A stretch of 64,000 bases of DNA from Endozoicomonas sp. G2_2. Its GTDB lineage: Bacteria > Pseudomonadota > Gammaproteobacteria > Nevskiales > Salinisphaeraceae. The translations under genes were made by a program, and so were the position numbers. The stretch is from contig NZ_JAGHQU010000010.1 in assembly GCF_017744135.1 (NCBI RefSeq), positions 1 to 64,000 of the forward strand, written 5' to 3'. Below the pieces are notes generated by a model. It did not search any database. It had not been told where the DNA came from and saw nothing but the letters and a program-made list of their open reading frames with translations. Each line of letters starts with the position of its first letter. Within the stretch, counting starts at the first letter, position 1. Shown piece after piece: positions 1 to 64,000 of the stretch.

Positions 1-1742
1 GAGGGTATGGGGCGGGTACTGCGCTCCTTGTCGTTCTGGTCGGTCGTGGCTGGCTTGCCGTTGATCAGCGGCGCGGCCCGCCAGACACGCGCATCGGCTT
101 CGCGCATGCCCTTGGCAAGCGCGTCCAGTTCGCGCACGTCCGACAGATCGATGCCCTTGGCGTTCGGGCGGCGTTCGCCGTACAGGTCGTGCGGGAGCGG
201 GATGCGTGGGTGCTGCGCGCTCGTCTGCTGCTCGGCCGCTGTGACCGGGTCGGCCACGATGTCCTCGACGGGTTCATTCTCGTCGACGAGACGATTCACG
301 AATGAACTGTTCGCGCCATTCTCGAGCAGTCGCCGTACGAGGTAGGCCAGCAAATCCTCATGGGCGCCGACCGGTGCATAGATACGACAGGCTGCGGGCC
401 GGTCGCCTTTCTCCACGATTTCCTCGTACAGGTCTTCGCCCATGCCATGCAGGCGCTGGAACTCGAAGTCGGTGCGGTCGCCGGCGGCCTGGCGGATGTA
501 GCACAGGGTATGTGCGTTGTGGGTCGCGAACTGGCCGTAGAAGACGTCCGATGCCGCCAGAATATGCTGGGCGCAGGCAAGAAACGAGACGTCGGTATTA
601 TGCTTGCGCGTGAATACCGGATAGCCGTCGACTCCGGCTTCCTGGGCGCGCTTGACCTCGGTATCCCAGTACGCGCCCTTGACCAGCCGGATCATGATCC
701 GCCGATTGTGACGGCGGCCCAGATCGGCCAGCCAGTCGATCACGTCGAGCGCGCGCTTCTGGTACGCCTGCACGGCAAGACCGAGGCCCTGCCAGTTGGC
801 GAGATCGTCTTCCTGCGAGACGCAGGCGAACAGTTCGAGCGAGAGATCCAGCCGTGCGGCTTCTTCGGCGTCGATTGTCAGATTGATGTTGTGTTTGGCC
901 GCCAGCCGCGCGAGCTTGAGCAGACGTGGCAGCAGCTCACGATGCACGCGCTCGCGGTGCGCCAGCTCATAGCGCGCGTGCAGTGCGGATAGTTTCACCG
1001 ATACGCCCGGCGACTTCTCCGGCCCGCGGCCGCGGCTGGCTTCGCCGCAGACCTCGATGGCATGCCAGTAGTCGTCGAAGTAGCGTTGCGCATCCTTGTC
1101 GGTACGCGCCGCCTCGCCGAGCATATCGTAGGAATAGGTGTAGCCGCGTTTTTCCAGTGATCGGGCGTTGCTGATCGCTTCTTCGATCGTGCGGCCCATC
1201 ACGAACTGGCGCCCCATGATGCGCATCGCCTGGCTCACCGCCTGACGAATGAACGGTTCGCCACTACGCTTGACCAGGCGTTGCAGTACGCTCCGGAAAT
1301 TACGCTGCGGCGAGTCCTCGTGACGCAGTATTCGCCCGGTGAGCATCAGCCCCCAGGTCGAGGCGTTGACGAACCACGACTTCGACTCGCCCAGATGCGA
1401 TTCCCAGTTGGAGCCGCCGATCTTGTCGTCGATCAATCGATCGACCGTCGTATCGTCCGGTATACGAAGCAGTGCCTCCGCCAGGCACATCAGCACCACG
1501 CCTTCCTGGCTCGACAGCTCGTACTCGTGCATGAACGCATCGATGCCGCTGCCGTGCGAGTTCTTCTTTCGTACGGCCTGCACGAGACGCGCTGCTTCCG
1601 ATTCCACCCGGCGGTTGGTATGCGGCGCCAGTCGCGCGATCTCTATCAGGCGATTGACCTGATCGGCTTCGTTGCAGCGGTAGCGTTCGAGAACCGCTCG
1701 GTAGGTCTGGTCGTCGATCTGGCTGGGCCGGGAGTAATCCAT
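1..1742 (-). CDS. putA: Bifunctional proline dehydrogenase / P5C dehydrogenase PutA, N-terminal part (runs off the window)
   Basis: Reading the minus strand from ATG at 1742 gives about 580 codons with no stop before the window edge. The protein aligns by eye along its length with the alpha-helical arm and PRODH barrel of PutA: SSQEGVALMCLAEALLRIP-type segment, RYSYDMLGEA, RLVKGAYWD, YLVRRLLENGAN (flavin/proline-binding arginines), FVNR. The last visible residues (INGKP-type) begin the aldehyde dehydrogenase half, which lies outside. It oxidises proline to glutamate, using FAD and then NAD, at the membrane periphery. E. coli PutA starts with a ribbon-helix-helix DNA-binding domain; no such segment is seen here, nor in roughly the 40 codons upstream in frame, so this copy looks purely enzymatic. 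No strong Shine-Dalgarno precedes 1742, so the start is approximate. Confidence 0.93.
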   Translation of the reverse strand, partial: MDYSRPSQIDDQTYRAVLERYRCNEADQVNRLIEIARLAPHTNRRVESEAARLVQAVRKKNSHGSGIDAFMHEYELSSQEGVVLMCLAEALLRIPDDTTVDRLIDDKIGGSNWESHLGESKSWFVNASTWGLMLTGRILRHEDSPQRNFRSVLQRLVKRSGEPFIRQAVSQAMRIMGRQFVMGRTIEEAISNARSLEKRGYTYSYDMLGEAARTDKDAQRYFDDYWHAIEVCGEASRGRGPEKSPGVSVKLSALHARYELAHRERVHRELLPRLLKLARLAAKHNINLTIDAEEAARLDLSLELFACVSQEDDLANWQGLGLAVQAYQKRALDVIDWLADLGRRHNRRIMIRLVKGAYWDTEVKRAQEAGVDGYPVFTRKHNTDVSFLACAQHILAASDVFYGQFATHNAHTLCYIRQAAGDRTDFEFQRLHGMGEDLYEEIVEKGDRPAACRIYAPVGAHEDLLAYLVRRLLENGANSSFVNRLVDENEPVEDIVADPVTAAEQQTSAQHPRIPLPHDLYGERRPNAKGIDLSDVRELDALAKGMREADARVWRAAPLINGKPATTDQNDKERSTRPIP

Positions 1743-2153
1743 ACTGAAATATTGCTTGGCGGGGTTGCCATGCAATTTAGCGCGGGCCTTGGCGAGGTGT
1801 CGAACCGCATGCGGCGAAGGCAACGATTTACATAAGTATCTCGGCACTGGGATGCGGATACTCACATGCGCGTTCGGCATGCACAGTGCTTTTCAAGCAA
1901 GCGCTTAGCCGCGGGGCGGGGCGCCTGGCGCAAAGAATGCGCCGCTGAATATGCGGCGAGCGCTTATCGCTGCGCGATCCCGGGTGTGCGCTGTCCGGGA
2001 AGGTTCTCGAGATGCGTGATTGCTGCGATCCGATACGGGATCGGCTTACACAGGCGCCGGCCGGCGTGCTGGTCGATTCGGTGCACGGCATGCAGCCGTC
2101 CAGCGAATTCAAAACGTCTGCGTAAATGAGTTGGGGCGTGCAAAGCCGGAAGA
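1743..2153. other. Non-coding stretch between putA and tRNA-Val
   Basis: About 410 bases upstream of putA and downstream of tRNA-Val (both minus). I see no credible reading frame. It presumably holds the putA promoter, but no convincing -35/-10 pair stands out. Several GC-rich inverted segments lie around 1905-1975 without a T-run. Confidence 0.5.
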
Positions 2154-2228
2154 TGGTGGGCGGTACTAGGTTCGAACTAGTGACCCCTGCCGTGTGAAGA
2201 CAGTGCTCTACCGCTGAGCTAACCGCCC
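2154..2228 (-). tRNA. tRNA-Val (anticodon CAC)
   Basis: On the minus strand the acceptor arms GGGCGGT and ACCGCCC pair, the D-arm GCTC/GAGC and T-arm with TTCGAAC are intact, and the anticodon loop TTCACAC places CAC at positions 34-36. Discriminator A and CCA are encoded (2157-2154). It reads GUG codons, frequent in this GC-rich genome. Confidence 0.95.
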
Positions 2229-2321
2229 GGTTCGCTTTGCGAGCGCAGAATTCTAGTGCCGCTGCTCGCCCGGGTCAACGAAAACCGATGACGTCTGGCC
2301 GGGCGTCGTTCAGCGAGCCGA

Positions 2322-2330
2322 TGCTAGAAT
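2322..2330 (+). promoter_or_regulatory. Extended -10 promoter element before the aminotransferase gene
   Basis: TG-C-TAGAAT at 2322-2330 is an extended -10 hexamer 43 bases before the start codon at 2373. No good -35 is seen, as is usual for extended -10 promoters. The same TGnTAGAnT pattern recurs before aspS and ribBX in this window. Confidence 0.45.
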
Positions 2331-2372
2331 TCGCGCGATTAATTTAACGAAGCCTTTGAACCGGGAGTCCGG

Positions 2373-3455
2373 ATGCAACTCATCGACCTGCAAGCCCAGT
2401 ATCAGCGCATCAAGCCGGATGTGGATGCACGAATCCAGGCGGTACTGGACCACGGCCGTTATGTGATGGGGCCCGAAGTCGAGGCGCTCGAGGCGCGCCT
2501 GGCCGAGTATGTGGGCGTCGAGCACTGCATTGCGCTTTCGAGCGGTACCGATGCGTTGCTTGTGGCCATGATGGCGCTCGACATCGGGCCGGGCGACGAA
2601 GTGATCACCACGCCGTTCACGTTCATCGCGACCGGTGAGATGATCGGCCTGCTCGGTGCGACGCCGGTGTTCGTCGACATCGACCCGGACACCTATAACA
2701 TCGACCCTGCACTCATCGAGGCGAGGATCACCGAGCGCACCAAGGCGATCGTGCCCGTCAGCCTGTTCGGCCAGATCGCGGACATGGATGCGATCAACGC
2801 GATCGCTGCGCGTCACGATGTGCCGGTGATCGAAGACGCCGCGCAGAGCTTCGGCGCCACATACAAGGGGCGCCGCTCGGGCGGGGTGTCGAGCCTGTCG
2901 GCTACGTCGTTCTTCCCGGCCAAGCCGCTGGGCTGCTACGGCGACGGCGGGGCCGCGTTCACTACCGACGCGACGCTTGCGCAGCGCATGCGCGAGCTGC
3001 GTAATCACGGTCAGAGCGCGCCGTATTATCACCCGCGCCTGGGTATCAACGGTCGGCTCGACACAATCCAGGCCGCTGTTCTGCTGGCAAAGATGGAGGT
3101 GTTCGACGACGAAGTGGCGCGCCGCGCCGCCGTTGGCGCACGTTACGAAGAGCTGCTCCAAGGCGTGGTCAAGACGCCGACGGTCGCCGACGATTGCACG
3201 AGCGTCTACGCGCAGTACACGATTCAGGTCGACGACCGAGACGCGGTGCGGGCGGCGCTAAATGACGCAGGCATACCGAACGCGGTGTACTACCCCGTAC
3301 CGCTGAACCGTCAGCCGCCGCTCTACTCGGACGTGGCTATTCCCATCTCCGAACGCGCGGCCGAACGCGTGCTGAGTCTGCCCATGCATCCGTACCTCGA
3401 GGCAGCGGACCAGGAGCGCGTTGCCGAGGCCGTACGGGCGGCGGTAAAAAAATAA
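2373..3455 (+). CDS. DegT/DnrJ/EryC1/StrS-family PLP-dependent sugar aminotransferase (WbpE-like)
   Basis: A 360-residue protein of the family that aminates keto-sugars made for surface polysaccharides. Visible features are the SSGTDAL phosphate-binding turn (56-62), PFTFIATGE (81-89), VIEDAAQSFGA with the cofactor-contacting Asp155, and SFFPAKPLGCYGDGG, whose Lys184 is in the position of the Schiff-base lysine. It starts with IDLQAQY, as in WbpE, the UDP-3-oxo-GlcNAcA aminotransferase, and its length matches that family. There is no polysaccharide cluster beside it, although ugd lies 360 bases downstream, so the exact nucleotide sugar cannot be told. The start ATG is preceded by a GGGAG element and an extended -10 box. 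Confidence 0.88.
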   Translation: MQLIDLQAQYQRIKPDVDARIQAVLDHGRYVMGPEVEALEARLAEYVGVEHCIALSSGTDALLVAMMALDIGPGDEVITTPFTFIATGEMIGLLGATPVFVDIDPDTYNIDPALIEARITERTKAIVPVSLFGQIADMDAINAIAARHDVPVIEDAAQSFGATYKGRRSGGVSSLSATSFFPAKPLGCYGDGGAAFTTDATLAQRMRELRNHGQSAPYYHPRLGINGRLDTIQAAVLLAKMEVFDDEVARRAAVGARYEELLQGVVKTPTVADDCTSVYAQYTIQVDDRDAVRAALNDAGIPNAVYYPVPLNRQPPLYSDVAIPISERAAERVLSLPMHPYLEAADQERVAEAVRAAVKK

Positions 3456-3515
3456 TCGATACAGAGGTTGGCAAGGCCGTACCCAATCTCTATAATTCGC
3501 CCTCGCTGCAGATCA

Positions 3516-3591
3516 GGGGCCATAGCTCAGCTGGGAGAGCGCAACACTGGCAGTGTTGAGGTCGGCGGTTCGATCCCGCCTGGCTCCACCA
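3516..3591 (+). tRNA. tRNA-Ala (anticodon GGC)
   Basis: Acceptor GGGGCCA pairs with TGGCTCC (one G-T), the anticodon stem CAACA/TGTTG closes the loop CTGGCAG giving GGC, and CCA is encoded at 3589-3591. Only five bases separate it from tRNA-Glu, so the two are presumably co-transcribed and share the terminator at 3683. Confidence 0.96.
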
Positions 3592-3596
3592 AGACT

Positions 3597-3672
3597 GTCC
3601 CCATCGTCTAGAGGCCTAGGACACTGCCCTTTCACGGCAGCGACAGGGGTTCGAATCCCCTTGGGGACGCCA
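3597..3672 (+). tRNA. tRNA-Glu (anticodon TTC)
   Basis: GTCCCCA/TGGGGAC acceptor, anticodon stem CTGCC/GGCAG with loop CTTTCAC giving TTC, discriminator G and encoded CCA (3670-3672). Second gene of the Ala-Glu tRNA pair. Confidence 0.96.
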
Positions 3673-3682
3673 TTACGGCAGA

Positions 3683-3715
3683 AGCCGCCAGCCCGCCGGG
3701 TTGGCGGCTTTTTTT
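3683..3715 (+). terminator. Rho-independent terminator of the tRNA-Ala/tRNA-Glu unit
   Basis: Perfect stem AGCCGCCA / TGGCGGCT (3683-3690 with 3702-3709) followed by an uninterrupted T-tract of six to seven bases, 11 bases after the tRNA CCA. Confidence 0.85.
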
Positions 3716-3814
3716 ATGTCTGCTCGATCGGGTGTTGGCTCGCATCATCGCGCCAGCTTGCGCATAATCTCGCGCGTTCAGAAACGATTCTCGACAGATC
3801 AGCAAGGGGTCAGT

Positions 3815-5164
3815 GTGCGCATCACGATTTTCGGTACCGGATATGTTGGCCTGGTGACGGGCGCGTGCCTTGCCCAGAGCGGCAATCACGTCATGTGTGT
3901 CGATATCGACGCCGACAAGATCGCGCGCCTGACACGGGGCGAGATTCCGATCTTCGAGCCGGGGCTCGAGCAGATCGTGCACGAGAACGTGCGTAGCGGT
4001 CGGCTGCGTTTCACCACCGATGCCGCCGAGGCGGTCGCGCACGGCACATTGCAGTTCATTGCGGTCGGCACGCCGCCCGACGAGGATGGCAGCGCCGATC
4101 TTCAGTATGTACTCAAGGTCGCCGAAACGATCGGCGCGCATATGGATGAATATCGCCTCGTGATTACCAAGTCGACGGTGCCGGTGGGTACCGCTGACAA
4201 GGTAAAGGCACAGCTTGCCAAGGCGGTCGCCGCGCGCGGCGTGGACGTCGAGTTCGATGTCGCTTCCAATCCCGAGTTCTTGAAGGAGGGCGCCGCGGTC
4301 GAGGATTTCATGAAGCCGGACCGTGTGGTCGTCGGCGTGGACAGTGATCGCGCGGCCGAGCATCTGCGCGCGCTGTATGCGCCGTTCAATCGTCAACACG
4401 ACCGAACGATCGTGATGGACATTCGTTCCGCCGAACTGACCAAGTACGCCGCCAACATCGTGCTGGCGACCAAGATTAGCCTCATGAACGAGCTGTCCCA
4501 GGTCGCCGACCGCGTGGACGCGGATATCGAGCAGGTGCGCAAGGCGATCGGCGCGGATCACCGTATCGGCTATCACTTCATCTATCCCGGCTGTGGCTTC
4601 GGCGGCTCCTGTTTCCCCAAGGACGTGCGCGCACTCGCGCAAACGGCGGGGCAGCTGGGCTACGACACCGAGATCATCAACGCCGTCGAGCGCGTCAACA
4701 ACCGCCAGAAGAACGTGCTGTTCGAGAAGCTGCAGGCGCATTTCGGCGATTTGTCCGGCAAGACGATCGCGCTCTGGGGGCTGGCGTTCAAGCCGAACAC
4801 CGACGACATGCGCGAAGCGCCGAGCTGCACGCTCATGGAATCGTTGTGGGCGGCTGGCGCAACCGTGCGCGCCTTCGATCCCGAGGCCATGAACGAAACC
4901 CGGCGCATTTATGGCGAACGGGCCGACCTCACCCTATGCGAGAACGCAGAACAGGCGGCAGAAGGGGCAGATGCACTGGTGCTGGTTACGGAATGGCATA
5001 TTTTCCGTACGCCGGATTTCGCGGATATCGCGAGCCGTATGAAACAGGCCGTGCTCGTCGATGGCCGCAACATCTTCAAACCGTCCTACGTCGCGAACGC
5101 CGGGTTCACGTACTACGGCATCGGGCGCTCGGCAGCCAGTGGCGCCACGCGCGGCGTCGTATAA
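3815..5164 (+). CDS. ugd: UDP-glucose 6-dehydrogenase
   Basis: Oxidises UDP-glucose twice with NAD+ to UDP-glucuronate for polysaccharide synthesis. The Rossmann start [14 protein letters not shown], the [12 protein letters not shown] loop, the EFLKEG motif and [13 protein letters not shown] with catalytic Cys266 are all present; 449 residues is typical. I choose the GTG at 3815 because AAGGGG lies at 3803-3809 and the family begins directly at the Rossmann strand; an upstream in-frame ATG would start inside the tRNA terminator. A CATAAT at 3763-3768 could be its -10. It ends where a TATAAA-type element for the next gene begins. Confidence 0.95.
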
Positions 5165-5167
5165 AAT
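5160..5167 (+). promoter_or_regulatory. Possible -10 element for fmdB
   Basis: TATAAAAT spans the ugd stop codon 34 bases before the FmdB-type gene. No clear -35 hexamer is seen; readthrough from ugd is equally possible. Confidence 0.3.
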
Positions 5168-5200
5168 ACGCGCCGTTGCCGATTCCCGAGGGGGTTTGCC

Positions 5201-5560
5201 ATGCCCATTTATGAATATGTCTGCCGCAGCTGCGGCCATGAACTCGAACAACTCCAGCGCCTTTCCGACGATCCGCTGACCCAGTGCCCCGAATGCGCCG
5301 AGCCGCAACTCAAGCGCAAGATCTCTGCGGCCGGTTTCCGGCTGTCTGGCGGTGGCTGGTACGAGACGGATTTCAAGTCCGACGGCAAGCGCAATCTGGC
5401 CGGCTCGGACGATAAATCCGGTACCGCGGGCAGTGCGTCCAAGAAAGAGGGCGCCAGTACCTCGAAGGCTTCCGACACGGCGAGCAAGAAAGCCGACAAG
5501 CCCAAGGAAAAGAAGGCAGCGAAAGCCGACAGCAAGCCGGCTTCGAACACGAACAGCTAA
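5201..5560 (+). CDS. FmdB-family zinc-ribbon protein with a lysine/serine-rich tail
   Basis: The 119-residue protein opens with the family signature MPIYEYVCRSCGHELE. Cys8, Cys11, Cys29 and Cys32 form a zinc ribbon. Residues 65-119 are low-complexity Lys, Ser, Ala and Asp, probably disordered. FmdB-type proteins were named as putative regulators, but the function of this short class is unknown; the position directly before aspS is common in gammaproteobacteria. Start ATG 5201 fits the family exactly. Confidence 0.88.
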   Translation: MPIYEYVCRSCGHELEQLQRLSDDPLTQCPECAEPQLKRKISAAGFRLSGGGWYETDFKSDGKRNLAGSDDKSGTAGSASKKEGASTSKASDTASKKADKPKEKKAAKADSKPASNTNS

Positions 5561-5641
5561 CGCCGCGCCCCGGCGCCTGTACTCATAGGCGCCGGGTGCA
5601 TCGGTCTACGCCAGGGCGATTACCGGCAGGCCAGCGGGTCT

Positions 5642-5650
5642 TGCTAGACT
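5642..5650 (+). promoter_or_regulatory. Extended -10 promoter element before aspS
   Basis: TG-C-TAGACT at 5642-5650, 37 bases before the aspS start. The identical hexamer with TGC occurs before ribBX (18336-18344). Confidence 0.45.
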
Positions 5651-5686
5651 CGCGCTCTTTTGCAACTCCCTCGAAAGGCGAAAGCC

Positions 5687-7486
5687 ATGATGCGATCCCA
5701 CTACTGCGGCGACGTGAATGCCGCCGCGATCGACAGCGAAATCACCGTCTGCGGCTGGGTGCATCGCCGCCGCGACCACGGTGGCGTGATCTTCGTCGAT
5801 CTGCGTGATCGCAGTGGACTGCTCCAGGTCGTGTTCGACCCAGACGAGCCGTCGATCTTCGAAACCGCCGAGCGCCTGCGCGGCGAGTTCGTGATTCAGG
5901 TGACCGGTCGGGTGCGGGCGCGCCCGGAAGGCACGGTCAATGCCAATCTCGCCTCTGGGGAGGTCGAGGTCTACACGACGTCGCTTACGGTGCTCAACGC
6001 ATCCGAAACGCCGCCACTGCAACTGGACGAGACCGAAAACGTCGGTGATGCGGCGCGCCTGCGCTATCGCTATGTCGAACTTCGCAAACCGCGCATGCAG
6101 CGCCACATGCAGCTGCGCGCGCAGGTGACGCGTGCGGTGCGCAACGCGCTGGACGATCTGGGTTTTCTCGATATCGAGACGCCGATTCTCACACGGGCCA
6201 CGCCGGAAGGCGCGCGCGACTATCTGGTGCCGAGCCGCACCCAGCCCGGCCATTTCTTCGCGCTGCCGCAGTCGCCACAGCTGTTCAAGCAGCTGCTCAT
6301 GGTGTCCGGCATGGATCGCTACTACCAGATTGCGCGCTGCTTTCGCGACGAGGATCTGCGCGCCGACCGCCAGCCGGAATTCACCCAGATCGATATCGAG
6401 GCGTCCTTTGTCGACGCCGACGACATCATGTCGATCAACGAAACCATGATCCGGTCGCTGTTTGCCGACGTGCTGGACGTCAAGTTGCCGGACCCGTTCC
6501 CGCGCATGACCTATGAAGAAGCCATGCGCCGTTTCGGTTCGGACAAGCCGGATTTGCGTATCGACCTCGAACTCGTGGACATCGCCGACCTCGTCGCGGA
6601 TGCCGATTTCAAGGTGTTCTCAGGCCCCGCGAACAGCGCCACCGGCCGGGTGGCGGTCATGCGCGTGCCGAACGGCGCGAGCCTCACACGCAAGCAGATC
6701 GACGGTTATACGGAGTTCGTCGGCCGCTACGGCGCCAAGGGCCTGGCCTACGTCAAGGTGAACGACGTCGCCAAGGGCCGCGAAGGGCTGGCCTCGCCAA
6801 TTCTCAAGTTCCTGTCCGACGAGGCTGTCGACGGCATCATCCAGCGCAGCGGTGCGGCCGACGGCGATCTGCTGTTCTTCGGTGCCGACAAGGCCAGCGT
6901 GGTCAACGACGCCCTCGGCGCGCTTCGCGTGCGCCTGGGTCATGATATGGATCGCGTGGAAGGCGACTGGGCGCCGCTCTGGGTCGTCGACTGGCCGATG
7001 TTCGAGTACGACCCCGAGGCCAAGCGTTGGGACGCGCTGCACCACCCGTTCACGGCGCCTGCCGTCGACGACCCGGACGCGCTGCGTGACGACCCCGAAC
7101 ACGCGCTATCGCAGGCCTACGACATGGTGCTCAACGGCACCGAAATCGGCGGTGGCTCGGTGCGTATCCATACGCCACAGATGCAGCAAGCCGCATTCGA
7201 CGTACTCGGCATCAGCCGCGAGGACGCGGAAGAGAAGTTCGGCTTCCTGCTCGAAGCGCTCAAGTTCGGCGCGCCGCCGCATGCCGGCATCGCGTTTGGG
7301 CTCGATCGGCTGGTCATGCTCATGGCCGGCGCGGACTCGATTCGGGAAGTCATCGCGTTCCCCAAGACGCAGACGGCGACCGATCTGCTCACCGGCGCGC
7401 CTGGTCTGGCTGACAATGCGCAGCTCAGGGAACTGGGTATTCGCTTGCGCGCAACCGATAAGAGCGAGAGCCCCGGGAAAAACTGA
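5687..7486 (+). CDS. aspS: Aspartyl-tRNA synthetase, bacterial type
   Basis: Charges tRNA-Asp with aspartate. An N-terminal OB-fold ([20 protein letters not shown]), class II motif 2 ([20 protein letters not shown]) and motif 3 ([15 protein letters not shown]) are visible. The long insertion (GAD-type domain) between motifs 2 and 3 is the bacterial form. Two adjacent ATGs exist; 5687 is 8 bases after AAAGG (5674-5678) and 5690 would give the MRSHYCG start seen in relatives, so the start is certain to within one codon. 599 residues. Whether it also charges tRNA-Asn cannot be told here. Confidence 0.97.
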
Positions 7487-7521
7487 TCGCGGCGCTCGTC
7501 ATCGGGCAGCCCCTTCTGCTA

Positions 7522-7555
7522 AAAGCCGGCGCCGTTTCCCGCGGTCGCCGGTTTT
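7522..7555 (+). terminator. Terminator after aspS
   Basis: CCGGCG at 7526-7531 pairs with CGCCGG at 7546-7551. Flanking A and T runs extend the stem and give a TTTT end. The loop is 14 bases and GC-rich, so the inner part may fold further. Confidence 0.6.
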
Positions 7556-7592
7556 GTTGTACCTGACATCCGCTTTTGACGCCGCACGCGCA

Positions 7593-7609
7593 ACCAGAGA
7601 ATCTCTGGT
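7593..7609. promoter_or_regulatory. 17-nt operator-like palindrome upstream of the CSLREA protein gene
   Basis: ACCAGAGA-A-TCTCTGGT is a perfect interrupted palindrome 72 bases before the start codon at 7681. A TTGACG lies at 7576-7581, and the palindrome covers the place where a -10 would fall. This geometry suits repressor binding. Regulator unknown. Confidence 0.4.
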
Positions 7610-7680
7610 GACAGGCATTGGGATAAAAGTCCTAATTGCGGGAGGCGCGCCCATCGCGCTCAATAGAAGGGGTAAATCAT

Positions 7681-10600
7681 ATGAAGATTTCGAGTTCGAA
7701 AGGAGCTCGACTGCGCCAGCAGGTGCGCATCGCGCTTCTTGGTACGACCTTGGCCGTCACGGCGCCTGGCGCCATGGCTGCGACGATCACCGTCAACTCA
7801 ACGGGCGATATGTCAGGCGAAGGCCAATGCACGCTCCGCGATGCGATCACGGCTGCGAACGGCAATACGGCGACCGCCGGTTGCACGGCTGGGGATGATA
7901 ACAACGACACCATCATGTTCGGCGAGAGCGTGGCAGGCAGCACGATCACGCTCGGCGGCACCGCGCTGCCCACGATCATGTCCGGCTCCACGCTCGTGAT
8001 CGACGCGATGGCGAGCGAAGACGACGACAGCACTGCCGGCGTCACAATCGACGCGAATGAGCAGAGCCGGATTTTCATCAATCAGGGCGAACTCACTCTG
8101 AACGACCTGACGCTGATCAACGGTGTGGCCGATACGGCAGACGACGACGACACTAACGGCGATGCCCGCTTCGACCGCTCAGGCGGCGCGATCCTCAACC
8201 TTGGCGGTACGCTCATTGTTAGCGGCGGCGCCATGAACAACAATACCGCAGATCGCGCGGGCGGCGCGATCGAAGTGGCTACCGGTGGTACCGTTGAAGG
8301 TGACGATTCGGCGATCGATAATCTCCGAGTGACCCTCGACAACGTCAATTTCTCCGGTAACAACGCAGGCGTGAACCCCGGCAATGGCGGCGCGCTGCAC
8401 GTGTCCGGCGCTGGCGATATTCAAGTCAACGGCGGCACGTTCAGCAATAACATCTCCGAAGAAGGCGGCGCGCTGTGGAACAATCAGGGCACGATGACCG
8501 TTTCCGATGCGACCTTCACTGCGAACGTCGCTAACGGCGCGGCCCCCGCTTCAACGCCAGCAGAGGGTGGCCTCGGTGGCGGCGCGATCTTCGGCCAGGT
8601 TGACGGTGCCAACGGCACGATCGTGATCACAGGCTCCATGTTCACCGGTAATATGGCCGGTAACGAGGAAGACGGCGAGGGCGACAGCTCAGCTTCCGGT
8701 GGCGCGATTCTTGCCGGCGACGGCACCACGCTTGATGTCACGAACTCGGTGTTTCGCGACAACAGTGCGCGTCGTGCCGGTGGCGCGATCGAAGTGCTTC
8801 CAGGCAGCACCACCACGCTGGACAACGTCACCGGGACCGGCAACGACGCTGGTCAAAACCCGGGTAACGGCGGCTTCCTTCATGTAACGGGCGACGGCAA
8901 CGTGGCGGTTACCGGCGGCAGCTACGCACGTAATACCGCGGTTGAAGGCGGCGCGTTCTGGAATAACCAGGGCGAGATGACGCTCACCGGCGTGTCGATC
9001 GTCAATAACGAGGCGACCGGCGCGGAGGCGACCCAGGGCGGCGGCGGTATCTACGCCGAAGGTAACGCCGAGGGCGATAGTGGCACGCTGACGATCAGCG
9101 ACAGCCGTATTGCCATGAACAAGGCATCCGGTACCTCCGGCAGTGGTGGCGGTATTCTGGTCAGCCCGAATGCGACCGCGAACATTACCAACACCCGTAT
9201 CGAGGCCAATCAGGCCAATCGTGCCGGTGGCGGGATCGAGAATGCCGGCGGTACGGTCACGCTCGACGGCGTGACGCTGGGCGGCGAGAGCGACGCGCAG
9301 GGTAACGTCATCGCCCCGAATCCGAATCCGGGCAACGGCGGCGGCCTGCATATCGGCGGCGCGGGTTCGACCACCATCACCAATACCGCGGTCGGCTACA
9401 ACCAGGCCGTCGAAGGTGGCGGTTTGTGGAACTCGGCCGGTGGCGCGCTGAGCGTGACGAATACCACCGTGTCCGACAACAGCGCCGATACCGGCGCCGG
9501 TGTCTATCAGGACGGTGGTGACGGCGGCAGCGTAACGGGTGAAGGCATCTCCCTGAGCTACGCCTCGGTGGTCAACAACAACGGCGTGGGTGTGGATGCC
9601 GGCAACGACGCCGCGCCCGAAGACGCGTATACGATCACCAACAGCCTTATTGCCGCTAACGACACCAACCTGGGCGAGGGTATCGATGCGTCTGACGAGG
9701 ACGGCAACGTCGTCGGTGACGCCTCGCTCCTCGATGGCATGTATCGCCTGTATGGCGGCCCGACCGCTACCCAGCCGCTGGCTATGGACAGCGACGCCGT
9801 GGACACGAACGGCGCCTGTAGTTCGACGGATACGGACCAGCGCGGCGCCGATCGTGATTTCGATGTGCCGGATGTCGACAACGGCGGGACCTGCGACTCG
9901 GGCGCCTATGAACTCACCGACGACCCGGTCGTACAGGTGGCCATGCTCGATCTCGGCGATGTCGTGCTCGGCGAAGACGACACCGAGGCTGCTGTGCTCG
10001 GCTTCACGCTCACCAACAACGGTGAAGAAAGCGTGACCGTCGGCGGAATTTCGGGCTATGTCGATCGTGACGACATGCTGCCCGCGGGCGTGGATCTGAC
10101 CGAGTTCGACCTCACCGTCTATGCCGACAGCAATGACAACGGCAGCTACGACAGCGGTAGCGACATGAGCGTCGGCAGCGGTTCGCTTGACGACAACGGC
10201 TCCACCTTCACCATCGACTTCAACGGTGGCGCGGGTGAGTCCATCGGCGCCGGCGACAGTGTGAGCTACTTCCTCGTGGCGAGCCCGAGCGGCGACAGCC
10301 AGGCGCCGGCAACGGTCGGCGTGACGGCCCTCGATGGCGATGCACTCAAGGCAGTCTATGCCGGCGGTGCGCTGCTGGCCCTGCTGAGCCTCGTATCGGT
10401 GGGCGGCATGCGGCGTCGTACCCAACTGCTGCTGATCGTGGCCGCGCTTGCGCTCACGCTCACCGCCTGCAGCGATAGCGACAGCGACGACGATCGCAAC
10501 GTCAATATCGGCCAGCCGGACAACGATGCGATGGGGCAAGGGCAGGTGAGCTTCACGCTGCGCCAGCTCAACGTCGTGGCCGGTGGCACCGGAATCGTGA

Positions 10601-10683
10601 TCGGTGACGGACTGCCGGTGTCCGGCCCGGTGGTGTCTTTCGAGATGCCCTCGGACGACGACTCGATGTCCGACGACGGCTGA
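7681..10683 (+). CDS. Large exported CSLREA/choice-of-anchor-Q beta-helix protein with lipoprotein-like C-terminus
   Basis: 1000 residues. Start ATG 7681 is 8 bases after GAAGGGG. Residues 1-33 form a signal peptide ending AMA. CTLRDAITAAN (50-60) is the CSLREA-type motif, followed by three tandem Gly/Asn-rich units (about 8176-8540, 8698-9030, 9140-9495) with repeated AGGAIE, NPGNGG and EGGALWNNQG elements, as in Pmp-like right-handed beta-helices. About 690-750 matches the choice-of-anchor Q end (TDQRGADR, CDSGAYE). A second beta-rich domain follows. Residues 890-930 hold two hydrophobic stretches split by GGMRRRTQ; the second reads as a lipoprotein signal ending LTAC at Cys930. It is probably surface-exposed; ligand and role are unknown. 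The fused tail may be a separate gene with start at 10408. Confidence 0.85.
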   Translation: MKISSSKGARLRQQVRIALLGTTLAVTAPGAMAATITVNSTGDMSGEGQCTLRDAITAANGNTATAGCTAGDDNNDTIMFGESVAGSTITLGGTALPTIMSGSTLVIDAMASEDDDSTAGVTIDANEQSRIFINQGELTLNDLTLINGVADTADDDDTNGDARFDRSGGAILNLGGTLIVSGGAMNNNTADRAGGAIEVATGGTVEGDDSAIDNLRVTLDNVNFSGNNAGVNPGNGGALHVSGAGDIQVNGGTFSNNISEEGGALWNNQGTMTVSDATFTANVANGAAPASTPAEGGLGGGAIFGQVDGANGTIVITGSMFTGNMAGNEEDGEGDSSASGGAILAGDGTTLDVTNSVFRDNSARRAGGAIEVLPGSTTTLDNVTGTGNDAGQNPGNGGFLHVTGDGNVAVTGGSYARNTAVEGGAFWNNQGEMTLTGVSIVNNEATGAEATQGGGGIYAEGNAEGDSGTLTISDSRIAMNKASGTSGSGGGILVSPNATANITNTRIEANQANRAGGGIENAGGTVTLDGVTLGGESDAQGNVIAPNPNPGNGGGLHIGGAGSTTITNTAVGYNQAVEGGGLWNSAGGALSVTNTTVSDNSADTGAGVYQDGGDGGSVTGEGISLSYASVVNNNGVGVDAGNDAAPEDAYTITNSLIAANDTNLGEGIDASDEDGNVVGDASLLDGMYRLYGGPTATQPLAMDSDAVDTNGACSSTDTDQRGADRDFDVPDVDNGGTCDSGAYELTDDPVVQVAMLDLGDVVLGEDDTEAAVLGFTLTNNGEESVTVGGISGYVDRDDMLPAGVDLTEFDLTVYADSNDNGSYDSGSDMSVGSGSLDDNGSTFTIDFNGGAGESIGAGDSVSYFLVASPSGDSQAPATVGVTALDGDALKAVYAGGALLALLSLVSVGGMRRRTQLLLIVAALALTLTACSDSDSDDDRNVNIGQPDNDAMGQGQVSFTLRQLNVVAGGTGIVIGDGLPVSGPVVSFEMPSDDDSMSDDG

Positions 10684-10709
10684 TCCCGGGCGCTATAGCC
10701 ACAGCCATG

Positions 10710-10743
10710 CCGGACCGGGCTTCACGCCCGGTCCGGTTTTTTT
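10710..10743 (+). terminator. Strong terminator after the CSLREA gene
   Basis: Eleven-base-pair perfect stem CCGGACCGGGC / GCCCGGTCCGG (10710-10720 with 10726-10736), loop TTCAC, then seven T. Confidence 0.92.
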
Positions 10744-11095
10744 GCTTGTTCATCCAGCTTTGTGCGACGTCTTGAGGCACGAGTCGCCCTTAGACATTCA
10801 GCGCGGTTTCGTTTTTGTCCAAGACGCACGCTCCGCGCGTTCAGTAGCGTCGTCGGCCTGACGCCGATCGCGCATTGCCTTGCCACGCAATAGCACTGTG
10901 GCCCACGTTCGCGCATCGACGTCGACACGTGCCGTGGGCCGCTGCGACGACTTCGTGCGCCTTGGCCGTGGCGCAGCGCTGCGGCGTGGCCGCTGATCCA
11001 ACGCTCTGCCCCGGCTCGAATGTACGGGCGCCACGCCGCAGCCGTGGACGGCGCGACGCATCCTGGGGCGCAGCGCCATTGCCGGCGCTGCTCGA
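10744..11095. other. Non-coding stretch between convergent transcription units
   Basis: About 350 bases between the CSLREA terminator and the stop of the DUF5666 lipoprotein gene. Frames open here on both strands give arginine/cysteine-rich translations with no recognisable feature. I see no terminator for the minus-strand gene and no RNA-like structure. Confidence 0.5.
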
Positions 11096-12556
11096 TCAAT
11101 CGATAAGCTGCACGCGGGTCGCGGTGTTGATCTCGCCGCCGTTCGCCGGCCCGGTGATCGTTACGCGCTGGCCGCGGGTCGCCCGCGCCGCGAAGGCGGT
11201 GGCGTTAATCTTCTCGCCGTTGGCACCGTAGTACAGGGTTCGACCGGTCTGCGTGCGTGCCGTGATGCCCGCGATGACGACGGTAGGATTGGGCGCCGCA
11301 CCGACCACGCGTTCGACGGGGCCGATGAGGGCCGCGTCGATTCCGTCGTCGGAACGGGCACGCTGAAGAGCACGCGCGGTCAGTCGCTCACCGCTATCAA
11401 AGATATCGAGGCGTACGATATCGCCGACCGCGAGGTCGTCGATGCGTAAAGACCGATCGCCGGACGTACCGGAGGCTGCGGCTCGGAGCGGCCGATACCG
11501 CGTGTCCGGGGGCACGTCGACGGTCACGCCGAGTAGGGATATACGGTCATTGTCGGCATCGACCGTGTCGATCGGCCCCTGGATCGTGGCGCTTGAGGGC
11601 GTCTCGGCCTCGAGCGTACTGGCCTGAATACGGCCGTTGTCGAACGTGCCGCGCACGCTGACCATGACGCCGGGCCCGAGGCCGAGCGCGCCGTCGTCCA
11701 CTCGCTCGGCGTCGCGGGCGTCGATGCGCCAGCCGCCGGCAATGAAATTGTCGAGGCCGTTGTAATCGCGTATCGCGGCTTCAACGAACATGCGCCGGCC
11801 GTCTTCGGTCGTCTTCACGTCGAGTACATTGATCTCGTCAGCGATCAACGGGTCGCCACGATCGGCACCGCGTGATCCGAACGCCTCGATCGCCTGACCG
11901 GCCCGGAGCGCGGTCCGGTTCGGGCTGACGCGTGCATTATCGAAGCGTATTAACTGGTTGCCGACAGTCAGCTGCGTACCGTCGACGGTATCGATGTCGC
12001 CCTCGATTTCCAGACGTGAGCCGTTAGGAACGAAGCCGTCATCGTTGCGACGGATCGATTCGGCGTGAAAGAGATTTGAATCGATGACGAAACCGCTCAC
12101 GGCAATCAGATCGCCGGGGTTGAGCGCGTCGGCGGATAGATTGACGAATGTGGTGTCTTCGTCGAAGCGCACGGTCTGCTCGAGCGCGACCAGTTCGCCG
12201 CGCTCGCCGTTCATTTCGATCGACTCGACCGGGCCATCGAGCGTGCGTTCGAACACGATACGGCGCGCGCTGGCACGATCGTCATTGTCGACCGTTCCGC
12301 TCACGCTCACGATATCGCCAACGCTGAGAGCCGATTCGTCGACGATGTCGCCGACGAACAGAATCTCGGCGTTCGTGGTCTCGAACTCGATGCCGTCCAC
12401 GTAGACACTGCCAAAGCCCGATACGATGCCGGTGCCTTCGATGCCTGCCGTGCGGCCGTCGTCCCCGCCGCCGGAGCCGCATGCAACCAGTGCCGCGGTG
12501 CCCAGCGTTATGGAGAAACCGCTCAGCCAGCGCTTTGCCGTGTGGCTACGCCTCAT
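11096..12556 (-). CDS. DUF5666 multi-repeat lipoprotein
   Basis: 486 residues starting MRRSHTAKRW, with a lipoprotein signal ending LVAC before a GSGGGDD linker, so it is anchored to a membrane by a lipidated cysteine. The rest is about six repeats of 60-75 residues with the pattern 'GxIxxVdxxxl.vxGxxVxvxxxTxf...aLxxGDxVxVxGxfdxGxixAxxIe', the DUF5666 type; function unknown. The start ATG 12556 overlaps the end of the DUF6502 gene by 11 bases and follows GGGGGA, so the two are translationally coupled. Strongly acidic composition. Confidence 0.82.
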   Translation of the reverse strand: MRRSHTAKRWLSGFSITLGTAALVACGSGGGDDGRTAGIEGTGIVSGFGSVYVDGIEFETTNAEILFVGDIVDESALSVGDIVSVSGTVDNDDRASARRIVFERTLDGPVESIEMNGERGELVALEQTVRFDEDTTFVNLSADALNPGDLIAVSGFVIDSNLFHAESIRRNDDGFVPNGSRLEIEGDIDTVDGTQLTVGNQLIRFDNARVSPNRTALRAGQAIEAFGSRGADRGDPLIADEINVLDVKTTEDGRRMFVEAAIRDYNGLDNFIAGGWRIDARDAERVDDGALGLGPGVMVSVRGTFDNGRIQASTLEAETPSSATIQGPIDTVDADNDRISLLGVTVDVPPDTRYRPLRAAASGTSGDRSLRIDDLAVGDIVRLDIFDSGERLTARALQRARSDDGIDAALIGPVERVVGAAPNPTVVIAGITARTQTGRTLYYGANGEKINATAFAARATRGQRVTITGPANGGEINTATRVQLID

Positions 12557-13385
12557 CGTTTTTGTCCCCCGGATGCGCTGCATCCTCGAAATAGTAAATG
12601 CCGACACCGGCTCGCGAAGCCGGCGCCTGCGGGTTGTCGTCATCGATCTCGTGGCGCTCGAGCCAGTCGTCGAAGACTTCCAGCAGGTGTTGGGCCTGCT
12701 GCGAAACCAGGCGATGGAATACGGGCAACACGCGCGGATCGACGCGCGTATTGAACACCGAGCGTTGGAAGTAGGGGCGCGCGTCACCGGTGCGCGACAC
12801 GTTGTGTTCGAGCGTGGACAGCAGATCGTGCGCCGCGGAGCCGAGCATGCGCACGCGCTCGGGATCCCCCACGCCGGGCACGTAGGCGCGGTTGAGTACG
12901 CTCACCGTGCCATCGGGTTCTCGGCGTACCGAGTGGACGCGTTCGAGCTCGTCGAGAATCGCCACCGTGGGGATATCGCCACTGTAGCGGCGTACCAGCT
13001 GTGTGAACTCGCTCTTGTCGCCGTCGAGCGTGAGACGGCGGGGGGCGCCTTCGGCGTCGGTGAAATCCGGGTCACGATGCCAGCCCGAGAGCACGCGCGT
13101 GGCGCGATTCGCGCCGCCCCAACCGGTTTTGTCGTAGACGCCGTCGGCTTCCTCGCGCAGACGCTTGACTTCCTTGCGTGTCAGGCCGGTCACGATCGCC
13201 ACATGCGAATCGGTGGGGCGCTTGCCGGCCGGCGCGAAGGACTCGCGCGCGACCTCGGCATAAACGGCGCGCACGACCGCGTCGAAGTCCTTGTGGGCGA
13301 CACCGTGGCGCAGCATGATGCGCACCAGCGGCCGCAGCAGGCGGTGACAGGCGCGGGCAAGCCACTGGTGGTCGTTTCCCTTCAT
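12546..13385 (-). CDS. DUF6502 family protein, possible DNA-binding partner of the lipoprotein
   Basis: 279 residues. The N-terminal LLRPLVRIMLRHGVAHKDFDAVV and TGLTRKEVKRLREEAD (about residues 66-81) resemble the DUF6502 family; the second segment looks like a helix-turn-helix. No signal peptide or membrane segment, so cytoplasmic. Genes of this family are often found beside DUF5666 proteins, as here (11-base overlap). A consensus TATAAT sits only 7 bases upstream of the ATG with no Shine-Dalgarno, which suggests a leaderless message. Biological role unknown. Confidence 0.78.
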   Translation of the reverse strand: MKGNDHQWLARACHRLLRPLVRIMLRHGVAHKDFDAVVRAVYAEVARESFAPAGKRPTDSHVAIVTGLTRKEVKRLREEADGVYDKTGWGGANRATRVLSGWHRDPDFTDAEGAPRRLTLDGDKSEFTQLVRRYSGDIPTVAILDELERVHSVRREPDGTVSVLNRAYVPGVGDPERVRMLGSAAHDLLSTLEHNVSRTGDARPYFQRSVFNTRVDPRVLPVFHRLVSQQAQHLLEVFDDWLERHEIDDDNPQAPASRAGVGIYYFEDAAHPGDKNDEA

Positions 13386-13391
13386 GGATAC

Positions 13392-13397
13392 ATTATA
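13392..13397 (-). promoter_or_regulatory. Consensus -10 box placing the start site at the DUF6502 ATG
   Basis: On the minus strand TATAAT reads from 13397 to 13392. Transcription would start near 13385-13386, which is the A of the start codon. No good -35 is seen at 16-18 bases. Confidence 0.5.
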
Positions 13398-13447
13398 TCC
13401 CCTGTGGGCGCGGCAGGGCTCGATCGCGCGGGTGATGTGCGGGTTTG

Positions 13448-13456
13448 TGGTACATT
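13448..13456 (+). promoter_or_regulatory. Extended -10 promoter element for nadA
   Basis: TG-G-TACATT at 13448-13456, 30 bases before the nadA ATG and divergent from the DUF6502 promoter. Confidence 0.45.
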
Positions 13457-13485
13457 TTCCGGACTATTCGCCGACGCTTAGCTCC

Positions 13486-14586
13486 ATGTCTGCAACCGCA
13501 CTCGCCTTGCAGGATTTCGCCCGCTACGACGACGCCACCTGCGATGCGCGCATCCGCGCCGCCAAGGCGGCGCTCGGCTCGCGCTGCGCGATTCTCGGTC
13601 ATCATTATCAGCGCGATGAAGTCTTCGCGCATGCCGATTTCTCGGGCGATTCGCTCAAGTTATCGGCACAGGCCGCAAAGTCTGATGCCGAGTTCATCGT
13701 CTTCTGTGGCGTGCACTTCATGGCCGAAGTCGCCGATATCCTGTCGCGCGACGACCAGACCGTGATCCTGCCCGACATGGCGGCCGGCTGTTCGATGGCC
13801 GACATGGCGAACCTGCGCAACGTGGAGCGCGCCTGGCGCGAACTGTCCGAGGTGCTCGAGCCGGACGAACAGGTCACGCCGGTGACCTATATCAATTCCG
13901 CGGCCGACCTCAAGGCGTTCTGTGGCCGACATGGCGGCATCGTGTGCACGTCGTCGAACGCGCGCGGTGTGCTGGACTGGTCGTTCTCCCGGCGCGAAAA
14001 GGTGCTGTTCTTTCCCGATCAGCATCTCGGGCGCAATACGGGCTACGACATGGGTATCCCGCTCGAGGACATGGTCGTGTGGGATTACGACAAGCCCATG
14101 GGCGGCCTGACCGCGGAGCAGATCCGTGGCGCGAAGATGATTCTGTGGAAGGGGTTCTGTTCGGTCCACCAGATGTTTCACCCGAACCACATCAAGAAAT
14201 TCCGGGAGGAGAACCCGCACGGCAAGGTGATCTCGCATCCCGAGAATGCGTTCGAGGTCTGCCAGGCGTCGGATGTCGTGGGTTCCACCGAAACCATCCT
14301 CAAGCACGTGCGGGCCAGCGAGCCCGGCAGCCACTGGCTGGTGGGCACCGAACTCAACCTCGTGAACCGGCTGCACCATGAAATGGCGCCCAAGGGCGTG
14401 AAGGTTCAGTTCATGTCGCCCGTGGTGTGCATGTGTTCGACCATGTTCCGCACTGACCCGCAGCATCTGGCCTGGGTCACGGAAAACCTGGTGGAAGGGC
14501 ACGTGGTCAATCAGATCAAGGTCGAGCCGGAGGAGGCGCGCGAGGCCAAGGCCGCGCTGGACCTCATGCTCGAGATCACGGCCTAG
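13486..14586 (+). CDS. nadA: Quinolinate synthase, [4Fe-4S] enzyme
   Basis: Condenses iminoaspartate and dihydroxyacetone phosphate to quinolinate in NAD synthesis. Cys102 (AAGCSMAD), Cys225 (KGFCSVHQ) and Cys315/317 (VVCMCSTM) supply the cluster ligands; GHHYQRDEV and SGDSLKLS are the substrate-pocket motifs. At 366 residues it resembles the longer Bacillus-type NadA more than the 347-residue E. coli enzyme. Start ATG 13486 ([11 protein letters not shown]) fits the family length. No nadB or nadC is adjacent. Confidence 0.95.
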
Positions 14587-14732
14587 CCGGGACGAACCTC
14601 GGTATCTTGCCGGGGTTCGCGACCGGTCTGCGCTACACTATGCGCCCTTACAAGCTTCGAAAACGTGTCGGCGAGCGCGACGCGCGACGCCGACGCTGTG
14701 CCTTTTTCGTACTTCAACCCGAGCATTCGAAC

Positions 14733-16022
14733 ATGTTTGATTCTGCCCAGCGCATCGCCGAATTCGACCCGGAGCTGGCCGCGGCCATTGCCGACGAAGA
14801 CCAGCGCCAGGAAGACCATATCGAACTGATCGCGTCCGAGAACTACACCAGCCCGCGCGTCATGGAGGCGCAGGGCAGCCTGCTGACCAACAAGTACGCC
14901 GAGGGGTATCCGGGCAAGCGTTTCTACGGCGGCTGCGAATTCGTGGACGTGGCCGAACAGCTGGCCATCGACCGCGCCTGCAAGCTGTTCAATTGCGACT
15001 ATGCCAACGTCCAGCCGCATTCCGGCGCCCAGGCCAACGCCGCGGTCTATCTCGCGCTGGTCAAGCCGGGTGACACGATTCTCGGCATGAGCCTCGACGC
15101 GGGCGGGCATCTGACCCACGGCGCGGCGCCCAACTTCTCGGGCAAGAACTACAACGCCGTGCAATATGGGCTCGACCCGGAAACCGGGGAACTCGATTAC
15201 GACGAAATCCAGCGTCTGGCCAGCGAACACAAGCCGAAGATGGTCGTCGGCGGGTTCTCGGCTTACTCGCGCCATATCGACTGGGCGCGCATGCGCAAGA
15301 TCGCCGATTCCGTCGGCGCATGGCTGCTTGTGGATATGGCGCATGTGGCCGGCCTGGTCGCCACCGGCGCGTACCCGAGCCCGCTGCCGCACGCGCACGT
15401 GGTCACCACGACCACGCACAAGACGCTCCGCGGTCCGCGCGGCGGTCTGATTGTCTCGGCGGCCGGCGACGAGAAGCTTTACAAGAAGCTCAACAGCGCC
15501 GTGTTCCCCGGCACCCAGGGCGGGCCGCTCATGCACGTGATCGCGGCCAAGGCGGTCGCCTTCAAGGAAGCGCTCGAGGCGGATTTCAAGACCTATGCGC
15601 ACAAGGTCGTGGATAACGCCCGCGCCATGGCGCAGGTGTTCGTGGACCGCGGCTACGAGGTCGTCTCCGGTGGCACCGACAACCATCTGATGCTCGTCAG
15701 CCTGGTCAAGCAGGACATCACCGGCAAGGATGCGGAAGCCTGGCTCGGCAAGGCGCACATGACGGCCAACAAGAACGCCGTGCCCGACGATCCGCGCTCG
15801 CCGTTCGTGACCTCGGGGCTGCGTATCGGCACGCCCGCGGCCACGACGCGCGGTTTCAACGAGGACGACATGCGTCAGGTCGCGACATGGATCTGCGACG
15901 TACTCGACGCGCTCGCCCACGATGGCGATATCGAATCCGAAGTGGCGCGCGTTCGCGCTGCCGTCAACGAGCTATGCCAGCGTCATCCCGTGTATCGCGC
16001 GGCGGCACGCGGCGCCGCGTGA
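14733..16022 (+). CDS. glyA: Serine hydroxymethyltransferase
   Basis: PLP enzyme that interconverts serine and glycine and charges tetrahydrofolate with one-carbon units. The start [35 protein letters not shown] and [14 protein letters not shown] with Lys230 as the Schiff-base lysine are all present; 429 residues. The start ATG 14733 has only a weak GAG upstream; a longer in-frame reading to 14607 would add arginine-rich sequence absent from the family. First gene of a plus-strand run into nrdR and the riboflavin genes. A TACACT at 14634-14639 may be its -10. Confidence 0.97.
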
Positions 16023-16045
16023 TCGCGGCCTGCGAGTAATCGACG

Positions 16046-16588
16046 ATGCAGTGCCCGTTCTGCGACGAGCGCGCGACGCGCGTCGTCGACTCGCGCCTGG
16101 CCGCCGAGGGCAGCCAGGTGCGGCGGCGGCGCGAATGCCCGGCCTGTGCGGCGCGTTTCACCACGTTCGAGGCCGCGGAGCTGGTGCTGCCGCGCATCGT
16201 CAAGAATGACGGGACGCCGGAGCCGTTCGATGAACACAAGCTGCGCCAGGGCATAACGCGCGCGCTGTACAAGCGCCCCGTCGCGGCGGAGGCCATCGAC
16301 ACCGCGATCAGCCATATCCTCCAGCGTCTTCGTACCGACGCCGAGCGTGAAGTCGCCTCCCGCCAGCTCGGTGAGTGGGTGATGGAAGAGCTGCGAGAGC
16401 TCGATCAGGTCGCGTTCGTGCGTTTCGCGTCGGTGTATCGACGCTTCGAGGACGTGCAGGCGTTCCGCGAGGAGATCGAGCGCCTCGAGGCGACGCCAGG
16501 GCGCAGCAGCGCGCAGTTGTCTCTCATCGACGCCGCGCACGGCCATGACAGCAGCCAGGAAAATAGCCAGGGAAGCAGCGAAACGTGA
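16046..16588 (+). CDS. nrdR: Transcriptional repressor NrdR
   Basis: Regulates ribonucleotide reductase genes by sensing nucleotides. A zinc ribbon from Cys3, Cys6, Cys31 and Cys34 is followed by an ATP-cone domain ([18 protein letters not shown] onward, to about residue 145). At 180 residues it is longer than the usual 150 because of a Ser/Gln-rich tail that ends in the 4-base GTGA overlap with ribD. 23 bases after glyA, a widespread arrangement. No NrdR box pair was noticed in the window. Confidence 0.95.
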
Positions 16589-17712
16589 GCGAAGCGTCCG
16601 CGCGCCGAGCGGTGCACGCCTATTTCATGCAGCGCGCGATCGAGATCGCCCGCAACGGCTGGTACACGACACGTCCGAACCCGCGTGTCGGCTGCGTGTT
16701 CGTTCGCGACGAGACTGTGATCGGCGAAGGCTGGCATGTGCGTACCGGCGAGGACCATGCCGAAAAAGTCGCGCTTGCCGATATCGACCGGCGCGGCGGT
16801 GTCGCCCGGGGTGCTACCGCCTACGTCACCCTCGAACCCTGCAGCCATACCGGTCGGACCGCGCCCTGCGTGGATGCGCTGATCGAGGCCGGGGTCGCAC
16901 GAGTCGTCGTCGGCGCGACCGACCCGAACCCGCAGGTCGACGGCCGCGGCATCGCGCGTCTGCGCGACGCCGGCATCGAGGTGATCACGGATATTCTCGC
17001 CGACCGCTGCGAGGCGCTGAATCCCGGTTTCAACCAGCGAATGCGTGCTGGGCGTCCCCGTGTGCGGGTGAAGCTCGCGATGACGCTCGATGGCCGCACC
17101 GCAGCCGCCGACGGCAGCAGCCAGTGGATTACCGGCGAGCCGGCGCGCAACGATGTGCATCGCCTGCGTGCCGAAAGTGGCGCGGTGTTGATCGGCCGCG
17201 GCACGCTGCAGGCGGACGACCCATCGCTCAACGTACGCTTGCCCGGCGAGTGGCCGCAGCCGACGCGCGTGGTACTGGACAGCCAGCTCGAGATCACGCC
17301 CCAGGCGCGGCTGCTGGCGCTGGCCGGCCACACGATCGTCTATACCGCGAGTGCCGATCGCGCCCGGGCCGATCGAATTGCCGAGGCCGGTGCCGAGATT
17401 GTGCAGGTCGGGGTTCAAGGCGCGGGTCTGGATCTCGCCGCCGTGCTGGCCGACCTGGGCGCGCGCGAAATAAACGATGTGCTCGTCGAGGCGGGCCCGA
17501 CGCTGGCTGGCGCGCTGGCCGGGCTTGAGCTCGTCGACGAGTACGTAATCTATCTCGCGCCGAAGCTGCTGGGCGATGCCGGGCGCGGGCTGCTCAAGCT
17601 ACCCGGGATCACGGGAATCGCCGATGCCCGCGAACTGGTAATCGACAGCATCGAGCCGTGCGGGCCGGACTGGCGCATCACCGCGCGACCGGCGAGACAT
17701 AGAAAGGACTGA
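16585..17712 (+). CDS. ribD: Bifunctional riboflavin deaminase/reductase RibD
   Basis: Catalyses steps two and three of riboflavin synthesis. The N-terminal deaminase has the zinc ligands HAE (58-60), Cys86 and Cys95 ([12 protein letters not shown]). The C-terminal reductase begins near residue 150 ([14 protein letters not shown]) and carries the NADPH-binding region. 375 residues. The start is the GTG at 16585, overlapping the nrdR stop as GTGA, which implies coupled translation. Confidence 0.95.
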
Positions 17713-17714
17713 CC

Positions 17715-18308
17715 ATGTTCACCGGCATCATCAAGGGCCTCGGGACCGTGGCCGAACTCGAAAGCCGCGGCGGCGATACGCGTATCGTCATCGACGCGGG
17801 CGACACCGAGCTGGGCAGCGTCGCGCTCGGCGACAGCATTGCGGTCAGTGGCGTGTGCCTGACCGCGGTCGAGCTCGATGGCAGCCGGTTCGCGGCGGAC
17901 GTGTCGCAGGAGACGCTGTCGCTGACCACGCTCGGTGCGCTGGAAGTCGGGTCCCGCGTCAATCTGGAAGGTGCGCTGCGCGCCGGCGAGCCGCTGGGCG
18001 GGCATCTCGTATCCGGTCATGTCGATGGCTTCGGTGTGCTCGAATCCCGCGAGCCGGATGCCCGATCCTGGCGGCTGGTGTTTTCCGTGCCGAGTGCGCT
18101 CAAGCGGTTCTTCGCGCCGAAGGGTTCGGTCTGCGTGGACGGCATCAGCCTGACCGTGAACGAGGTCGAGGGCGACCGTTTCGGCGTCAACATCGTGCCG
18201 CATACGATGGAACACACCACCCTCGGCGAGCGCGCCGTCGGTGATCGCGTGAACCTGGAGATCGACGTGATCGCGCGTTATCTCGCGCGCCTGAACGCGG
18301 TGCACTGA
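17715..18308 (+). CDS. ribE: Riboflavin synthase alpha chain
   Basis: 197 residues forming two tandem lumazine-binding barrels: [12 protein letters not shown] opens the first, and LNLEG-type/[11 protein letters not shown] closes it before the repeat. It dismutates 6,7-dimethyl-8-ribityllumazine to riboflavin. Two bases after the ribD stop, with AAAGGA just upstream of the ATG, so it is in the same operon. Confidence 0.95.
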
Positions 18309-18335
18309 ACAGACGTCCGGCGCCTGCGGTGCCGG

Positions 18336-18344
18336 TGCTAGACT
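18336..18344 (+). promoter_or_regulatory. Extended -10 promoter element before ribBX
   Basis: TG-C-TAGACT at 18336-18344, identical to the element before aspS, 66 bases upstream of the ribBX start. No FMN riboswitch (RFN) consensus is seen between ribE and ribBX. Confidence 0.45.
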
Positions 18345-18409
18345 CGCCCGCGGCTTCGTGCATCATGCGGCCATCGCGCGCCGTATTCAGCGTTTTGAAG
18401 GAATCATCT

Positions 18410-19540
18410 ATGGCCATCAGCCCGATCGAAGAGGTCGTGGATGACATGCGCAACGGGCGCATGGTCATCATGCTCGACGATGCCAACCGCGAGAACGAGG
18501 GTGACCTCATCATGGCCGCGGAATGCGTGCGGCCCGAGGACATCAATTTCATGGCGCGCTACGGCCGCGGCCTGATCTGCCTGACGCTCACGCGCGAGCG
18601 CTGTCGTCAGCTGCATCTGCCGTTGATGGTGGCAGCCAGCGATGCCGAACAGTCGACCAATTTCACCGTGTCGATCGAGGCCGCGGAAGGGGTGACCACC
18701 GGCATCTCCGCGCATGATCGCGCCCAGACCGTGCGTGCCGCGGTCAAGCGCGACGCCGCGCCGTCCGATCTGGTCCAGCCGGGCCATATCTTTCCGCTGA
18801 TGTCCCAGCCCGGGGGGACGCTCGCGCGCGCCGGACACACGGAAGCCGGGTGTGATCTTGCGCGCCTGGCCGGGCTCGAGCCGTCGTCGGTTATCGTCGA
18901 AATCCTCAACGAGGACGGCACCATGGCGCGGCTGCCCGATCTGGAGGCATTCGCGGCCGAGCACGACATCAAGCTGGGCACCATCGCCGACCTGATTCGT
19001 TACCGCATCGAGAACGAACGCACGGTGGTGCGGGTGACCGAGTCACGGGTGGACACCGAGTTCGGCCCGTTCACGCTTTATTCGTTCGAGGACGAAGTCG
19101 ACAAGGTGCTGCACTTCGCCATGGTGCGCGGCGAGATCGACCCGGAAAAACCCACGCTGGTGCGGGTACACGTGCGCAACACGCTCGCCGACATGCTGGG
19201 CGTTCGTCATGGCGACTTCGGCTGGCCGCTGCGCGATACGCTGGCCCGCGTCGCGGAGGAGGGCTGCGGTGTGGTGGTGGTACTGCGCAAGCCCGAGACC
19301 GCGCGCGAGCTGATCGAGCGTATTCGCATCGTGGAAGGCGAGGCCCCCGAGCACGCCGCCGACGGCGCGGGCGACGAGAGCCGCATCCTGCGTACCTACG
19401 GTGTCGGCGCGCAGATACTGACCGACCTCGGTGTGCGCCGCATGCGGGTGCTGTCGGCGCCGATGCGCATGCAGGCCATCTCCGGCTTTGGTCTTGAAGT
19501 TGTCGAATACGTCCAGGGCGAGGAACCGGCCGACGATTGA
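18410..19540 (+). CDS. ribBX: 3,4-dihydroxy-2-butanone-4-phosphate synthase with degenerate GTP cyclohydrolase II-like domain (RibBX type)
   Basis: Residues 1-205 are a complete Rib[25 protein letters not shown] and the other catalytic acids are present, forming the four-carbon precursor of riboflavin. Residues 206-376 align with RibA, but the zinc-binding pattern C-x2-G-x8-C-x-C is absent: the equivalent stretch reads [14 protein letters not shown], and the only cysteine nearby is at EEGCGVV. Such inactive fusions are known in proteobacteria as RibBX. GTP cyclohydrolase II must therefore be encoded elsewhere. Start ATG 18410 follows GAAGGA by 7 bases. Confidence 0.92.
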
Positions 19541-19562
19541 GCACGGCCGGGTGGTCCGCTCG

Positions 19563-19571
19563 TGCGATAAT
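19563..19571 (+). promoter_or_regulatory. Possible extended -10 element before ribH
   Basis: TG-C-GATAAT at 19563-19571, 33 bases before the ribH start, inside the 63-base gap after ribBX. Confidence 0.35.
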
Positions 19572-19603
19572 GCGTTCATAGCAAACACAGCAAGGCAGCG
19601 ATC

Positions 19604-20074
19604 ATGCGCAGCATTCAAGGAGAATTCGAAGGCGACGGGCTCCGTATCGCCATCGTCTGCACCCGCTGGAATGACGACATCGTCGATCGTCTGGTCGATG
19701 GCGCGCTCGACGTGCTCACCGACTGCGGCACCGATGAAGACGACATCACCGTCGTACGCGTGCCCGGCGCGTTCGAGCTGCCGCTGGCCGCGGACCGGCT
19801 TGCCGAAAGCGACGATTACGACGGCATCATCGCGCTGGGCGCGGTGATTCGCGGCGACACGCCGCATTTCGATTTCGTCGCCGGTGAATGCGCCAAGGGC
19901 CTGTCGGCCACCGCGCTGGAGTACGGCGTGCCCGTGGGTTTCGGCGTCATCACCGCCGACACCGCGGAACAGGCCGACGCGCGCGCCCAGCCGGACGAAG
20001 ACCACAACAAGGGCGCGGAAGCGGCCAGCGCGGTCGTGGAAATGGCCAACCTTCTGCGTACCCTCGGCGAATAG
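19604..20074 (+). CDS. ribH: 6,7-dimethyl-8-ribityllumazine synthase
   Basis: 156 residues. RIAIVCTRWN, VPGAFELPLAA and GAVIRGDTPHFDF with catalytic His88 identify lumazine synthase, which makes the substrate of RibE and assembles into pentamers or capsids. The Arg of the phosphate-binding EQADARA segment is also present. An AAGGAGAA-like run (19617-19624) lies inside the coding start, so ribosome binding depends on the AAGGCAG before 19604. Confidence 0.95.
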   Translation: MRSIQGEFEGDGLRIAIVCTRWNDDIVDRLVDGALDVLTDCGTDEDDITVVRVPGAFELPLAADRLAESDDYDGIIALGAVIRGDTPHFDFVAGECAKGLSATALEYGVPVGFGVITADTAEQADARAQPDEDHNKGAEAASAVVEMANLLRTLGE

Positions 20075-20093
20075 CAGGCAGACGGCACCACAC

Positions 20094-20612
20094 GTGATCA
20101 TCAGCGACGACCAGATCCAGTACCAGCCGGCGGACGGCGACGACGGCGCGGACGACGAAACGCTGCCGACGCCGGCCCGCGTGCCCGGTGGGGCGCGTAT
20201 TCGCGCCCGCATGGCCGCGGTTCAGGCGATCTATCAGTGGCGCATGAGCGGAACCGATATCGGCGAGCTCATTCTGCAGTTCGCGCAGGCGGGCCGGCTG
20301 CGCGCGCTCGATCGCGAGTATTTCGAGGCGCTGCTGCGCGGCGTCGCTTACGACGTGAATACACTGGAAGCCGCTTTCGACGCCCACCTGAGCCGGCCTG
20401 CATCCCAGCTCGATCCCGTCGAACACGCGATTCTGCTGCTCGCCACGTTCGAACTGCGTGAGCGTATCGAAATCCCGTTCGCCGCGGTGATCAACGAGGC
20501 GACCAACCTCGCGAAAGTCTTCGGCGCGACCGATGGCCATCGTTTCATCAACGGCGTACTGGATGCGACCGCGCGCTCGCTGCGCGCCGACGAGATCCGC
20601 GCACGCCGCTAG
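20094..20612 (+). CDS. nusB: Transcription antitermination factor NusB
   Basis: Binds boxA RNA with NusE for rRNA antitermination. The all-helical core runs from about residue 33 (RIRARMAAVQAIYQW) and includes LDPVEHAILLLATFELRE and INEATNLAKVFGATDGHRFINGVLD. I choose GTG 20094 because the family needs the basic residues before AAVQAIYQW; this gives 172 residues and an acidic 30-residue extension not found in E. coli (139 residues). No strong Shine-Dalgarno precedes the GTG, so the extension is uncertain. Sits between ribH and thiL as in E. coli. Confidence 0.9.
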   Translation: MIISDDQIQYQPADGDDGADDETLPTPARVPGGARIRARMAAVQAIYQWRMSGTDIGELILQFAQAGRLRALDREYFEALLRGVAYDVNTLEAAFDAHLSRPASQLDPVEHAILLLATFELRERIEIPFAAVINEATNLAKVFGATDGHRFINGVLDATARSLRADEIRARR

Positions 20613-20624
20613 CGCGCACGCGCC

Positions 20625-21578
20625 ATGCGTGAGTTCGCGCTTATCGATCGCCTTGCGGCGCGCCTGGCTTCGCGTCGGCCCGATACCCGTATCGGCATCG
20701 GCGACGACGCCGCGCTGATCGCGCCGCCGGCGGGCGAGGAACTCACCATCACCACCGATACGCTGATCGCCGGGCGACACTTCCCACACGACACGCCGGC
20801 CCGCGACGTCGGTTACAAGGCGGTTGCCGTCAATCTGAGCGATCTCGCGGCCATGGGCGCGACGCCGGCCTGGATCACCATCGCGCTCGCCGCGCCGGCG
20901 CTCGAGGCGCAGTGGTGTGACGCATTCGTGGATGGCGCCTGTGACGCGATCGGCGCGAGTGCGGTCGATATCGTCGGCGGGGATACAACGCGCGGCGATC
21001 TGTCGATCACGATCACGGCGATCGGGCATCTGCCGGTCGGCACGGCGCTGCGCCGCAGCGCGGCCCAGGCGGGGGATCTGATCGCGGTGACCGGCACGCT
21101 TGGCGATGCGGCCCATGGACTGCGCCGGTGGCCGATGCGCGCACGGGCAACAGCAGACGAACGCTACTGCATCTCCCGCCTCGCGCGCCCGCAATGGCGC
21201 GACGGGGCCGCGTTGCGGGGGATCGCACACGCGGCGATCGATGTATCGGACGGGCTGCTGGCTGATCTCGGCCATGTGCTGGCGGCCAGCGCATGCGGGG
21301 CGCGTGTCGATGTCGATGCGTTGCCCGCCTCGGCGGCGCTGCGGCGCTGCACGGCGCGCGAGCCGCGTCGTGAATACCAGTTGACGGGTGGCGACGACTA
21401 CGAACTTTGCATCACGCTCGCGCCGGAGGCGCTCGATCGCGCACGCGCCGCACTCGATTGCCCGCTGACGGTCATCGGCGAAATCGAGGCGGAGACGGGG
21501 CTGAGGCTATTCGACGCCCATGGCTCGAGCGTGTGCGCATCCGGGCCGGGCGGTTGGGATCATTTCCACGGCTACTAG
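20625..21578 (+). CDS. thiL: Thiamine-monophosphate kinase
   Basis: Phosphorylates thiamine monophosphate to the diphosphate coenzyme. PurM-like fold motifs: IGIGDDAALI (metal-binding aspartates), TTDTLIAGRHF, AVNLSDLAAMGA, VGGDTTRG, DVSDGLLADL and LTGGDDYELC. 317 residues. Twelve bases after nusB, no separate promoter seen. Confidence 0.94.
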   Translation: MREFALIDRLAARLASRRPDTRIGIGDDAALIAPPAGEELTITTDTLIAGRHFPHDTPARDVGYKAVAVNLSDLAAMGATPAWITIALAAPALEAQWCDAFVDGACDAIGASAVDIVGGDTTRGDLSITITAIGHLPVGTALRRSAAQAGDLIAVTGTLGDAAHGLRRWPMRARATADERYCISRLARPQWRDGAALRGIAHAAIDVSDGLLADLGHVLAASACGARVDVDALPASAALRRCTAREPRREYQLTGGDDYELCITLAPEALDRARAALDCPLTVIGEIEAETGLRLFDAHGSSVCASGPGGWDHFHGY

Positions 21579-21615
21579 CGGCCTGCGGCGCAAAACGAGA
21601 TCGGGCTGGTGCACA

Positions 21616-22866
21616 TTACCGACCGCAGGCGGGCTGGAAACCGAGCGTGCAGGCGCGCGCGAAGTGACCGCTGGCTTGAGACGGTTCGCCGAGCCCGGTT
21701 CGGCTTTCGGCCAGTAGATACAGCGCCCGCGCATTGTCGGGTTCACTGGCGAGCAACGCCTCCAGCGCGGTGACGGCCCGCGCATAGTGGCCGCCATCTA
21801 CATACAGGCGTGCCAGCGCCTCGCGCGCCTCGTTGTTGTTCGCGTCGAGCGATAGCGCCTGGCGCAGGTCGAGTTCGGCATCGTGATGGCTGCCCTGGGC
21901 GGCGAACGCGAGGCCGCGACGGTAATAGGCCTGGCTGGCGTCGGCATCGAGCGCGATCGCGGCGCTGAATTCGTTGACGGCCGCCTCGTAGTTGTCGTCG
22001 TTATAGGCACGCTTGCCCCGCGCCAGGGCGGCTGCGGCCGCATAGCGCCGGTAACCCGTCGCGCCGTTTGCGGTCAGCAGTTCGGCGATATCGCGGCGTC
22101 CCGCGTCGAGCGCCAGCGCGAGCGGCGCGGTGCCGGCGGCCTCGGCGTTCGGGTCTGCGCCGCGGGCGAGCAGCAGGCGCACGGTATCGGCGTGACCGCC
22201 GGCGACGGCCTGGAAAAGGGCTTGTCGGCCCTGGTCGTTACGCGCGGTGAGATCGGCGCCGAGGTCGAGCAGATAGCCGATCATCGGACGGTGGCCGGCA
22301 CGGGCGGCCATGATGAGCGGCGTGTTCTGCTTGTGATCGGTATGGGTGATATCCGCGCCCGCGGCGACGAGGATATGCGCGATTTCGGTATTGCCCTGGT
22401 CTGCTTGCCACGCAGCGATCCAGAGCGGGGTCTGTCGCCACTTGTTTTCGGCATCGACCTTCGCGCCGGCGGCGATCAGCGCGCGCGCGACCGCGGGGTG
22501 ATAGCGCTTGGCCGCCCAGTGCAGCGCCGTGAAGCCGTTGCGTCCGTCACGGGATTCCAGTTCCACATTGCGTCGAATCAGGGCGCGCACGACGTCGAGG
22601 CTGCCGTATTCGGCAGCGATGTTGAGCGCGGTCTGACCGTCCGGTGTACGTGCCGAGGTCGACAGCCCGTTGTCGAGCGCGGCTGCGACCGCGTCGACGT
22701 CGTCGCGCGGGGCGGCGTAATGGAGACATTGCCAGCCGTCGCGCTGTTCGCTGGCCATGTCGCGCGCCTTGGTGATCGCGCAGCCGATATCCATGTGCGG
22801 GTCCATGGCCAGAACGCCCAAAGCGCCCGCGACGGCGACGAGGGCTATCGCGAATACCGTTTTCAT
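21616..22866 (-). CDS. Exported ankyrin-repeat/TPR protein
   Basis: 416 residues from ATG 22866. Residues 1-25 form a hydrophobic signal or anchor (KTVFAIALVAVAGALGVLA) without a lipobox. Residues 45-275 contain six to seven ankyrin repeats (DGQTALNIAAEYG, NGFTALHWAAKR, NTPLIMAARAGH, GRQALFQAVAGGH). Residues 285-400 contain three TPR repeats (YEAAVNEFSAAI, ASQAYYRRGLAFAAQG, ARALYLLAESRTGLG). Such a protein probably scaffolds partners in the periplasm. Convergent with thiL; neighbours give no functional clue. A longer start at 22884 would place residues before the hydrophobic stretch and is less likely. Confidence 0.82.
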   Translation of the reverse strand: MKTVFAIALVAVAGALGVLAMDPHMDIGCAITKARDMASEQRDGWQCLHYAAPRDDVDAVAAALDNGLSTSARTPDGQTALNIAAEYGSLDVVRALIRRNVELESRDGRNGFTALHWAAKRYHPAVARALIAAGAKVDAENKWRQTPLWIAAWQADQGNTEIAHILVAAGADITHTDHKQNTPLIMAARAGHRPMIGYLLDLGADLTARNDQGRQALFQAVAGGHADTVRLLLARGADPNAEAAGTAPLALALDAGRRDIAELLTANGATGYRRYAAAAALARGKRAYNDDNYEAAVNEFSAAIALDADASQAYYRRGLAFAAQGSHHDAELDLRQALSLDANNNEAREALARLYVDGGHYARAVTALEALLASEPDNARALYLLAESRTGLGEPSQASGHFARACTLGFQPACGR

Positions 22867-22969
22867 GCCGCCATCATAATCCAAGGCCGCGATGGCGGGG
22901 CGGTGCGTGTCTTGCGCTTATCGGTAAACTGTGCGGCCTGTTTCGCCCCGAATGAACTCCGCGTTGCCC

Positions 22970-24376
22970 ATGATCCAACTGCACGACAGTCTCAGCGGTC
23001 GGCGTCAGCCGCTCGAAACCCTCGAACCGGGCCATGTGCGGCTCTATGTGTGCGGCGTCACCGTCTACGACTACTGCCACCTCGGGCACGCGCGCGTGAT
23101 GATCGTATTCGACATGTTCGTGCGCTATCTGCGCGCGCGGGGCTGGCGGGTGACCTATGTGCGCAACGTCACCGATATCGACGACAAGATCATCAACCGC
23201 GCGGCCGAAACCGGCGAGACGCCGGAGGCGATCGCCGAACGCTTTGCCGAGGCGATGCGTGAAGACGAGGCGGCGCTGGGCCTGGAGCCCCCGAGCCGGG
23301 AGCCCACGGCGACCGCCCATGTCGAACAGATCATCGCGATGATCGAACGCTTGGTCGACAACGGCGCCGCCTATGTCGGCCAGGCCGCGGAGGCGCCGGG
23401 CGACGTCTATTACGACGTGAGTACGTTCGAGCGCTACGGCGCATTGTCGGGCCGCCGCACGGCGGATTTGCGCGCCGGCGCGCGTATTGCGGTCGACGAA
23501 TCGAAGACCGATCCACTCGATTTCGTACTCTGGAAAGCGGCCAAGCCGCAAGAACCGAGCTGGGATTCGCCATGGGGCCCGGGCCGCCCGGGCTGGCATA
23601 TCGAATGCTCGGCGATGTCGACCCACTGCCTGGGCAACAGTTTCGACATTCACGGTGGGGGGCTGGACTTGCAGTTTCCGCACCACGAAAACGAAATCGC
23701 CCAGAGCGAGGCGGCGACGGGCGAGCCCTATGCCACCACCTGGATGCACAATGGCTTCGTCACCGTGGACGACGAAAAGATGTCCAAGTCGTTGGGCAAC
23801 TTTCTGACCATTCGTGACGTGCTCGATCGCTACGATGCCGAAACCGTGCGCTATTTCGTGCTGTCGACTCACTACCGCAGCCCGCTGGCCTATACGGCCG
23901 ACGCGATGGACGCCGCCACCAGCGCGCTGAGTCGTCTCTACACGGCATTGCGCGACGTGCCCGCCACCGATGACGTGAGCGAAATGGCCGATGGCTTCGA
24001 AGCCCGTTTCACGCAGGCCATGGCGGACGACCTCAATACGCCGGCGGCGATCTCGGTGCTGTTCGAGATGGCCCGCGAGAGCAATCGACTCAAGAGCGAC
24101 CGCGGCGGGGAGGCCGGTGCGATCGCGGCGCGCCTGGCGACACTGGGCCGCCAGATCGGCCTGTTGACGCAGCCACCCGAGCGCTTCCTGCAGGGCGGTC
24201 AGCCGACCGATCCAGATGCCCTGGACGCTTCCATGGTGGAGGACATGCTCCGTCAACGCCGCGAGGCGCGGGCCGCGAAGGATTTCGCCCGGGCCGACGC
24301 GATCCGCGACGAACTGACGGCCAAAGGCATCGCGTTGGAGGACGGCCCCAACGGCACGCTCTGGCGCCGCGTCTAG
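22970..24376 (+). CDS. cysS: Cysteinyl-tRNA synthetase
   Basis: Class I synthetase. HLGH (37-40) and KMSKS (270-274) are the ATP-binding signatures; Cys28 and the WHIECSAM / HHENE segments supply the zinc site that selects cysteine. 468 residues. ATG 22970 matches the family start best; ATG 22952 in the same frame is possible, and neither has a clear Shine-Dalgarno. A TAAACT at 22925-22930 may be the -10. Divergent from the ankyrin gene. Confidence 0.96.
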
Positions 24377-24389
24377 CGGCGTCGGCGCA

Positions 24390-25253
24390 TCACGCGGTAC
24401 GCGCCTCGCGCAGTTCGGCGGCGCGCAGGGTGTTGCTCATGAGCATGGCTACGGTCATCGGCCCGACACCTCCGGGTACCGGCGTGATCCACGCGGCGCG
24501 TTCGGCGGCGGCCTCGAACTCGATATCGCCGACCAGTTTGCCGGACGCCAGTCGATTCATGCCCACATCGATGACCGTGGCGTCCTCTCGAATCCACTCG
24601 CCCTTGATCAGCCCCGGCTTGCCGACACCCACGACCAGTATCTCGGCCTGACCGACCTCGTAGGCGAGATCACGCGTGAACCGATGGCAGACCGTGGTTG
24701 TCGCGCCCTTGAGCAATAGCTCCAGCGCCATCGGGCGGCCCACGATGTTCGACGCGCCCACGACCACCGCCTGCCGGCCATGAAACGGCTCCTCGATGGC
24801 CTCCAGCAGGCGCACGATGCCCAGCGGCGTACAGGCACGCAGCTGTGGCACGCGTTGGGCGAGACGGCCGATGTTGTAGGGATGAAACCCGTCGACATCC
24901 TTGTCCGGCCGTACGCGCTCGATCACCACGCTGGCGTCGATATGCGCGGGTAGCGGCAGCTGCACGAGAATGCCGTCGACGCTGTCGTCCGCGTTGAAAC
25001 GGTCGATGATCGCGAGCAGATCCGACTGCGAGATATCCGCGTCGGGGTAGACGGCCTGGGAAACCAGCCCGGCCTGCTGGCAGGCCTCGATCTTCTTGCC
25101 GACATAGATCTGCGACGCGGGATCGCTGCCCACCAGAACGACCGCCAGTCCCGGTGCGCGCTTGCCCTCGTCGAGCCGCTGCGCAATCGCGTCGCGTACC
25201 GCGTGTCGATAATCCTGTGCGATCTGCTTGCCATCGATGAGACGGGCGGCCAT
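24390..25253 (-). CDS. folD: Bifunctional methylenetetrahydrofolate dehydrogenase / methenyl-THF cyclohydrolase
   Basis: 287 residues, E. coli length. Tyr50 and catalytic Lys54 (YVGKK), [21 protein letters not shown], and the NADP site [13 protein letters not shown] are intact; the end has [15 protein letters not shown]. Interconverts 5,10-methylene- and 10-formyl-THF, complementing GlyA. The start ATG 25253 ([10 protein letters not shown]) agrees with relatives; a reading to 25304 would add an N-terminus absent from the family. Convergent with cysS, 13 bases apart. Confidence 0.96.
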
Positions 25254-25522
25254 GGACACCAAACCGGTTCGAAAAAAGAGCGCGGATTTTCGCATGGCGG
25301 ACACAGGCGGACAATTTCGCGGCGCATGCCGTGCTCGCGTGCGCGACGCTGAGCAGATAGAATCCGCCGCGTCGTCGGTGATGCTGCGACCGGTCGATGA
25401 TGAGATGGGCAGGTGGGGTCACTTGGCGAAGCGCGGGTGAGATCGATGACCGACAGCCCGCGGCGCAGGTAGATAAGGTTTGAAGGTCGGAATACGGCGT
25501 TCGACACGCTTCAAGCACATAT

Positions 25523-25599
<77 letters not shown>

Positions 25600-25677
25600 T
25601 TATTGCCGGCCGTTACGATCGCCTGTCGTGCCACTCTCGACGGCAAATCGTGCCGTATCGCAGCCCCGCATCTTTTC

Positions 25678-25753
25678 GCGCCCGTAGCTCAGGGGATAGA
25701 GCAATGGCCTTCTAAGCCATCGGTCGCTGGTTCGAATCCAGCCGGGCGCGCCA
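25678..25753 (+). tRNA. tRNA-Arg (anticodon TCT)
   Basis: GCGCCCG/CGGGCGC acceptor, anticodon stem ATGGC/GCCAT with loop CTTCTAA giving TCT, encoded CCA (25751-25753). The CCA is itself the beginning of a perfect 17-bp hairpin (left arm 25751-25767, right arm 25774-25790), and the 3' 19 nt of the gene recur 182 bases downstream. It decodes the rare AGA codon. Confidence 0.96.
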
Positions 25754-26230
25754 TCACTAAAGGCCGCCGCAGCGCGGCCTTTAGTGATGGCTTATCCATC
25801 TAGTATTCGAACCAGCGACAATGATTAAGTATGGTTCGACGGATGCGCGCAGCGCATCCGAACAGTGCGGCGTCAGCCGCACTGGCCCGAAGGGTGAGCC
25901 GGCGCAGCCGGCGAATAATCCAGCCGGGCGCGCCATCACTAAAGGCGGCCGCAGCGCGGCCTTTAGTGATGGCCTATCCATCTAGTATTCGAACCAGCGA
26001 CAATAATTAAGCATGGTTCGACGGATGCGCGCAGCGCATCCGAACAGTGCGGCGCCAGCCGCACTGGCCCGAAGGGTGAGCAGGCGTGGCCTGCGAATAA
26101 TCCAGCTGGGCCTATCGATCTTGCATTCGAACCAGCGACAATGAACACGCATGGTTCGACGAATGCGCGCCACGCGTCCAAACGGGGCAGCGAGAGTCGC
26201 ACCAGCCCGCAGGGTGAGCGTTGCGGCCGG
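25735..26230 (+). repeat. tRNA-tail tandem repeat array (182-bp unit, about 2.7 copies), rtT-like
   Basis: Copy 1 runs 25735-25916, copy 2 25917-26098, and copy 3 from 26099, truncated and diverged. Each unit starts with AATCCAGCCGGGCGCGCCA, the exact last 19 nt of tRNA-Arg (copy 3 only its first part). Within a unit: hairpin H1 (CCATCACTAAAGGCC stem, lost from copy 3), an inverted T-arm (ATTCGAACCAGCGAC, 25805-25819), H2 (CGGATGCGC stem, 25840-25860), H3 (CAGTGCGGC stem, 25863-25884) and H4 (25898-25912). H4 is GCCGGC/GCCGGC in copy 1 and GCAGGC/GCCTGC in copy 2, a compensated pair change. E. coli tyrT has 178-bp repeats that also begin with 19 nt of the tRNA 3' end. Confidence 0.85.
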
Positions 26231-26323
26231 GCGTGCGTCAGCCCGAGTGCGTGCCACGCTGGCGTCCAGCACGCCGGTGCCCGTCGAGTGAAACGCAATT
26301 GAAACGCAATGCGAAACAAGGGG

Positions 26324-26352
26324 TGGCATCCGGCCTCGAAGATGACTAGAAT
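26324..26352 (+). promoter_or_regulatory. Promoter for tRNA-His
   Basis: GTGGCA (26324-26329), 17-base spacer, TAGAAT (26347-26352), followed by a GC-rich discriminator (ACCCGGCC) of the kind found at stable-RNA promoters. Predicted start is about 60 bases before the tRNA. Confidence 0.55.
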
Positions 26353-26418
26353 ACCCGGCCTGCGCGGCGGGCCAGCCCGATGGGCGGGCAGCAAGCCTGG
26401 CGCAGATCGCTTTCGATG

Positions 26419-26494
26419 GTGGGCGTAGCTCAGTTGGTAGAGCCCCGGATTGTGATTCCGGTCGTCGTGGGTTCGAGTCCCATCGTCCACCCCA
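26419..26494 (+). tRNA. tRNA-His (anticodon GTG)
   Basis: Acceptor GTGGGCG/CGTCCAC, anticodon stem CCGGA/TCCGG with loop TTGTGAT giving GTG. The G at 26418 can serve as the extra 5' G(-1) opposite discriminator C26491, a tRNA-His hallmark. CCA encoded at 26492-26494. Confidence 0.95.
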
Positions 26495-26594
26495 TTCCCG
26501 ACCCGGGGCTGGATCGAAAGCGTCGGGGCGATTATCATTGCCCGGCGCGATTACGGTATCGCGCCATCAGGGCGGCAACTTGCCGCTTTCGGAT

Positions 26595-26669
<75 letters not shown>

Positions 26670-26820
26670 TTTTTTCCTGATCTTTCCTTTGGTCTTCGCG
26701 CGGAGCTGGCTTGCGCTTTCCAGCGGAGGCCACCCGTCTGAATCACTTGGACCTTCGTCGTATATAGCGTCGCCTCGTTCGGCCGCTATATCCGTTACGG
26801 GGGATACTGAAGGTGACTGG

Positions 26821-27114
26821 ATGGGTTCCCGATCGATCTATCTCGATGTCGCGGCGTTGCTGAGAACACCGCGTATCGGGTTCTGGCAGCGCTATCGGCT
26901 ACGCAAGCTTGTGTCCGATGCCCGTGATCCCTTGCTTTCGAGCCTGGTTCGAGAACTGGTGTCCGCCCACGCGTCGCCAGCACAGGACAAGGCTGATCGG
27001 GAAGGTCCCCGCGTTGCGCTGGACCGCTATTGCCACGCCCGGCTTCTGGGTTCGAGGCGCCCACAGGCTGATGCTCGCGCGTGCCCGCATCATGGCGCTG
27101 TGATGGCAAAGTAG
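26821..27114 (+). CDS. Hypothetical small protein in the tRNA cluster flank
   Basis: 97 codons from ATG 26821, with AAGGTGA (26810-26816) at a usable distance. The first 55 residues (GSRSIYLDVAALLRTPRIGFWQRYRLRKLV) look like an amphipathic folded segment; the rest is low-quality, rich in Arg and His. An 8-bp inverted repeat ATATAGCG/CGCTATAT (26762-26791) lies upstream. I recognise no family. It may be an orphan gene, a decayed gene, or chance. The 160 bases after it and 150 before it hold nothing else that I can identify. Confidence 0.3.
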   Translation: MGSRSIYLDVAALLRTPRIGFWQRYRLRKLVSDARDPLLSSLVRELVSAHASPAQDKADREGPRVALDRYCHARLLGSRRPQADARACPHHGAVMAK

Positions 27115-27276
27115 CGCCGATTTGGCGCAGCGGCGCACACGAGCGCTTCGGTCGGCGCCTAATTCCTGGCGCTTCATTCGTAAAAGCGCTGAATGTCACC
27201 GCTCGCAATGGTTGAATGCACCGCGTACGGACCCATCTCCTGCAGCTGTACACACACCGTATTCTAGAGTCAGGCG

Positions 27277-28269
27277 ATGGAAACGCTCGATCTCGACAAC
27301 CGCGGCCTGCAAACCTCGCGTATCGGTCTGGGAACCTGGGCCATTGGCGGCTGGATGTGGGGCGGTACAGACGAAGCCGAGTCGATCCGCACGATTCAGA
27401 GCGCCCCCGATCACGGCATCACGCTGATCGACACCGCGCCGGTCTACGGTTTTGGCCGGTCCGAAGAAATCGTCGGCAAGGCCGTCAAGCATGGCGGAAT
27501 GCGCGATCAAGTCGCGCTGGCCACGAAATGCGCTCTTGAGTGGGATGCCAAGGAGCGCGTGGCGCGCAACGCCACCAAGCAGCGTATTTTTAAGGAAGCC
27601 GACGATTCGCTACGGCGCCTGCAGACGGACGTGATCGATCTGCTGCAGGTGCACTGGCCTGACCCGAATGTCGACGTGCGCGAGACCGCCGAAGCGATGG
27701 CGCGCCTGCAGCAAGACGGCAAGATCCGCGCAATCGGCGTATCCAACTTCACGCCGGAACAGTTGGACGCGTTCAGCGAAGTCGCCACCGTCGATGTTGC
27801 ACAAAATCCCTACAACCTGTTCGAGCGTCAGATCGACGATGACGTGTTGCCGTGGGCGCAGGCGCATGATGCGCGCCTGCTGGCCTATGGCGCGCTCTGC
27901 CGCGGGCTGCTGTCCGGGCGTATGCACGCCGACCGCGAGTTCCCGGGTGACGATCTGCGCAACAACGACCCGAAGTTCCAGCAGCCGCGCTTTGGTCAGT
28001 ATCTGGCCGCCGTGGACGCGCTGGAGCAATTCGCTCAGGACAACTACGGCAAGCACGTGCTCGATCTCGCGATTCGCTGGGTGCTGGATCAGTACCCGCA
28101 CAGCGTGGCGCTCTGGGGGGCGCGCAAGCCCGATCAGCTCGAGGCGGTCGACAACGTCTGGGGCTGGCAGCTCGACGACAGTGCTCGCGAACAGATCAAG
28201 GAAATCGTCGATGCCCACGTGACCGACCCGGTCGGTCCGGAATTCATGGCGCCGCCGGCGAGGGCATAG
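27277..28269 (+). CDS. Aldo/keto reductase
   Basis: 330-residue TIM-barrel oxidoreductase using NADPH. The catalytic tetrad Asp52, Tyr57, Lys84 and His126 is present in IDTAPVYGFGRSE, LATKCAL and LQVHWPDP. AIGVSNFTPEQL and the C-terminal SVALWGARKPDQL (cofactor phosphate region) are typical of the general-stress/YajO-like branch. Substrate cannot be inferred. Monocistronic between the tRNA cluster and tig. Confidence 0.92.
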   Translation: METLDLDNRGLQTSRIGLGTWAIGGWMWGGTDEAESIRTIQSAPDHGITLIDTAPVYGFGRSEEIVGKAVKHGGMRDQVALATKCALEWDAKERVARNATKQRIFKEADDSLRRLQTDVIDLLQVHWPDPNVDVRETAEAMARLQQDGKIRAIGVSNFTPEQLDAFSEVATVDVAQNPYNLFERQIDDDVLPWAQAHDARLLAYGALCRGLLSGRMHADREFPGDDLRNNDPKFQQPRFGQYLAAVDALEQFAQDNYGKHVLDLAIRWVLDQYPHSVALWGARKPDQLEAVDNVWGWQLDDSAREQIKEIVDAHVTDPVGPEFMAPPARA

Positions 28270-28307
28270 GCCGGGGCGCGCCATTTCGCAGGTCGGCTGT
28301 GCAGGCT

Positions 28308-28316
28308 TGATATACT
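28308..28316 (+). promoter_or_regulatory. Extended -10 promoter element for tig
   Basis: TG-A-TATACT at 28308-28316, five of six bases matching TATAAT, 82 bases before the tig start codon. -35 is not evident. Confidence 0.55.
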
Positions 28317-28398
28317 TGCCGGTCGACAATCGCAAACGCAGGCGCCACGAAATAATCGCGGCGCCGTTCATACTGACAAGATCGCATAGAGGTAGTTA

Positions 28399-29724
28399 AT
28401 GGACGTTTCTGTTGAGAATCCCGGTGGGCTGGCCCGTCGCCTCAAGGTTCAGATCCCGGCCGAACGGGTCACCGAGGCGGTCGATGCCAAGGTCAAGCGC
28501 GTCGGTCAGCACGCCAAGATTCCGGGGTTTCGTCCGGGCAAGGCGCCGCTGAAGGTTCTTTACCAGCGCTATGGCGCCCAGGCGCGTCAGGAAGCGGCCG
28601 GCGAGCTGATCCAGAGCGTCTATCCCGAAGCGATCGAGCAGGCCGAGCTCAAGCCGGCCGGCCAGCCGCAGATCGAGCTGGGCGATTTCAAGGAAAACGA
28701 GCCGCTCGAGTTCACGGCGAGCTTTGACGTTTATCCCGAGGTCGAGCTCACCGGCCTCGACGGCATCAAGGTCGAGAAACCGGTCGTGGAGGTCGCCGAT
28801 GCTGATGTCGACAAGACCATCGAGCGCATCCGTGAGCAGAACAAGGCGTATGAAGCCGTAGAGCGTGAATCGCAGGACGGTGATCAGGTCGTGGTCGATT
28901 ATGTCGGCCGTATCGATGGCGAAGCCTTCGAAGGCGGTACGGGCAACGATATCGAGGTCAATCTCGGCGAGCAGCAGTTCCTGCCGGATCTCGAGCGTGC
29001 ATTGGTCGGCCGCAAGGCGGACGAGCAATTCGATGTCGACGTGTCCTTCCCGGAGGACTACGGCGCGAAGGACCTCGCCGGCAAGACGGCGAACTTCGAT
29101 GTCACCGTCAAGACGGTCAAGGAAGCCAAGCTGCCGGAAATCGACGACGAGTTCCTCAAGCAGATGGGCGTCGAGGAAGGCGGCGTCGATGCGCTCAAGG
29201 AAAAGGTTCGTGAGTCGCTCGAGCAGGAAGCAAAGCACGCAGTCGACACCAGCGTGAAGACGCAGGTGATGGACGGCGTGCATGCGGCCAACCCCATCGA
29301 GGTGCCCGAATCCATGGTCGCGCAGGAAATCGACCGCATGCGCAAGGAAGCATTGCAGCGCATGCCCCAGGAAATGCAGGGCGATGAGGAGCAGGCCAAG
29401 AAGCTGCTGCCCGACGAAGTGCTGCGCGAAAACGCCGAGCGCCGGGTGGCGCTGGGTCTGCTGATCGCTGAAGTGATCTCCGAAAAGGAGCTCGAGCTCG
29501 ATCAGGAGCGCGTCACCAACAAGATGGAAGAAGTGGCTTCCGGTTACGGTGATCAGGCCGAGCAGGTCAAGGCTTACTATCAGCAGAACCCGCAGCTCAT
29601 GCAGGGGCTGCAGGCGATGGTCATGGAAGAGCAGGTGGTCGACAAGCTGCTGGAAGGCGCGACCGTGACCGAGAAGGAAACCGAGCTCGACGAACTACTC
29701 AACGCCCAGCGTCAGAACGGTTGA
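28399..29724 (+). CDS. tig: Trigger factor (ribosome-associated chaperone and prolyl isomerase)
   Basis: 441 residues. The ribosome-docking signature [12 protein letters not shown] is at about 43-54; the FKBP-type domain follows ([17 protein letters not shown], about 163-240); the rest is the helical chaperone arm ending with Gln/Glu-rich sequence. It binds nascent chains at the exit tunnel. ATG 28399 is preceded by AGAGGT. First gene of the tig-clpP-clpX-lon-hupB-ppiD block. Confidence 0.97.
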
Positions 29725-29770
29725 TCCCGACCGTTCGACGCATTTGAAGCGGCAAGGAAAACCCAAGCTT

Positions 29771-30424
29771 ATGGCAGACAACAGTCAGAATACGCCGGCC
29801 CAGAATCTGGGCCTGATCCCGATGGTCATCGAGCAGACGGCGCGTGGCGAGCGTTCGTTCGATATCTACTCGCGCCTGCTCAAGGAGCGCGTGATCTTCG
29901 TCGTCGGCCCGATCGACGACCACATGGCCAATCTCATTGTCGCCCAGCTGCTGTTCCTCGAGTCCGACAACCCGGACAAGGATATCCAGCTCTACATCAA
30001 CTCGCCGGGCGGCGTGATCACGGCGGGCATGTCGATCTACGACACGATGCAGTTCATCAAGCCCGACGTGGCCACCATGTGTCTCGGCCAGGCGGCCAGC
30101 ATGGGCGCGGTGCTTCTGGCCGGCGGCGCCGAGAACAAGCGCTACTGCCTGCCGAACTCGCGCATCATGATCCATCAGCCGCTGGGCGGCTTCCAGGGTC
30201 AGGCCACGGATATCGAAATCCATGCCCGTGAGATTCTGCACGCGCGTGAACGCCTCAACGAGGTGCTCGCGCACCACACGGGCCAGCCGCTGGACAAGAT
30301 CAAGAACGATACCGAGCGCGACTTTTTCATGAGTTCGAAGGAAGCCACCGAGTACGGCGTCATCGACGATGTGCTCACGTCGCGCGCGGCGCTTTCGGGC
30401 CAGGGTGCCGGCAAGGAGAAATAA
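29771..30424 (+). CDS. clpP: ATP-dependent Clp protease proteolytic subunit
   Basis: 217 residues. Catalytic triad Ser110 (GQAASMGA), His135 ([10 protein letters not shown]) and Asp184 (TERDFFMS). The N-terminal [23 protein letters not shown] is the axial-loop region; residues before it are the propeptide. Forms the tetradecameric chamber fed by ClpX. ATG 29771 lies 46 bases after tig with AAGGAAAA about ten bases upstream; a TTG at 29744 is less likely. Confidence 0.97.
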
Positions 30425-30527
30425 ACGCCTTGTTTCATGACACGGTGGTTTAAAAACCGTGACAAGCGTTTATCCGGTATGCCATACAGGACGTATGGCA
30501 GGCCCAGACTGAAGAGGTCCTAAGACA

Positions 30528-31805
30528 ATGGCGGAAGACTCCAACAGCACCGGCGGCTCGAACGGCAACTCCGGCCGCACCCTCTACTGCTCGTTCTGCG
30601 GAAAGAGCGAGCACGAGGTTCGCAAGCTGATCGCTGGTCCGTCGGTATTCATCTGCGACGAGTGCGTGGATCTGTGCAACGACATCATGCGCGAGGAACT
30701 CGCGAGCAAGCCGGCCAAGAAAGGCCTGCCGAGCCCGCAGGAAATCAAGCATGTGCTGGACGATTACGTGATTGGCCAGGAGTCGGCCAAGAAGATCCTC
30801 GCCGTGGCGGTGTATAACCACTACAAGCGCCTCAACGCCGAAACCGGTGAGGGCGAGGTCGAACTGCAGAAATCCAACATCCTGATGATCGGGCCGACGG
30901 GTTGCGGCAAGACGCTGCTCGCCGAGACGCTTGCCCGGATGCTGGACGTGCCGTTCGCGATCGCTGACGCGACCACGCTGACCGAAGCGGGTTATGTCGG
31001 CGAGGATGTCGAGAACATCATCCAGAAGCTGCTGCAGAAGTGCGATTACGATGTCGACAAGGCCCAGCGCGGCATTGTCTACATCGACGAGATCGACAAG
31101 ATCTCGCGCAAGTCGGAAAACCCGTCGATCACGCGTGACGTGTCCGGCGAGGGCGTGCAGCAGGCGCTGCTCAAGCTCATCGAGGGCACCACGGCCAGCG
31201 TGCCGCCGCAGGGTGGTCGCAAGCATCCGCAGCAGGAATTCCTGCAGGTGGACACCGGCGGCATCCTGTTCATCGTCGGCGGCGCGTTCGCCGGCCTGGA
31301 CAAGACTATTTCGAGCCGTGAAGGGCGCTCGGGCATCGGCTTCTCCGCCGAGGTCAAGGGTCAGGACGACCAGCGCTCGCTGGGCGATATGCTCGCGACC
31401 GTCGAGCCGGAGGATCTGGTCAAGTATGGCCTGATTCCCGAGTTCGTCGGCCGCCTGCCGGTGATCGCCACGCTCGAGGAGCTCGACGAGACGGCGCTTA
31501 TCTCGATCCTGCGCGAACCCAAGAACGCATTGACCAAGCAGTACGCCAAGCTCTTCGAGATGGAGGACTGCGAACTCGAGCTGCGCGAGGACGCGCTGCG
31601 GGCGATCGCCAACCGCGCGATGGAGCGCAAGACCGGCGCCCGTGGCCTGCGCACGATTCTCGAGTCGATTCTGCTCGACGTGATGTACGAACTGCCGGCG
31701 ATGGAAAACGTATCGAAGGTCGTCGTGGACGAAGCGGTGGTCAAGGGCGATGCCCAGCCATATATCGTCTACGAGAACGCGGACGCCACACGCGCCGGCG
31801 CCTGA
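30528..31805 (+). CDS. clpX: ClpX, ATPase/unfoldase subunit of Clp protease
   Basis: 425 residues. N-terminal zinc finger Cys21, Cys24, Cys43, Cys46; Walker A GPTGCGKT, Walker B VYIDEIDK, the GYVGEDVE pore loop region, and the IGF-type contact loop to ClpP in [10 protein letters not shown] 103-base gap after clpP contains inverted repeats (TGCCATAC/GTATGGCA around 30480-30500) that may be a processing site or internal promoter region. Confidence 0.97.
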
Positions 31806-31852
31806 CCCGCCCGGCGCCGAACAGGGCGCCGGGCTCGATTGCGGCACGCGTG

Positions 31853-31879
31853 ATTGAAAACCGCAGGCGTACCCGCAAT
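31853..31879 (+). promoter_or_regulatory. Candidate heat-shock (sigma-32) promoter for lon
   Basis: ATTGAAA ending at 31859 followed, 12 bases later, by CCCGCAAT (31872-31879). This resembles the sigma-32 consensus CTTGAAA / CCCCAT-T and lies 60 bases before lon, a known heat-shock gene. A 9-bp hairpin without a T-run (31810-31833) precedes it. Confidence 0.4.
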
Positions 31880-31938
31880 CTTCAGGTGAAATCCACGGTG
31901 GCCGGCGTTCTGCCGGCCGCTTTTTACGCGAGGGTCCA

Positions 31939-34326
31939 ATGACGGACAACACCCTGGTACCTGTACTGCCGCTACGGGACGTCGTCGTCTTCCCGCACAT
32001 GGCAATCCCGCTTTTCGTTGGCCGCGAGAAGTCGATCACCGCGCTGGAAGCGGCGATGGCGGAGGACAAGAAGATTCTTCTGGTCGCCCAGAAATCGGCG
32101 GATATCGACGACCCGGGGGCCGACGACATCTACGAAGTCGGTACGCTGGCCTCCATCCTGCAGCTGCTCAAGCTGCCCGACGGCACGGTCAAGGTGCTCG
32201 TGGAGGGCGCCGATCGCGCGCGTCTGAACAATCTGCACGAGGCCGACGGCAGCCTGGTCGCCAGCTGGGACGTCATCGAGGACGGCGAGGACGACAGCGC
32301 CGAGGCGGATGCGCTCATGCGCTCGGCGATCTCGACGTTCGAGTCCTACGTCAAGCTCAACAAGAAGGTGCCGGCCGAACTGCTGCCGTCGCTGTCGAGC
32401 ATGGACTCGATCGGGCGCCTGGCCGACACGATCGCGGCGCATCTCAATCTCAAGCTCGACGAGCGCCAGGACGTGCTCGAGATCGCGGACGCGCAGGCGC
32501 GCCTGGAGCATATCGTCGCCAAGACGGATGCCGAGATCGAGGTGCTGCAGATCGAGAAGAAGATCCGCGGCCGCGTTAAGCAGCAGATGGAGAAGTCGCA
32601 GCGCGAGTACTACCTCAACGAACAGATGAAGGCCATCCAGAAGGAACTGGGTGAGATCGACGACGCGCCGAACGACCTGGACGAACTCGAGGAGAAGATC
32701 GAAAAGGTCGGCATGCCCAAGGAGGTCAAGAAAAAGGCCACCACGGAGTTCAACAAGCTCAAGAGCATGTCGCCGATGTCGGCGGAAGCCACGGTGGTGC
32801 GCAACTACCTGGATTGGCTGGTCGACGTGCCGTGGAAGAAGCGTTCCAAGACCAAGATCGACCTCAAGCAGGCCCAGGAAACGCTGGATGCGGACCACTA
32901 CGGCCTCGAGCGGGTCAAGGAACGTATCGTCGAGAATCTGGCGGTGCAGAGCCGCGTGAAGAAGATCAAGGGACCGATCGTCTGTCTCGTTGGCCCACCC
33001 GGTGTCGGCAAGACGTCGCTCGGCCGCTCCATCGCGCGCGCCACGAACCGCGAGTTCGTGCGCATGAGCCTGGGCGGCGTACGTGACGAAGCCGAGATCC
33101 GGGGGCACCGGCGCACCTATATCGGTTCGCTGCCCGGCAAGATCATCCAGAACATGGCCAAGGTCGGCGTGCGCAATCCGCTGTTCCTGCTCGACGAAGT
33201 CGACAAGATGGCCATGGACTTTCGCGGCGATCCCGCGTCGGCGCTGCTCGAGGTGCTCGACCCGGAGCAGAACAACACTTTCGCGGATCACTATCTTGAA
33301 GTGGACTACGACCTGTCGCAGGTCATGTTCGTTTGCACCGCGAACACGCTCAATATTCCGGCGCCGCTGCTGGATCGCATGGAAGTGATCCGGCTGTCCG
33401 GCTATACCGAAGACGAGAAGGTCAACATCGCCGAGCGCTACCTTGTGCCCAAGGCGATGAAGGAAAACGGACTCGAGGAGGAAGAGCTTGCGATCTCCGA
33501 CAACGCGTTGACCGACGTCATCCGTCGCTACACGCGCGAAGCGGGGGTCCGAAACCTCGAACGCGACATCTCCAAGATCTGCCGCAAGGTCGTCAAGGAA
33601 CTGGTCAGCAAGGAGAAGGACGGTTCCGTCCAGGTCTCCAAGCGCAATCTCGACAAGTATCTGGGCGTGCCCAAGTTCCGTTATGGTCGCGCCGAGGAGA
33701 GCGACAGCGTCGGGCAGGTGACCGGTCTCGCATGGACCGAGGTCGGCGGCGAACTGCTGTCGATCGAGTCCGCAGCGGTGCCGGGCAAGGGCAAGCCGCT
33801 GAACACCGGCTCGCTTGGCGACGTGATGCAGGAATCCATTCAGGCGGCGCTCACGGTGATCCGTTCGCGCGCCGCCGCGCTGGGTCTCGAGCGCGATTTC
33901 ATGCAGAAGTCCGACCTGCATGTGCACGTACCGGAGGGCGCAACGCCCAAGGACGGGCCGAGTGCCGGCATCGGCATGTGTACGGCGATGATCTCGTCGC
34001 TGACGCAGATTCCTGTGCGGGCCGATGTGGCGATGACCGGCGAGATCACGCTCAGAGGCGATGTGTTGCCGATTGGCGGGCTGAAGGAAAAGCTGCTGGC
34101 GGCGCACCGTGGCGGTATCAAGATCGTCGTCATACCGCATGAAAACACCAAGGATCTCGCGGAGATACCGGCGAACATCAAGAATCGACTCGATATTCGT
34201 CCGGTGCGCAAGATCGACGAGGTGCTCGATATTGCCCTGACTCGCAAGCCGCGACCGCTCAACGAGGAGCAGGCCGGAGCGGACAATCCGGGCAAGAACG
34301 ACCCGACCGGTCTGCGGGCGCATTAG
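31939..34326 (+). CDS. lon: Lon ATP-dependent protease
   Basis: 795 residues, LonA type. The N-terminal substrate domain starts [14 protein letters not shown]; coiled-coil helix to about 320; Walker [10 protein letters not shown] near 355; proteolytic dyad Ser675 (DGPSAGIG) and Lys718 ([14 protein letters not shown]). Degrades misfolded and regulatory proteins. GAGGGT precedes the ATG. The Lys/Pro-rich last 25 residues are a variable tail. Confidence 0.97.
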
Positions 34327-34367
34327 CCGCGCCGTGGCCGTCACGCGGATCGTGGTGTAAGCCTTTG

Positions 34368-34397
34368 TTGACGGTAGAAAGAGGCGCTTGGTATAAC
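34368..34397 (+). promoter_or_regulatory. Promoter for hupB
   Basis: TTGACG (34368-34373), 18-base spacer, TATAAC (34392-34397) with TG one base upstream, the best promoter in the window. The 140-base leader contains a 7-bp hairpin GCCCGGC/GCCGGGC (34415-34436). Confidence 0.75.
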
Positions 34398-34541
34398 AGC
34401 GGCTTATGTTCGCCGCCCGGCATTTGAAAGCCGGGCCGCGAACGCGCATGGTCGGCGATGCGTTCGCGATCGGGCGCATACCACCGAGGCTCCCCGCGGG
34501 CCTCACAGATCACTTGTTTCATTCCTCAGGGGAATCTTGCT

Positions 34542-34814
34542 ATGAACAAAACCGAACTAGTCGACGCGGTCGCTGATGATGCCGACCTGTCCAAGGCCGA
34601 CGCCTCGCGTGCCGTGGACGCCATGATCGACGCCGTGACCGACGCCCTGAAGAAAGGCGACAAGGTATCTCTCGTGGGCTTCGGCGTGTTCTCCGTGCGC
34701 GAGCGTGCCGCCCGCCAGGGTCGCAACCCGAAGACCGGCCAGTCGATCACCATCCCGGCCGGTAAAACTCCCGGTTTCAAGGCTGGTAAAGCGTTGAAAG
34801 ACGCTGTAAACTAG
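34542..34814 (+). CDS. hupB: DNA-binding protein HU-beta
   Basis: 90 residues: [12 protein letters not shown] start, [25 protein letters not shown] beta-arm and the [16 protein letters not shown] end. Histone-like nucleoid protein that bends DNA. CAGGGGA precedes ATG 34542. Own promoter at 34368, between lon and a tRNA group. Confidence 0.97.
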
Positions 34815-34857
34815 CGCGCCTTCGCTGGGTGAACGGCAACGCCGGCCACGCCAGAGA

Positions 34858-34933
34858 GGGTGCTTAGCTCAGTTGGTAGAGCGTCGCCCTTACAAGGCGA
34901 ATGTCGGCGGTTCGAATCCGTCAGCACCCACCA
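34858..34933 (+). tRNA. tRNA-Val (anticodon TAC)
   Basis: Acceptor GGGTGCT/AGCACCC, anticodon stem TCGCC/GGCGA with loop CTTACAA giving TAC, CCA encoded. 43 bases after hupB, so hupB readthrough could supply the transcript. Confidence 0.96.
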
Positions 34934-34945
34934 TTAAGGTTTTTC

Positions 34946-35022
34946 GGAGCGGTAGTTCAGCTGGTTAGAATGCCGGCCTGTCACGCCGGAGGTCGCGGGT
35001 TCGAGTCCCGTCCGCTCCGCCA
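34946..35022 (+). tRNA. tRNA-Asp (anticodon GTC), copy 1
   Basis: Acceptor GGAGCGG/CCGCTCC, anticodon stem CCGGC/GCCGG with loop CTGTCAC giving GTC, CCA encoded. Sequence identical to the copy 214 bases downstream, including the TTTTC just before it. Confidence 0.96.
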
Positions 35023-35059
35023 AGTCTCTATCGATGCTTGCATCGGTTCGGGCGAAGGA

Positions 35060-35087
35060 AAGGCCCTCCCCGGAGGGTCTTTTTTTG
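35060..35087 (+). terminator. Terminator after tRNA-Asp copy 1
   Basis: GGCCCTC pairs with GAGGGTC (one G-T pair) across a short C-rich loop, followed by eight T. A small CGATGC/GCATCG hairpin lies just upstream. Confidence 0.8.
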
Positions 35088-35159
35088 TTTTCGTTTGTTG
35101 GACAGAGTTGCGGTGTTGCGCGACGCGCAATCTGTAGTCGGTCCGGCGAGCAAGTTTTC

Positions 35160-35236
35160 GGAGCGGTAGTTCAGCTGGTTAGAATGCCGGCCTGTCACGC
35201 CGGAGGTCGCGGGTTCGAGTCCCGTCCGCTCCGCCA
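35160..35236 (+). tRNA. tRNA-Asp (anticodon GTC), copy 2
   Basis: Exact duplicate of 34946-35022. The region between copies has no obvious promoter; the shared flanks suggest a tandem duplication of a tRNA-plus-terminator unit. Confidence 0.96.
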
Positions 35237-35271
35237 GTCTTTGTCGATGCATGCATCGACTCGGACACTGA

Positions 35272-35298
35272 AAAGCCCTCTTCGGAGGGCTTTTTTTT
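35272..35298 (+). terminator. Terminator after tRNA-Asp copy 2
   Basis: AAAGCCCTC / GAGGGCTTT around a TTCG tetraloop, followed by eight T. It resembles the terminator after copy 1 in sequence and distance. Confidence 0.9.
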
Positions 35299-35446
35299 GG
35301 CTGCGATTCGCCCGTCGCCAGTGGCTGCGTGATACATCGCTCACTGCCATGCGCGCCACGTCTGCGGCACAATGGCGGCTTCGCGCGCGGCGTCACCAGC
35401 GACGTCGCGACGCACGAGCAAAAGAACCAACGCGGGAGCGCGATCA

Positions 35447-37327
35447 ATGCTGCAGAGAATTCGCGACAACGCCAGCGGCCCGCTGGCCTATGTCGTCGTC
35501 GCCGTCATCACCCTGGTATTCGGTGTCTGGGGCATCGGCTCCTATTTCACGCCATCCGCGGATCCGGTCGTCGCCAATGTCGGTGGCACGGATATCACGC
35601 GCAATCAGCTCCAGCGCGCCTACGACCAGCGTTACCAGCGCCTGCGCCAGATGATGGGGGACAATTTCGACCCGAGCGTGATCTCGTCGGAGCAGCTGCG
35701 GCGTACCGTGCTGCAGTCGATGATCAATAACGAGGTGCTCGATCAGTACGCGCAGGATGCGGGCTACCGCGTGACCGATGCCGCGTTGCTCGGCGCGATT
35801 CGCAGCAACCCGCAGTTCCAGGCGAACGGCGAGTTTTCGGCGCAGCGCTATCGCGGTCTTCTGGCCCAGGCGGGGATTGCGCCGGCGCAGTACGAGGCGA
35901 GCCTGCGCAGCGATCTGAAGGGACAGCAGCTGCGCGGCGAGATTTCGCAAAGCGCGTTCGCATCGCCTGCGGAGGTCGATCAGGCCTGGCAGCTGGCGAA
36001 CCAGCAGCGCCGTGTGCGCTATCTCGCTTTCGATCCGGCGAATTATCGCGATGCGGTCGATGTCAGCGACGACGAGATCGAATCCTATTATCAGGACAAC
36101 AACGACGCGTTCCAGGCGCCGGAGCGCGTGAAGCTGTCCTACGTGTCGCTGGACCGGGCCAGCGCCCAGGCCGATGCCACCGCCCCGGACACGCAGACAT
36201 TGCGTGAGCTGTTCGACCAGAATCGTTCGCAGTTCGGTGAAGCCGAACGCCGCAGCGGCGGTCAGCTGCGTGTCGCGATCGAAGGCGATGGCAGCGCGGC
36301 CCGCGAGACGATCCAGCAGTTGGCCGCGGCCGAGGGTGATCTCGAAACGCGCGCCGAACAGGCCGAGGGCGCGGAGTATCGGCCGATCGACGAAGCGCAG
36401 CAGGGTGACCTGCCCTCGGCCGTGGGCCAATCCCTGTTCGAACTCGGCGAAGGCGAGACGTCGACGCCGGTCAAGGGCGACGATGGCTGGTACCTGGTCG
36501 CTCTGGAAAGCGTGACACCCGCGACAACGCCAGAATTCGATGATCCTGATGTACAGGCCCAGCTGAAGGCCATCGCGAGCGCACAGCAGGCGCAGCAGGC
36601 GTTCGCGGACAAGTCCGAGCGTCTCGAGTCGCTGGCCTACGAGGCGCCGAACGATCTGAAGACACTTGCCGATGAACTCCGGCTTGAAATCCAGACCACC
36701 GACTGGATCACGCGGGAGCAGGGCCCGGGTATCGGCCAGTACGATGCGATTCGCAAGGCCGCGTTCTCGGATGCGGTGATCAAGGACGAGCTCAACAGCA
36801 CGCCGATCCAGCTGGGTGCGGAGCGCCGCGTGGTCCTGCGTGTTGCCGAGCACGAGCCGGCCAAGCGCAAGCCGCTCGAAGCGGTACGCGACGAGGTGCG
36901 CGAGCGGCTCATCGCGCGCAAGGCCAGCCAGAAGGCACGCGAGGCCGCGCAAGCGGCGCTGACGCAGGCGAAGTCCGGCGACGAGCTCGATCGACTGGCC
37001 GCGGACGGCGGGCCGTCGGTCGAGGACGCGGGATATGTACGCCGGTCCAGTCGCGATATCGACGCCCGGATCAGCGAAGCCGCGTTCAATGTGTCGCAGC
37101 CGAGCGAGGACGAACCACGCTATCGCGTAACGGCGACCGGCGATGGCCGGATCGCGCTGGTCGCGGTCGATGGCGTGCGCGAAGCCTCGGGCGAGGATGT
37201 CCAGACGCCGCGGGCGCAGTTTGCACAGCAGCAGCAGCGCTATATTTCGCGTCTCGAGTACGCAACGCTCAGCGATTACCTGCGCAGTCAGACGGACGTC
37301 GAGATCAACGAGGATCGCCTCAACTAG
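35447..37327 (+). CDS. ppiD: PpiD-type periplasmic chaperone/peptidyl-prolyl isomerase (SurA N-terminal domain)
   Basis: 626 residues. A single membrane anchor at 13-34 (LAYVVVAVITLVFGVWGIGSYF) with the bulk in the periplasm; SurA-like N-domain (TRNQLQRAYDQR ... INNEVLDQYAQ) and a weakly conserved parvulin domain near 270-360, as in E. coli PpiD, which is a chaperone rather than a strong isomerase. ATG 35447 follows GGGAG. It ends the quality-control block begun by tig. Confidence 0.92.
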   Translation: MLQRIRDNASGPLAYVVVAVITLVFGVWGIGSYFTPSADPVVANVGGTDITRNQLQRAYDQRYQRLRQMMGDNFDPSVISSEQLRRTVLQSMINNEVLDQYAQDAGYRVTDAALLGAIRSNPQFQANGEFSAQRYRGLLAQAGIAPAQYEASLRSDLKGQQLRGEISQSAFASPAEVDQAWQLANQQRRVRYLAFDPANYRDAVDVSDDEIESYYQDNNDAFQAPERVKLSYVSLDRASAQADATAPDTQTLRELFDQNRSQFGEAERRSGGQLRVAIEGDGSAARETIQQLAAAEGDLETRAEQAEGAEYRPIDEAQQGDLPSAVGQSLFELGEGETSTPVKGDDGWYLVALESVTPATTPEFDDPDVQAQLKAIASAQQAQQAFADKSERLESLAYEAPNDLKTLADELRLEIQTTDWITREQGPGIGQYDAIRKAAFSDAVIKDELNSTPIQLGAERRVVLRVAEHEPAKRKPLEAVRDEVRERLIARKASQKAREAAQAALTQAKSGDELDRLAADGGPSVEDAGYVRRSSRDIDARISEAAFNVSQPSEDEPRYRVTATGDGRIALVAVDGVREASGEDVQTPRAQFAQQQQRYISRLEYATLSDYLRSQTDVEINEDRLN

Positions 37328-37398
37328 CGGGCGTACCCGATCGCGCCGCGACAGCAGGCGGCGCGGTCGGTGCCCGCTCGTTTGTCATTGGCAAGCGG

Positions 37399-37428
37399 AA
37401 AAAAAAAGCGGCCCGCGGGCCGCTTTTT
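37399..37428. terminator. Bidirectional terminator between ppiD and fabI
   Basis: AAAAAGCGGCCC-GC-GGGCCGCTTTTT is a near-perfect palindrome with an A-run on one side and a T-run on the other, between convergent genes. Confidence 0.92.
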
Positions 37429-37454
37429 CATCCACGAAACATGGCCTGTGTCGG

Positions 37455-38246
37455 TTAGGCGTCTTCGGCGCCGGCCGTGGCGCCCATGATCTGGTAGCCG
37501 GCATCGACATACAGCACCTCGCCCGTGATGCCCGACGCGAGGTCCGAGCCGAGGAATGCCGCGGCGTTGCCGACTTCTTCCTGGGTCACGTTACGGCGCA
37601 GCGGCGCGCCGTCGCGGGCATGCGAGAGCATGTCGCGGAAACCGCGGATCCCGGCGGCAGCCAGCGTCTTGATTGGCCCGGCGGAGATTGCGTTCACGCG
37701 CACGCCCTGGGCGCCGAGCTCGGCTGCCATGAAGCGCATGCTCGACTCGAGGCTGGCTTTCGCTGGACCCATGATGTTGTAGCCGGGCATGACCTTGCTG
37801 GCGCCCAGGTAGGTGAGCGTGACCAGGGATGCGCGATCGGACAACATGTGGCGGCCGGCCTTGGCCAGCGCCGCGAAACTGTAGGCGCTGATGTCGTGGC
37901 TGATGCTGGCCGCTTCGCGCGTGAGCGTGTCCAGATAGCTGCCGTTGAGCGCCTCGCGCGGGGCGAAGCCGATGGCATGCACGAGAATGTCGAGCTGCGA
38001 CCAGTGTTCAGCGAGAGACGTAAACAGCCCCTCGATCTGCTCGTCCTGTGCAACGTCCAGGGGCAGCACGATGGAGGCGCCGAGCGACTCGGCCATTTTC
38101 TCGACCCGTGGCTTGAGCTTTTCGCCCTGGTAGGTCAGAGCGATTTCGGCCCCCTGATCCCGCATCGACTGGGCGATGCCGTACGCGATCGAGCGCTCGC
38201 TCGCGAGGCCGGTAATCAGCGCTTTCTTGCCTTCGAGAAATCCCAT
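37455..38246 (-). CDS. fabI: Enoyl-ACP reductase [NADH] FabI
   Basis: 263 residues. NAD site [26 protein letters not shown] near the triclosan pocket, and the Tyr-x6-Lys pair in YNIMGPAK. Last reduction step of type II fatty acid elongation. ATG 38246 has CAGGAG eight bases upstream. 35 bases downstream of mltD and on the same strand, so it may share that transcript. Confidence 0.96.
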
Positions 38247-38281
38247 GTCTGCTCCTGTTGGATAACCGCCGACGACAGCCT

Positions 38282-40009
38282 CTAACCCGAGGACACGGGC
38301 GGCTGGAGCCGCAGCCGTTGTCCTGGACGAATAGTGCTGCCAGACGACATGTCGTTCAAGCTGCGCAGGGTGGTTACCTGCATCGAAAAACGGGTCGCGA
38401 TCGACCACAGCGAATCGCCGCGCTCGACCTCGTAAAAATCGGGTAGCGGGGCCGGGCCGTCGATCGCCAGCGTCTGTCCCGGCTGCAAGAGCGTGTTCGC
38501 GCCCAGCCGGTTCCAGCGGCGCAGATCGGCGATCGAGACATCGTTGGCGTGCGCGATCTTCGACAGGGAATCGCCGCTGCGCACGATATGCGTGCTCGGC
38601 GCGGGCGGCGTGGCCGAGCCGGGAATCCGTAACGCCTGGCCGGGACGAATCGACGAGCCGACGCCGCGGTTGGCCCGTTGCAGGGTCGACACGCTCACGT
38701 TGTAGCGGTTGGCGATTTCCCACATGGAATCACCGGCCTGCACGATATAGGTCTCGCTCGGCTCGGCGGTCGGGTTCGGGCGGCCGGGGCCGCCGGTTCG
38801 CGGAATTTGCAGGTTCTGACCAATCCGAATGCGATCGCCGCGCAGATGGTTGGCCTGGCGCAATGCCGCGACGCTGACGCCGTATTGCTCGGCAATCCGG
38901 CCGAGCACGTCGCCGCGCCGCACCGTGTGCGTATTGCGACGTATGAGCGTGGCGGGGGCGGCGCTTGCGAGCTCGCGCCGGAACGCCGCGGCCTTGGCCG
39001 CAGGCACGAGCAGGCGTACGCCGTCGCCTGGCGCGCTCGCCCAGCGCTGCATGGCCGGGTTCAGACGCCGCAGTTCCTCTTCCGACATGTCGAGCATGCG
39101 CGCAGCGACGGCGAGCTCGGTCTGGCCGGGCAGCTTGACGGTGCGAGTGCGTGGCGTGTTGTCGAGGGTCGGCCAGTCGATGCCGAAGCGGTTCGGCGTT
39201 GCCATGATGCGGCGCAGTGCCAGCAGTTTCGGCACGTAGTCGGTGGTTTCCAGCGGCAGATCGAGATCCCAGTAGGCGCTGTCGCCGCCTTCGCGCCGTG
39301 CGCGGGCCAGGGCGGCGTCGACACGGCCGGGCCCGGCGTTGTACGCCGCCAGTGCCAGCAGCCAGTCGCCATCGTAGCGACGCTGCAATGTATCGAGGTA
39401 GTCGAGCGCGGCATCGGTGGAGGCGATTACGTCGTTGCGCCCGTCGTACCACCAGTCGCGCGACAGACCCATGTGGTCGGCGGTGCCGGGCATGAACTGC
39501 CACAGGCCGCTCGCGCCCATGTAGGAGCGTGCCGAGGCGTCGTAGCCGCTTTCGACGATCGGCAGAAGCGCGATCTCGGTGGGCATGTCCCGTTCGTCGA
39601 TTCGCTGCATGATATGCCAGAGAAACGGCCGGGCCCGCTCGAGCGATGTCTTCAAATGGCGCTGGTGGGTGGCGAACTGCTGCGTCCAGCGGCGCACGCG
39701 TCGCCGGTCGCTGTTGGCATCGATCTGGAAACCGTTGCGGATCTGCGACCAGAGATCCTGCTCCGGATCTGGCCAGTCGTAGTCGTCCGCGGTGGCCGGC
39801 TCGGCTGTGTCCGGGCGTTCGACTTCAACATCCTCGCTGGCTTCGGCCACGGATGTGTCCACCGACAGGCTGCGATCCACCGGCGCGGGCGGCGCGGATG
39901 TCGATGTCCCGGCGGGCGATGTCGCCGGCTTTTGCGTGGCGCAACCGGCGAGGGTCAGTCCGATGCAGGCGATGAGCGCGACCCGCGCGCCATGCGCCCT
40001 AGGAGGCAT
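38282..40009 (-). CDS. mltD: Membrane-bound lytic murein transglycosylase D with four LysM domains
   Basis: 575 residues. Lipoprotein signal ending LAGC (Cys23); SLT domain at about 110-270 with the catalytic Glu in [10 protein letters not shown], and [10 protein letters not shown] and [13 protein letters not shown]; then four LysM modules ([32 protein letters not shown]). E. coli MltD is 452 residues with fewer LysM repeats, so this copy has extra peptidoglycan-binding capacity. ATG 40009 overlaps the gloB stop by 11 bases and is preceded by AGGAGG-like sequence inside gloB. Confidence 0.94.
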
Positions 40010-40775
40010 CCTTCCATTCACGCAGCGTTGCGAAAATCTCGCCGGCATCCGACAGGGCATGTCCGGCACGACGTTCCGCGGCGGCGACCACATCCGGATG
40101 GTCCCAGCGCAGGAAGGGATTGATCTCGCGTTCTTCGGCAATCGTGCCGGGCAGGCTGGGGCGGTCGTCGGCACGCAGCGTGTCGACCTCGTTGATCACT
40201 GCCGCGATCGCGGCATTGTCGGGCTCGACCGTACGCGCGAAGGCGAGATTCTTCTGCGTGTATTCATGCCCACCGTAGACCTGCGTGGATTCGGGCAGGT
40301 CGCGCAGTTTGGCCAGCGACGCCTGCATCTGGGCGTGCGTGCCTTCGAACACGCGGCCACAGCCGGCGCGGAACAGCGCATCGCCGGCGAGCAGCGCGCC
40401 GGGCGTCACGTAGGCGATATGGCCGAGCGTGTGCCCCGGTACGTCGATCACCTCGAATTCGGCATCGAGAAAGGCGAGCGAAAATTGGTCGCCTTCCGCT
40501 ACCGTATCCGTGATGCCAGGAATGCGCTCGGCTTCGTCTCGTGGGCCGTAGACCGGGGCCGGATGATCGGCAAGCAGCGTATCGAGACCGCCGACATGAT
40601 CGCCGTGGTGATGGGTGATCAGATAAGCGCCCACGGCAAGTCCGTGATCGGAAAGATATTGCTGCACCGGGGCAGCTTCACCGGGATCGACGACCGCAAC
40701 CGTGGGCTCGCCCCCGTTTGCGATCACCCAGATATAATTGTCGGACAAAGCCGATAGCGCGGTGATCTCGAGCAT
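39999..40775 (-). CDS. gloB: Hydroxyacylglutathione hydrolase (glyoxalase II)
   Basis: 258 residues, metallo-beta-lactamase fold. THHHGDHVGG binds the dinuclear metal; VPGHTLGHIAY and GDALFRAGCGRVFEGT are family motifs; the C-terminal domain ends with REWKDAS. Hydrolyses S-lactoylglutathione. ATG 40775 (MLEITALSALSDNYIW) fits relatives. Divergent from the methyltransferase gene by 35 bases, as in E. coli. Confidence 0.96.
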   Translation of the reverse strand: MLEITALSALSDNYIWVIANGGEPTVAVVDPGEAAPVQQYLSDHGLAVGAYLITHHHGDHVGGLDTLLADHPAPVYGPRDEAERIPGITDTVAEGDQFSLAFLDAEFEVIDVPGHTLGHIAYVTPGALLAGDALFRAGCGRVFEGTHAQMQASLAKLRDLPESTQVYGGHEYTQKNLAFARTVEPDNAAIAAVINEVDTLRADDRPSLPGTIAEEREINPFLRWDHPDVVAAAERRAGHALSDAGEIFATLREWKDAS

Positions 40776-40810
40776 CCGCGAATGTTGCCAACCGCCTGAG
40801 ACAAAATCAA

Positions 40811-41560
40811 TTGTTTCGCTTCCTAGCTGGCAAGTACACAGAATCGACGGCGTGGCTGGCCACGCCCAGGGCGCGACTGTTCCAGCAGTACGAGCGGCGC
40901 GTGCTGCAGCGGATTCTGCCGCGCATGACCGGCTACCGCTGCGTGCAGATTGGCAGCTGGGGTAACGATCGCTGTGCGCTGCAAAGCGCCGGGACCCTGT
41001 GCCACTGGCAGCTCGGTTTCGGTGACGAGAGTCCGGCGGATATTCGCTTCGATGGCCGTCATCTTCCGCTTGCCAGTGCCAGCGTCGATGCCATTGTCGT
41101 GGCCCATGGGCTGGAGCGCGTGGCCCAGCCCCATGCACTGTTGCGCGAATGTGCGCGTGTGCTCAATGCCCGCGGTCAGCTGGTGATCCTGGCATTCAAT
41201 CCGCTGTCGCTGTGGGCGCTGCGTCAGGGCATGCCCTCGCACCGTCATCCGACGTTTCGTCCCTGCTCGGCGCCGCCGAGTGCTTCGCGGCTGTGCGACT
41301 GGCTGCGGTTGCTGGAATTCGAGCCCGAGCAACTCTGGCGATACGGGCTGGGGTTTCCCTTCTTCGGCGGCGCGCACGAGGTCGCGCAGGGCAGCCGCTG
41401 GGCGCGCTGCGTGGGCTGGAGTGCGCAGTCCTACGCGGTCGTGGCCCGACGCCACGTCGCCCCGCGTACGCGTATCGGCCGTCCGGTGCGGGCTCGGCAC
41501 ACACGGCCGGCCGCGGGCTTGGCACGACATTCCAGTGGTCGCGTAATATGCCGCCGATGA
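40811..41560 (+). CDS. SAM-dependent methyltransferase, YafS-like
   Basis: 249 residues if the TTG at 40811 is used. The class I fold is visible ([46 protein letters not shown]) although the first glycine-rich loop is degenerate ([10 protein letters not shown]). Position between gloB and rnhA is that of E. coli yafS. The last 30 residues are Arg/His-rich. No Shine-Dalgarno precedes the TTG, and no ATG lies nearby in frame, so the start is uncertain. Substrate unknown. Confidence 0.82.
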
Positions 41561-41994
41561 ACGAACCCGTGACCATCCATACCGACGGCGCCTGTCGCGG
41601 CAATCCCGGCCCGGGCGGCTGGGGCGCACTGCTCGAATACGACGGCAAGAAGCGCGAGCTCTATGGCGGCGAGTCGAACACCACGAACAACCGCATGGAG
41701 CTGACCGCCGCGATCGAGGCGCTGACCGCACTCAAGCGCAGTTGCCGCGTGGAGCTTTATACCGACTCCACCTATGTGCGCCAGGGCATCATGCAGTGGA
41801 TGCACAACTGGAAGCGCAATGGCTGGAAGACCGCGGCCCGCAAGCCGGTGAAGAATGCCGATCTCTGGCGTGCCTTGGATGCCGCCTGCGAACGTCACGA
41901 CATCAACTGGCACTGGGTGAAGGGGCATAGCGGGGATGTCGGCAACGAAGCCGCCGACGCGCTCGCCAACCGCGGCATCGACGAGCGGGCCTAG
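41557..41994 (+). CDS. rnhA: Ribonuclease HI
   Basis: 145 residues. Catalytic Asp10, Glu48, Asp70 and the last Asp in the [12 protein letters not shown] segment; NNRMEL and [11 protein letters not shown] (basic substrate-handle) are conserved. Degrades RNA in RNA-DNA hybrids. ATG 41557 overlaps the methyltransferase stop as ATGA; an in-frame ATG at 41548 is also possible. Confidence 0.96.
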
Positions 41995-42043
41995 CCGCGC
42001 CAACGCCCAACGCCGACCCACTGATCAGCAACGGACGCCACCC

Positions 42044-42769
42044 ATGCGACAGATCGTGCTCGATACCGAAACCACCGGCCTGGAACCCACGCAGGGCCAT
42101 CGCATCATCGAGGTGGGCTGCGTGGAACTGGCCAACCGCCGGCTGACCGGCAATGACCTGCATCTTTATATCCATCCGGATCGCGACATCGACCAGGGCG
42201 CGATCGACGTCCACGGCATCACGCTCGAATTTCTCGATGACAAGCCGCGTTTTGCCGAAATCGCCCAGACGCTGGCGGACTATCTGGACGGCGCCGAGCT
42301 GATCATCCACAACGCGCCGTTCGATCTGGGCTTTCTCAACCACGAATTCCGTCAGGTGAACGCCTCACATACGGCGCTCGAAAGCCGCCAGCCGGTGATC
42401 GACACGCTGGTCGAGGCGCGCCAGCTCTATCCCGGCCAGCGCAACAGTCTCGATGCCTTGTGCAAGCGCTTCGAGATCGACAACTCGAACCGCGAGCTGC
42501 ACGGTGCGCTGCTCGACGCCCAGTTGCTCGGCGACGTCTACCTGGCGATGACCGGTGGCCAGATCGATATCGGGCTCGCCGGCGACGACAACGCCGAAAG
42601 CGGCGCGCTTGCAACCGCCGATCTCGCGGATCATCTCGCGCGCGCCGGCCGGCGTCCGCGGGTCATGCGCGCCAGCGAAGCGGAGCGGACGGCCCACGCG
42701 GCGTATCTGGAGATGCTCGCCGACGCTTCGGGCGGGCGCTGTCTCTGGCAGAGCCTCGACGACGCCTGA
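42044..42769 (+). CDS. dnaQ: DNA polymerase III epsilon subunit (proofreading exonuclease)
   Basis: 241 residues. ExoI LDTETTG (Asp7, Glu9), ExoII IIHNAPFDLGFL, ExoIII HGALLDAQLLGDV. MTGGQIDIGL occupies the place of the E. coli clamp-binding QTSMAF, giving a plausible beta-clamp peptide. The C-terminal part would bind the alpha subunit. ATG 42044 matches the family; 49 bases after rnhA. Confidence 0.96.
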   Translation: MRQIVLDTETTGLEPTQGHRIIEVGCVELANRRLTGNDLHLYIHPDRDIDQGAIDVHGITLEFLDDKPRFAEIAQTLADYLDGAELIIHNAPFDLGFLNHEFRQVNASHTALESRQPVIDTLVEARQLYPGQRNSLDALCKRFEIDNSNRELHGALLDAQLLGDVYLAMTGGQIDIGLAGDDNAESGALATADLADHLARAGRRPRVMRASEAERTAHAAYLEMLADASGGRCLWQSLDDA

Positions 42770-42818
42770 ACCCGGCGCGCACTTACTGCTCTTTCGGCGG
42801 CCCGGTTACAGCGTTGTT

Positions 42819-44510
42819 CTAGTAGTAAATAACCAGATAGACCGCCAGCAGCACCGCCACCCATAACACCATCCAGCCGGTGCTCCAGGTGCGCGACATC
42901 ACGCCCCGCGCGTCATAGCGCAGACGCAGCCGGCCCATGCCGGTCTCCGACAGGCTGCTCAACCCGCCGCCGAGCTTTGCAACACTTGCGTGGTAGACGC
43001 GTTCGGCCACATAGCCGAAACGCGGCAGCAGCATGCGATAAACCCAGTCCGTATCCAGATGCACGGCGCGCTTCGGGCGCGGGTAGAGGCCCGCGCGCCA
43101 GGCCAGCCAGAAGGCGAGCGCGGAAAACGCGAGCAGCTGCAGCTGGGTGATGATATGGCTGGCCGTGTACGGGTTGTAGTCCACCGGATAGGGCAGGATC
43201 GAATACAGCAGCCCGGGCACGAGGCCGAGCGCGATGCAGGCGGCCGCGGTCAGCCCCATGGCGATCCGCATGTTGAGCGGCGGCTCCTCGCACTCGATCT
43301 GATCGTTGGGGGCAAAGAACGCGAAATAGGGGATCTTGATGCCGACATACAGCAGGGCGCCGGCCGAGGCGGCGGTGAGCGTCACCCATGTGCCGGCCCA
43401 GTGCTCGTGCGCGACCGCCGCGAGAATGAGCGATTTGCTCACGAAGCCCGCCATTAGCGGGAACGCGCTAATCGACGCGGCGCCGATCACGCAGAAGGCG
43501 GCTGTCCAGGGCATCTGCCGCGCGAGACCGCCCAGTTCGGTCGCGCGCACATGGCCGGTCTGGCGCAGTACCGCGCCGATGGTCATGAACAGCAGCGCCT
43601 TGTAGAGGATATGGGTCACGGCATGGGCCGCCGCGCCGTTGATCGCCAGCTCCGTGCCGATGCCCACCGCCACCACCATGAAGCCGAGCTGCACGTTCAG
43701 GCTGTAGGACAGTACCCGGCGCAGGTCGTTGGCGAGCATGGCGTAGATGATGGGGAATATCGTCATCACCGCGCCGATCGGGATCAGCAGATCGGTGCCG
43801 GCGTAGCCGCGCGCCAGCGCATAGATCGCCATCTTGGTGGTGAAGGCGGACAGCACCACGGTGCCGGTCGGGCTGGCCGAGGGATAAGCGTCCTGCAGCC
43901 AGTTGTGCAGCAGCGGGAACGCGGCCTTGATGCCGAAGGCAAGCAGGATCAGCCAGCTGCCGGGCGCGTCGAGGCCGAGATGCCCGAAGGTCAGATCCCC
44001 GGTCGCGTGGATATAGATCGCCGCACCGCCCATCAGGAACAGTCCAGACCCGATCTGCACCAGCAGATAACGGCGCGCCACGATCATCGCGTCGCGCAGG
44101 CCGCGGATGACCAGCAGCAGGGCGGAGGCGATCGCGGTGACCTCCCAGAACATGAACAGCGTGATCAGATCGCCGGCCAGCACCGCGCCGAGTGCAGAGC
44201 CGGCATAGATCAGCGCAGCCGCGGGTTCGAGGCGGCTGTGCGTATGCCACATGTAGAGGCCGGACAGAAACGCGGCCACGTTGAAGATCACCCCGAAGGT
44301 GAACGCGAGCCCGTCCACGCGCAACGGCGTGAGCGTGTACTGCAGCAGCGTCATTTCGGTGGTGGTGCCGAGCGGGATCTGCCACAGCCAGGCGAGGCTC
44401 GCGATCGGCGCGCCCAGCAATACCGCCATGCGCAGGCGATACGGCAACAGCGGGATCACGCAGCCTGCGACGATCAGCAGCATGCCGGGATTGTTCAGCC
44501 ACACGGGCAT
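42819..44510 (-). CDS. MrpD-type antiporter subunit, third paralogue of the cluster
   Basis: 563 residues with about 14-16 membrane segments, the NuoL/M/N-MrpA/D family. The conserved membrane Glu (LFMFWEVTA) and Lys (AFGIKAAFPLLHNWL) for proton transfer are both kept. It is longer than the other two copies because of an amphipathic and terminal TM extension after residue 430. Last gene of the operon, separated from the small membrane protein by 210 bases with no clear promoter or terminator. Role is inferred from family: cation/proton exchange, or proton translocation in a larger complex. Confidence 0.88.
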   Translation of the reverse strand: MPVWLNNPGMLLIVAGCVIPLLPYRLRMAVLLGAPIASLAWLWQIPLGTTTEMTLLQYTLTPLRVDGLAFTFGVIFNVAAFLSGLYMWHTHSRLEPAAALIYAGSALGAVLAGDLITLFMFWEVTAIASALLLVIRGLRDAMIVARRYLLVQIGSGLFLMGGAAIYIHATGDLTFGHLGLDAPGSWLILLAFGIKAAFPLLHNWLQDAYPSASPTGTVVLSAFTTKMAIYALARGYAGTDLLIPIGAVMTIFPIIYAMLANDLRRVLSYSLNVQLGFMVVAVGIGTELAINGAAAHAVTHILYKALLFMTIGAVLRQTGHVRATELGGLARQMPWTAAFCVIGAASISAFPLMAGFVSKSLILAAVAHEHWAGTWVTLTAASAGALLYVGIKIPYFAFFAPNDQIECEEPPLNMRIAMGLTAAACIALGLVPGLLYSILPYPVDYNPYTASHIITQLQLLAFSALAFWLAWRAGLYPRPKRAVHLDTDWVYRMLLPRFGYVAERVYHASVAKLGGGLSSLSETGMGRLRLRYDARGVMSRTWSTGWMVLWVAVLLAVYLVIYY

Positions 44511-44721
44511 TACAGGCTCCCCCGTCCGATCGTCTCGGCGCCGGTCATGGCGCCGTGCTTGCCTCGTCGCCCCGCGGCCGGGATGACTTGGCGAGCGCGT
44601 ACGCGCGCCAGCCCGGGTGCGGGTGCAAGCCGCGCAGGCGTAAAGCGCGCATCAGCCCCGGCAACGGCCGCCGGCGCGAAACGGTGCCGGCAAGGGCGCG
44701 TAATTGCGGTTCGCAGACGCT

Positions 44722-44985
44722 TCACGTGCGGTGCTCGTAATAGTCTTCGGAGCGGATGATGACCCGCCGTACCACGATCGCCACCAGGACCAGCACACAG
44801 CCGGTCACGAAGGCGAGCAGGGCGTGAAACCCCGGAATCTCGGTAAAACCGAATTCGCCGTGTGGATGTATGAACAGGCTCGGCACGAGCGTGAGCGCAC
44901 ACAGCACATACAGCAGCCGCGCCGAACGCAGGCGTGCGAGAGTGCTGGGCCGTCGGTATTTCTGTGGGTTGCGTTCGATCAGCAT
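44722..44985 (-). CDS. Small two-helix membrane protein within the Mrp-like operon
   Basis: 87 residues: LIERNPQKYRR start, TM1 about 24-40 (LLYVLCALTLVPSLFI), TM2 about 53-70 (LLAFVTGCVLVLVAIVV), then a charged RSEDYYEHR tail. ATG 44985 follows GAGGT. It starts 14 bases after the stop of the MrpD-type gene at 44999. I cannot assign a family; position suggests an accessory subunit. Confidence 0.75.
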   Translation of the reverse strand: MLIERNPQKYRRPSTLARLRSARLLYVLCALTLVPSLFIHPHGEFGFTEIPGFHALLAFVTGCVLVLVAIVVRRVIIRSEDYYEHRT

Positions 44986-44998
44986 CGGTGACCTCACG

Positions 44999-46459
44999 TT
45001 ATTGCGGCGCCCAGGGCGCAAGCAGTTGCAAGAACGGCAGCGGATACAGGAACCAGACGATCGACCCCGCGGCCGTGATCGACAGCGGAATCACGCAGGC
45101 CCAGGGCGCTTCCTGCCAGCGGCGCGGCGTATCCGGTCGCGGGTTGTGGAAGAAGGCGCGCGTCGGAATCTCGAGCAGGTAGACGATATTGAGCAGCGAA
45201 CTGATCGCAAGCACCACGATGAGCGCGCTCTGGCCGGCGTCGGCCGCGCCTTCCATGAGATACCACTTGCTCCAGATGCCGCCCATGGGCGGGATGCCGA
45301 CCAGCGACAGCGAAGCGATAAAGAATGCCGAGAAGGTGATCGGCATCGCATAGCCGAGGCCGTCGAGTTCGCTGACGTATTTGCGATGCGTCGCGGTGTA
45401 GATGGCGCCGGCACAGAAGAACAGAGTGATCTTGGCAAAGGCATGCATGGCGATATGCATGCCGCCGCCGAGAATGCCGAGGCTGGACGCCATGGTCGCG
45501 CCCAGCACGATATACGACAGCTGGCTGACGGTTGAATAGGCCAGTCGTGCCTTGAGGTTGTCGCGCGTCATCGCGATCAGCGACGCACCGAGCACCGTGA
45601 CCGCCGCGACCCACATCATCAGCTGCGAGGCGCCCGTCTCGGCGAGGTAATCGACGCCGAAGACGTACACGGTGAGCTTGAGCACGATAAACACGCCGGC
45701 CTTAACCACCGCCACCGCGTGCAACAGCGCCGACACCGGCGTGGGCGCGACCATCGCCGCGGGTAGCCAGCGGTGAAACGGCATCAGCGCGGCCTTGCCC
45801 GTACCGTAGAGGAACAGCACATAGAGCGCACCGGCGCCGAGCACGCTCAGACCGGCGTTCCCGAACAGGCCGCCGGCCGTGAACGTGATGCTGCCGCTGA
45901 CCAGATAGGTGATGATAATCGCCGGCAGGAAGAAACCGATCGACGTCGTCAGCAGGATGCCCAGATAGACCCGGCCGCCGTTGCGTGACTCGGTATCGCC
46001 GTGATGGGTCACCAGCGGGTAGGTCGAGAGCGTGAGCATCTCGTAGAAGATAAACAGCGTCAGCAGGTTGCCCGCGAACGCGATACCGATTGCCGCCGAG
46101 ATGGCGAGCGCGAAACACACGAAGAACCGGGTCTGGGCGTGCTCCTCGTTGCCGCGCATGTAGCCGGCCGCATAGAGGGTGGTCAGCGACCACAGCCCGG
46201 ACGCGACAAGCGCGAACAGCAGCCCGAGCGGTTCGAGGGTGAAGGTCAGCCCGATCCCGGGCAGCACTTCGAGCAGGGTCACGCTCGGTCGCGCACCGGC
46301 CGTCACCGGGCCGATGAAACTGGCCACGCCCGCGAACAGTGCGATGGACGTGGCGATGCTCACGGTCTCGCGCAGGTTCGGCCACCGGCCGCTCGCCGCG
46401 ACCGCGAGGCTCATCACGGCCGGGAAGCCGACCAGCAGCGCCAGCCAGATCTCGTTCAT
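44999..46459 (-). CDS. MrpD-type antiporter subunit, second paralogue
   Basis: 486 residues with 13-14 membrane segments. Conserved Glu in FIFYEMLTLSTYPLV and Lys in GTGKAALMPFHRWLPAA; RLAYSTVSQLSYIVLG is the Mrp/Nuo signature. The start overlaps the preceding mrpD stop as ATGA. It is closer to NuoM/MrpD-like subunits of membrane-bound hydrogenase/Mrp hybrids than to classical MrpD. Confidence 0.9.
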   Translation of the reverse strand: MNEIWLALLVGFPAVMSLAVAASGRWPNLRETVSIATSIALFAGVASFIGPVTAGARPSVTLLEVLPGIGLTFTLEPLGLLFALVASGLWSLTTLYAAGYMRGNEEHAQTRFFVCFALAISAAIGIAFAGNLLTLFIFYEMLTLSTYPLVTHHGDTESRNGGRVYLGILLTTSIGFFLPAIIITYLVSGSITFTAGGLFGNAGLSVLGAGALYVLFLYGTGKAALMPFHRWLPAAMVAPTPVSALLHAVAVVKAGVFIVLKLTVYVFGVDYLAETGASQLMMWVAAVTVLGASLIAMTRDNLKARLAYSTVSQLSYIVLGATMASSLGILGGGMHIAMHAFAKITLFFCAGAIYTATHRKYVSELDGLGYAMPITFSAFFIASLSLVGIPPMGGIWSKWYLMEGAADAGQSALIVVLAISSLLNIVYLLEIPTRAFFHNPRPDTPRRWQEAPWACVIPLSITAAGSIVWFLYPLPFLQLLAPWAPQ

Positions 46460-47946
46460 GCGCCACCTCCGAGCAGGGCGGTGGCCGCTCGTTCGGCCGC
46501 GCCGACCAGCGGCGTGGCATGAACGCCGATTGCGATGTTGGCCAGCACCAGTGTCCAGGTCGCGACGAGCATGATCGGCGGCGCCTCGCCGGGTACTGCC
46601 TGGCCTTCGGTGCGTTCACGGAAATACAGCGATTCGACCACCCGCCCGATATAGATTAGTGCCATCAGCGAACTCACGAGAATGGCCACGGCCAGCCAGT
46701 AATGGCCCGGTTCGATGACCGCCTCGAGCAGCACCCACTTGCTGATGAAACCGCCGGTCGCCGGAACGCCGATCAGCGACAGCCCGGCGAGCACGAACGC
46801 CGCCGAAGTCCACGGCATGTGCTTGCCGAGCCCGGCGATATCGTTGAGCGAGATCGTGCGCAGGCGCCAGAACAGCGCACCGGCGGCCATGAACAGCGCG
46901 CCCTTGATAATGCCGTGGTTGACCATGTGGGTCACTGAGGCCGTGATCCCGGCCGAACTGGCAAGCGCGAAGCCCATCACGATGTAGCCGATCTGCGCGA
47001 TGCTCGACCAGGCCAGCAGGCGCTTCAGGTCTGTCTGGAAAATGGCCGCCATGGAGCCCGACAGCATGGCGACCACGGCGAGTACCATCAGCACTTCGCC
47101 CAGCGGCAGCTCGTCGAAGGCATAGGCCGCGCCGAATACCGTGAACAGGAAGCGCATCAGCGCATACACCGCCACCTTGGTCGCCGTGGCGGCGATGAAG
47201 GCGCTCACGCTCGACGGCGCATAGGTGTAGGCGTTGGGCAGCCACACATGCAGCGGGAAGAGAGCGAACTTCAGGCTCGCCCCGACCACGATGAAGGCCA
47301 GCCCCGCCTCGACCGTGCGGGTGTCGGCCACGGCCGGCAGGCGCTCGGCGATGTCGGCCATGTTGAGGCTGCCGGTCATCATGTAGAGAAAGCCGATGCC
47401 GATCAGCATGAAGGTGCCGCCGATCGTGCCCATGATCAGATACTGGAACGCCGACAGCAGCGCACGCCGCTTGGCGCCCATGGCGATCAGCCCGTAGGAC
47501 GATAGCGATGAGATCTCGAGAAATACGAACAGATTGAACGCATCGCCCGTGACCGTGATGCCCGCCAGGCCGCACAGACACAGGAGCATGGCCGCATAGA
47601 ACAGATACGCACGCTCGCGCGCGATCTCCGCGGCCACGCTGGCCTTGGCGTAGAGGCTGCAGATCGCGCCGATACCGGTAACCAGCAACAGAACCACGGT
47701 ATTGAAGCTGTCGAGCACGAGCTCGATGCCGAAGGGCGGCGGCCAGCCGCCCATGGCGTAGCTGATCGGTCCGCCGATCTTGACCTGCACGAACAGCAGG
47801 AACGCCAGCCCGAAACAGGCCCAGGCGGTGATCAGGTAGACGAACCAGGCCAGCGCGGCGCGATGCAGCAGCACGCACATAGGCGCCGCCAGCAGCGGCA
47901 GCACGATAACCAGCGCCGGCATCTGGGCAAAGAACTGCTCGATCAA
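46456..47946 (-). CDS. mrpD: Monovalent cation/proton antiporter subunit D (MrpD/MnhD)
   Basis: 496 residues. Glu in FVFLEISSLSSYGL and Lys in GASLKFALFPLHVWLPNAY; RLLAWSSIAQIGYIVMG. Directly follows mrpC with a 4-base overlap, the standard C-D order, so I take this copy as the canonical MrpD. Confidence 0.93.
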   Translation of the reverse strand: MIEQFFAQMPALVIVLPLLAAPMCVLLHRAALAWFVYLITAWACFGLAFLLFVQVKIGGPISYAMGGWPPPFGIELVLDSFNTVVLLLVTGIGAICSLYAKASVAAEIARERAYLFYAAMLLCLCGLAGITVTGDAFNLFVFLEISSLSSYGLIAMGAKRRALLSAFQYLIMGTIGGTFMLIGIGFLYMMTGSLNMADIAERLPAVADTRTVEAGLAFIVVGASLKFALFPLHVWLPNAYTYAPSSVSAFIAATATKVAVYALMRFLFTVFGAAYAFDELPLGEVLMVLAVVAMLSGSMAAIFQTDLKRLLAWSSIAQIGYIVMGFALASSAGITASVTHMVNHGIIKGALFMAAGALFWRLRTISLNDIAGLGKHMPWTSAAFVLAGLSLIGVPATGGFISKWVLLEAVIEPGHYWLAVAILVSSLMALIYIGRVVESLYFRERTEGQAVPGEAPPIMLVATWTLVLANIAIGVHATPLVGAAERAATALLGGGA

Positions 47947-48485
47947 GACCGCGGCTCCTTGTCTTCGTTGTCGGCCGCGCGCTGTTCGGGCGAGCGCGGG
48001 TCTTCACTGCCGTCGTCGTATTCCTCATCGGCCTCGGCTTCGGCGTGGCGCGCGTCGGCACGCGCCTTGCGCTGCGCCTCGGTTTCGCTTTCGGCTTCCT
48101 GCGTTTCGAAGTCCGCGGCGAGCACGTCGTCCTCCTCGATGCTGCCGTAGGCCTCGTTGATGCGTACCACCAGCGCCAGGCCGAGCGCGGTCGTGGATAC
48201 GCCGACCACGATCGCGGTCAGAATCAGGACATGGGGCAGCGGGTGGGCGTAGAGCACGTCTTCACTGCCGGGCCCGTGCATGAGAATCGGCGCGGTCGAA
48301 CCCGCGATCTTGCCCATGCTGATGTAGAACACGAACACCGCGGTCTGGAACAGGTTCAGCCCGATCAGTTTCTTGACCAGGTTGTCGTGCGAGATGACGG
48401 TGTAGAAACCGATCATCATCAGCACGATCACGACCCAGTAGTTGAACAGGCCGAAGAAGTTGTCGGCAATCTCGGCCATGCTCAC
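47943..48485 (-). CDS. mrpC: Antiporter subunit C (MrpC/MnhC) with acidic tail
   Basis: 180 residues. Residues 15-115 are three NuoK-like helices (GFYTVISHDNLVKKLIGLNLFQTAV, DPLPHVLILTAIVVGV-type segment). Residues 120-180 are an extra, highly acidic cytoplasmic tail (Glu/Asp about 40%), absent from typical 110-residue MrpC. Start is the GTG at 48485 (GTGA overlap with mrpB) or the ATG at 48479. Confidence 0.92.
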   Translation of the reverse strand: MSMAEIADNFFGLFNYWVVIVLMMIGFYTVISHDNLVKKLIGLNLFQTAVFVFYISMGKIAGSTAPILMHGPGSEDVLYAHPLPHVLILTAIVVGVSTTALGLALVVRINEAYGSIEEDDVLAADFETQEAESETEAQRKARADARHAEAEADEEYDDGSEDPRSPEQRAADNEDKEPRS

Positions 48486-48919
48486 GTCTCGTGCTCGTTC
48501 GTGCGCCGGCCGCGACCCGCGAAGACGTAGAAGATCGAGGTGATCGTCGATACCACCGTCAGGCCAACGCCGAATTCGACCAGCAGCAGCCCGTAATGCT
48601 GACCGTGAATCGCATCATGGGCGAGGTAGTCGTAATCCAGGAAATTCCCGCCCTGGAGCATGGCGTACACGCCGGTGCCGGCGAACAGCAGCACACCGAG
48701 TGCGGCAGTGATGCGCAGCACGTCGGGCGACACCGCGCGTCGTGCCTCGGCCAGCCCGAAGATCAGGGCATAGAGAATGATGGCCGCAGCGAACACCACG
48801 CCGGCCTGGAAGCCGCCGCCCGGGCTGTAGTCGCCGTGGAACTGCACGTACAGGGCGAAGATGATGATCGGGGCGATCAACAGTTTGGTGATCACCCGAA
48901 GAACGGTATGTTCACGCAT
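48482..48919 (-). CDS. mrpB: Antiporter subunit B (MrpB/MnhB)
   Basis: 145 residues, four membrane helices, with the diagnostic HGDYSPGGGFQAGVVFA. ATG 48919 shares one base with the stop of the preceding gene (TGATG), so translation is coupled. Confidence 0.93.
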   Translation of the reverse strand: MREHTVLRVITKLLIAPIIIFALYVQFHGDYSPGGGFQAGVVFAAAIILYALIFGLAEARRAVSPDVLRITAALGVLLFAGTGVYAMLQGGNFLDYDYLAHDAIHGQHYGLLLVEFGVGLTVVSTITSIFYVFAGRGRRTNEHET

Positions 48920-49485
48920 CAGCGATCCGACTCCTTGTGCTTGTCGGGGCGGCGCCACGCCACGCCCAGCAGCATGAGCACACCGATGCCGGCCGTGAGG
49001 ATCACCGTCACCTCACCGAGCGTGTCGTAACCGCGGTAGCTGCCGAGCACGGCCGTCACCGTGTTCGGGACGTCGATCTCTTCATTCACGGTGGAGAGAT
49101 AGCGCTCGCGCAGCGGATGATCCTGCACCGGCGTGTTGCGATCGCCGAAATGCGGCATGTCGAGGCTGGCATAGAACAGGGCCGCGCCGGTAAGCACCGT
49201 CACGACGAGGCCGATGACCGTGCGCGAACGCGCGACCGGTTTCTCCCGTGCCCGGGTGAGGCCGAAGGTCGCCAGAAACAGCACCGTGGTCACGCCGGCG
49301 CCGACCGCGGCTTCGGTCAGCGCCACGTCGACAGCGTCCAGCAGCGTGAACAGGCTCGCCGACAGCAGGCTGTAGAGCCCGGTGAGCATGGCCACCGGAA
49401 ACAGGTTGCGCAGACGTGCGATTGCCAGCCCCGTAATGGCCATGAGGCTCAGCAGCACGATGTTGAGCACGATATCCGTGGTCAC
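48919..49485 (-). CDS. DUF4040/MbhE-like subunit equivalent to the C-terminal part of MrpA
   Basis: 188 residues, five to six membrane helices. ALTEAAVGAGVTTVLFLATFG is the DUF4040 signature found at the C-end of MrpA and in membrane-bound hydrogenase subunit MbhE/D. It is a free-standing protein here; no N-terminal antiporter half of MrpA is encoded next to it. ATG 49485. Confidence 0.88.
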   Translation of the reverse strand: MTTDIVLNIVLLSLMAITGLAIARLRNLFPVAMLTGLYSLLSASLFTLLDAVDVALTEAAVGAGVTTVLFLATFGLTRAREKPVARSRTVIGLVVTVLTGAALFYASLDMPHFGDRNTPVQDHPLRERYLSTVNEEIDVPNTVTAVLGSYRGYDTLGEVTVILTAGIGVLMLLGVAWRRPDKHKESDR

Positions 49486-49616
49486 GGGGCGATCCTTTCG
49501 ATATGGGGCCGCGGCACGGCGACCGGGTGGATCGCGCGGCGCCGGAACGGGTCTTTCATGCTACACGAGCGAGCGCTGCGCCGCGTCGCTGCATGGCGCA
49601 GGCGATATTGACGACT

Positions 49617-49637
49617 GCCCGTTGCCGCGCAACGGGC
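49617..49637. promoter_or_regulatory. Hairpin inside the antiporter operon
   Basis: Perfect 9-bp stem GCCCGTTGC/GCAACGGGC with a CGC loop in the 177-base gap between mrpG and the DUF4040 gene. No T-run on either strand, so a processing, stability or attenuation element is more likely than a terminator. Confidence 0.45.
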
Positions 49638-49662
49638 GCTGGGGTCACGCGCGGCGGCCACG

Positions 49663-49977
49663 CTAGCGCTCGTCGTGATCGATCTGCGGCGCGACGCCGT
49701 CGTGCAGGGCCGCGCGCGCCAGGGCATGGGTCGCGGTCGGGCTGGTGATCAGCAGGAACAGCATCACGAAGACCAGCTTGGCGGTGACCAGGCTCAGGCC
49801 CGCCTGCAGCATGAGCCCGCCGAGCATGAGAATCATGCCGGCGGTATCGGTAATGGAGGCGGCGTGCATGCGCGTGTAGAAATCGGGCATGCGCAGCATG
49901 CCGATGCCGCCGATCACGCTGAACAGCGCGCCGCCGAGCAACAGAATCCAGCTTGCGGTATCGATCAGTCCGTTCAT
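49663..49977 (-). CDS. mrpG: Antiporter subunit G (MrpG/MnhG)
   Basis: 104 residues, three helices. GGIGMLRMPDFYTRMHAASITDTAGM is the family signature. A charged tail ends in IDHDER. 30 bases after mrpF. Confidence 0.93.
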   Translation of the reverse strand: MNGLIDTASWILLLGGALFSVIGGIGMLRMPDFYTRMHAASITDTAGMILMLGGLMLQAGLSLVTAKLVFVMLFLLITSPTATHALARAALHDGVAPQIDHDER

Positions 49978-50007
49978 GCGGCCGCCCGATGCAGGTTCTG
50001 GGCCTCG

Positions 50008-50298
50008 TTACACATCGGGCTTCTCCTTGCTGGCTTCTTCCCAGCCGAGATCGCCGTACTGCATGAACTTCAAGACCGTCACCGTGCCGATGAAATTGAT
50101 CAGTGCGTAGATCAGGCCGAGATCCAGGAATTCCGGGCGGCCGTTCAGAAACCCCAGCACGGCCACGAAGAGCACGGTCTTCGTACCGAACAGATTGATG
50201 GCCAGAATCCGGTCGTAAACCGTCGGCCCGAGCAGGGCCCGGATGAGAATCAGCAGCATGGTCACGACGACCGCGGCGATGGCAACGACGAACATCAT
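50008..50298 (-). CDS. mrpF: Antiporter subunit F (MrpF/MnhF)
   Basis: 96 residues, three helices: LLGPTVYDRILAINLFGTK and FLDLGLIYALINFIGTV. The start overlaps the mrpE stop as ATGA. Confidence 0.93.
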   Translation of the reverse strand: MMFVVAIAAVVVTMLLILIRALLGPTVYDRILAINLFGTKTVLFVAVLGFLNGRPEFLDLGLIYALINFIGTVTVLKFMQYGDLGWEEASKEKPDV

Positions 50299-50792
50299 GT
50301 GTCGCCCGCCGCGTCACGACGCTGGCCCTCGAGTGCGCGTACGCGCCGGTCCATATCGCCACCGTCCATGTCCTGCGCATTCGCGCGGGTTATGGCGTGC
50401 ACTTCGGCCTCGCCATTGCGCAGCGCGACCGTGACCGTGCCCGGCGTGAGGGTGATCGAGTTGGCAAAGATCGCCTGTCCGAGCTCGCTGGACTGGCGGG
50501 CCCGCAGGCGCACCATCGTGGGTGAAATATGTCGGCCCGGACGCACGATGCGCTTGGCGACATCCCAGTTCGAGCGTGCGATCTCGGTACCCAGCCAGGC
50601 GGCGTAGCCGGGCAGGCGCGGCAACAGATGCAGCGGCACGCTTTCGTTGTCGACGATGCCCATGCGATGACAGACATAGGCGCAGAACAGACACGATGCT
50701 GCGCCCAGGCCAAGAACCATGGGCGTGTAGTGACCCGACAAGAGCAGCCACAGCACGGCGGCGCCGACGATCAGCCCGAGCAGATAACGCAC
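50295..50792 (-). CDS. mrpE: Antiporter subunit E (MrpE/MnhE)
   Basis: 165 residues. Two N-terminal helices (YLLGLIVGAAVLWLLLSG, LGLGAASCLFCAYVCHRMG), then a cytoplasmic domain with ANSITLTPGTVTVAL and MDRRVRALEG. GTG 50792 with GGGGA upstream is the best start; the frame is open further upstream but that sequence does not look coding. First gene of the E-F-G-(A')-B-C-D-D-small-D operon. Confidence 0.9.
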   Translation of the reverse strand: MRYLLGLIVGAAVLWLLLSGHYTPMVLGLGAASCLFCAYVCHRMGIVDNESVPLHLLPRLPGYAAWLGTEIARSNWDVAKRIVRPGRHISPTMVRLRARQSSELGQAIFANSITLTPGTVTVALRNGEAEVHAITRANAQDMDGGDMDRRVRALEGQRRDAAGDT

Positions 50793-50845
50793 ATGGTCCC
50801 CGATGAGTGAAGTTAGTCGAAGGCTACAAAGCGCACCGGGGTGCG

Positions 50846-51580
50846 TCAATTCGCCGAGCGCTCGGCGCGCGCGGCCAGCTTCTTGCGCCGGCGATGGGCG
50901 AAGAACGCGATGATGGCGCTGGCAACGAGCAGACCGCCGGAGATGAGCAACTGCTTGGTGTCGATGAGTTGCTCGGGCGAGAACTCCTGCTGCGAGAGCA
51001 GATCCGGCAGATTCACCGTGGCGCCGAAACTCACGAACGTGATCATGGGCGGCAGCATGCCGATGATGCTGGCGAAGAAGTACGGCACCCACGGCACGCG
51101 CAACAGCCCGCAGGCGTAATTGACCAGGTCGAATGGCAGGAAGGAGGCGCGCAGCACGACCGTCGTGGGAAAGGCCTGTTCCACGAGCAGACGCCGGAAG
51201 GCGGCGATTCGCGGGTTGCGGTCCTCCGCCTGGCCGCCGTCGTCACGCCGGAAGAAGCGCGCCAGCGCATAGGCGATATTGGCCGACAGATTTTCGCCGA
51301 TCAGGGCGTATATCAGCCCCGGACCAAAGCCGAACAGGCTGCCGGCTGCGATGGTCAGCCACATCGCCGGGAAGAAGGTCAGCGAGCGCAGGCCGTAGAT
51401 GATGATGTAGATCAGCGGCGCAATGGGGTTGTCGACCACGTAGTCGTAGACGATGCGCATGATCTCGCGGATCGACAGCCCCTGGACATAGATCCAGATC
51501 AGCGCCGCGGCCAGCAGCAGACCCCATATTGCGGCGGCGATCAGCCGCGACAGACGGCGTGTGGATGAGGCGTCGCTCAT
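50846..51580 (-). CDS. TVP38/TMEM64 (DedA-like) membrane protein
   Basis: 244 residues, about five helices plus re-entrant segments. SLTFFPAMWLTIAAGSLFGFGPGLIYALIGE and the LRASFLPFDLVNYACGLLRVPW half carry the SNARE-associated/VTT domain, proposed to move lipids across membranes. ATG 51580 overlaps the regulator-methyltransferase stop as ATGA, so both are on one message. The upper part of a C-terminal Arg/Lys tail faces the cytoplasm. Confidence 0.88.
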   Translation of the reverse strand: MSDASSTRRLSRLIAAAIWGLLLAAALIWIYVQGLSIREIMRIVYDYVVDNPIAPLIYIIIYGLRSLTFFPAMWLTIAAGSLFGFGPGLIYALIGENLSANIAYALARFFRRDDGGQAEDRNPRIAAFRRLLVEQAFPTTVVLRASFLPFDLVNYACGLLRVPWVPYFFASIIGMLPPMITFVSFGATVNLPDLLSQQEFSPEQLIDTKQLLISGGLLVASAIIAFFAHRRRKKLAARAERSAN

Positions 51581-52509
51581 GGTTTGCCCGCACTGGCGGT
51601 GATGAGACGGAAATAGGGCGGCTGCGGTTCGCGGGCCCGCTCGGCGCAATCGATCACCTCGAGCCCGGCCTGCGCGAGCCATCCCCGCAGTTCGTCGACC
51701 TCGAAGCCGAGATTGACGTGATCGTAGGCGGCAACGGTCGACTCGTGCTCGTGCCGGCCGATGGTCGCCAGGGTCAGGCGGCCGTCAGGGCGCAGCACGC
51801 GCGCGGCTTCGCGCAGGGCGGTCAACGGCGTGTCGCTGTAGCTGAGGGCGTGCAGCAGGAATACCTGATCGAAGCTCGCGTTCTCGAAGGGCAGCGCGTG
51901 CATGTCGCCGATCTCGAATACGACATTGTGTTCGTCGGCCAGCCGGCGTGTGGCCGCCTCGATCACGGCCGCGCTGCGATCGAGACAGGTCACACGCCGC
52001 GCTCGGCGGCAGAGCAGTTCAGCGAGTACGCCGTCGCCCGAGGCGATATCGAGCACGTCGCCGAGATCGAGCAGCTCGATCAGGGCCCGGCTCATGGCTT
52101 CCCAGGTGCGGCCCGGCGAATACTGGCGTTCCATGCTGCCGGCAACCGATTCCACCCAGCTGCTGCGCGCGGCGCGCTGGCGAACGATGGCCGCGGCATG
52201 TTCGCGGTCGCGATGGACGACGGCATCGTCGAGTGTATCGAGCAGGGCGCCCCATAGCGGGCGTACGTCGTGATGCCAGCGTTTGACGTCGACGCTGTAA
52301 AAACGCGCGTTCGCGACCGCCCGATCCTGTACCAGCTCGGCCTCGCGCAGCCGCCCGAGATGACTGGACACCCGACTCTGCGTGAGCTGCGTGACGGTGG
52401 TGAGTTCAGCCACCGTCATCGGCTGATCGATAAGCAGGAGCAGCAGGCGCAGGCGCGTGGGCTCGGCCAGCAGGCGCAGAAGCTGTGTGCTGTCAGCAAG
52501 ATCGAGCAT
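51577..52509 (-). CDS. ArsR-family regulator fused to a SAM-dependent methyltransferase
   Basis: 310 residues. Residues 5-90 are a winged helix (LLRLLAEPTRLRLLLLLI, LTQSRVSSHLGRLREAELV). Residues 135-305 are a class I methyltransferase (VLDIASGDGVLAELL, MHALPFENASFDQVFLLHALSY). No Cys-based metal site (ELCVCD type) is present, so it probably senses SAM or a SAM-related ligand. Similar fusions lie near metK or ahcY in other bacteria; here the partner is a TVP38 protein. The terminator-like element at 52775 belongs to the phasin gene upstream. Confidence 0.88.
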   Translation of the reverse strand: MLDLADSTQLLRLLAEPTRLRLLLLLIDQPMTVAELTTVTQLTQSRVSSHLGRLREAELVQDRAVANARFYSVDVKRWHHDVRPLWGALLDTLDDAVVHRDREHAAAIVRQRAARSSWVESVAGSMERQYSPGRTWEAMSRALIELLDLGDVLDIASGDGVLAELLCRRARRVTCLDRSAAVIEAATRRLADEHNVVFEIGDMHALPFENASFDQVFLLHALSYSDTPLTALREAARVLRPDGRLTLATIGRHEHESTVAAYDHVNLGFEVDELRGWLAQAGLEVIDCAERAREPQPPYFRLITASAGKP

Positions 52510-52774
52510 GCAGGTGAACCGGAATCAAGGAAGGAATAACCGTCGAGCGCAGCGTAGCCTACCCGATCTGGGCGGTGGAGATACGCTAGCGGGCACCAAC
52601 GCGCCTGTCGGCCATACTCTCGTTCGCGGGTTTCGACGTGCGCGTGGCTTGGATCGCGGGTACGGTGCCATCTCACGCTCGGGCGATGGCGCGTCTGGCA
52701 GACCGCAACGTTGCGCTGGCCGGGCGTGAAGGCCGGCGTTGGGCGAGTCGCGGCGCGGTCTGTCGCTCGGCCCA

Positions 52775-52803
52775 TGAAAAAGGCCGCCCCAACGGAGCGG
52801 CCT
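52775..52803 (-). terminator. Terminator of the phasin-like gene
   Basis: Read on the minus strand, AGGCCGC pairs with GCGGCCT across nine bases and is followed by five T, 23 bases after the phasin-like stop codon. Confidence 0.8.
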
Positions 52804-52825
52804 GTCCAACGTTGGTGTACCCGCC

Positions 52826-53746
52826 TCAGGTGTTCGTCGAGTTGCTGCCGCTCGTGCCGTCGCTGCCGCCGGACGTGTTCGAGCTGCCGCTGGCCGGGCT
52901 GCTGCCGGAACTCGAACCGGTGTTCGACGTGCTGCTGGGGCTCTTGCGCGTACTCGGACTTTTACGCGTGCTCGTGCTGCGTTTGCGCGTGGTCGAGGCC
53001 TTGCGGGTGCCGCTTTTTGCGGTGCCGCCCGTACTGCTGGACTTGCTCGTGCTGCGCTTGCGGGTCGTCGACCCCGTGCTGGCAGACGCGCTGCGCTTTG
53101 CGGTACCGCTCTTCGTGGAGCCGCCGCTCTTGGTGGCGGTACTGGTGCCTTTGCGGGCGGTGCTCTTGCGGGTCGTCGTCGACTTGCCCGTTGCCTTGGT
53201 CGCTGCGGTTTCCGCCGCGGCCTGACCGGCGGATGCGGCCGCACTCGCTTCGCTCTTCGCCTTGGACTTGGCCGCGCTGGCGTTCTGGTTGACCTTGCGC
53301 TTGGCCTGGGTCTTGCGCGTCTTGGTCGTCTTTTTGGCCTGCGTCTTCACCGTCTTCGCTTCGGCCTTGGTCTGGACCGCGGCATCCTTGGCCACTGCTT
53401 CGCTGCCCTCGAGATTCCGGCGGATCTCTTCATTGATGCGGCTGCGGGTGCTGTCGAGGATCGCCATGCTCTCGCGCGCGTTCGACATGATGCGGTCGAT
53501 GGTGTCCTGGATCAGCTGCAGCTGAGCCACGGCCAGTTCTCGCGGTGCGCCGCCCTTGCGCAATGTCTTGAGGCTGGAGATCGCCTGCTCGTAATGCGTC
53601 TTGATGGCGGCGAGCTCGTGCTCGGCGAGCTGCTCGATGCCGTCGTACACGGCCCGGTTGGCGGATGTGAATGCGCCGGTGTAGTTCTTGCGCAGCTTTT
53701 CGACGTCCTTGCGCAGTTTCGTAATGCGATTGTCGGATTTCGCCAT
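52826..53746 (-). CDS. Phasin-like protein with histone H1/AlgP-like tail
   Basis: 306 residues. Residues 1-110 are helical and phasin-like (ANRAVYDGIEQLAEHELAAIKTHYEQAISSL), the type that coats polyhydroxyalkanoate granules. Residues 115-215 are Lys/Ala-rich like histone H1 or AlgP, and 215-306 are Ser/Thr/Arg/Gly repeats (TRKRSTS, STRKSPS). The tail could bind DNA and link granules to the nucleoid, as PhaF does in Pseudomonas; this role is inferred. No PHA synthase gene is in the window. The tail contains short direct DNA repeats prone to slippage. Confidence 0.8.
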   Translation of the reverse strand: MAKSDNRITKLRKDVEKLRKNYTGAFTSANRAVYDGIEQLAEHELAAIKTHYEQAISSLKTLRKGGAPRELAVAQLQLIQDTIDRIMSNARESMAILDSTRSRINEEIRRNLEGSEAVAKDAAVQTKAEAKTVKTQAKKTTKTRKTQAKRKVNQNASAAKSKAKSEASAAASAGQAAAETAATKATGKSTTTRKSTARKGTSTATKSGGSTKSGTAKRSASASTGSTTRKRSTSKSSSTGGTAKSGTRKASTTRKRSTSTRKSPSTRKSPSSTSNTGSSSGSSPASGSSNTSGGSDGTSGSNSTNT

Positions 53747-53984
53747 GACCTGAAGTCTGCCTTGCCGGAGATGGAAAAATGTAGATAAGCACGCGTCGCC
53801 TGGCCTGTCAAAACGGCATACGACGCCATCAGAACGTCATGAAACGCCGGTATGGGAGGCGGCAGGGCGCGCGCGGTCATCGATTGTGGCGATCGGGACA
53901 GTACGCTACCGTATCGGCCCGAGTTCAAGGGCGTAGCCGCCAATGCGACTATGCGAACGTTCATCATCAATGGAGTCAGCATCC

Positions 53985-56135
53985 ATGCTTTATGAGGGAT
54001 CAAAACTGTCGGTCGAAGTCACCGACGGGATCGCCGTGCTGTGTTTCGATGCACGCGAAGCGTCGGTCAACAAGTTCGACCAGGCCACCATCGACGATCT
54101 CAACCAGGCCGCGCAGGCGCTGGCCCATGCCGATGACGTCAAGGGCCTGCTGGTGAAATCGGCCAAGCCGGCATTCATCGTCGGCGCCGACATCATGGAG
54201 TTCGGCGAGCGCTTCAAGGCCTCCGAAGACGAGATGCGTGAGTGGATGGCGGACGCCAACCGCATGTTCTCGACCATCGAGGACCTGAATTTCCCGAGCG
54301 TGACCGCGATCAACGGCATGGCGCTCGGCGGCGGCCTGGAAATGTGTCTGTCTACCGACTATCGCGTGATGGGCGAGAAGGCGCAGATCGGCTTTCCGGA
54401 AACCAAGCTCGGTATCTATCCCGGCTTCGGCGGCACGGTACGCACGCCGCGCCTGATAGGTGCCGACAACGCCATCGAATGGATTGCGGACGGCAACCCG
54501 CGGCGCGCCGACAAGGCGTTCAAGGCCGGCATGGTCGACGCGGTTGTCGCCGAGGACGAACTCGAAGCCGCTGCCCGCGATCTGCTGAAACGCGCCATCG
54601 CCGGTGAGTTCGACTGGCAGGCCCGCAAGGCCGAGAAGAAGGCGCCGCTCAAGCTCAACAAGACCGAAGCGGCGATGACCTTCCAGACGTCCAAGGGTTT
54701 CGTGCTCGGTCAGACCAAGGGCATGTATCCCGCGCCGATCGAGGCGATCGATCGCATGGCCAAGGCAGCCGGCATGGACCGCGATGCGGCCATCAAGGAA
54801 GAAACCGAAGGCTTCATCAAGCTGGCCAAGACCACCGAGGCCGCGGCCCTGATCCAGCTGTTCCTCAACGATCAGCTGATCAAGAAGAAGGGCAAGAAGT
54901 ACGGCAAGATCGCACATACCATCGAGCAGGCGGCGGTGCTCGGCGCCGGCATCATGGGTGGTGGTATCGCCTACCAGTCCGCCTACAAGGGCGTGCCGAT
55001 CCTGATGAAGGACATCAAGGAAGAGGCCATCGACCAGGGTCTGGAGGAGGCCGCCAAGCATTTCTCCAAGGGCGTCGAGCGCGGCAAGATGGATACCGCG
55101 AAGATGGCCGAAGGGATGTCGCGCATTCGTCCCACGCTCACCTACGGCGATTTCGGCAACGTCGACGCGGTGATCGAAGCTGTCGTCGAGAACCCCAAGA
55201 TCAAGAAATCGGTTCTGGCCGAGACGGAAGAAAAAGTCTCGGATAAAACGATAGTTGCGTCGAATACTTCGAGTATTTCCATCGACTCGCTGGCCGCTGA
55301 CCTGAAGCGCCCCGAGAACTTTCTCGGTATGCACTTTTTCAACCCCGTGCACAAGATGCCGCTGGTCGAGGTCATCAAGGGCGAGAAGAGCTCGGAAGAG
55401 GCCATCGCCACGATCGTCGACTATGCCCATCGGCTCGGCAAGACGCCGATCGTGGTCAACGACTGCCCCGGTTTTCTGGTCAACCGGATCCTGTTCCCGT
55501 ATTTCTTCGGCTTCCAGCAGCTGATTACCGACGGCGCGGACTTCGCCAAGATCGACAAGGTGATGGAGAAGTTCGGCTGGCCGATGGGCCCAGCCTATCT
55601 ATCGGACGTGGTCGGTATGGACACCTCGCAGCACGTCGAGGAAGTGCTCGCCGAAGGCTATCCGGACCGCATGGCGCAGGACGGCACCTCGTCGCTGGAC
55701 GTGATGGTGGAGAACGGCCGCCTCGGTCAGAAAAGTGGCTCGGGCTACTACAAGTACGAGAAGGACAAGAAGGGCCGCCCGAAGAAGACTCAAGACGACA
55801 AGGCCTACGAGCTGGTCGCCTCCGTCCAGAAGGACGGCCAGAAAGACATCGAGGCGGACGAGATCATCGACCGCATGATGATCCCGATGATTATCGAGGC
55901 CGCCCGCGCGCTCGAGGAAGGCATTGCCGAAACCCCGAACGAGGTGGATATGGGCCTGATCATGGGGCTCGGCTTTCCGCCGTTCCGTGGCGGCGCGCTC
56001 AAGTACGCCGACGCGCAGGGCCTGGCCACGGTCTGCGACAAGGCCGACCAGTACAGCCACCTCGGCAAGCTCTACGAGCCTACCGAGCGCATGCGTGAAA
56101 TGGCGGCCAACGGCGAAACTTACTACGGCCAGTAG
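53985..56135 (+). CDS. fadB: Fatty acid oxidation complex subunit alpha
   Basis: 716 residues, colinear with E. coli FadB (MLYEG start). Enoyl-CoA hydratase/isomerase part 1-190 (NGMALGGGLEMCLSTDYR, PETKLGIYPGFGGTVR with catalytic glutamates); 3-hydroxyacyl-CoA dehydrogenase part from about 315 (AVLGAGIMGGGIAYQ for NAD; ASNTSSISI; MHFFNPVHKMPLVEV with the catalytic His). ATG 53985 has GGAG nine bases upstream. Forms a heterotetramer with FadA. Confidence 0.96.
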   Translation: MLYEGSKLSVEVTDGIAVLCFDAREASVNKFDQATIDDLNQAAQALAHADDVKGLLVKSAKPAFIVGADIMEFGERFKASEDEMREWMADANRMFSTIEDLNFPSVTAINGMALGGGLEMCLSTDYRVMGEKAQIGFPETKLGIYPGFGGTVRTPRLIGADNAIEWIADGNPRRADKAFKAGMVDAVVAEDELEAAARDLLKRAIAGEFDWQARKAEKKAPLKLNKTEAAMTFQTSKGFVLGQTKGMYPAPIEAIDRMAKAAGMDRDAAIKEETEGFIKLAKTTEAAALIQLFLNDQLIKKKGKKYGKIAHTIEQAAVLGAGIMGGGIAYQSAYKGVPILMKDIKEEAIDQGLEEAAKHFSKGVERGKMDTAKMAEGMSRIRPTLTYGDFGNVDAVIEAVVENPKIKKSVLAETEEKVSDKTIVASNTSSISIDSLAADLKRPENFLGMHFFNPVHKMPLVEVIKGEKSSEEAIATIVDYAHRLGKTPIVVNDCPGFLVNRILFPYFFGFQQLITDGADFAKIDKVMEKFGWPMGPAYLSDVVGMDTSQHVEEVLAEGYPDRMAQDGTSSLDVMVENGRLGQKSGSGYYKYEKDKKGRPKKTQDDKAYELVASVQKDGQKDIEADEIIDRMMIPMIIEAARALEEGIAETPNEVDMGLIMGLGFPPFRGGALKYADAQGLATVCDKADQYSHLGKLYEPTERMREMAANGETYYGQ

Positions 56136-56196
56136 GGCGCGCGCCTCACGGATTGCTTAAGAACATCATGCAAGCCATTGATATGGAAAACTCGTC

Positions 56197-57360
56197 ATGA
56201 AAGACATTGTTATCGTTGACGCGGTACGCACCGCGATGGGCCGCTCCAAGGGCGGCATGTTCCGTAACACCCGTGCCGAAGAGCTGTCCGCGGCGCTGAT
56301 GAAGGCGCTGCTGGAACGCAATTCGGCGATCAACCCGGAAAACGTCGAGGACGTGATCTGGGGCTGCGTACAGCAGACCAAGGAACAGGGCCTCAACATC
56401 GGCCGCAACGCTGCGCTGCTCGCCGGCCTGCCGCACGCGGTCGCGGGCCAGACCGTGAACCGGCTCTGCGGTTCGTCCATGCAGTCGATCCATACCGCGG
56501 TCGGCCAAATCGCGGCCGGTATTGACGGCATCTTCATCTGTGGCGGCGTCGAGCACATGGGCCACGTGCCCATGGACTACAACGTCGATATCGCACCGCA
56601 GCTGTCCAAGTACGTGGCCAAGCCGGCCGCAATGATGGGCCTGACGGCCGAAATGCTGGCCAACATCCACGGCATCCAGCGCGAGGCGCAGGATACGTTC
56701 GCCCTGAACTCGCATAAGCGTGCCCACAAGGCCAATGTCGGCGGCGATTTCGACAGCGAGATCGTGCCGGTCAAGGCCTATGACGCCGACGGCCATATGT
56801 TCATGGCCAGGCAGGACGAAGTCGTGCGTGCCGATGCGAGCATGGAAGGGCTCGGCTCGCTGCGCCCGGCGTTCAATCCGCGGGGTGGCACCGTCACCGC
56901 CGGCAACTCGTCCGCCATTTCCGACGGCGCGGCCGCGGTGCTGGTGATGTCGGCCGACAAGGCGCAGGAGCTCGGCCTGAAGCCGATGGCGCGGATTCGC
57001 GGCATGGCCGTGGCGGGCTGCGATCCGTCGGTCATGGGGCGCGGGCCGGTGCCGGCGAGCAAGAAAGCACTCGAACGGGCGGGCGTAAGTCTCTCGGACA
57101 TCGACTATTTCGAGCTCAATGAAGCCTTCGCCGCACAAAGCCTGGCCGTGCTCAAGGAGCTGGGTATCGAGGATCGCCAGGACGTGATCAACGTTCGCGG
57201 CGGCGCCATCGCACTCGGCCACCCGCTGGGTACGTCGGGCGCCCGTATTACCGGTGCGCTGGCGCATATCCTCGAAGACAAGGACGCCACCATGGGCCTG
57301 GCGACGATGTGTATCGGCATGGGCCAGGGCATCGCGACCGTCATCGAACGGGTGCGCTAG
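56197..57360 (+). CDS. fadA: 3-ketoacyl-CoA thiolase, fatty acid oxidation subunit beta
   Basis: 387 residues. Nucleophile Cys91 ([10 protein letters not shown]), His in AIALGHPLG and second Cys in TMCIGMGQG. Cleaves 3-ketoacyl-CoA to acetyl-CoA. 61 bases after fadB; an ATGGAAAA region just upstream serves ribosome binding weakly. Followed by a strong terminator. Confidence 0.96.
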
Positions 57361-57385
57361 ACGCGCTCCATACCGAGGCGTTCTG

Positions 57386-57414
57386 AGAGCCGGTGCGCGC
57401 ACCGGCTCTTTTTT
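57386..57414 (+). terminator. Terminator of fadBA
   Basis: Eleven-base-pair stem AGAGCCGGTGC / GCACCGGCTCT around GC, followed by six T. Confidence 0.92.
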
Positions 57415-57508
57415 GGGGCGGTGGTGGAAGCACACGTCGGTGTTTGCGGTCGCGCGGCCCGTGCATGAGCGGCCTGACAGGCACGAGCCGCGGCGGTAAG
57501 ATCGCGTC

Positions 57509-58456
57509 ATGCACAGATTCGTGATCCGCCCGCTCGTTATCGCCCTGATTTCATCGGCCTGCGCGGCGACGCCCGCGCTGGCACAGCCTAACGAGGCGCG
57601 GCCCGCGGTCGACCCGCCCGCACATGCAAAGCCGGTGAGCAGCGACCGACAGGATTTCGCCACCTACCCGTTGATCACCGATCGTATCGCGCAGCGCGGT
57701 GGCATCAACGGCAATATTTCGGCCACGCGCACGGTCGAAGGCGCGCTTTCCCGGGTCACCTACGAACTGGCCGACAACGCCGATCTCGACGAGATCGCCG
57801 CCGGCTATGCCCAACGCCTGGGCACCGCTGGTTTCGACATCCTCTATGAATGCGAAGGCGGGGATTGCGGGCCGACATTCCTGCGCGCCTCGCCGGGTTA
57901 CCGTGTGGCCGCCGAGCGATTTCGTTCGGCGACCGATGGGCAGCGCTACCTCGCGGCGCGCAAGGCCGACAGCAGCGGCGATGTGTATGTCGGAATCCAG
58001 ATCGCGACGACCAACGTGGGCGTATCCGCGCAGGTAGACACGCTGCGGGTGAAACCCCGCGAGATCGGGGCCATCTCCGTGAATGCGGCACAGATGGCCA
58101 ACGATCTGGATACCAAGGGGCGGGTCGCGCTATACGGCATCTTCTTCAATACCGACAGCGCCGAGGTGAAGCCCGAGTCGCGACCCACGCTGTCCGAAAT
58201 CGCCAAGCTCATGGCCGAGCGTCCGACCCTGCGCCTGCTCGTGGTCGGCCATACCGACAGCCGCGGCACTTTCGACTACAACATCGATCTGTCGCAGCGG
58301 CGTGCCGGGGCGGTTGTCGACACACTAGCCACGCGCTACGGCGTCGAACGCGAGCGTCTCAAGCCCTGGGGCGTCGGCTATGCGGTTCCGCGCGCGAGCA
58401 ACAACAGCGATGTGGGCAAATCGCAGAACCGCCGGGTCGAGCTGGTCGTCTGGTAG
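57509..58456 (+). CDS. DUF4892/OmpA-like outer-membrane-associated protein
   Basis: 315 residues with a signal peptide ending ALA at about residue 25. Middle part (45-190) is DUF4892-like (DFATYPLITDRI, YECEGGDCG). C-terminal 205-315 is an OmpA peptidoglycan-binding domain: ALYGIFFNTDSAEVKPES, VVGHTDSRGTFDYNIDLSQRRA, GVGYAVPRASN. It probably anchors the outer envelope to peptidoglycan. Single gene between the fadBA terminator and convergent tonB. Confidence 0.9.
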   Translation: MHRFVIRPLVIALISSACAATPALAQPNEARPAVDPPAHAKPVSSDRQDFATYPLITDRIAQRGGINGNISATRTVEGALSRVTYELADNADLDEIAAGYAQRLGTAGFDILYECEGGDCGPTFLRASPGYRVAAERFRSATDGQRYLAARKADSSGDVYVGIQIATTNVGVSAQVDTLRVKPREIGAISVNAAQMANDLDTKGRVALYGIFFNTDSAEVKPESRPTLSEIAKLMAERPTLRLLVVGHTDSRGTFDYNIDLSQRRAGAVVDTLATRYGVERERLKPWGVGYAVPRASNNSDVGKSQNRRVELVVW

Positions 58457-58474
58457 CGGCGGGGCGGGCGCTGC

Positions 58475-59326
58475 TCAGCGCAACGAGAACACGATCGGCA
58501 CAACGAGTTCGAGCCGGTTCCGGCGCATCGATGACGGCATGCGCGGCAGCGGCTCGGCGCGCGCGAGCATCTGCTGCGCGGCGCGATCCAGCAGTTCGGA
58601 ACCCGAACTCCGGGTGATGCGCCGGGTGACGATACGGCCGGACTGGTCGACGACGATATACATCCGCACCGTGCCCTCGGTTTCCGTCTGGCGGGCGGCC
58701 TGCGGATATTCCTTGTGGCGTGAGAGCCAGGCGCGCAGCCGCACGATGTAGTCGTCGGTGGACTCGTCGCTGTTGCCATAAGCGCCGTTGGCATCGCTTT
58801 CGACTTCGCGGGTTTCGGTTTCCGCGATCTCCGGCGCCTGCGCGGTGACCTGCTCGGTGGGATTCACCGTTTCGGTCATGCTGATCGGCGCGACCGCGAC
58901 CGCGTCGACCGGTTCTGCCGTTGGCGCTACGGCCGGCGCGGCTTCGATGGTTTCGGCGGCTGCGCTGGACGGCGCGGGCTGGGTCTGGGATGCCGTGCTT
59001 TCGGCCGGTGTCGGACCGATATTGGCTACGGCTTCCGGCGCATCGGGCGGTGCCGGGCCGGTGGCCTCCGGCGCGCTGGCTTCGGCCGCCGGGGGCGCGG
59101 TCGCCGACGCCACTTCAGGCGCGGGCGCATCGACCGGCGCCTCGGCCGCCACCGCTTCCGGCGGCGGGCCCGGGTCGAGCCGGTCGAGCGAGACCATGAC
59201 GCCTTCGGGCGTGTCCACCGGCTCGTGCTCGGTCAGGCCACCGATCAGGAACACGAGCAGCAGCAGGCCGTGCGCGAGCGCGGCCACACAGATCGCGAAC
59301 AGCCATTGAACACGGGTGATATGCAT
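58475..59326 (-). CDS. tonB: TonB energy transducer
   Basis: 283 residues. Anchor helix 7-30 (QWLFAICVAALAHGLLLLVFLIG) with the His typical of TonB; a Pro/Ala/Glu-rich spacer of about 150 residues; C-terminal domain from 190 (DYIVRLRAWLSRHKEYPQAAR, EGTVRMYIVVDQSGRI). Couples the inner-membrane proton gradient to outer-membrane receptors. 14 bases after exbD. Confidence 0.92.
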   Translation of the reverse strand: MHITRVQWLFAICVAALAHGLLLLVFLIGGLTEHEPVDTPEGVMVSLDRLDPGPPPEAVAAEAPVDAPAPEVASATAPPAAEASAPEATGPAPPDAPEAVANIGPTPAESTASQTQPAPSSAAAETIEAAPAVAPTAEPVDAVAVAPISMTETVNPTEQVTAQAPEIAETETREVESDANGAYGNSDESTDDYIVRLRAWLSRHKEYPQAARQTETEGTVRMYIVVDQSGRIVTRRITRSSGSELLDRAAQQMLARAEPLPRMPSSMRRNRLELVVPIVFSLR

Positions 59327-59340
59327 CGCCGTGACCTGGC

Positions 59341-59748
59341 CTATTCGGGGGCGATGGTGATCAGACGCAGCTTTTCCCCGCCCGCGTCGCGTAGCGCCTG
59401 CATCACGGCGACCACGCGCGTGGCATCGCCCGCGCCGTCGGCCTTGAGGCGCAGCGCGAGGGCTGGGTTGGCCTCGATCTGCTCGCCGACGCGTTCCTCG
59501 AGCGCATCGAGATCCACGGCCTGGCCGTCGATCGCGATATCGCCGCCGGCCGACAGCTGAATCTCGAGCCCGTCACGCCGCGCCTGGGCCTCGCTGGTCG
59601 ATACCGGCGGCTGGATATCGAACGCTTCCGGCGATGCAAGACGCCCGGCGAGCATGAAGAAGATCAGCAGGAGGAAGACCACGTTGGTCAACGGCAGGAT
59701 CGACTCGTCGCCGTTGCCGCGTGGACGTTGTCTGCGTGAAAACTGCAT
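59341..59748 (-). CDS. exbD: ExbD/TolR family biopolymer transport protein, copy 1
   Basis: 135 residues. One TM (LPLTNVVFLLLIFFMLAG) near the N-terminus. The proton-carrying Asp of the usual PLIDVVF motif is replaced: the motif reads PLTNVVF here, with Asn at the equivalent position, whereas copy 2 keeps PLIDVVF. Periplasmic domain follows. Confidence 0.9.
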   Translation of the reverse strand: MQFSRRQRPRGNGDESILPLTNVVFLLLIFFMLAGRLASPEAFDIQPPVSTSEAQARRDGLEIQLSAGGDIAIDGQAVDLDALEERVGEQIEANPALALRLKADGAGDATRVVAVMQALRDAGGEKLRLITIAPE

Positions 59749-59758
59749 GCGGGCTGCC

Positions 59759-60205
59759 TCAGCGACGTGCGCCCGCGCGGGCCATTTCCATCAGCGACAG
59801 GCGTTGCACGCCGGCGGCCGAGAGCGCATCGAGTATGCGCACCGCATCCTGCAGTTTGACCTGTTCCGCCGGGCGGACCAGCACGCGCCGGTCCGGTGCG
59901 TCGGCAAGCGCGATGCGTACGCGCTGTACCAGTTCGTCCATGCCCACGTAGCGGCCTGCAAAGCGAATGCCGTCGAGACGTACATCCACGAGCAGAGCCC
60001 CTTCGACCGACGGGGCGCCGCTGCCTTCGGCCGGTGCGTCGAGCACGATCGAGTGCAGATCGAGAAAGCTCGACGCGAGCATGAAGAACAGCAACAGAAT
60101 GAAGACGACGTCGATCAGCGGCGTGAGGCTGATCAGCGAACGTCGCCGTCCGGTTCGCGCGCTGTCGCTAAACGAACGGGGTGTCGTGGCCGTGTTCGTC
60201 GTCAT
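59759..60205 (-). CDS. exbD: ExbD/TolR family biopolymer transport protein, copy 2
   Basis: 148 residues with the canonical SLTPLIDVVFILLLFFMLASSF including the membrane Asp. The start ATG 60205 lies 38 bases inside exbB, a long overlap. 10 bases before copy 1. Confidence 0.9.
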   Translation of the reverse strand: MTTNTATTPRSFSDSARTGRRRSLISLTPLIDVVFILLLFFMLASSFLDLHSIVLDAPAEGSGAPSVEGALLVDVRLDGIRFAGRYVGMDELVQRVRIALADAPDRRVLVRPAEQVKLQDAVRILDALSAAGVQRLSLMEMARAGARR

Positions 60206-60872
60206 CGTCGCTCAGCGATACGTTGGACGTGCGGGCGAGATCGACCGTGAATACGCGGGTGACCACGCTGTCCATCTCGTGGGCGCAGCGATCGATGGCC
60301 CGCTCCAGCCAGTTCAGGGCAACGATCACCGGCATCGCGACCGCCAGCCCGATGGCGGTGGTGAGCAGCGCCTGCCAGATGCCGCCGGACAGCACCGCCG
60401 GGTCCACCTGGCTGCCGGCCTGTTCGAGATCGCGAAAGGCCTCGATCATGCCGAGCACGGTGCCCAGCAGGCCGAGCAGCGGCGCGAGCGAGGCGATCAC
60501 TTCGAGCGGGCGCAGATGGCTGCGCAGCGATTCGAGCATGTCGCCGCCGTATTGCATGATCTCCTCACGCAGTACGGGCTCGGGCACGTCCGGCCGATCG
60601 CGCAGCTGAATGGCGCGCGCGAGGGTACGCGCGGCCGGGTTCGGCGAGCGCCGGGCACTCGCGGCAGCCGCAGTCGCGTTGCCGCTGCGATAGATCTTGA
60701 GCGCGGCGCGGGCCGTGCGGCGGTCGTTGATGCGCACACGGCGAAACTGCAGCAGCTTGGCCAGCACGATCGTGATCGCGACCAGCGACATGAGCAGCAG
60801 CAGCATCACCACCGGACCGCCGAGCGTGAGCATGTCGCGGGCGCCGTTCATGGCCTGCATAAACTGGTTCAC
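60168..60872 (-). CDS. exbB: ExbB/TolQ/MotA-family proton channel protein
   Basis: 234 residues, three TM helices: residues 18-40, and the pair around 130-150 and 175-195 (SLAPLLGLLGTVLGMIEAF, GIWQALLTTAIGLAVAMPVIV). The start is GTG 60872 with GGAG upstream. The acidic C-terminal tail (SDDDDEHGHD) overlaps exbD copy 2. Confidence 0.92.
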   Translation of the reverse strand: MNQFMQAMNGARDMLTLGGPVVMLLLLMSLVAITIVLAKLLQFRRVRINDRRTARAALKIYRSGNATAAAASARRSPNPAARTLARAIQLRDRPDVPEPVLREEIMQYGGDMLESLRSHLRPLEVIASLAPLLGLLGTVLGMIEAFRDLEQAGSQVDPAVLSGGIWQALLTTAIGLAVAMPVIVALNWLERAIDRCAHEMDSVVTRVFTVDLARTSNVSLSDDDDEHGHDTPFV

Positions 60873-60938
60873 GCCGATACTCCTCGCATTCTCGAACTCC
60901 GGCCGGTCTGGATGGGCAGGGCTGCTTGCATGTTCCGG

Positions 60939-61352
60939 CTACTTGATGAAGGGCACGTTCCCGCGCTGGGAAACCGACAGCAACGACAGGCAGTCGTCGC
61001 GGGCGCCGCTGTCGTCACGGCATTCGATGACGTCATTGAGCAGCAGCTGGCCGATATCCTGGCAGGCGAGGTTCTTGATATCGAAGACCTTGATGCTGGT
61101 CTTGTTCTTCGGCATCGGCCCGATCTGCACGGCCAGCCGGCGGGCCACGATGCCGTCGTTGTCGAACATCACCACATCGAGCTGCACCGCGTCGAAGCGC
61201 GCATCGGTCAGATTCTGGGTGACGAGATAGGCGCGGCAGGCGCCATCCACCGGCTCGAGCTTGTTGAGCTCGACCTCGATGCCGCCGGCCTGGGCGAAGG
61301 CGCTGGAACTCGCGATCAGGGCGATGGCAGCAATCAGTGCACGTATGAGCAT
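60939..61352 (-). CDS. Exported protein at the head of the TonB operon
   Basis: 137 residues with a signal peptide ending AFA at about 20. Three cysteines (residues about 38, 97, 110 and 119) could make disulfides. MPKNKTSIKVFDI and CQDIGQLLLNDVIEC are conserved-looking segments, but I do not recognise a named family. Same strand as exbB, 66 bases upstream, so it probably belongs to the same periplasmic energy-transduction unit. Confidence 0.75.
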   Translation of the reverse strand: MLIRALIAAIALIASSSAFAQAGGIEVELNKLEPVDGACRAYLVTQNLTDARFDAVQLDVVMFDNDGIVARRLAVQIGPMPKNKTSIKVFDIKNLACQDIGQLLLNDVIECRDDSGARDDCLSLLSVSQRGNVPFIK

Positions 61353-61597
61353 GGCGGTATCCCGAAAATGATGATCGGCCACGAGCAGCGCCGGTCACGC
61401 GAAGCCTGCGCGCCGGGCGGCGGCGCCGCTGCGTGTCCGAAGTCCCGCAGCGGCCACCGGCATGTGTGGCTTGTTGTTTTTTAAATCATTGCCAGTATTG
61501 CTGTCAGTCCACGCTGGCGCAACCATGAACCCACGATATCGACAGCTGCCCGGCACGTCTGCAGACTGCTGGCTGTTGCATTGATCAGGAGCGACTC

Positions 61598-62644
61598 TTG
61601 ACCGTTTTCTCGCAGATGGCGGCCGCGGGCCACGAACAGGTATGTCATGTCGCGGATGCCGATACCGGACTTCGCGCCATCGTGGCCGTGCATTCCACCG
61701 CACTGGGCCCGGGTCTGGGCGGTGTGCGCATACGTGAATATGCCGATGAGCAGGCCGCGCTCGTCGACGTGCTGCGCCTGTCGGAAGCCATGAGTTACAA
61801 GGCCGCCTGTGCGGGGCTGCGCTGCGGCGGGGCGAAGGCCGTGGTGCTCGGCCCGTTCCCGCGCGACCGCGAAGCGGCCATGCACGCGCTGGGCCGCGCG
61901 GTCGACGGCTTGTCGGGCCGCTACGTGGCGACCGAAGACATGGGCATGACCGAAGCCGACATCGCATTGCTTAACGAAGTGACGCCGCATGCCGTGGGTC
62001 GCAGCCTGGAAGCCGGCGGCTCGGGCGATCCCTCACCGCACACGGCCGATGGTGTGATCGCGGGCATGCGCGCGTCCCTGCGCGCCGCGGGCCGCGCGGT
62101 CGATTTCCAGGACCTGCGGGTCGCGGTGCAGGGCTGCGGCAATGTCGGACTCGGTGTGATCGAACGTCTCCTGGCGGCGGGCGCCACGGTGATCGCATCG
62201 GATATCAGCCAGCAGGCCCGCGAGCGCGCAGCCGGCGCAGGCGCGCAGATCGTCGACAACGATCGGATCCACGCCGAGTCGGCCGATATCTTCGCGCCCT
62301 GTGGTATCGGCGCGATCCTGAACGCGGGCAGCATTGCCGAGCTCGGCTGCGCGATCGTCGCCGGTGGGGCGAATAACCAGCTTGCCGAGGCCGAGGATGG
62401 CGAACGCCTGGCCGCGCGGGGCATCGTTTACGCGCCGGATTTCGTCATCAACGCGGGCGGGCTGATCAACGTCAGCGACGAATTGGACAGCGAAGGCTAC
62501 AACGCGGAACGGGTGCGTTTTCGGGTGGCGTCCATCGAGAGCACGCTCGACGAAGTGTTCGCGCAGGCGAGCGCGCAGGGCGAAACCACCGAGCGTGTCG
62601 CCATGGCCATGGCCAAGACGCGTATTGAGGCCGGGTCGAGATAA
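61598..62644 (+). CDS. Leucine dehydrogenase-type amino acid dehydrogenase
   Basis: 348 residues of the Glu/Leu/Phe/Val dehydrogenase family. LGPGLGGVRIREY, Lys68 and catalytic Lys80 (SYKAACAGLRCGGAKAV), SGDPSPHTADGV, VQGCGNVGLGV (NAD), and GGANNQLAE are those of LeuDH rather than GDH. Deaminates branched-chain amino acids with NAD+. The start is TTG 61598: AGGAG sits at 61587-61591, six bases upstream. The 245 bases between it and the divergent exported-protein gene include an AT-rich tract at 61470-61500. Confidence 0.9.
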   Translation: MTVFSQMAAAGHEQVCHVADADTGLRAIVAVHSTALGPGLGGVRIREYADEQAALVDVLRLSEAMSYKAACAGLRCGGAKAVVLGPFPRDREAAMHALGRAVDGLSGRYVATEDMGMTEADIALLNEVTPHAVGRSLEAGGSGDPSPHTADGVIAGMRASLRAAGRAVDFQDLRVAVQGCGNVGLGVIERLLAAGATVIASDISQQARERAAGAGAQIVDNDRIHAESADIFAPCGIGAILNAGSIAELGCAIVAGGANNQLAEAEDGERLAARGIVYAPDFVINAGGLINVSDELDSEGYNAERVRFRVASIESTLDEVFAQASAQGETTERVAMAMAKTRIEAGSR

Positions 62645-62661
62645 ATCGGGTAAGTCGCTGA

Positions 62662-62692
62662 CAAAAAAGAGCCGCGCCCCGGGGCGCGGCTC
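62662..62692 (-). terminator. Terminator of the 62718 aldo/keto reductase gene
   Basis: On the minus strand, a 12-bp stem GAGCCGCGCCCC/GGGGCGCGGCTC with no loop excess is followed by TTTTTT. It lies between convergent genes and mainly serves the minus strand. Confidence 0.88.
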
Positions 62693-62717
62693 CAGCTGGT
62701 CGAGGCGGCGGCTGTGT

Positions 62718-63548
62718 TCAGGCAGCGTTGTCCCAGTCGGGGGCGAACGATGGGTTGATGATGCGCCCATCGCTGGCATGCAGCGCCGAGATCTCGCGCA
62801 TTTCCTCTTCGGTCAGCTCGAAATCGAAGATCTCGAAGTTGTTGGCGACATGCGCCTTGTTCGAGGAGCGCGGGATGGCGATTACGTCATCGTGCTGGAT
62901 CAGCCAGCGCAGCGCGACCTGGCCGCCGTTCTTGCCGTGGGCCTTGCCGATTCGCTCCAGCGTCGGCTCCTTGAACACGCGACCCTGGGCGAGCGGGCAG
63001 TAGGCAGTCAGTGCCATGTCGTGTTCGGCCAGCTTGTCGAGTACCGGTTGCTGGCTGATATAGGGGTGATATTCAACCTGATTGGTCGCCAGCGGCGCGC
63101 CGGTTTGCGCCGCGGCCTCGTCGATCAGGCGGGTGGTGAAGTTGCTGATGCCGATATTGCGGGCCAGGCCCTGTTCGCGCACGTCGTTAAGCGCGCCCAG
63201 CGTTTCCTTGAGCGAGATCTCCGGGTTGGGCCAGTGCAGCAGCAGCAGGTCAACATAGTCCGTGTCAAGTTTCTCGAGACTATCGCGGACCGAAGCCTGC
63301 AGATCACCATCGGCGAACCGGTCGGTCCAGACCTTGGTCGTCAGGAAGATGTCTTCGCGGGCCACGTCCGACTGCTTCAGGCCACGCCCGACCGCTTCCT
63401 CGTTCTTGTATATCTGGGCGGTGTCGATATGCCGATAACCCACCTCGAGCGCATGGGCGACCATCGATTCCGCCTCGGCGGGCTCCAGCTCAAACGTGCC
63501 GAAGCCGAGTGCCGGTATCTTTGCGCCATTCGCATTGATGTGTTGCAT
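62718..63548 (-). CDS. Aldo/keto reductase, DkgB-like
   Basis: 276 residues. Asp42, Tyr47, Lys72 and the His in LLLLHWPNP form the catalytic tetrad; NIGISNFTTRLIDEA, NQVEYHPYISQQ and AIPRSSNKAHV are typical of 2,5-diketo-D-gluconate reductases, which also reduce methylglyoxal. ATG 63548 follows CAGGAG. Its own terminator suggests a monocistronic unit. Confidence 0.93.
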   Translation of the reverse strand: MQHINANGAKIPALGFGTFELEPAEAESMVAHALEVGYRHIDTAQIYKNEEAVGRGLKQSDVAREDIFLTTKVWTDRFADGDLQASVRDSLEKLDTDYVDLLLLHWPNPEISLKETLGALNDVREQGLARNIGISNFTTRLIDEAAAQTGAPLATNQVEYHPYISQQPVLDKLAEHDMALTAYCPLAQGRVFKEPTLERIGKAHGKNGGQVALRWLIQHDDVIAIPRSSNKAHVANNFEIFDFELTEEEMREISALHASDGRIINPSFAPDWDNAA

Positions 63549-63651
63549 CGATAACTCCTGTTCGTGCGTTCCCACTTAGGTAAGGTTTGTTACTCATGCA
63601 TTCAATCGAGATCGCCGGTATGCACAACACCTTGTCCCATCGGGCAAAAGC

Positions 63652-64000
63652 GTGACGGGACGCCTCGCACGCGCCTTCAAGCTCGAAGCCGGCGAGTTTG
63701 TTCCTGTCGCCTGGTCGTTCGGCTATTTCTTCTGTCTGCTGTGCGGCTATTACATCCTGCGCCCGCTGCGCGACGAGATGGGCATCCAGGGCGGGGTGGA
63801 TGCGCTGGCCTGGGTTTTCTCGGCCACTTTCGTTGTCATGCTCGCGGTCGTGCCCCTGTTCGGCTGGGCGGTGGCGCGGTTCTCGCGCCGCGGCGTCGTG
63901 ATCGCGAGTTACGGCTTCTTCGTCGTCAATCTGCTGCTGTTCTTCGTGCTGCTGCGCGCCGAGATCGCGCCGGCATGGACCGCACGCGCGTTCTTCGTGT
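63652..64000 (+). CDS. Nucleotide-transporter-like (MFS/Tlc-type) membrane protein, N-terminal part
   Basis: About 116 residues before the window ends. At least three membrane helices: SFGYFFCLLCGYYILRPL, VFSATFVVMLAVVPLFGWAV, GFFVVNLLLFFVLL. The YYILRPLRDEMG segment resembles the NTP/NDP exchange and related MFS-like family. The start GTG 63652 has no strong Shine-Dalgarno, so it is tentative; the protein continues outside the window. Confidence 0.7.
   Translation, partial: MTGRLARAFKLEAGEFVPVAWSFGYFFCLLCGYYILRPLRDEMGIQGGVDALAWVFSATFVVMLAVVPLFGWAVARFSRRGVVIASYGFFVVNLLLFFVLLRAEIAPAWTARAFFV

Follow-up and report, generated by a model that had tools for sequence, protein, structure and literature searches.

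The closest described counterpart of the locus analyzed here is the rtT element of Escherichia coli (RttR; Rfam family RtT, RF00391), in which tandem units spaced by 178 bp lie directly behind a tRNA-Tyr gene in the tyrT-tyrV operon, each of them ending in a 19-nt copy of the tRNA 3' end that includes the CCA. The annotated rttR RNA is 171 nt long and, according to the annotation, its 3' end falls exactly at the CCA of the tail; to our knowledge, the function of this RNA is unsettled. In the tyrT-tyrV spacer of E. coli K-12 (L035, positions 1864-1995) a fourth RtT copy was observed (80.2 bits), which carries no ncRNA annotation in the record. A tRNA precursor spacer of E. coli, 3'ETS-leuZ, doubles as a regulatory RNA, acting on sRNAs as a sponge; unlike the array described below, it has neither tRNA copies nor tandem units, and we know of no sRNA target for that array.

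Related elements are mentioned in several other sources. In Salmonella, rtT is given in a table row as a 175-bp VNTR (PMC2658671), which by analogy would count for recombination between units. The RtT structure contains a tandem G-A motif (PMC7657543), rttR is listed among REP-containing sRNAs (PMC12306157), and a pseudouridine mapping study of E. coli cites the rtT paper and refers in a legend to an RNA antisense to tRNA-Tyr near tpr (PMC11623569). The RtT-family RNAs Arrc20 and Arrc21 of Actinobacillus pleuropneumoniae, seen on northern blots, adjoin tRNA genes as the units analyzed here do but, unlike them, were reported upstream of their neighbours, tRNA-Asn and tRNA-Lys genes (PMC4986893). 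Palindromic BIME/REP-related repeats with some similarity to rtT, proposed to be attenuators, are situated upstream of protein genes (PMC2965389), whereas the strong own-genome matches of our unit all lie at tRNA or pseudo-tRNA arrays. Descriptions of host-matched RtT units behind other tRNAs were not recognised in searches of the open PMC literature, and neither host-matched tails nor inverted copies were found in the accessible portions of PMC4986893, PMC2965389, PMC7657543, PMC12306157, PMC2658671 and PMC11623569.

In the window (the whole 64,000-nt stretch of DNA that was analyzed, from Endozoicomonas sp. G2_2, contig NZ_JAGHQU010000010.1), a unit of about 182 bp is repeated directly behind tRNA-Arg(TCT), as the sequence-only reading had stated: TRF reported a period of 182 over positions 25735-26111 (94% matches), and a third copy follows at a spacing of 138 bp. 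The same reading had described two nearly identical copies, a decayed third and the 19-nt tail of the tRNA recurring in the units, all of which held: copies 1 and 2 (25735-25916 and 25917-26098) share 95% identity, copy 3 (26109-26219) retains 81% identity over 111 nt, and the tail AATCCAGCCGGGCGCGCCA is found once exactly and once in part (Table 1). Loss of hairpin 1 and of some of the tail has brought the third copy 44 bp nearer. Taken as an RNA, a unit starts with the first base behind the tRNA CCA and ends with the CCA of the tail copy that follows, the exact copy beginning at +164 from the tRNA. The elements of a unit are, in order, a long hairpin whose stem includes the tRNA CCA, the inverted T-arm copy ATTCGAACCAGCGAC, a linker, GGTTCGA, two GC-rich hairpins, GCCCGAAGGGTGAG, a small hairpin and the 19-nt tail. 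The 15-nt inverted copy, which is the complement of the T-stem 5' strand and T-loop of the host tRNA, is present in every unit and had not been mentioned in the sequence-only reading. The folding stability of the unit is not a product of chance (z = -9.3; none of 200 dinucleotide shuffles was equally stable).

A full unit consists of a conserved multi-hairpin core between two host-specific addresses: in front, the T-arm (5' strand and loop) is copied in inverted orientation, and at the rear the 3' end of the tRNA is copied directly, CCA included. The array is read here as RtT-type RNA units appended to tRNA-Arg(TCT), processed as part of its trailer and addressed to their host, with a probability of about 0.5 that reflects the steps that we infer. 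As a host-addressed RtT-type array behind a tRNA-Arg, it is a novel form of an already known RNA type.

Table 1. Features of the tRNA-Arg(TCT) array, in positions of the window.
Feature	Positions	Strand	Evidence
Host tRNA-Arg(TCT), CCA encoded	25678..25753	+	ARAGORN; Rfam tRNA 72.1 bits
RtT-type unit 1	25754..25935	+	R1 covariance model 25783-25935, 65.4 bits, E 4.3e-14
Hairpin 1 of unit 1, stem includes tRNA CCA (CCA...TGG)	25751..25790	+	inverted repeat; 8/14 pairs double-changed
Inverted T-arm copy ATTCGAACCAGCGAC, unit 1	25805..25819	+	inverted repeat; 15-nt match
GGTTCGA, sense T-arm 5' piece, pairs with inverted copy (invariant helix)	25833..25839	+	alignment
Core hairpin 2	25840..25860	+	inverted repeat; covariation alignment
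Core hairpin 3	25863..25884	+	inverted repeat; covariation alignment
Conserved GCCCGAAGGGTGA motif, RtT core	25885..25897	+	unit alignment; CM alignment
Core hairpin 4	25898..25912	+	covariation alignment
Tail, exact copy of last 19 nt of tRNA-Arg(TCT), ends CCA	25917..25935	+	sequence match
RtT-type unit 2, partial tail 26099-26111	25936..26111	+	R1 25972-26113, 59.0 bits
Inverted T-arm copy, unit 2	25987..26001	+	inverted repeat
Decayed unit 3, without hairpin 1 and tail	26109..26243	+	R1 26125-26243, 33.8 bits
Inverted T-arm copy, unit 3, still exact	26125..26139	+	sequence match

The gathering cut-off of Rfam RF00391 (45 bits) was not reached by the window copies, which scored 19.3 and 17.2 bits. 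Elsewhere in the own genome the same model gave 43.6 bits behind tRNA-Arg(CCG), its best score there, and 37.3 bits behind tRNA-Tyr; a Tyr-type unit of the same genus scored 75.4 bits, and matches above the cut-off were present in 11 of the 61 genomes in the relatives set and in 25 of the 370 from the class. A second covariance model, R1, was built from an alignment of 63 units, all from outside the window's family. It gave 93.1 bits on E. coli rttR, a score to be read with the note that the training genomes may include relatives of E. coli, and 80-92 bits on the other three E. coli copies; it also recovered the three window units (Table 1), the next-best stretch of the window scoring 12.9 bits. 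The array is therefore homologous to E. coli rtT, despite the Rfam gate. A wider RNA family had been suggested in the sequence-only reading, together with a covariance-model search, and the independent model bears this suggestion out, as it finds the window units and rttR alike and links them in core, structure and position; the likeness drawn there to E. coli units spaced by 178 bp behind a tRNA, each with a 19-nt tRNA tail, was confirmed in E. coli itself. Matches to R1 (E 0.001 or better) were present in at least 37 of 73 genomes of the order and at least 61 of 299 genomes of the phylum, 28 of these 61 lying outside the window's class; the counts are lower bounds, because the stricter search filters lose weak matches. 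We regard RtT homology and host matching of the units as near certain.

The core motifs common to the window array and E. coli rtT are GGTTCGA, the hairpins, CCCGAAGGGYGAG and ATCC. The window array differs from E. coli rtT in its host (tRNA-Arg instead of tRNA-Tyr), in the long hairpin that takes in the CCA, and in having the 15-nt complement of the host T-arm 5' strand and loop without a closing helix of the rtT type: in the covariance-model alignments, this helix (front complement plus tail) is interrupted at two of its five pairs in unit 1 and lacks its front strand in unit 2.

Stretches around 146 RF00391 matches in 75 genomes were examined, and the 98 matches (65 genomes) starting less than 100 nt behind a tRNA were taken as first units, with Gln (34), Ser (32), Tyr (19), Arg (11) and Glu (2) as hosts. 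The last 17 nt of the own tRNA were copied at the unit end with at most two mismatches in 87 of the 98 (73 exact), the best tail position lying near the end of the match; 36 distinct tails were represented, and the difference from tails of other amino acids averaged 6.5 positions. Mismatches to the own tRNA numbered 97, against a mean of 230 and a minimum of 190 in 10,000 permutations of tRNAs within amino acids. In a second set, made up of the 29 best loci newly found in the phylum search (13 from genomes outside the window's class), 23 ended in the tail of the upstream tRNA with at most two mismatches, none of them part of another tRNA gene, with Ser, Tyr, Gln, Arg, Asp (2 loci) and Lys (2 loci) as hosts. 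The match was missing in 11 of the 98 first units and in 6 of the 29 second-set loci. RtT-type units thus lie behind Tyr, Gln, Ser, Arg, Glu, Asp and Lys tRNAs, that is, behind at least seven kinds, both in the window's class and in phylum genomes beyond it, and a divergent unit is found behind Val. Three evenly spaced RtT matches were observed at L169 (G164) upstream of tRNA-Gln(TTG), with no tRNA ahead of them in the stretch examined.

The own genome was also surveyed independently of the RtT models, by a census of its 44 tRNA genes for tail copies with at most two mismatches. Copies were found 147-164 nt downstream of Arg(TCT), Arg(CCG), Arg(ACG), Arg(CCT), Gln(TTG) and Val(GAC), so that all four tRNA-Arg genes carry tail-bearing units; decayed units lie behind tRNA-Tyr and tRNA-Gln(CTG), and the other tRNA genes in the census had no tail copy. 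A tail match behind the first tRNA-Asp was discarded, being merely the next tRNA-Asp gene. The Val(GAC) element (L196) is perhaps a divergent branch, with a partial R1 match of 20.2 bits and no place among the own-genome RF00391 matches. Its 19-nt tail copy, at +154, is exact; inspection by eye shows 18 nt that are nearly complementary to the T-arm, and the element lies upstream of a long ORF resembling threonyl-tRNA synthetase (by eye).

The 182-bp unit had 19 matches in the own genome. Eleven of these (E 3.9e-6 or better, two being reverse-strand self-matches) were the strong ones at tRNA or pseudo-tRNA arrays; of the eight weak ones (20-31 nt), one falls inside the Tyr unit, while five further ones had no R1 match and no tRNA in the four that were scanned. 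The many dispersed, tRNA-unlinked intergenic copies expected of REP/BIME repeats were not found among the eleven strong matches and these six weak ones. At L020 (G000:C4), paralogous blocks, acetyltransferase-like (by eye) and DUF924 (58-1718 and 8952-10536, about 8.7 kb apart), each stand beside an RtT array, one of which lies at about 10680-11062; in one copy, the unit is joined to a truncated tRNA-Arg(CCT), and the array still has its tail and inverted T-arm. Contig G000:C28 ends inside the Arg(ACG) array and G000:C3 starts with an RtT match at 130-271, which is probably an assembly break at the array.

The inverted copy follows the host as well. In gap-free scoring against the 3' half of the tRNA, units reached 13.11 with their own tRNA, compared with a mean of 11.05 and a maximum of 11.70 in 10,000 same-amino-acid permutations, 8.6 with other amino acids and 6.7 for shuffled units. 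Tyr and Gln units favour the T3'/acceptor side (best matches averaging 9.9 and 10.5 of 14, vs. 8.5 and 8.8 on the T5' side), and as a result many of them can pair with their tail in a closing helix. In Arg units and some Ser units the inverted copy is complementary to the T5' strand and T-loop instead, the outer part of this segment being present only in the tRNA itself. The Arg(ACG) tRNA of the own genome has a different T-arm (GGGAG), and its unit shows the corresponding difference.

Host matching of this kind could also have a neutral origin, and this is a serious rival that we regard as fairly unlikely: the units would be functionless RtT-derived repeats left as scars in the DNA, with unequal crossing-over holding the tails to the tRNA sequence, and template switching at palindromes preserving the complementarity of the inverted copy. 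Template switching should copy the inner side of the segment too, and so the contrast between the two sides in the Arg units (n = 19) argues against it, the outer T5'/loop side being complementary at 13.9 of 14 positions and the inner T3'/acceptor side, nearer the hairpin axis, at 6.3, where chance gives 5.9. Also against neutrality, the 15-nt inverted copy is constant among TCT-type loci while the adjoining spacer varies, and R1 finds units outside the window's class too. Selection on the inverted copy is suggested by these comparisons, mainly by the contrast between outer and inner sides. A single one of the 19 Arg units, at tRNA-Arg(CCG) of L071 (G037), has an inner side that is largely complementary (11 of 14), so that the mirrored segment takes in much of the 3' half of the tRNA; a young or re-copied state is possible there.

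Fourteen genomes held a related tRNA-Arg(TCT) match, of which G011, cut inside the tRNA, was left out. A look behind this gene in relatives had been proposed in the earlier reading, and a unit or its remains was found at 9 of the 13 loci compared (the window and eight of the same genus), always with the 15-nt inverted copy unchanged. No unit was found in 900 nt behind the gene in G001, of the same genus, nor at L288 and L291, of another family of the order, nor within the 74 nt visible in G002, again of the same genus. The two same-genus absences count for scars, as do the variation of the arrays in copy number and decay among loci and a tRNA-to-tail conversion tract in G004, where the tRNA tract in the tail of unit 1 is longer, extends into the T-arm and points to recombination between tRNA and unit. 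Regarding the cores, the nearest neighbour shared the amino acid for 83 of 127 (mean 33 and maximum 55 in shuffles), in keeping with inheritance that is mainly vertical; some cores look exchanged, such as that of the G005 Arg(TCT) unit, which is nearest to the Tyr-type core of G008 and has kept its Arg addresses. Exact matches of the TCT-type motif alone occurred, among named genomes, in eight Salinisphaera records and one Lysobacterales MAG.

Covariation supports the structure of the unit, although not every count exceeded its shuffles, which ignore the relatedness of units. In the alignment of RtT-type units including the closing helix, 85.7% of cells were paired (63.1% shuffled), and all five pairs of the helix were changed on both sides in the units that close it with their tail; pairs changed on both sides numbered 16 overall vs. 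14.6 shuffled, a value reached by 60 of 500 shuffles. The 13 TCT-type units, from eight species, had 95.9% of cells paired (87.2% shuffled, at most 36.4% slid) and 16 of 49 pairs changed on both sides (8.2 shuffled), with 26 further pair types vs. 24.4 shuffled (142 of 500 shuffles reached that). Among these 13, hairpin 1 varies in sequence, with 99.5% of its cells paired and the double changes given in Table 1, and the T-arm helix is invariant. Wobble pairs, counted as a test of the proposed pairing with the tRNA, show a weak strand-specific bias overall (73 G-U to 42 A-C) and none in Arg units (9 to 9) or core hairpins (9 to 12). The latter are almost strictly Watson-Crick (803 pairs) without an excess of G-U, which again speaks for scars. 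Minimum-energy folding was rejected as evidence for an exchange between tRNA and tail, because the acceptor paired with the tail copy in 86 of 98 precursors and nearly as often with shuffled unit bodies (245 of 294).

A further alternative, in our view distinctly unlikely, takes the array as a transcription-end module, in which hairpin 1 would be a palindromic terminator or a guard of the 3' end that can include the CCA, the core being cargo; repetition of the hairpin together with the tail would provide read-through transcripts with a second and a third end. The strong pairing and double changes of hairpin 1 fit this account, as do terminator-like hairpins within 75 nt of the CCA in 8/11 Arg, 14/32 Ser, 11/34 Gln and 2/2 Glu first units (0.005-0.05 in shuffles; 0.5-2% for Arg, Ser and Gln) and the position of the CCA inside a stem of at least 9 pairs in 5/11 Arg first units (0.005 in shuffles). 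It is opposed by the result for Tyr, where 0/19 first units had such a hairpin, and by the TCT hairpins, which lack a long T run (at most TTT in the window) and are not among the eight Arg units mentioned; moreover, it leaves the inverted T-arm copy and the conserved core unexplained. A terminator scan gave no site in the window array, L208 or L065 and only minus-strand sites in L021; as the scan seems to miss T runs inside a longer stem, the shuffle-controlled script was used for the above counts. Nested attachment sites from tRNA-targeting integrations, which the sequence-only reading had raised, are very improbable: such sites typically show repeats of a tRNA 3' end, and integrases commonly target the T-arm, but there is no integrase among the seven neighbouring ORFs of the window that were scanned (six of housekeeping or metabolic families, namely CysRS, FolD, aldo/keto reductase, trigger factor, ClpP and ClpX, and a seventh without family), no match in 50,697 phage and 72,556 plasmid records (blastn, E 1e-3), and the unit interiors form a covarying RNA structure with compensatory changes.

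Returning to the reading of the array as trailer-processed, host-addressed RtT-type units, its transcription can be approached from the surrounding genes. The next tRNA behind all 19 Tyr first units is a tRNA-Gly(TCC) on the same strand, 58-1212 nt on, and transcription across most of these units is therefore likely. Where a terminator-like hairpin stands between tRNA and core, the core may be made only by read-through, which may be the natural condition producing Arg-type cores. At the window locus, the downstream tRNA-His has a TAGAAT promoter-like element within 110 nt upstream in 7/7 loci compared; with a promoter of its own predicted there, the array would not be inside an operon, and it is probably terminal in the Pro-Arg transcript.

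According to the proposed mechanism, the array would be read through as a 3' trailer of the tRNA, and processing of the kind that matures tRNA 3' ends would release RNA units ending in CCA. Unequal recombination between tails would add or remove whole units and keep the tails equal to the tRNA. With less certainty, the front address may pair with the host T-arm, either in the nascent precursor or in trans, the rear address may compete for the 5' strand of the tRNA acceptor, and the unit may interfere with, or delay, the maturation of precursors read past the tRNA end. In its boldest form, which we hold to be unlikely, RtT units would be host-addressed tRNA regulators, built from a T-arm complement and a spare 3' end, re-matched as the tRNA changes and switching the read-through precursor.

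Host addressing yields predictions as to which nucleotides pair with which tRNA and which compensatory changes would restore pairing, and natural experiments are at hand in a genome whose four tRNA-Arg genes are all followed by units fitted to their own tRNA, and in the same-genus species without the array. The presence of relatives behind at least seven tRNA kinds, with both direct and inverted copies tracking the host, makes the element a general tRNA appendage rather than a curiosity of one locus. If the regulatory proposal were true, a read-through precursor would be switched between the usual cloverleaf and a captured state in which the 3' half has been exchanged, and many Pseudomonadota would possess a built-in, isoacceptor-specific brake on tRNA supply.
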